A DNA stretch of 20,392 nucleotides, taken from a virus. The notes under the pieces were generated by a model, which did not search any database, was not told the origin of the DNA, and saw only the letters and a program-made list of their open reading frames with translations. The translations under genes were made by a program, and so were the position numbers. Shown here in pieces: positions 1-20,392 of the stretch. How positions within the stretch are numbered: position 1 is the stretch's first letter; each line of letters opens with the position of its first letter. The stretch spans positions 1 to 20,392 of the IMG/VR virus record IMGVR_UViG_3300002134_000002; one strand, 5' to 3'.

Positions 1-132
1 GTGGTAGAAAGTCAACAAGTTAAACAGTCTGGAGATATCTTTAAAAAGATAATGGAAGGACAACAAAAGTTTTTCAAAGGAGATAATGGACAACAACCTA
101 CACCAACAAGTGACCAGGGGAACGAGGGCTAA
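1..132 (+). CDS. C-terminal end of an upstream head gene, possibly the portal protein (partial)
   Basis: An open frame enters from the left edge and ends in TAA at 130-132, giving 43 residues. The tail is polar and Gln/Gly/Pro-rich, ending in QPTPTSDQGNEG, so it looks like a disordered C-terminus. No catalytic or fold-defining motif is visible. In short-tailed phages the gene before the small protein, scaffold and coat genes is usually the portal, and portals often end in flexible Gln-rich tails, so portal is the best positional guess. The next gene starts at 86 inside this frame, a 47-base overlap, which suggests coupled translation. The first codon in the window is GTG, but it is probably internal. 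Identity rests on gene order only. Confidence 0.5.
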   Translation: MVESQQVKQSGDIFKKIMEGQQKFFKGDNGQQPTPTSDQGNEG

Positions 133-361
133 AGCTCTCTTAGACGATCCCTTATTGAAAGAAGGATTTGAATATCTGTTTGAACAATATCGAACAGAAA
201 TATTTAATACGAATTACAAAGACGATGAGCAACGACAAGTACTTTGGATGGCATTTAATATGCTTGATAAAATCAAAGGTCATTTGTTGACTGCCATGGA
301 AACTGGTAAGCTAGCTTCCTCGGAGCTAGAACAACTAACACGCCAATCTAAGAATACTTAG
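86..361 (+). CDS. Small helical protein of the head module, function unknown
   Basis: This encodes 91 residues, mostly charged and predicted helical, with a conserved-looking core around residues 14-80 (GTRAKALLDDPLLKEGFEYL, then a YRTEIFNTNYKDDEQRQ stretch and a final helix). A strong AAAGGAG ribosome site lies directly upstream of the ATG at 86 and decides the start, although the start sits inside the preceding frame. Small proteins of this type recur between portal and scaffold genes in many phage genomes, generally annotated as hypothetical. The position suggests a role in head assembly or a connector-associated role, but no motif gives a biochemical function. It is clearly a real gene given its ribosome site and its place in the operon. 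Confidence 0.8.
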   Translation: MDNNLHQQVTRGTRAKALLDDPLLKEGFEYLFEQYRTEIFNTNYKDDEQRQVLWMAFNMLDKIKGHLLTAMETGKLASSELEQLTRQSKNT

Positions 362-384
362 AAGCGTTAACAAAGGAGCATACA

Positions 385-1398
385 ATGCCAATTGCTGATA
401 AGTCAGTAACAGGTGCCGCTAGTAAGATTTTGGGATTACTGAATCCTGAACCTGAAACTCCAAAAGAGTCAACTCAGGATCAAGGACAAACAGAACTAGA
501 GTCTAAAGTGGAACCATCTACAGAACCTGTTGAGGAACAGGAAACTTCTCAAGAGAGTCAATCTACGTCTGAAGAAACTCAAGAAGAAGTCGAGTCTGTA
601 GTAAACGAGGAAACGAAAGAAGAAAACACTGTATCTGAAGTAGAAATTGAGAAACCTAATCTCCACCGAGTCAAAGTACAAGGTCAAGAGCTAGAGGTTA
701 CACTCGAGGAACTTAAATCAGGTTATTCTAGAGATTCCGACTACCGACAAAAAACACATTCTCTTTCATTAGAAAAGAAACAAGTGGAAGAAGAAAAAGG
801 TGTTTTGCGTCAACAATACGACCAAAGAATTAGGGAACTTGATGAAGCACTATTTTCTGCACAGTCTATTACCAGACAACAGATAAGTACTCAAGAGTTG
901 CAAAAACTTTACGATGAAGATCCTTCTTCTGCTGCAAAACTAGATTTTGAAATGCGTCAGGAACAGGAAAAAGTAAGGTCTTTAAAAGATAAAGTTGGCC
1001 AAGAAAAGGCTAGGCAATATAATGAATATTTAGCTGAACAAACAAGACTAGCAAGAGAACGCATTCCTGAATATTCTGATCCTAAGAAAGCTGATAGCTT
1101 TAAGGCTGGTGTAAAAACTATGCTAAGAACTTATGGTTTTAACGATCAGGAAATTTCGTCAGTAGCAGATCATAGATTTCTACTGATACTAAAGGATGCT
1201 TTAGCTTATCGTAACGTAAAGGACAAAACTATTTCTTCACAGAAGAAAATTACTAATGTTCCTAAAGTTATGAAGCCAGGTGTTTCCAAAAGTGATAACT
1301 CTAGACGTGAGGTCGTAAGGAACCAAATATCTAAACTTAGAAAGACTGGGCGTATACAAGATGCTCAATCTGCTATTTTAGGTATGTTAACTAAATAA
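385..1398 (+). CDS. Capsid scaffolding protein
   Basis: The product is 337 residues. Residues 20-90 are very acidic and low in complexity (Glu/Ser/Thr/Gln), and residues 93-125 hold a conserved-looking element, VKVQGQELEVTLEELKSGY followed by SDYRQKT. A long charged coiled coil covers roughly 125-230. The C-terminal segment is basic (NQISKLRKTGRIQDAQSAIL), like the coat-binding helix-loop-helix of phage scaffolds. Its length is close to the roughly 300 residues of P22 scaffold. It lies immediately before the coat gene, with an AAAGGAG ribosome site upstream, as expected for the protein that directs coat assembly and then leaves the procapsid. No protease motif is seen, so it is unlikely to be a fused scaffold-protease. 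The call rests on composition, architecture and position. Confidence 0.85.
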   Translation: MPIADKSVTGAASKILGLLNPEPETPKESTQDQGQTELESKVEPSTEPVEEQETSQESQSTSEETQEEVESVVNEETKEENTVSEVEIEKPNLHRVKVQGQELEVTLEELKSGYSRDSDYRQKTHSLSLEKKQVEEEKGVLRQQYDQRIRELDEALFSAQSITRQQISTQELQKLYDEDPSSAAKLDFEMRQEQEKVRSLKDKVGQEKARQYNEYLAEQTRLARERIPEYSDPKKADSFKAGVKTMLRTYGFNDQEISSVADHRFLLILKDALAYRNVKDKTISSQKKITNVPKVMKPGVSKSDNSRREVVRNQISKLRKTGRIQDAQSAILGMLTK

Positions 1399-1417
1399 CC
1401 TTACAAAGGAAAATAAA

Positions 1418-2365
1418 ATGGCACAACCAACAAACACATTCGACACATATGATGCTGTCGGAATTAGGGAAGACCTACAAGATGTGATTTACTCCATTTC
1501 TCCTACAGATACTCCATTTATGAGTTCTGCTGCGAGAGAAGCTGTAAAGAACACTTTTCACGAATGGCAAACTGATGCATTAGCAGCAGCTGCTACAAAC
1601 AACGCTGTAATTGAGGGTGACGATGCTACTCTTGATGCATCTGTTGCAACAGCGAGAATTGGTAACTACACACAGATCATGGATAAGACTGTTGTAACTA
1701 CTGGTACTCAAGAAGCAGTTGATAAAGCTGGTAGAGCAAGTGAACTTGCATATCAAATTGCTAAAAAATCTAAAGAACTAAAAAGAGATATAGAGTCTAC
1801 TTTGTTGACTAACCAAGCAAGAGCTGCTGGTAATTCAACAACTGCTAGAACTTTTGCTTCTATTGGTGCTTGGATTGCTACTAATGATTCTTTAGGTGCA
1901 ACTGGAACTTCTCCAACTGCAGCTGATGGATCTGATGCTAGAAATGATGGTACACAAAGAGCCTTGACTGAAGATTTACTTAAAACAGTAATCAAAGGTA
2001 CTTGGGTTTCTGGTGGAAGTCCTTCTGTTATCATGTGTGGCCCTTTCAACAAACAGAAAATCTCTGGTTTTACTGGTGGATCAACTAGATTTGATGCATC
2101 GGAAGACAAGACATTGTACACTTCTATTGACGTGTATTCTTCTGATTTCGGCGACCTTGAAGTGGTTCCAAATAGATTCCAAAGAGATAGAGATCTTTTT
2201 GTTCTAGATATGGACTACTGGGCAGTTGGATTCTTAAGAGATTTCACTATGCATGAGCTATCTAAAACTGGTGATTCAGAGAAAAGACAGTTGTTAACTG
2301 AGCTTACTATGATCTCTAGAAATGAAGCTGCATCTGGTGGAGTATTTGACTTAACTACTGCATAA
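1418..2365 (+). CDS. Major capsid protein, SU10/DUF5309 family
   Basis: This 315-residue protein builds the icosahedral head. It is recognised from family features: the N-terminal NTFDTYDAVGIREDLQDVIY, then SPTDTPF, FHEWQTDAL, AVIEGDDA, the SELAYQIAKKSKELKRDIES helix, FNKQKISGFTGGSTRFD, SDFGDLEVVPNRF and DMDYWAVGFLRDF, ending near EAASGGVFDLTTA. This series is characteristic of the DUF5309/SU10-type coat family, which has an HK97 fold. The length fits a coat protein without a cleaved delta domain, and the scaffold is a separate gene. The ATG at 1418 has AAAGGA upstream in an A-rich leader. A GC-rich hairpin follows the stop codon, which may mark or protect the end of a very abundant transcript. 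Confidence 0.93.
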   Translation: MAQPTNTFDTYDAVGIREDLQDVIYSISPTDTPFMSSAAREAVKNTFHEWQTDALAAAATNNAVIEGDDATLDASVATARIGNYTQIMDKTVVTTGTQEAVDKAGRASELAYQIAKKSKELKRDIESTLLTNQARAAGNSTTARTFASIGAWIATNDSLGATGTSPTAADGSDARNDGTQRALTEDLLKTVIKGTWVSGGSPSVIMCGPFNKQKISGFTGGSTRFDASEDKTLYTSIDVYSSDFGDLEVVPNRFQRDRDLFVLDMDYWAVGFLRDFTMHELSKTGDSEKRQLLTELTMISRNEAASGGVFDLTTA

Positions 2366-2374
2366 ATATAAAAT

Positions 2375-2406
2375 AGAGGGGTGGCGGAGAAATCTGCCAT
2401 CCCTTT
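2375..2406 (+). terminator. GC-rich hairpin with GAAA loop after the coat gene
   Basis: Bases 2375-2388 pair with 2393-2406 around a GAAA loop at 2389-2392. The core is GGGGTGGCGGA against TCTGCCATCCC, with two G-T wobbles, and it extends outward through AGA/TTT pairs (one more wobble). It begins ten bases after the coat stop codon in very AT-rich surroundings and ends in TTT then ACAAAT. The form fits an intrinsic terminator with a short, weak T-run, so partial read-through or protection of the coat mRNA 3' end is at least as likely as full termination. The structure is seen directly; the function is inferred. Confidence 0.7.
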
Positions 2407-2459
2407 ACAAATAACAATTTGTTTGGTCTTTGAAGTCTTAAAGACAGAACGAAGCAAAC
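2407..2459 (+). promoter_or_regulatory. Structured leader between the coat hairpin and the next gene
   Basis: After the coat hairpin, ACAAAT (2407-2412) can pair with ATTTGT (2417-2422). GTCTTT (2426-2431) can pair with AAAGAC (2440-2445), and GTTTG (2421-2425) with CAAAC (2455-2459), stacking on the same stem. The ribosome site GGAG of the next gene follows at once. No convincing -35/-10 pair was found. It could be a 5' leader structure, a processing site or chance pairing in AT-rich DNA. Confidence 0.3.
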
Positions 2460-2471
2460 GGAGAAAATAAA

Positions 2472-2819
2472 ATGAGAACATTAAACGACTATTTCTTATC
2501 AGTTAAAATGGCAGACGTATCTACAGCTGGATCTGTATATGTTGTTGCACCAGATGCTGGTAAGATTATTAAAATATCTTCAGTATTAGGTGGAGCTATT
2601 GCTACTGCTGATGCTGAAATCACAACTGAAATCAACGGAACTGCTGTTACTGGTGGAGCAATTACAATTGCTACTACAAGTTCTGCTGCAGGTGATGTAG
2701 ATTCTGCAGTACCAACTGCTGCAAATTCTGTCCTAGAAAATGATGTAATTGAAATCATTACTGATGGAGCTTCGGCAAATACTGTACCTGTTGAATTTAC
2801 AATTATAATTAGAAGATAA
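2472..2819 (+). CDS. Small beta-rich virion protein, possible capsid decoration protein
   Basis: The product is 115 residues, dominated by Ala/Thr/Val/Ile with alternating hydrophobic residues (GSVYVVAPDAGKIIKISSV, VIEIITDGASANTVPVEFT), the look of a compact beta-sandwich. There are no cysteines, no membrane segment and no catalytic motif. It directly follows the coat gene and has its own GGAG site and A-rich leader, as abundant virion proteins in this window do. It is also followed by a second GC-rich hairpin, as the coat gene is. Similar short proteins are common beside coat genes in marine phage genomes. A decoration or head-fibre role is reasonable but unproven. An internal ATG at 2508 (MADVSTAG) is a possible alternative start, but the ATG at 2472 has the better ribosome site. 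Confidence 0.75.
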   Translation: MRTLNDYFLSVKMADVSTAGSVYVVAPDAGKIIKISSVLGGAIATADAEITTEINGTAVTGGAITIATTSSAAGDVDSAVPTAANSVLENDVIEIITDGASANTVPVEFTIIIRR

Positions 2820-2827
2820 TTAAAATT

Positions 2828-2845
2828 GGGGGTGGAAACACCCCC
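2828..2845 (+). terminator. Perfect 7-bp GC hairpin with GAAA loop
   Basis: GGGGGTG (2828-2834) pairs perfectly with CACCCCC (2839-2845) around a GAAA loop (2835-2838), eight bases after the stop of the preceding gene. The flanks are A/T only. No T-run follows (TAAATAAAA), so it is a poor classical terminator on this strand. A stabilising 3' hairpin, a processing signal or a leaky attenuator are all possible. It shares its loop and placement with the hairpin after the coat gene. Confidence 0.6.
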
Positions 2846-2865
2846 TAAATAAAAGGAATAAAATT

Positions 2866-3132
2866 ATGCACAAAGGAATGCAAGTAAAATCAACGGAAAA
2901 AGTAACTTCCTCAGGAACTTCAGCACAATCAGCAGCGTTTGCTGATAATATTTACTACGTTAGAGTAGTTGCAGATGCTTCTTGTCATATTGAATTTGGA
3001 TCAAATCCAACCGCAACAACAAGCAAAGTATATGTACCAGCTGATGATATTGAATATTTTAAAGTTTCACCTGGTGAAAAAGTTGCTGTTATTGGAACTG
3101 TAAATTTATACGTATCTCAATTAACTGAGTAA
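2866..3132 (+). CDS. Small beta-rich protein of the head module, function unknown
   Basis: This 88-residue protein has short alternating strands (NIYYVRVVADASCHIEFG, KVYVPADDIEYFKVSPGEKV, NLYVSQL) typical of a small beta-barrel or sandwich. One cysteine is present and there is no membrane segment. An AAAAGGAA ribosome site precedes the ATG at 2866. The next gene starts in the TAATG overlap at 3132, so the two are translationally linked. Its place between coat-associated and connector genes suggests a minor virion component such as a head fibre, spike or stopper piece, but no family could be named with confidence. Confidence 0.75.
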   Translation: MHKGMQVKSTEKVTSSGTSAQSAAFADNIYYVRVVADASCHIEFGSNPTATTSKVYVPADDIEYFKVSPGEKVAVIGTVNLYVSQLTE

Positions 3133-3458
3133 TGAGTATACTAAGATCGACAGATGCAGATGGTAGTCAATACTATTTTGAAGCTGATGGTAAATTAACT
3201 ATTAAAAATTCTGTAGATGTTAATCCTATTCTTGATAAGAATAAAAGGATGTACAATGAAGGAGATGGTTATTCTGCTTCTAAAGATTTAAAACGAGTAG
3301 CTAGTATTCCAACTTTAGTATTAGCTGTTTGGGCCAAAGAATATAACGGAACTAATAATTGGTTTGCAATACCAAAGGTTGAAAGAAGTAAGATACTTAA
3401 ACTAAAGTTAAACAGTAGCGAATATCGTTATTTTAGAACTGCTTCAGGAAATTTATAA
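3132..3458 (+). CDS. Conserved-looking protein of the head-tail connector region, function unknown
   Basis: The product is 108 residues. The N-terminal half reads STDADGSQYYFEADGKLTIK, then a polar middle (NKRMYNEGDGYSASKDLKRV). The C-terminal half is a more ordered alpha/beta segment with VLAVWAKEYNG and VERSKILKLKLNSSEYRYF. There are no enzyme or membrane signatures. Both ends overlap neighbours by one base (TAATG at 3132 and 3458), so it is tightly coupled to the adaptor gene that follows. The position fits a connector accessory or minor head protein; I do not recognise the family. It is a real gene by operon context. Confidence 0.72.
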   Translation: MSILRSTDADGSQYYFEADGKLTIKNSVDVNPILDKNKRMYNEGDGYSASKDLKRVASIPTLVLAVWAKEYNGTNNWFAIPKVERSKILKLKLNSSEYRYFRTASGNL

Positions 3459-4123
3459 TGGCTTTAAATACATACACAGAATTAAAAGCATCCATAGCAA
3501 ATTGGCTTAATAGATCTGATCTTACTACAGAAATAGCTGGAGATTTTATTGCTTTAGCTGAAGCTGATTTTAATGCTAAATTAAGAATAAGACAGATGGA
3601 ACAAATTGACGATGTCACTATAGATGGTGAGAACGTAACTGTTCCTACAGGATTTATTTCAGTAAGATCTTTTTATATCTTATCTTCAAGTACTAAATAT
3701 AATTTAGAGTACATAACACCAGCTAACTTATTTAAGACTAAAGGTGGATCTACCTCTGGTATACCAAGAGTTTATACCATACAGTCTGATAATGGCACAG
3801 AACAATTTAAATTTGCACCAGCACCTGATAGCTCGTATACTGGCGTACTACAATACTACAAAGCATTTGATAGTTTATCTGCTTCAGTTGCTAGTAACTA
3901 TATGCTTAGTGCACACCCTGCTGTTTATCTGTATGGTAGTCTTTATCATGCAAGTAATTTTTTGGGTGGTATCGATCCCAATCAAACAGCTCAATGGCTA
4001 AATATGTATTCAATGGCTTTAGAACGTTGTGAAAACAATGATAGACAAGATAGTTATGGTGGATCTCCTGTTACTCAACGAAGTGATGTAAGCACAGATT
4101 TATCATTCTATAGAAGAAAGTAA
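3458..4123 (+). CDS. Head-tail adaptor protein (SU10 adaptor / T7 gp11-P22 gp4-like role)
   Basis: The 221-residue protein begins with a helical segment, TYTELKASIANWLNRSDLT then IAGDFIALAEADFNAKLRIRQME, characteristic of adaptor or tubular proteins that dock under the portal. A beta-rich middle follows (VTVPTGFISVRSFYILSSS, YKFAPAPDS-like strands, GVLQYYKAF), then helices around SAHPAVYLYGSLYHASNFLG and QTAQWLNMYSMALERCENND. The order of elements and the size fit the ring protein that joins portal and nozzle in podoviruses. It starts in a TAATG overlap with the previous gene, and three bases separate it from the nozzle gene, the usual adaptor-nozzle order. Family placement is from recognised pattern, not from an alignment. 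Confidence 0.82.
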   Translation: MALNTYTELKASIANWLNRSDLTTEIAGDFIALAEADFNAKLRIRQMEQIDDVTIDGENVTVPTGFISVRSFYILSSSTKYNLEYITPANLFKTKGGSTSGIPRVYTIQSDNGTEQFKFAPAPDSSYTGVLQYYKAFDSLSASVASNYMLSAHPAVYLYGSLYHASNFLGGIDPNQTAQWLNMYSMALERCENNDRQDSYGGSPVTQRSDVSTDLSFYRRK

Positions 4124-4126
4124 ATC

Positions 4127-5584
4127 ATGCAATTACCTTTTGGGGAATGGCTACCTGACCAACCTAACCATCTTAAAGGTGGAGCTAATATAGCTAAGAA
4201 TGTTTATCACGCAAAACAATCCTACAAACCTGTTAAGAGTTTAGTTCCTTATTCTAGCAATACAATTGTATCTGCTTGTTTAGGGGCTGGTTCATTTAGA
4301 GATGGATCTAATAGTGTGTTTAACTTTGCTGCTTCAGCAACAGATATTTATCAATTAGCATCAGGAACATTTACTTCTAGAAAAGGATCTTTAACTGGAG
4401 ATGCTACTGATTTTTTTACTTTTACTCAATTTGGTAATTATGTAATTGTGAGTAATGGCGTAGATGATCCGTTATATTATTTAATGGGAACTTCTACTAA
4501 CTTTGCAGATTTGTCTGCTATTGCAACAGCTGGTACTCCACCAGTGTTTAGAGTAAGTGGAGTTATTAGAGATTTTTTAGTTGTAGGAAATTTGCCAACT
4601 AACACAAACAGAGTTCAATGGTCTGGTATTAATGATATTACTACTTGGACACCAGGAACTAAATTAGCTGATTACCAAGACCTTCCAGGTTCAGGTGGTC
4701 AAATTGTTCACATAACTTCTGGTGAAGTTGGTTATATATTTAGACAGAATCAAATCATTCGTATGGACTTTGTAGGTGGTGCAACTGTATTTAGATTTTC
4801 AGTTATATCATCTAATCGTGGAGCTGTTTATGGTAGAACAGTTACACAAAATGATAGGAATGTTTTCTTTTATTCTGATGATGGTTTTTATCAAATTAGT
4901 GGAGATACTTTAAATCCTATTGGAGCAGAAAAAGTTAATCGTCATTTTGATAATGATTTAAACAAAGCATATACAGATCGTATTAGTGCAGCAGTGGATC
5001 CTTTCAATCAGTTAGCTATATGGTCTTATGTTTCTAAACGAAGCACAACTGCTAATCCAGATTCTTTAATAATTTATAATTATGTTACACAGAAATGGAC
5101 TTATGCTAGTATTGGAGCATCTACTATTTTTACACAATTTTTTGGTGCCTATACTGTAGAAACAATGGATGTTATATCTGAAAATTTAGAAGACATTAAC
5201 ATATCTTTAGATACAGATTTTTGGTCAGGTGGACAGTTATACTTAGGTGCAATTGATTCTAATTTTAAAGCAGCTATTTTTTCAGGCACACCATTAGAAG
5301 CCGAAATTGAAACAGATGAACTTGAGCTTGTTCCAGGTAAACGAGTAAGCATTATAGGTGTAAGACCAATTATAGATGCAATTACTACTGTAACTATTAA
5401 AACACGAGAAAAGCTGTCTGATACTGTCGTAGAATCTACTTCTGGAAGTACTAATGCTAGTGGCATAAACCCAGTAAGAGCCTCTGGTAGATATGTTAGA
5501 GCTAATGTTAAAGTTTCCGCAGGTGTAGGGTGGAATGATGCTCAAGGTATTGATATAATAGCAAGTCAAGCAGGTACTAGATAA
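4127..5584 (+). CDS. Tail nozzle / hub protein (P22 gp10-like)
   Basis: This is 485 residues, close to the roughly 470 of P22 gp10. It is almost wholly beta-structured, with repeated aromatic-flanked strands such as FGNYVIVSNGVDDPLYYL, VIRDFLVVGNLPTNTNRVQW, ITTWTPG, VGYIFRQNQIIRMDFVGG, NVFFYSDDGFYQISGD and QLAIWSYVSKR. These resemble the beta-propeller-like nozzle proteins that extend the portal-adaptor channel and close the short tail. The N-terminal LPFGEWLPDQPNHLKGGANIAKNVYH also fits that family (small-scale start, then 'PDQP' and 'AKNVY'). It follows the adaptor at once, and its stop overlaps the next start by one base. The C-terminal part (ISIIGVRPIIDAITTVTIKT, RASGRYVRANVKVSAG) is another beta domain. 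Confidence 0.82.
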   Translation: MQLPFGEWLPDQPNHLKGGANIAKNVYHAKQSYKPVKSLVPYSSNTIVSACLGAGSFRDGSNSVFNFAASATDIYQLASGTFTSRKGSLTGDATDFFTFTQFGNYVIVSNGVDDPLYYLMGTSTNFADLSAIATAGTPPVFRVSGVIRDFLVVGNLPTNTNRVQWSGINDITTWTPGTKLADYQDLPGSGGQIVHITSGEVGYIFRQNQIIRMDFVGGATVFRFSVISSNRGAVYGRTVTQNDRNVFFYSDDGFYQISGDTLNPIGAEKVNRHFDNDLNKAYTDRISAAVDPFNQLAIWSYVSKRSTTANPDSLIIYNYVTQKWTYASIGASTIFTQFFGAYTVETMDVISENLEDINISLDTDFWSGGQLYLGAIDSNFKAAIFSGTPLEAEIETDELELVPGKRVSIIGVRPIIDAITTVTIKTREKLSDTVVESTSGSTNASGINPVRASGRYVRANVKVSAGVGWNDAQGIDIIASQAGTR

Positions 5585-5736
5585 TGGCAGATGTTATTGA
5601 AAGAGATATTGATAATGTTAGATACTCTTTTGAAACACAAGAGTTTTTTCAACGACAATTGGAAGAATCAGTAAACAGTTTAATTAATAAAAACAATATA
5701 GAAACCGACAAAGTATTTAGTTGGTTTATGTCTTAG
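5584..5736 (+). CDS. 50-residue protein between nozzle and tail fibre, function unknown
   Basis: An ATG in the TAATG overlap with the nozzle stop opens a 50-residue frame ending in TAG at 5734-5736. The sequence is polar and helical (ERDIDNVRYSFETQEFFQRQ, LEESVNSLINKNNIETDKVF). It fits exactly between the two flanking genes, and the AGGAG site for the fibre gene overlaps its stop. It fills the only gap at this point in the operon, which supports it being real. It could be a small chaperone or a minor tail component; nothing in the sequence decides this. Confidence 0.65.
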   Translation: MADVIERDIDNVRYSFETQEFFQRQLEESVNSLINKNNIETDKVFSWFMS

Positions 5737-5744
5737 GAGTTTAA

Positions 5745-7451
5745 ATGACAGGTATAAAAGACTATTCAACAACAGCTTTAAGTAACACTGAAGTAGGTGG
5801 TGTAAATATTGAAGAAGGTATGCTTCCTTCTACTCTTAATAATGCATTAAGAGCAGTCTTAGTAGACGTAAGAGAATGGTATAATGATTCTCAATGGGTA
5901 GTTTATGGTGATGGCGATTCTGCTTTTACTATCACTTATGGTAGTGCTACTACATTTACAGTAGATGGTGTAGATGTAACAACTTTCTACCATGTTGGTC
6001 GTAGAGTGAGAGCAGTAGGATCAACTACAGGAACTATTTACGGAACTATTTCAGTAACAACATTTTCTACTAATACAACAGTAACAGTTGTGTGGGATTC
6101 TGGATCCTTACAAAATGAAACAATAGCTGTTTCTATAGGAGCTTTATCAGCAACAAATAATTCTATTCCAGAAGCTGTAATTACAAATGTTAAAGTTGTA
6201 ACAGGAGCCGCAATTGATGCAGCTAAGATTCACGATGGCTCAGTTTCAAATGCTGAATTTGGTTATTTAGATGGGGTTACATCTGCAATACAAACACAAA
6301 TAAATACTAAACAAGCTACTATTACAGGTGCTGCTACAACTATTGTAACTAGTGATCTTACTGCTAGTAAAGCTGTTATATCCAATGCTTCTGGTAAAGT
6401 TGCTGTATCATCAGTAACAGATACTGAACTAGGTTATGTATCAGGAGTAACAAGTGCTATTCAAACACAAATAAACACAAAATTAACTGCCACAAATAAT
6501 TTATCTGATGTAACAAATACATCTACCGCAAGAACAAATTTAGGTTTAGCTATTGGTACCAATGTCCAAGCATACGATGCTGAACTTGAAGCTATTGCAG
6601 GATTAACTTCTGCTGCTAATAAAGGTATTCAATTTACTGGAGTAGGAACAGCCTCAGTATTTGATTTAACAACTGCTGGTAAAGCATTGCTAGATGACGC
6701 AGACGCTTCTACTCAAAGAACTACTTTGGGTTTAGGTACAATTGCAACACAAAACTCAAATAGTGTAGCTTTAACTGGTGGTTCAATTACAGGACTTGGT
6801 GATCCTGCAACTTCTTCTGAAGCTGCTACTAAAAACTATGTTGATAATTTAGTTGCTGGACTTAGAACAAGAGCTGTTGCAAGAGTAGGTTCAACTGCCA
6901 ATGTTGTAATTGCTTCTGAATTAGAAAATGGTGATACTATAGATGGTGTTACATTAGTAACTGGTGATAGAGTATTATTAAAGAATCAATCTACTGCATC
7001 GCAAAATGGTTTATATATTGTTGTAGCTTCAGGTGCTGCATCAAGAGATACAGAATTTGATACTATAGAAGAATTAGCTGGACAATTAATATTAATATCA
7101 GAAGGATCTGCTAATGCTGATGATTTATATTTATGTACAACTGATACTAGTGCAACACTAGGTTCTAGCACTATATCTTACACACAAGTATTTCCAAGTT
7201 CAGGTGGAACAGTAACGTCAGTTGCTGTAGCAGATTCAGGCTCATCAGAATTTACAGTAACTGGTAGCCCGATAGCAGCATCTGGAACTATTACACTTGC
7301 AGTAAATTCAATAGCTGCAACTAAGATTGGAACAGGGGTTGTAAGTAATACAGAATTTGGTTATTTGGATGGAGTAACTTCAGCTATCCAAACTCAAATA
7401 GACACAAAATCAACAAACGGATTTGCTATTGCAATGGCAATTGCATTATAA
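5745..7451 (+). CDS. Long tail fibre protein (virion-attached shaft)
   Basis: The product is 568 residues. The N-terminus (IKDYSTTALSNTEVGGVNIE, then LNNALRAVLVDVREWYNDSQW) is the widespread fibre N-terminal element that anchors fibres to the phage tail. It is followed by a beta-rich domain (FTITYGSATTFTVDG, a VGRRVRAVGST loop) and a long shaft with low-complexity Ala/Ser/Thr repeats. These include three copies of a GYLDGVTSAIQTQI unit, the NLSDV..TARTNLGL unit and the TKNYVDNLVAGLRTRA segment. A domain at about 380-480 (VIASELENGDTIDGVTLVTG, RVLLKNQSTASQNGLYIV) is common in phage fibres. It ends abruptly after the third repeat with NGFAIAMAIAL and carries no obvious receptor-binding tip. The downstream adhesin genes may provide tips. 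AGGAG at 5735-5739 sets the start. Confidence 0.85.
   Translation: MTGIKDYSTTALSNTEVGGVNIEEGMLPSTLNNALRAVLVDVREWYNDSQWVVYGDGDSAFTITYGSATTFTVDGVDVTTFYHVGRRVRAVGSTTGTIYGTISVTTFSTNTTVTVVWDSGSLQNETIAVSIGALSATNNSIPEAVITNVKVVTGAAIDAAKIHDGSVSNAEFGYLDGVTSAIQTQINTKQATITGAATTIVTSDLTASKAVISNASGKVAVSSVTDTELGYVSGVTSAIQTQINTKLTATNNLSDVTNTSTARTNLGLAIGTNVQAYDAELEAIAGLTSAANKGIQFTGVGTASVFDLTTAGKALLDDADASTQRTTLGLGTIATQNSNSVALTGGSITGLGDPATSSEAATKNYVDNLVAGLRTRAVARVGSTANVVIASELENGDTIDGVTLVTGDRVLLKNQSTASQNGLYIVVASGAASRDTEFDTIEELAGQLILISEGSANADDLYLCTTDTSATLGSSTISYTQVFPSSGGTVTSVAVADSGSSEFTVTGSPIAASGTITLAVNSIAATKIGTGVVSNTEFGYLDGVTSAIQTQIDTKSTNGFAIAMAIAL
6246..7409 (+). repeat. Three copies of a 22-codon shaft repeat within the long fibre gene
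   Basis: The unit, near GYLDGVTSAIQTQINTK with a preceding SNxEF/DTEL, occurs at 6246-6311 (residues 168-189), 6417-6482 (residues 225-246) and 7344-7409 (residues 534-555). Copies 1 and 3 are the closest in protein sequence (NAEF/NTEF then GYLDG), while copy 2 reads TELGYVSG. DNA identity is lower than protein identity, so these are old copies under protein-level constraint. They probably form trimeric coiled or beta-helical shaft turns. Confidence 0.8.
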
Positions 7452-7465
7452 TATAAGGAGAAAAT

Positions 7466-7792
7466 ATGGCACAAAACTTTAGAAGATACACAAGCAACGA
7501 TGTAGGCACATCAGCAGCAACTTTATTTACATCAGACAGTTACGACACTGTAGTAGGTATTTCTGTAGCGAATGTTGCAGCTACTTCTGTTATCGCATCA
7601 GTTTATATCAACGATGGAACAAATGACATCTATCTAGTTAAAGATGCTCCTATTCCAGTAGGTTCTGCATTACAAGTATTAGATGGTGGAGCTAAATTTG
7701 TAGTTCAATCAGGAGATGCTTTAAAAGTAATTTCTGATACTGCAAGTTCTTTAGATGTTTGGGTTTCCACAGTTGATGCAATTAGTACATAG
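7466..7792 (+). CDS. 108-residue beta-sandwich virion protein (fibre-region copy A)
   Basis: This 108-residue protein has alternating hydrophobic strands: TLFTSDSYDTVVGISVANV, ASVYINDGTNDIYLVKD, SALQVLDGGAKFVVQSGDAL and VISDTASSLDVWVSTVDAI. The order 'strand - INDG..IYLVKDAPIPVGSALQV - GGAKFVVQSGDALKVIS' is common to small structural proteins in marine phage tail regions. An AAGGAG site upstream of 7466 decides the start. The protein encoded at 10852-11178 has the same length and the same order of elements (D..I/E L, then VLEAGDILKIQSET). The two therefore look like distant members of one family. They bracket the adhesin array and might be attachment collars or fibre-base proteins. The function is inferred. 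Confidence 0.72.
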   Translation: MAQNFRRYTSNDVGTSAATLFTSDSYDTVVGISVANVAATSVIASVYINDGTNDIYLVKDAPIPVGSALQVLDGGAKFVVQSGDALKVISDTASSLDVWVSTVDAIST

Positions 7793-7801
7793 GAATTAAT
7801 T

Positions 7802-8347
7802 ATGCCGTTTATCGGAAATAAACCAACAGCAGTACCTTTAACAAGTGCTGATTTAGCAGATAGTATTATTACTTCTGCAAAGATTGTAGATGGAACTATT
7901 GTTAATGGTGATATTAATGCTAGTGCTGCTATAGCTGGAACTAAGTTATCTGGTGCTGGTAAAGTATTACAAGTGGTTACTGCTACTGATTTAACTCAAA
8001 GAAGTACAACATCAACCTCTTTTGTTACAGGCTCAAATACTTTATCATTATCTATTACACCATCTTCTGCTTCTAGTAAAATATATTTAGTTTGTACAAC
8101 AAGTGGATATACAGGTTCACAAGCAAGATACACAATTTATAAAGATGCAACAAATCTAGGAACTGCTGAAGGAATGTCTGACAAGCAAGGTGGTAATTGG
8201 GAGTCTATTGCCATGTCATATTTAGATTCCCCATCAACTACATCTGCAACAACTTATCAAGTTTATTTTAAAAGTGCTACTGCTGGAACTACTTATTTAA
8301 ACAATGGCAATACAGCATCAATAACAGCATTTGAGATAGGAGCATAA
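7802..8347 (+). CDS. Short tail-fibre adhesin, cassette 1
   Basis: The product is 181 residues. The N-terminus (PFIGNKPTAVPLTSADLADS) and a short repeat shaft (IITSAKIVDGTIVNGDINAS) are typical of marine phage fibre proteins. From residue 53 a C-terminal domain begins: GKVLQVVTATDLTQRSTTST, SLSITPSSASSKIYLV, SYLDSPSTTSATTYQVYFKS and ITAFEIGA. This tip domain is recurrent in phage fibres. The adhesin at 9806-10276 carries the same domain (GKVLQVV..TSTSFVT..ITPSS..KI..YDSPSTTS). It starts after an AGGAA site overlapping the previous stop, and its own stop overlaps the ATG of the following chaperone-like gene (TAATG at 8347). The pairing of adhesin and chaperone is repeated twice more downstream. 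Confidence 0.75.
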   Translation: MPFIGNKPTAVPLTSADLADSIITSAKIVDGTIVNGDINASAAIAGTKLSGAGKVLQVVTATDLTQRSTTSTSFVTGSNTLSLSITPSSASSKIYLVCTTSGYTGSQARYTIYKDATNLGTAEGMSDKQGGNWESIAMSYLDSPSTTSATTYQVYFKSATAGTTYLNNGNTASITAFEIGA

Positions 8348-8607
8348 TGGAAAATAAAATTATAAAAGCAATTCAAAAAATAAATCCAACAGCAGAAGTT
8401 TCTGTTAGCGGAGAAGATATAAATACTATTGTTTGGGAAAATGGAACAGCACCTATCTCCAAATCAGAAATAGAAGCTATGATACCAGTTGTAGAACAAG
8501 AAATGGCACAAGAAGAATTAGATAAAGAAACTAAAAAACAAGAAGCTAAAGCAATTATGGAGCAATTAGGATTAACCAAAGAACACTTAAAGGCATTAGG
8601 ATTATAA
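8347..8607 (+). CDS. Tail-fibre assembly chaperone candidate, cassette 1
   Basis: This 86-residue protein begins within the TAATG overlap of the adhesin stop. Residues 5-53 (IIKAIQKINPTAEVSVSGED, then INTIVW, NGTAPISK, VVEQEM) are 39/49 identical to residues 4-52 of the protein encoded at 10276-10626. The C-terminal part differs completely: a charged helix QEELDKETKKQEAKAIMEQL ending in LTKEHLKALGL. Small acidic proteins encoded directly after a fibre gene, with a conserved N-terminal half, are typical of fibre assembly chaperones that help trimerisation of the adhesin tip. A role as a structural cap cannot be excluded. The neighbouring adhesin starts at 8609, one base after this stop. Confidence 0.65.
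   Translation: MENKIIKAIQKINPTAEVSVSGEDINTIVWENGTAPISKSEIEAMIPVVEQEMAQEELDKETKKQEAKAIMEQLGLTKEHLKALGL
8359..8505 (+). repeat. Diverged duplicate segment, copy 1 (matches 10285-10431)
   Basis: This 49-codon stretch aligns without gaps to 10285-10431. Their proteins agree at 39 of 49 positions by direct comparison, and the DNA is also visibly similar (for example both start ATTATAAAAGCAATTCAAAA). Similarity ends at the C-terminal boundary, where the two genes diverge. Confidence 0.8.
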
Positions 8608-8608
8608 T

Positions 8609-9478
8609 ATGGCATATATCGGACGCACACCCATCATTGGAAATTATCAGGTACTAGACGCAATCGTAGCGACTACTACAGATACCTACGCATTAACTAA
8701 AGATGCTGTTGCAGTATTCCCACAAACTCCAGCTAATTGCATAGTATCATTAAACGGAGTTATTCAAGCACCTACCGATTCCTACACTATATCAGGTTCT
8801 GATATTGTATTTGCTTCTGCCTTAACTGGTACGGATTCTATAGATTTTATTACAGTATTAGGAGATGTATTAAGTATTGGAACACCAACTGATGGAACAG
8901 TTACTACTGCTAAACTTGTAGATAGTTCTGTTACTACAGCAAAATTAAATGATGGTTCTGTATCTCTAGCAAAATTAACGGCTACTGGAACTCAAGATGC
9001 TACCACTTTCCTAAGAGGAGATAATACTTTTCAAACTATTGGTGTTAATACTCCATTTTTTCAAGCAAGAAAAATAACTACTCAATCTGTTGCTCAAAAT
9101 GTAACTACAGTAGTTTTATTTGATAGTGAAGATTTTGATGATGACGGAGTATATGATCCAGCTACAGGAAAATTTGAACCTAGTGAAGCAGCATATTATT
9201 ATATATTTTCACAAATAGCATTTGCAACAAGTGGGGGTAATGAGCAAATTCAGATTTATAAAAATGGTACAACAGTTTTACAATGGTCGCAATTTGATGG
9301 TGCTTCAACAGAAAATCACAAAGCACAACAAGTTCAAAATATAGTGTACTTAAATGGTACAACTGATTATGTTCAAATAAGAGGAACAAATTCTAAATCT
9401 GGTGGTGCAGATTTAAGCACAAGTTTATTAGGAACAGGAGATGCTTGTGTGTTTTTAGCATATAAATTAATAGAATAA
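8609..9478 (+). CDS. Tail-fibre adhesin with C1q-like tip, cassette 2
   Basis: The product is 289 residues. Residues 1-90 (YIGRTPIIGNYQVLDAIVAT, FPQTPANCIVSLNGVIQAP, YTISGSDIVFAS, IDFITVLGDVLSIG) are the frequent marine phage fibre N-terminal module. Residues about 99-123 are a short shaft of TTAKL/SLAKL repeats. From about 148 to 289 the sequence resembles the C1q/TNF-like jelly roll: VVLFDSEDFDDDGVYDPATG, KFEPSEAAYYYIFSQIAF, IQIYKNGTTVLQWSQ, DYVQIRGTNSKSG and DACVFLAYKL. That trimeric fold is often used as a receptor-binding tip. The start at 8609 is one base after the previous gene. The stop at 9476-9478 lies two bases before the next chaperone-like gene. The N-terminal module is unlike the adhesins on either side. 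Confidence 0.78.
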   Translation: MAYIGRTPIIGNYQVLDAIVATTTDTYALTKDAVAVFPQTPANCIVSLNGVIQAPTDSYTISGSDIVFASALTGTDSIDFITVLGDVLSIGTPTDGTVTTAKLVDSSVTTAKLNDGSVSLAKLTATGTQDATTFLRGDNTFQTIGVNTPFFQARKITTQSVAQNVTTVVLFDSEDFDDDGVYDPATGKFEPSEAAYYYIFSQIAFATSGGNEQIQIYKNGTTVLQWSQFDGASTENHKAQQVQNIVYLNGTTDYVQIRGTNSKSGGADLSTSLLGTGDACVFLAYKLIE

Positions 9479-9480
9479 TT

Positions 9481-9804
9481 ATGACAATATCAACTAAAAT
9501 AAAACTATACGCAAACCAAGAGATAGACTTCTCTAAAGATGTTCTATTGCAAGACGATAGTAATGGCAAAGGTGCTTACATTAAAGAATGGAATCTTGAT
9601 ATTCCTAAACCTACAATGGCACAACTAGATGCCTTTGAAGCCGAAGCTACTACTTATGAGAACAATCAAAAGATTATACAAACTAGAAAATCTTTATATG
9701 GTGCTTGGGAAAAACAATTAGAAGAAATATACGATAACGGAATGGATAGCTGGAAAGCTAGAATAGCACAAATCAAAGCTGACAATCCAAAGGAGAATAA
9801 TTAA
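9481..9804 (+). CDS. Tail-fibre assembly chaperone candidate, cassette 2
   Basis: This encodes 107 residues, acidic to neutral, with an N-terminal beta segment (KIKLYANQEIDFSKDVLLQD), then WNLDIPKPTMAQLDAFE and a long helical C-terminal half (RKSLYGAWEKQLEEIYDNGM, DSWKARIAQIKADNPK). The 'IPKPTMAQLDAFE' element followed by a charged helix recalls phage tail-fibre chaperones and XkdW-like proteins; the assignment is by resemblance. It shares no clear sequence identity with the chaperones of cassettes 1 and 3, as its adhesin also differs from theirs, which fits a cognate-pair model. A two-base gap separates it from the adhesin and one base from the following gene, whose AAAGGAG site lies at its 3' end. 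Confidence 0.62.
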   Translation: MTISTKIKLYANQEIDFSKDVLLQDDSNGKGAYIKEWNLDIPKPTMAQLDAFEAEATTYENNQKIIQTRKSLYGAWEKQLEEIYDNGMDSWKARIAQIKADNPKENN

Positions 9805-9805
9805 T

Positions 9806-10276
9806 ATGGCACTTATAACATTAGGAGCAAATGCAATTACAGCGTTACCCTCTGGAGTAGGTGGTAAGGTTTTGCAGGTTGTTACTGCTACAACAACGAC
9901 AAATACATCTACTACTTCAACATCTTTTGTTACAACTGCTTTATCAGCTTCAATTACACCATCTTCAGATTCAAATAAAATTTTAATACAAATTCTTGGT
10001 GGTTCTTTTTATAATGTAACTGCTGGATATGGTTGTATTGCTACAATATTTAGAGACACTACTGAAACATCAGGTCAATCTTATGGAATAGGAAATACTT
10101 GGAGTGCAACAGCAAGAATACAAGTACCAGCAACTCTTGGAATATATGACAGTCCATCTACTACTTCTTCTATTACATATAGTTTAAGAATAAAATCAGA
10201 AAGTGCTAGTGGAACAGCTCAGTATATTCCTAATGCTGATTTGGGTACAATAATTTTAATGGAGATTTTAGCATAA
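9806..10276 (+). CDS. Short tail-fibre adhesin, cassette 3
   Basis: The product is 156 residues. After a very short N-terminus (ALITLGANAITALPSGVG) the domain shared with cassette 1 begins at residue 20: GKVLQVVTATTTTNTSTTST, SASITPSSDSNKILIQIL, GIYDSPSTTSSITYSLRIKS, ending TIILMEILA. Unlike cassette 1 it has no fibre-shaft repeats, so it is close to a free tip domain. AAAGGAG ahead of the ATG at 9806 sets the start. Its stop overlaps the ATG of the following chaperone (TAATG at 10276). It may be a recent duplicate of cassette 1 that has lost its shaft, or a tip module for another fibre. Confidence 0.72.
   Translation: MALITLGANAITALPSGVGGKVLQVVTATTTTNTSTTSTSFVTTALSASITPSSDSNKILIQILGGSFYNVTAGYGCIATIFRDTTETSGQSYGIGNTWSATARIQVPATLGIYDSPSTTSSITYSLRIKSESASGTAQYIPNADLGTIILMEILA
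9863..10276 (+). repeat. Diverged duplicate tip domain (matches 7958-8347)
   Basis: The C-terminal domains of the cassette 1 and cassette 3 adhesins begin with the same GKVLQVVTAT and share TSTSFVT, ITPSS..S.KI and DSPSTTS..TY in the same order. The DNA is also similar at the start of the unit (GGTAAAGTATT versus GGTAAGGTTTT). Between these blocks the sequences differ strongly, as expected for loops under selection to change binding. Confidence 0.65.
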
Positions 10277-10626
10277 TGAGCAATATTATAAAAGCAATTC
10301 AAAAAATTAATTCAACAGCAGAAGTTTCTGTTAGTGGAGAAGACATCAATACAATCACTTGGCACAATGGAACAACTCCTATATCTAAAGAAGACATTGA
10401 AGCACAATTCCCAGCAGTAGAACTAGAGATGGCTATGACTGATTTAAGACAAAAGAGAAATGCAGCACTTGCTAATTCTGATTGGTCTGTATTAACTGAT
10501 GTACCATTAAACCCTGCTATGAGATCTGCATGGATGAATTATAGAACTTTATTAAGAAATTTAACTAATGGGTTAACTACTGTAGAAGAAGCACAAGCAG
10601 TAACATTACCTCTACCACCAAAATAA
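10276..10626 (+). CDS. Tail-fibre assembly chaperone, cassette 3
   Basis: The product is 116 residues. The N-terminal half is nearly the same as that of the cassette 1 chaperone (39/49 identical over residues 4-52). The C-terminal half is different and recognisable: a charged segment RQKRNAALANSDWSVL, then PLNPAMRSAWMNYRTLLRNL, the pattern of phage tail-fibre assembly chaperone tail domains (APC type: RN..L..SDW......P.......W..YR..LR.L). This strengthens the chaperone call for the whole set. The start at 10276 overlaps the adhesin stop, so the two proteins are co-translated. The C-terminal exchange relative to cassette 1 suggests recombination at the domain border. It is the last gene of the adhesin array. 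Confidence 0.78.
   Translation: MSNIIKAIQKINSTAEVSVSGEDINTITWHNGTTPISKEDIEAQFPAVELEMAMTDLRQKRNAALANSDWSVLTDVPLNPAMRSAWMNYRTLLRNLTNGLTTVEEAQAVTLPLPPK
10285..10431 (+). repeat. Diverged duplicate segment, copy 2 (matches 8359-8505)
   Basis: This is the second copy of the 49-codon N-terminal segment of the chaperone genes. Ten amino-acid differences separate it from the first copy, and there are no gaps. The sequence after 10431 is unrelated to that after 8505. Confidence 0.8.
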
Positions 10627-10627
10627 A

Positions 10628-10801
10628 ATGCCAAGAAAATCTGCAACAGATGTAAGTTTGGAGTTTATCTGTAGAGAGATTCAAGAGCTTAAAGCTGAAC
10701 AAAAATTATTAAGATCAGACATCAATAAAGGCAAGGGTGCTGTATGGTTATTATTAATTATAGCTGGTATGGTAACTGGACTATTAAGCTATTTTAAATA
10801 A
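10628..10801 (+). CDS. Small single-span membrane protein, holin candidate
   Basis: ATG at 10628, one base after the previous stop, opens a 57-residue frame ending in TAA at 10799-10801. Residues 1-36 are polar and helical (SLEFICREIQELKAEQKLLR). Residues 38-56 form one clear membrane segment, AVWLLLIIAGMVTGLLSYF, with a terminal lysine. An amphipathic or coiled-coil N-terminus followed by a C-terminal span is the layout of XhlA-like and some holin proteins. The muramidase-like gene lies far away (19266), so lysis pairing is not evident from proximity. It could equally be a membrane anchor for tail or ejection functions. The gene is supported by tight spacing and the well-formed membrane segment. 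Confidence 0.68.
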   Translation: MPRKSATDVSLEFICREIQELKAEQKLLRSDINKGKGAVWLLLIIAGMVTGLLSYFK

Positions 10802-10802
10802 T

Positions 10803-10868
10803 ATGTTTCCCTATACAGAAGAAGAATATGAGTTTATAACTAAATACACATATGGCAAATACTTATAA
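10803..10868 (+). CDS. Possible 21-residue ORF bridging two genes
   Basis: ATG at 10803 follows the previous stop by one base and gives MFPYTEEEYEFITKYTYGKY plus one leucine before TAA at 10866-10868. It overlaps the next ATG (10852) by 17 bases. Neither start has a convincing ribosome site, so this mini-frame could pass ribosomes from the membrane-protein gene to the next gene by translational coupling. The peptide itself is acidic and aromatic. The call is weak. Confidence 0.3.
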   Translation: MFPYTEEEYEFITKYTYGKYL

Positions 10869-11178
10869 AAATGCTTTTTTTAAATTAGATACTACTGATC
10901 TAACTACAGTATATACCTGTCCTGCCAATACAACTGCTTTAATTAAAACAATTCAAATGACAAACGAACATGCTACAAACAATACTATAGAACTATTTAT
11001 AACAGATAGTTCTGCTTCTATTACATATGAATTCTACCATGAAGATATGTCAGCAGGAACTACATCTAATGGAGCTATAGGAACAATAGTATTAGAGGCT
11101 GGAGATATTTTAAAAATTCAATCTGAAACTGTTGATGTTGTAGAAGGAACTGTTAGCTTAGTAGAAATAGATTTTTAA
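10852..11178 (+). CDS. 108-residue beta-sandwich virion protein (fibre-region copy B)
   Basis: This 108-residue beta-rich protein reads AFFKLDTTDLTTVYTCPANT, TALIKTIQMTNEHATNNTIE, LFITDSS, TIVLEAGDILKIQSETVD and GTVSLVEIDF. Its length and order of strands parallel the protein encoded at 7466-7792, with 'T.LYT - I..I...N - I.LFI.D - VLEAGD.LKI' matching 'T.LFT - V.ISVAN - VYIND - VVQSGDALKVIS'. It starts without a good ribosome site and may depend on coupling from upstream. The next gene starts one base after its stop. A structural role in the tail or fibre base is likely but not shown. Confidence 0.72.
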   Translation: MANTYKNAFFKLDTTDLTTVYTCPANTTALIKTIQMTNEHATNNTIELFITDSSASITYEFYHEDMSAGTTSNGAIGTIVLEAGDILKIQSETVDVVEGTVSLVEIDF

Positions 11179-11610
11179 ATGGACGCAATTAGTATTCCAA
11201 AAGAGAGTATTAAAACTGTATGGAATTTAGTTGAAAATGATATTACTAAAGCCTTAATTAGATCTGGCGGCTATGCCAATTCTGATTACTTTAAACAACA
11301 ATGTTTAGAGGGCTTTTTTCAGTTATGGATTGTCTGGGATTCAGAGAACAAAAACAAGTACTTTGGAGTCTGTGTAACTGAGATTATTGTACGACCTTTA
11401 CAAAGATGCCTTAATATTCGTATAATGACAGGTAGACACAGAGAAAAATGGCAACATTTATTAAAAAAAATAGAGGTCTGGGCAGCGTTAAATAACTGTG
11501 ATAAAATGGAGCTTATTGCAAGACCAGGTTGGGAAAGAATTTTGAAGAATTTTAAATACTCTAAGAGTCATGTATTGTTAGAGAAACCATTAAAAAGAGG
11601 AGTAAAATAA
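11179..11610 (+). CDS. GNAT-fold phage protein (T7 gp13/internal-virion type)
   Basis: The product is 143 residues. The central strand pair IVWDSENKNKYFGVCVTEII, the segment NIRIMTGRHREKWQHLLKKI and the end KMELIARPGWERILKNFKYS follow the acetyltransferase (GNAT) fold seen in small podovirus proteins such as T7 gp13, where it is not known to act as an enzyme. The classic acetyl-CoA loop (Q/RxxGxG/A) is not evident; GRHREKW at 85-91 is the nearest candidate. So a structural or assembly role in ejection-protein incorporation is more likely than acetylation. The gene sits at the head of the ejection module, and its stop overlaps the next ATG (TAATG at 11610). The family call is by pattern recognition. 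Confidence 0.68.
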   Translation: MDAISIPKESIKTVWNLVENDITKALIRSGGYANSDYFKQQCLEGFFQLWIVWDSENKNKYFGVCVTEIIVRPLQRCLNIRIMTGRHREKWQHLLKKIEVWAALNNCDKMELIARPGWERILKNFKYSKSHVLLEKPLKRGVK

Positions 11611-12311
11611 TGTCAAGCGGTGGCGGTGGTGGAAATACTACTAATATAACAACAGATCCTTGGGCACCATCAACTGGTGCTTTAAATCAAATCATATCAG
11701 AAGCTGGAACAGTTTATGGACAGGGCCCAGCATATGCTGCACCTAGTCAAACAACATTAACTGGTTTGGCTGCACAAGAACAATTAGCAGGTTCTGCTAA
11801 CCAACAACTAGCTGCAACTGTAGCTGGTCAATATTCAAATCCTTTTTTATCTCCTATTATATCTGGTGCTGCAAATGAAGTTTATAGCAATGTAGCTAGT
11901 CAATTTAGTGGAGCAGGTAGAACTCCAGGTGGTACAGTTTCTCAACAACAAGTTGCAACTGGTATTGCAGAAAAAGCATTACCTTACGCCTTCCAATCTT
12001 ATGAAAATGAAAGAGGAAGACAATTACAAACTGCACAACAACTTCCTAGTTTAACTTCTGTAGGACAGACTATGGATGATATGGAAAAAGCTAGACTTAA
12101 TGCTCCTTATGAGAATTTAGTAAATTACGCTAATATTATGAATCCTATTGCACGAGGTGGACAAACACAATCAAATGTTGGCCCAGCCCCTAATCGTTTA
12201 GGTATGGCTGCTGGTGGTGCATTAATGGGATCTACACTTGGTACTGCAGTAGGTGGAAGTAGTGGTGGAACTTATGGAGCAATATTAGGTGCATTAGGTG
12301 GCTTATTATAG
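11610..12311 (+). CDS. Glycine-rich ejection-protein candidate with hydrophobic C-terminus
   Basis: This 233-residue protein starts SSGGGGGNTTNITTDPWAPS and has a helical middle (ALNQIISEAGTVYGQG, ENERGRQLQTAQQLPSLTSV). It ends with about 38 residues of Gly/Ala/Leu that look membrane-active (MAAGGALMGSTLGTAVGGSS, TYGAILGALGGLL). Small proteins with a glycine-rich hydrophobic end are typical of the first ejected proteins of short-tailed phages (compare P22 gp7), which cross the cell envelope with the DNA. It is the first of five consecutive genes without enzyme motifs placed between the tail and lysis genes. Coupled start at 11610. Confidence 0.65.
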   Translation: MSSGGGGGNTTNITTDPWAPSTGALNQIISEAGTVYGQGPAYAAPSQTTLTGLAAQEQLAGSANQQLAATVAGQYSNPFLSPIISGAANEVYSNVASQFSGAGRTPGGTVSQQQVATGIAEKALPYAFQSYENERGRQLQTAQQLPSLTSVGQTMDDMEKARLNAPYENLVNYANIMNPIARGGQTQSNVGPAPNRLGMAAGGALMGSTLGTAVGGSSGGTYGAILGALGGLL

Positions 12312-12313
12312 TT

Positions 12314-13297
12314 ATGAAGATTGTACCAGTTAAACAAGGTGGTGTATTAAACTACCTCGGTAAACAAAAAATTGTATCGGCTCCTATCAAATGGAGATCT
12401 GCACCAGATCATCCATTATCTCATTTAGTTTATATTACAGATGACGAAATAAAACTTCTTATTAAAAAAGATTTACATAACTCTATGCCTGATGGAAAAG
12501 CCAATCTTGGCCCAGCTGGACTTAGAAGTTTAAATGGTGGTGGCGGTGGTTCTGAAGGAGCAGGTAGTGATAGTGGTGGTGGTGGATCAGATTCTACTGA
12601 CTCAGGAGATATGGGTTCCGAAGCAGCTAATGATGCATCTACTAATGCTGGAAATGCTTCCGTAGGAGCAGATAGCACAGATAGTTTTGGTGGTTATGAT
12701 CCTGATGCTGGTTTTACTACTTCACCACAAGATCAAGTAGATACTGGAGATTTAGGAAGTGAAGCAGCTAACGATGCTGCTACTGCTTCTGGTGCGGATT
12801 CTGTTGGACAAGGAACTTTTAGTTCATATAGCCAAATTGGTTCTAAAATGACAAATATAGCAAATTATATGAAAGGAAATCCAGGAACAACACTTGGATT
12901 AAACGCTATTAGTGCACTAACTGGAATCCCTGGTTTGTCACTTGCATATGCTATTAATAGTATTTATGGTACTCCAGCGACTAGTACCTCTACAAGCTCT
13001 GCAAATTCTGAAAACTCAGGTGGTGGTGATAGCTATAATGAAAGTCAAATTTCTCAAATATTAACTCAAGTAGCCAATCAATATACAGGGCCTTCAGCAG
13101 CTAAAAATTTTACACAACAGTACCCAAGTTCTACACAAAGTGGTACACTATCTTTTCAAAGTGCATACAATACAGCTAAACAAAATTTAGGATCTTTATT
13201 GACTGCACCTATGTCACCCTATGGAAACAATGCTGTTTCAGCTAGTCCATTTTATGACTACTTAAAAAAGAATAATTTAGATAGAGGAATATTATAA
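12314..13297 (+). CDS. Low-complexity internal virion or ejection protein with internal repeat
   Basis: The product is 327 residues. Residues 1-70 form a compact segment (MKIVPVKQGGVLNYLGKQKI, VYITDDEIKLLIKKDLHNSM, ending near GPAGLRSLN). A Gly/Ser/Asp-rich linker follows, in which GDxGSEAANDA occurs twice (residues 98-108 and 145-155). Later come a mildly hydrophobic part (TLGLNAISALTGIPGLSLAY) and a polar C-terminal region ending FYDYLKKNNLDRGIL. No enzyme motif is visible. The sequence fits a flexible protein stored in the virion and ejected with DNA. It is framed by similar ejection-type genes: two bases from the previous stop and a one-base overlap with the next start. Confidence 0.6.
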   Translation: MKIVPVKQGGVLNYLGKQKIVSAPIKWRSAPDHPLSHLVYITDDEIKLLIKKDLHNSMPDGKANLGPAGLRSLNGGGGGSEGAGSDSGGGGSDSTDSGDMGSEAANDASTNAGNASVGADSTDSFGGYDPDAGFTTSPQDQVDTGDLGSEAANDAATASGADSVGQGTFSSYSQIGSKMTNIANYMKGNPGTTLGLNAISALTGIPGLSLAYAINSIYGTPATSTSTSSANSENSGGGDSYNESQISQILTQVANQYTGPSAAKNFTQQYPSSTQSGTLSFQSAYNTAKQNLGSLLTAPMSPYGNNAVSASPFYDYLKKNNLDRGIL

Positions 13298-14427
13298 TGG
13301 GAATACTAGACGAATTACTAAAAAAATCTACAGGTATGCAATCATTACTTAATGGAAGTTTAGATGATGCTAGTGGAATGAATTCAGATTTTGAACGACC
13401 TTTTGAAGCACCCAATCCTAATTACAAACCAGATTCTAGAAGCAACCTACCTGATTTTCTTAATCCTGAAAAGCAAAAAACAATTGTTCCAAATCCAGAT
13501 TATCAAAGAAAAGAATCTCCTCTTGTAGCTGGAACAGCATTTGAAAAGAATTCACCTGTAGTTAAAGCAACCGATATATCTACCAATGGTGTAGTTCCTC
13601 CAGAAAAACCAAATGCTATAACTGAATTAGGAAAAAATCCTGGTTTGTTTAAAAATATATTTGGTATGGATATGGACAAGATGTCTGAAAACTGGAAAAA
13701 AAAAGGTGGATTTGAAGGTTTGATGGCTAATCCTGGTTTCTTATTAGGTATGTCTATATTACAAAGTTCAGCACAAGGACAATCTATTGGTAGTGGAGTA
13801 TTTGATGCGGCAGTTAAAGCTGGAACAATTTCTGCTGCGTATGCAGATAGAATTAAAGCTAGATCTAAAGTTGTAGCACCCATATCTGATGCTCAAAGAA
13901 AACAAGCTGAAGCTGCATTAACTGCAATGAATGTTGGTGGGCCAGGATGGCTAGACAAACTTAAAAATCTAGATACTAACCAAGAGGCTTTATATCAAGA
14001 AGCTCTAGACAAAGTTGCAGACAAAGCTCAAGCACTAGCAGAAAAAGAAGCTGCAAGTTCTGGGGGAAAAAGAGTTAGATTAGAGCCAAAACATTATCGT
14101 AAAGCTGTAGACGATTTAATTTTATCTGGAGAGATTGATAAACAAAAAGGATCTTTATTTGGTATAATACCTGGATCAATTACAGCTAAAGTTTCTAAAA
14201 CAGAAAAAAGTTTTAGAGCTAAAGGTGGCCCAGTCAAAGCTGGTAAAGATTATATAGTAGGTGAAGAAGGCCCAGAAATGTTTGTATCAGAAACTAACGG
14301 AACTATTATTAACAATGATGATTCTAAAGTGGTAAGTATGTTATTGGAATCCAATCCACAACTTAAGAATGTATCTAGAGCAAGAGCAGTAAAAATCTTA
14401 AAGGCAAGATTTCCTGATTACTTTTAA
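13297..14427 (+). CDS. Internal virion protein with tape-measure-like C-terminal motif
   Basis: This 376-residue protein has a proline-rich polar N-terminal third (FERPFEAPNPNYKPDSRSNL), a helical middle (GFEGLMANPGFLLGMSILQS, IKARSKVVAPISDAQRKQAE) and a charged helix (ALYQEALDKVADKAQALAEK). At residues 310-341 it carries GGPVKAGKDYIVGEEGPEMF and then NGTII, a motif best known from the C-termini of tape-measure proteins of long-tailed phages. The rest is short for a tape measure, and no tail-tube or assembly-chaperone gene is near. It is more likely an ejection protein sharing that element. The start at 13297 overlaps the previous stop, and the stop overlaps the next start. Confidence 0.6.
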   Translation: MGILDELLKKSTGMQSLLNGSLDDASGMNSDFERPFEAPNPNYKPDSRSNLPDFLNPEKQKTIVPNPDYQRKESPLVAGTAFEKNSPVVKATDISTNGVVPPEKPNAITELGKNPGLFKNIFGMDMDKMSENWKKKGGFEGLMANPGFLLGMSILQSSAQGQSIGSGVFDAAVKAGTISAAYADRIKARSKVVAPISDAQRKQAEAALTAMNVGGPGWLDKLKNLDTNQEALYQEALDKVADKAQALAEKEAASSGGKRVRLEPKHYRKAVDDLILSGEIDKQKGSLFGIIPGSITAKVSKTEKSFRAKGGPVKAGKDYIVGEEGPEMFVSETNGTIINNDDSKVVSMLLESNPQLKNVSRARAVKILKARFPDYF

Positions 14428-15275
14428 TGAAATTTGGTAGATTTTCAATATTTAAAACAGTTAAAAGAATAGGTAATAAACCTAAAATACATCCTTCGGA
14501 ATTTGGAATTGTAGGTAAAAGACCTGACACTATAAAACTTCCACCACAAAAATCTCAATCACCAGTAGCTTTTTCAGATGCTGTTGACAAGTCTGCTTTA
14601 CAACATTCAAGAGATACTTTAGGAGATGCACCACAATATCTAGGATTTAGTGATAAATCTATTAGAGAAATGGCTGGAGAAAGTATAGCACTTAGGACAG
14701 AATCTAAGTCTTATTTTTCAAAACTTAAAAAAGGTTTACAAAGAGAAAGACGATATCAAGCAAATCAGATTAAATCTGCTAGAACATTAGGTAGTGCTAG
14801 AATGATGAAGAAACAAAAAAGTCAATTCGTAATACCTGTGCAAAAATTTCAAACAAGAGAATCTCGTTCTTATACTTACAAAGCAGATGACAAAATATTA
14901 AAAGGCCCAAGAGGTACAAATAAATTTAATAAAAAAGTTAAAAAAGGAGAAGCAATACATAGAGAAGGTTTCCCTGTTACATATCGTAAAGGACAAGAAT
15001 TTGTACCAACTAAAAATTGGGGTGGGGGAGTTATGTTTCAAGGTACTCAAAAAATTAGAAAAATACCTAAGTATAAACTTAGCCAAGATGTAAGATTTTC
15101 AAAACTAAACAAAAAAGTTTCAGATAAATCTCAAAACATTTACTCAAAAACATTAGAAAAATTTACTGGAAAAGCAAAAGGAAGTTCTTTTAAAAACAAT
15201 ACTCTAAAAGAAAAAGGACTTACTTTTGAAGAATGGTCAAATCAAAAACAATTAGAACGTGACTGGGGATTTTAA
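14427..15275 (+). CDS. Lysine-rich ejection-module protein, function unknown
   Basis: The 282-residue product is very basic, with Lys/Arg clusters throughout (KTVKRIGNKPKIHPSEFGIV, SYFSKLKKGLQRERRYQANQ, TNKFNKKVKKGEAIHREGF, RFSKLNKKVSDKSQN). There is little hydrophobic core sequence and no known motif. It is almost certainly nucleic-acid-binding or otherwise able to bind polyanions, which would suit a protein packed with DNA in the head or ejected with it. The last residues (FEEWSNQKQLERDWGF) look like a short helical docking tail. It overlaps the previous stop by one base and is directly followed by the 1091-residue gene. I do not recognise a family. Confidence 0.6.
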   Translation: MKFGRFSIFKTVKRIGNKPKIHPSEFGIVGKRPDTIKLPPQKSQSPVAFSDAVDKSALQHSRDTLGDAPQYLGFSDKSIREMAGESIALRTESKSYFSKLKKGLQRERRYQANQIKSARTLGSARMMKKQKSQFVIPVQKFQTRESRSYTYKADDKILKGPRGTNKFNKKVKKGEAIHREGFPVTYRKGQEFVPTKNWGGGVMFQGTQKIRKIPKYKLSQDVRFSKLNKKVSDKSQNIYSKTLEKFTGKAKGSSFKNNTLKEKGLTFEEWSNQKQLERDWGF

Positions 15276-18200
15276 ATGTCTAATGAGTTGTATCTCAATG
15301 ATACAAATCTAAAAGATCCTGTCCAAGATCTAAACGATCCTTTAGCAGATCCTACTCAAGTACAAGAACAAACACCACCTGGATTCTTCTCAACTCTACG
15401 TAATCCTATGGAGTTAATTTTTGAAGAATCTTTACCTGCATCCTTATATCAATACGTTACTGGTAATACTAAAAAAGTCCAAGCTGAAAAAGCATTAAAA
15501 TTCTTACAAGCATACCCTCAATTACAAGGAACAGGTCAGTATAAAGAAGCTGAACGTGTATACAAAAAATATGGTTATCTGTTAGAAGAAGGTGAACAGT
15601 CTTTTGATGCTGGTGAAATAGTTAAAATGGCTAAGAAATATCCTGGAGTAGTTGGTGGGGAGTTAGTTAATATGCTATTAGCGGATCCTTATTTAATATT
15701 ATTACCTGCTACTTTGTTTGCTAAATTAGGTAGAGGTGTTGTTAATGCTGGTAAACTTAAATACTCAAGTAAGTTTAAATCATTACCTTCAACCACTAAA
15801 GATCTAATTGCGTTACAAGCTAAACGAGATATTAAACATGGTGCAATGGCATCTGTGTTATTACCATTTGCTTTTAGCACTGGATTACAATTAGGTGAAA
15901 AAGGTGAGATCTCAGCAAGTCGTACTACAGCAGAAACTACTTTTGGGGCAACAGCTGGATTACTTACCTCATTAGCATTTGGTGGTATATCAGCTTTAGC
16001 TAGTAGAGATATAGGTATTGCTCCAGAAAAGTTTAATGCAGCATTTATTAATCGTATTAAAAGTTATAAGAATCCTTTAGACGCTTTAGAATTTAATGAA
16101 AATGGAGTTATTAGATCACTAGATGATACCTTAAAAGATCTTAGATCTACAATTAAAGATTTAGATCCAGTAACAAGACATGAAATTATTCTTGGTGGTA
16201 AACCTTTTAGATTTACTAAAGCTGAAGCTGAAGCAGCTTCTATTACCTCTAGTGTAAGAACAGTTAGAGAATCAGCTTATGATGCCATTAAAAGCTCTGC
16301 TATTAAAGCTAGTAGTCTAGGAGCAATAGGTGCAGTTGCTCAATTCTTAACAGAAGAAGATGAAAAATTAAAAGAATCTTTAATTGGTTTTAGTGCTGGA
16401 GTAGGTGTGTACGCTGCATATAAAGGATTAGCTAAAGCATTTGGTTGGGCAAAGAAAGTTCCTCAAGCTACAGTTGATTTTGAAATAATGGAACAAGCTA
16501 CTAATATTCTAAATGCTAGAGTAAATAGCGAAGCTAGTAATGTTATTGTTATGTTTAAAAATGCTGTTCCTGAACCTACTAGTCGTAGGAAAATATTCCA
16601 TTACATACAAGGCACCACAGTTGATGATAAGTTAAATTTCAATCCTAGAGGCAGAGCCTTAACTAAACTTGACTTAACTTCATTGGAATTAGAAGGTGCA
16701 GAAATGATACGTAAAACATTAGATACTATTTACGATACATTACAAAGAGAATTTAAAGACATTCCTTTTACATTTAACTATAGAAGCAATTACTTACCTT
16801 TAATATTTGATGACTTTCGTGGTGCAAATAGATTTAATTACACAGATGATACAATACGTAGCTTTGGTAATGCCTCTACTTCAAGTAGATTTTTCTATAA
16901 ACGTACCTTTGATTCTATTAACGAAGCATTAAAAGCTGGTAAAAGAATTAAACCTGGCATGGATGATCCTGCTGAATTGTTGAGAGTATACACATTTGCT
17001 TTATCTAAAGCATTAACTAATAAAAACTTAATACATTATTTAAGCAATAGAAATATTGTTGTTGGTAAAACTGCTAGTAACAACCCAATAAGTCTTCGTT
17101 TATTTTACAATAAAAGAGATAGACAATTTATACCTAAGTATTACGAAGAACAGTTTAGACCATATAAGCATCGTATTTTAGGAGATCAAGAAGTTTATGT
17201 ACATCAAGATATAATAAAATCTTTAGAAATGATATTTGATGCAAGTGATGAGCCAAAACTAATGGGAGCATTGTTTACTGTCAATCTAATGATGAAACGA
17301 TTAGCTGTAGCAGCGTCATTCTTTCATGCTGGTGCTTTAGTTGAAAGTATGTTTTTTGCTGGAACTTCATTTAAAACAATAGGTAAATTTTTAAATCCAA
17401 AAAGCAGACAAGAAATTCTTGAGATGATTGAAAATCCATCACTAACAATTAAGAATATGGATAATCTTCAAACAGCAGCTAATAAATTTGGGTTTAAAAA
17501 TCTAGTTGATTTTGCTAAAGCATCTAGATTAAAAATTTCTACTCCAGAAGATGTTGGCTTTGATAGATTCTATGCAAATATAAGACAAACAGAACAGCTT
17601 ATTAATCATCAATTTGGTCTTAAAGCAACTGGGAAAATAGAAAAGGTTTTTAAATGGTTTGATAGAATTACTTGGGATCGTTTATTTTCACAAGCTAAAA
17701 TTTATACATTCTTAAGACAGCTAGATAAAATAGTAAAACCAGGAGATACTAAATCTGTTGTTTATCATAAAGCTACAATAGCCGCACAGTTTACTAATGA
17801 TGCTTTTGGTGGACAAGACTGGACAGCAATTACACAAAAAATAACAAATCCAACATACAAAAAATTAGCACAGACTTTATTTGCTCCAGGCTCTAGAGGG
17901 TATATGCAGTTACTAATGTTTGCTCCTGATTGGACAATAAGTAATCTTAGAATTATTGGAAAGAGTCTTCCTTTGTTTGAATCAGATCCTATGGCTAGAA
18001 GTATGTATCAAGCATACTTTGCAAGAGCAGCATTAATGTATGGAACTATTGGTACTGGATTAAACTATATGTTTAGTGGTCATTCTCAATTAGAAAACAA
18101 AGATCCTACTAGAATAGATCTTGGTGATGGACAAGTACTTACATTTAGTAAACAATTAATGGAGCCATTCCATTGGATTACTGATCCTCAAAATACTGCT

Positions 18201-18551
18201 CTTAAAAAAATAGGATCCTTACCAAGAGGAGTAATCGAGATACTTACTAATAAACAATATTTAACTACTAAGTGGAGTCCTAATTTAACTACTAAAGATG
18301 ATAACGCTATTGAAAAAGCCATAAAGATTGGTGGTAAAGCAGGTGAAAAATTCTTGCCTATTTGGTTACTTAGTTCTGTAAGAACAATATCTGATAGATA
18401 CGAACAAGAAGGTATTAGTGCAGACTTAGCTTCTGACGTTGGCTTAGATTATGTATTAGGACAACTAGGTCATCCAAGATACAAAGGCCCTCGTACCAGT
18501 GCATACAAATTAAAAGGCTTAGCTAGATCTCCATACGAAACACTGTTCTAA
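15276..18551 (+). CDS. Large ejection / internal virion protein (1091 residues)
   Basis: This is the largest product, with a size like the large ejection proteins of podoviruses (T7 gp16 is about 1300). The N-terminus is polar (DPLADPTQVQEQTPPGFFST). Several hydrophobic or amphipathic segments occur: PGVVGGELVNMLLADPYLIL (about 133-152), MASVLLPFAFSTGLQLG (about 190-208), TFGATAGLLTSLAFGGISA, and SFFHAGALVESMFFAGTSF in the later half. A C-terminal region from about 835 onward holds NDAFGGQDW (residue 841) and FAPDWTISNLRIIGKSLP (residue 882), with hydrophobic segments after it (RAALMYGTIGTGLNYMFSG). No lysozyme or protease motif was found. It probably forms part of the trans-envelope conduit. 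The exact family is unknown to me. A 44-base gap follows the stop. Confidence 0.6.
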   Translation: MSNELYLNDTNLKDPVQDLNDPLADPTQVQEQTPPGFFSTLRNPMELIFEESLPASLYQYVTGNTKKVQAEKALKFLQAYPQLQGTGQYKEAERVYKKYGYLLEEGEQSFDAGEIVKMAKKYPGVVGGELVNMLLADPYLILLPATLFAKLGRGVVNAGKLKYSSKFKSLPSTTKDLIALQAKRDIKHGAMASVLLPFAFSTGLQLGEKGEISASRTTAETTFGATAGLLTSLAFGGISALASRDIGIAPEKFNAAFINRIKSYKNPLDALEFNENGVIRSLDDTLKDLRSTIKDLDPVTRHEIILGGKPFRFTKAEAEAASITSSVRTVRESAYDAIKSSAIKASSLGAIGAVAQFLTEEDEKLKESLIGFSAGVGVYAAYKGLAKAFGWAKKVPQATVDFEIMEQATNILNARVNSEASNVIVMFKNAVPEPTSRRKIFHYIQGTTVDDKLNFNPRGRALTKLDLTSLELEGAEMIRKTLDTIYDTLQREFKDIPFTFNYRSNYLPLIFDDFRGANRFNYTDDTIRSFGNASTSSRFFYKRTFDSINEALKAGKRIKPGMDDPAELLRVYTFALSKALTNKNLIHYLSNRNIVVGKTASNNPISLRLFYNKRDRQFIPKYYEEQFRPYKHRILGDQEVYVHQDIIKSLEMIFDASDEPKLMGALFTVNLMMKRLAVAASFFHAGALVESMFFAGTSFKTIGKFLNPKSRQEILEMIENPSLTIKNMDNLQTAANKFGFKNLVDFAKASRLKISTPEDVGFDRFYANIRQTEQLINHQFGLKATGKIEKVFKWFDRITWDRLFSQAKIYTFLRQLDKIVKPGDTKSVVYHKATIAAQFTNDAFGGQDWTAITQKITNPTYKKLAQTLFAPGSRGYMQLLMFAPDWTISNLRIIGKSLPLFESDPMARSMYQAYFARAALMYGTIGTGLNYMFSGHSQLENKDPTRIDLGDGQVLTFSKQLMEPFHWITDPQNTALKKIGSLPRGVIEILTNKQYLTTKWSPNLTTKDDNAIEKAIKIGGKAGEKFLPIWLLSSVRTISDRYEQEGISADLASDVGLDYVLGQLGHPRYKGPRTSAYKLKGLARSPYETLF

Positions 18552-18595
18552 AATCGTAGGTAGATTTTTAAAACAAATACTAGTATAAATTAAGA
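18552..18595 (+). other. Short intergenic gap before the phosphoesterase gene
   Basis: Forty-four AT-rich bases hold a weak stem (AAAATC against GATTTT, seven-base loop, starting just at the upstream stop), the palindrome TACTAGTA and a TATAAAT string from 18584. A late promoter or weak terminator is possible, but nothing here is decisive, and no ribosome site is seen before 18596 beyond AAGA. Confidence 0.3.
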
Positions 18596-19297
18596 ATGTA
18601 TAAATCAATACTTGTCATATCTGACACTCATGTTCCTTACCATCACAAGGATTTATTTCCTTTTCTAAAGGAAGTTAAAAAACAACTTAACCCAGATAAG
18701 GTGGTTCATATCGGTGATGAATTAGATAAACACGCTTTATCATTTCACGATAATGATCCAGATCTTCCTAGTGCAGGAGATGAACTAAGAATATCATTAC
18801 CTATTATAAAAGAAATGGAGAAGCTATTTCCTCACGTTGATCTTTTAGATTCAAATCACGGATCGCTTGTTTACAGGAGATCATTAAAATATGGAATACC
18901 AAAAGCATATCTTAAACACTACAATGATTTTCTACAGGTAGGTAAAGGATGGCAATGGCATGATGACCTAACACTTACAACTCCTCTTGGCCCCGTTTAT
19001 TTCTGTCATGGAAAGATTGCTGATGTACTTACACTTGCTCAATCTATGGGAATGAGTTGCGTACAAGGGCATTATCACAGTTCATTTAATATTAAATACT
19101 ATGGAAATTCTTTAGGGTTGTATTATGGATTACAAGTTGGCTGCCTAATTGATAAAGACTCATTAGCTTTTAGATACAACAAAACTCAAAGGGCTAGACC
19201 TATCATAGGCTGTGCTGGTATAATACAAGGACTACCTAAACTTATACCAATGGTGTTAGATAAACATGGACGATGGATCGGAAAAATTTATTCCTAG
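18596..19297 (+). CDS. Metallophosphoesterase, calcineurin-like
   Basis: The 233-residue protein has the ordered metal-binding motifs of the calcineurin-like superfamily: SDTHVP (D10, H12), GDELD (D41, D44), SNHG (N87, H88; the usual first glycine is replaced by serine), CHGK (H138) and GHYH (H159, H161). These hold the dimetal centre that hydrolyses phosphoesters. The substrate is not evident; phage members have been suggested to act on nucleic acids or nucleotide signals, and the sequence does not decide this. The start ATG at 18596 has no strong ribosome site. Its 3' end overlaps the start of the muramidase-like gene by 32 bases, an overlap larger than others in the window. The enzyme is likely cytoplasmic, since no signal peptide is visible. 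Confidence 0.85.
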   Translation: MYKSILVISDTHVPYHHKDLFPFLKEVKKQLNPDKVVHIGDELDKHALSFHDNDPDLPSAGDELRISLPIIKEMEKLFPHVDLLDSNHGSLVYRRSLKYGIPKAYLKHYNDFLQVGKGWQWHDDLTLTTPLGPVYFCHGKIADVLTLAQSMGMSCVQGHYHSSFNIKYYGNSLGLYYGLQVGCLIDKDSLAFRYNKTQRARPIIGCAGIIQGLPKLIPMVLDKHGRWIGKIYS

Positions 19298-19697
19298 AGG
19301 GATTAGAAACAATAATCCAGGAAACATAAAGAAAAACTCAGTTGATTGGAATGGACTTGTTCCTAAAGATGAACAAACCGACAATACATTTTTTATATTT
19401 GAAAGTCCTAAATACGGAATTAGAGCATTAAGTAAGATACTGATTACTTACAGAAGTTATGGATTAACTAATATCTACTCTATTGTTAATCGTTATGCTC
19501 CACCTATTGAAAATAACACAGAGAGTTATAAAGAATTTATCTCTGCTAAAGCAGGTGTAGGAATACTACAAAATTTAGAAAATACTATAGAAGACTACTT
19601 ACCTATCGTTAAAGCTATTATTGAAATGGAAAACGGGGTTCAACCATATGATGAAGAAACAATTTTAGAAGGGATGTATTTAGCATGGAATCAATAA
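19266..19697 (+). CDS. Muramidase-like / virion lysin candidate
   Basis: This 143-residue protein contains RGIRNNNPGNIKKNSVDWNG (residues 11-30), FFIFESPKYGIRALSKILIT (42-61), then YGLTNIYSIVNRYAPPIENN (65-84). It is the pattern of a family found in phage structural lysins and P5-like proteins believed to act on peptidoglycan. The catalytic residue cannot be fixed by eye. The first in-frame ATG is at 19266, inside the previous gene, and the conserved RGIRNNNPGN comes only 10 residues later, so a later start would lose the motif. No signal peptide is visible, so export would need a holin or it acts from the virion. Its stop is overlapped by the next ATG (19697). Confidence 0.72.
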   Translation: MDDGSEKFIPRGIRNNNPGNIKKNSVDWNGLVPKDEQTDNTFFIFESPKYGIRALSKILITYRSYGLTNIYSIVNRYAPPIENNTESYKEFISAKAGVGILQNLENTIEDYLPIVKAIIEMENGVQPYDEETILEGMYLAWNQ

Positions 19698-19798
19698 TGA
19701 AGTTTATCAATCACATTGCAGGTAGAATAGAAAATTATACTTGGCGTAAGTTGTACGCTAACAGGTGCAATAGAAAACATAACTGTAGGTGCAAATGA
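19697..19798 (+). CDS. 33-residue Cys- and Lys/Arg-rich peptide, function unknown
   Basis: ATG at 19697 in a TAATG overlap opens a 33-residue frame, KFINHIAGRIENYTWRKLYA then NRCNRKHNCRCK. It is very basic, with three cysteines in a C-x5-C-x-C pattern and a histidine between, so metal binding is possible but not shown. Its TGA overlaps the ATG of the next gene (ATGA at 19795), so the coupling on both sides supports translation. No relatives are recognised. Confidence 0.5.
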   Translation: MKFINHIAGRIENYTWRKLYANRCNRKHNCRCK

Positions 19799-20043
19799 AA
19801 AGTGCTGCTTGGCAACGTAAAGAAGGTAAAAATCCAAAAGGTGGATTAAATGCTAAAGGTCGTGCAAGTTATAAAAGACAAACTGGTGGTACTTTAAAAG
19901 CACCAAGTAAAAAAGTTGGTAACAAACGCAGAGCATCTTTCTGTGCAAGAATGAGTGGCATGAAGTCTAAACTTACTTCTGCTAAAACAGCTAGAGATCC
20001 CAACAGTAGAATTAATAAATCTTTAAGAGCATGGAATTGTTAG
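19795..20043 (+). CDS. DUF6321-like basic protein
   Basis: The product is 82 residues from ATG at 19795. A GTG six bases upstream is possible, but the ATG matches the usual family start (MKSAAWQRKEGKNPKGGLNA) and shares an ATGA overlap with the preceding frame. Recognisable segments are SAAWQRKEGKNPKGGLNAKG, RASYKRQTGGTLKAP, KRRASFCARMSGMKSK and the end SLRAWNC. This small, highly basic family occurs in phages and bacteria and is of unknown function; composition suggests binding to nucleic acid. Its ARDPNSRINKSLRAW end matches the usual C-terminal part. A GTG-started gene begins one base after its stop. Confidence 0.72.
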   Translation: MKSAAWQRKEGKNPKGGLNAKGRASYKRQTGGTLKAPSKKVGNKRRASFCARMSGMKSKLTSAKTARDPNSRINKSLRAWNC

Positions 20044-20044
20044 T

Positions 20045-20392
20045 GTGACTTACAAATTAGGTATAGTTGGTAGTAGAGTATGGACTAACAAAGTAGGACA
20101 AGTTTGGAATATAAAAATAAAAAATCCAAAAAAATATGTGTTTGAGAAAATGGATAAATATGTTTCTAAACATGGTAAACCATCTTTAGTTATATCTGGT
20201 GGGGCCAAAGGTGCTGATACATATGGTGTAGAATGGGCTAGATCTAAAGGTATACCTGTTAAAGAATATGTACCGGATCAAAGATTAATTAATATTTCTG
20301 GTTTTGCAAAAGCAGCTTTAACAAGAAATACAGATATAGTTAATTCTTCAGATAGAATTGTAGCTTTTTGGGATAAAAAAAGCACAGGTACT
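20045..20392 (+). CDS. SLOG / YspA-like nucleotide-binding protein (3' truncated by window end)
   Basis: A GTG at 20045 opens 116 codons to the window edge without a stop. Residues 6-14 (GIVGSRVWT), 48-61 (LVISGGAKGADTYG), 62-74 (VEWARSKGIPVKE), RN at 94-95 and 103-116 (DRIVAFWDKKSTGT) match, in order, the YspA-like SLOG family (DUF2493 type). That is a Rossmann-like fold that binds nucleotides or nucleotide-derived ligands. The usual 'G.AA..RN..' segment is seen as FAKAALTRN. The family is about this long, so only a short C-terminal piece is probably missing. GTG is the sole plausible start, since the preceding frame stops at 20043 and no ATG precedes the G-S-R motif. The role in the phage, including any link to host nucleotide signalling, is unknown. 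Confidence 0.78.
   Translation, partial: MTYKLGIVGSRVWTNKVGQVWNIKIKNPKKYVFEKMDKYVSKHGKPSLVISGGAKGADTYGVEWARSKGIPVKEYVPDQRLINISGFAKAALTRNTDIVNSSDRIVAFWDKKSTGT

Follow-up and report, generated by a model that had tools for sequence, protein, structure and literature searches.

Fibre-tip families pair with the N halves of adjoining chaperone-like proteins in a three-cassette array of a pelagiphage-like podovirus

Fibre-tip genes in a group of related phage loci are paired, far beyond chance, with one part of the small gene that follows them: the family of the tip goes with the family of the N-terminal half (N half) of the downstream protein. An earlier note on this DNA had suggested a rule of cognate tip and chaperone. 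By comparison of families the rule is sharper than first stated, the tip family going with the N half and the C-terminal half (C half) varying more freely. The array is best read (probability about 0.8) as a system of modular host recognition, in which tips would be served by dedicated, class-specific assembly chaperones whose N half matches the tip family.

The window (the whole 20.4-kb stretch of the virus record that was analysed) carries capsid, scaffold, tail-tube-like, fibre and internal-protein genes, all in one direction. Its capsid protein is 54% identical to that of pelagiphage HTVC106P, and short stretches of its DNA are 82–83% identical to HTVC203P, Lederberg and HTVC100P (7414–7824) and to HTVC115P (19798–20042). 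The window thus appears to be a fragment of a pelagiphage-like podovirus, and the host is probably a SAR11 bacterium, since capsid and short DNA stretches resemble those of pelagiphages. Downstream, at 15276–18551, lies a gene for a protein of 1091 aa, well conserved in the lineage and without Pfam or PHROG match; judged by where it lies, this may be a virion protein that is internal or ejected. A metallophosphoesterase gene (18596–19297; Pfam Metallophos, 3.8e-5) has the virion genes on one side and an endolysin-like gene on the other.

Three tip genes, each followed by a small gene encoding 86–116 aa, had been described in the earlier note, and all six open reading frames were recovered in place. 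The features of the array and its borders are as follows.

7466..7792, + strand: V, small protein at the 5' border of the array, annotated as putative virion structural protein in HTVC203P, Lederberg and HTVC100P
7802..8347, + strand: tip gene 1, TA family, with MPFIGN-type N-terminal segment (frozen TA profile, 114 bits)
7957..8082, + strand: start of tip 1, repeated at 9862–9981 (80–88% in blocks; repeat families D2, D4 and D5)
8347..8607, + strand: chaperone-like protein 1, ka N half and Cy C half (N_ka 87 bits, C_Cy 49 bits)
8356..8507, + strand: ka N half, a 152-nt direct repeat at 10282–10433 (80%; repeat family D1)
8609..9478, + strand: tip gene 2, a C1q tip behind an N-terminal domain of MAYIG type (Pfam C1q, phrog_18673)
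9481..9804, + strand: chaperone-like protein 2, kb (XkdW) N half and Cx C half (Pfam XkdW; N_kb 107 bits)
9806..10276, + strand: tip gene 3, TA family, with short N terminus (AlphaFold model, family profile)
10276..10626, + strand: chaperone-like protein 3, ka N half and Phage_tail_APC C half (Pfam PF16778)
10628..10801, + strand: 57-aa protein 3' of the array, also present in L142, a close relative
10852..11178, + strand: second copy of V, homologous to the 7466 gene and forming the 3' border of the array in the lineage

The genes are tightly packed. The first base of chaperone-like genes 1 and 3 is also the last base of the tip gene before them (8347 and 10276), chaperone-like gene 2 starts two bases after tip 2 (9478/9481), and one base separates cassette from cassette. 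Both the start of the TA tips and the ka N half recur as direct repeats, ∼1.9 kb apart and ∼80% identical, which flank more diverged tip sequence. Inside the array, neither an inverted-repeat switch nor a terminator stands out. Mu-type inversion of the tips was considered and is not supported: within 7400–11200 of this fragment record the inverted repeats are short and imperfect only, and all six genes lie on one strand. The two homologous V genes (7466–7792 and 10852–11178) frame the array and could be attachment points of the tips.

As the earlier note had proposed, cassettes 1 and 3 share a tip domain (150 aa aligned at 41% identity, E 4e-16), and cassette 2 has a C1q-like tip, matching Pfam C1q (PF00386) at 5.5e-7 with 30.3 bits against a curated cut-off of 23.7. 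The N-terminal part of tip 2 matches the tail fibre family phrog_18673 (4e-47). For tip 3, an AlphaFold model (pLDDT 89.5) finds TNF-like adhesin tips and lectins as its best PDB matches, among them the TNF-like lectin PLTL (TM 0.61–0.74), the tip of Bdellovibrio Bd2734 and BC2L-C; Bd2734 is described as a TNF-like fibre tip (PMC10769870). In entry 9efk, the TA family profile hits the final stretch of the solved chain orf22 (8e-22). The models of tip 3 and chaperone 3 are of single chains, predicted from alignments without rows from annotated phage records. The proposal that the tips differ in type holds for sequence family (TA versus C1q) and not clearly for fold, the model of tip 3 being TNF/C1q-like as well. 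A few types of N-terminal segment (MAYIG/MPFIGN, MAIITL, MASILK and MAITKI) recur across all tip families and look as if they were separate anchoring modules.

The small proteins are built in two parts. In chaperone-like proteins 1 and 3 the first 56 residues are 73% identical (E 2e-25). Chaperone-like protein 2 matches Pfam XkdW (PF09636) over residues 14–59 (5.7e-16, 58.4 bits against a cut-off of 24.6), and the kb family profile matches the XkdW structure 2hg7 (2.3e-5). Profile–profile comparison detects no homology between the N halves of proteins 1 and 3 and that of protein 2, which bears out the earlier view of two related N-terminal halves and an unrelated one. Homology of all N halves had been suggested by PHROG_9114, which matches all three proteins; the N halves compared alone gave nothing, and a mixture of members within PHROG_9114 is the more likely cause of the match. 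The C halves differ in all three proteins (Cy, Cx and APC), and that of protein 3 matches Phage_tail_APC (PF16778) over residues 56–112 (5.3e-10, 39.4 bits against a cut-off of 26.6). Chaperone-like protein 3 also matches PHROG tail fibre assembly families. Its model (pLDDT 94.6) consists of a helix, a beta-hairpin and a short helix, followed by a helical C half. In a viral fold library this model matches ‘phage tail assembly chaperone protein’ (best E 1.4e-6); in the PDB its best match is weak (2kz6, E 0.046), and Pam3 gp25 and Mu Tfa are absent among the best 50 PDB matches listed.

A total of 429 loci were fetched. The first scans of viral contigs, with the array genes and two anchors (7466 and 15276) as queries, gave loci L012–L270, plus ten annotated isolate loci. 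Four main tip families (TA, C1q, T3 and tip4) and four N-half families (ka, kb or XkdW, kc and kd) were found, which pair nearly one to one, TA with ka, C1q with kb/XkdW, T3 with kc and tip4 with kd. Over all loci, 311 of the 315 non-redundant adjacent pairs lie on this diagonal, with a Cramer's V of 0.984 between tip family and N-half family; the loci are related and the events not independent, so the pairing figures describe a pattern and not strict probabilities. Unsupervised clustering gave the same four-by-four pairing (164 of 167 pairs), with the three C-half families mixed. A held-out set of 190 further non-redundant pairs came from three more scans, two that used chaperone profiles and one directed at bacterial genomes. 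Scored with profiles that had been frozen in advance, 175 of its 177 pairs with a classified tip fall on the diagonal, and at one of the two exceptions (L398) the C1q gene sits one gene further upstream. In loci fetched only by anchors outside the array, all pairs (75/75) fall on the diagonal. Mismatches are few and involve tip4-like tips with kb or ka; some chaperone-like genes follow no recognisable tip.

One instance of the pairing lies outside marine pelagiphages. A scan of bacterial genomes with the XkdW profile returned six loci, and a Deltaproteobacterium contig (L426:3401-4318) carries a C1q tip followed by an XkdW-type chaperone, as the rule predicts. Three enterobacterial XkdW matches (L427–L429) look spurious, and L427, the one inspected, lies in a transglutaminase-like reading frame. 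Within families, the divergence of tip and N half is weakly correlated (TA, r 0.19, p 0.02; C1q, r 0.10, p 0.11), and recognition would therefore act at the family level. The C half is only partly free, because kb almost always occurs with Cx and kd always with Cy; ka and kc mix all three C halves, and Phage_tail_APC is the C half of most kc proteins. The cognate-pair rule of the earlier note thus stands as a match of tip and N half, and not universally as one chaperone for every tip, since in some arrays two or three tips precede a single chaperone. At four loci (L003, L009, L106 and L108), one kc chaperone follows a run of three T3 tip genes (∼200 aa); the tip may be hetero-oligomeric there, or a single chaperone may serve all three.

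In the mechanism proposed, each cassette would encode a short TNF/C1q-like tip protein, probably trimeric, together with a dedicated small assembly chaperone, and the three pairs would be expressed together. The N half, of ∼50 aa and modelled for ka as a helix, a beta-hairpin and a short helix, would recognise the tip family by direct contact and guide folding or trimerisation. The helical C half, with Cx, Cy and APC interchangeable, would do a generic job, most likely oligomerisation or release. Tip and N half would have to match, so that recombination would move both together, by exchange of whole cassettes, by nested insertions or through junctions in the middle of the chaperone gene.

An identical pairing is predicted if the small proteins are permanent parts of the virion, i.e. 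tip caps or adaptors that share in receptor binding, and not transient chaperones. In favour of this, Mu Tfa reportedly remains at the tip of the fibre, and the chaperones of Alteromonas phages are proposed to be transient caps (PMC10579305). Against it, Pam3 gp25 was not detected in virions (PMC9608196), and C halves that are shared and exchanged would suit a general function in assembly better than one in binding receptors. Permanent residence in the virion is the considerably less probable role of these proteins, although it is the strongest of the competing explanations.

A second possibility is that neighbouring genes merely travel together by recombination, so that the pairing would be without functional cause. 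The tip and small genes do overlap or nearly touch, and tips are swapped by recombination with conserved DNA on both sides. However, association is far weaker between segments that are equally close or belong to one gene (V 0.50–0.74 versus 0.98): Cramer's V is 0.73 between tip and C half, 0.74 between N half and C half of one gene, and 0.50 between the tip and the N-terminal segment that its gene also encodes. Distance alone, therefore, does not explain the pairing. Moreover, the pairing is kept at a distance in nested cassettes. Arrays of the form C1q [TA ka] kb occur at L282, L287 and L379, and of the form C1q [T3 kc] kb at L147 and L157; in 10 cases kb follows another chaperone, with C1q upstream.

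The position of an exchange junction in a close relative also argues against mere linkage. In L142 and L191, the DNA nearby and downstream is 92–97% identical to the window, but a C1q tip and a kb N half take the place of the TA tip and ka N half of cassette 3. The chaperone there is a composite, its first half matching the window gene at 9481 (85% in DNA) and its second (APC) half that at 10276 (81% in DNA); in L142 the exchange junction thus falls inside the chaperone gene. In L101, other genes replace cassette 1 between stretches 87–89% identical to the window. Where two loci have a neighbouring gene in common but tips of different families, their N halves are also different in 100 of 104 pairs, these pairs not being independent of one another. 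Comparison of related loci strongly supports the earlier suggestion that tip and chaperone are exchanged together. Linkage without function is very improbable. Scarcely credible is the view that the small genes are unrelated accessory genes (regulators or parts of toxin–antitoxin systems) adjoining fibres by chance: 8347 has weak, below-cut-off Pfam matches of such kinds, but family, fold and neighbourhood all indicate tail assembly and the pairing holds across hundreds of loci.

Several tips of different type in a small podovirus had been regarded as unusual. The comparison does not support this: arrays of this lineage commonly hold two or three cassettes, framed by the V genes, and the isolated pelagiphages HTVC010P, HTVC203P and HTVC026P carry similar arrays. 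Since relatives and isolates have such arrays, the array is ordinary for these phages and the pairing rule is the finding. A broader statement would be that marine phages have a near-strict, family-level code between tips and N halves, with interchangeable C halves, so that one virion could make and display several tips of different families and take up new tips as cassettes; it is tentative, and its chances are put at a little under even.

The modular fibre chaperone has been known from single examples, and hundreds of natural pairs now show which half carries specificity. XkdW thereby receives a likely role, as the N half of a chaperone for C1q tips, and four tip families with four N halves yield clear, cheap and testable predictions. 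The pairing would explain how the very abundant SAR11 phages exchange recognition parts and keep fibre assembly; it suggests a simple code by which parts for host recognition could be swapped with assembly of the fibre left intact.

Among known systems, the Tfa proteins of Mu and lambda type are encoded downstream of the fibre gene and are modular, with a tip-specific N part. Similar traits are present here, namely a small gene directly downstream of the fibre-tip gene and a variable N part that tracks the tip, the C part being less specific. The small proteins of the window differ in that none of the three matches a Tfa family of Pfam (E up to 1), and no invertible segment is seen in the window. 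XkdW, whose gene adjoins a fibre gene in the Bacillus element PBSX, has no function assigned in the literature covered; by Pfam, the kb N half belongs to this family (PF09636, 2hg7), and in these loci it is tied to C1q tips. Similarly, Phage_tail_APC (PF16778) is here one of three interchangeable C halves.

A close likeness is to Pam3 gp24/gp25, a fibre gene with a TNF-like tip and a two-domain chaperone; the variable N domain of gp25 binds the TNF-like fibre tip and its C domain is conserved and helical (PMC9608196). Pam3 has one pair per phage, whereas the window has several pairs of shorter proteins, and the loci have four N-half and three C-half families. In Alteromonas phages A5/V22, a fibre and its cognate chaperone are described as part of a host-recognition module common to distant marine phages (PMC10579305); there a single pair varies in an insertion, whereas the array loci exchange N-half families. 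Hypervariable metaviromic islands of marine phages, including relatives of HTVC010P, list C1q, tail fibre, XkdW and tail fibre assembly genes, and no report of the pairing rule was found in the accessible part of that study (PMC3909814), nor was a description of tip/N-half pairing found in the available text of the open literature searched. On the best reading, the small proteins would assist the assembly of fibre tips as class-specific chaperones, which would place them beside the modular Tfa and Pam3 gp25.
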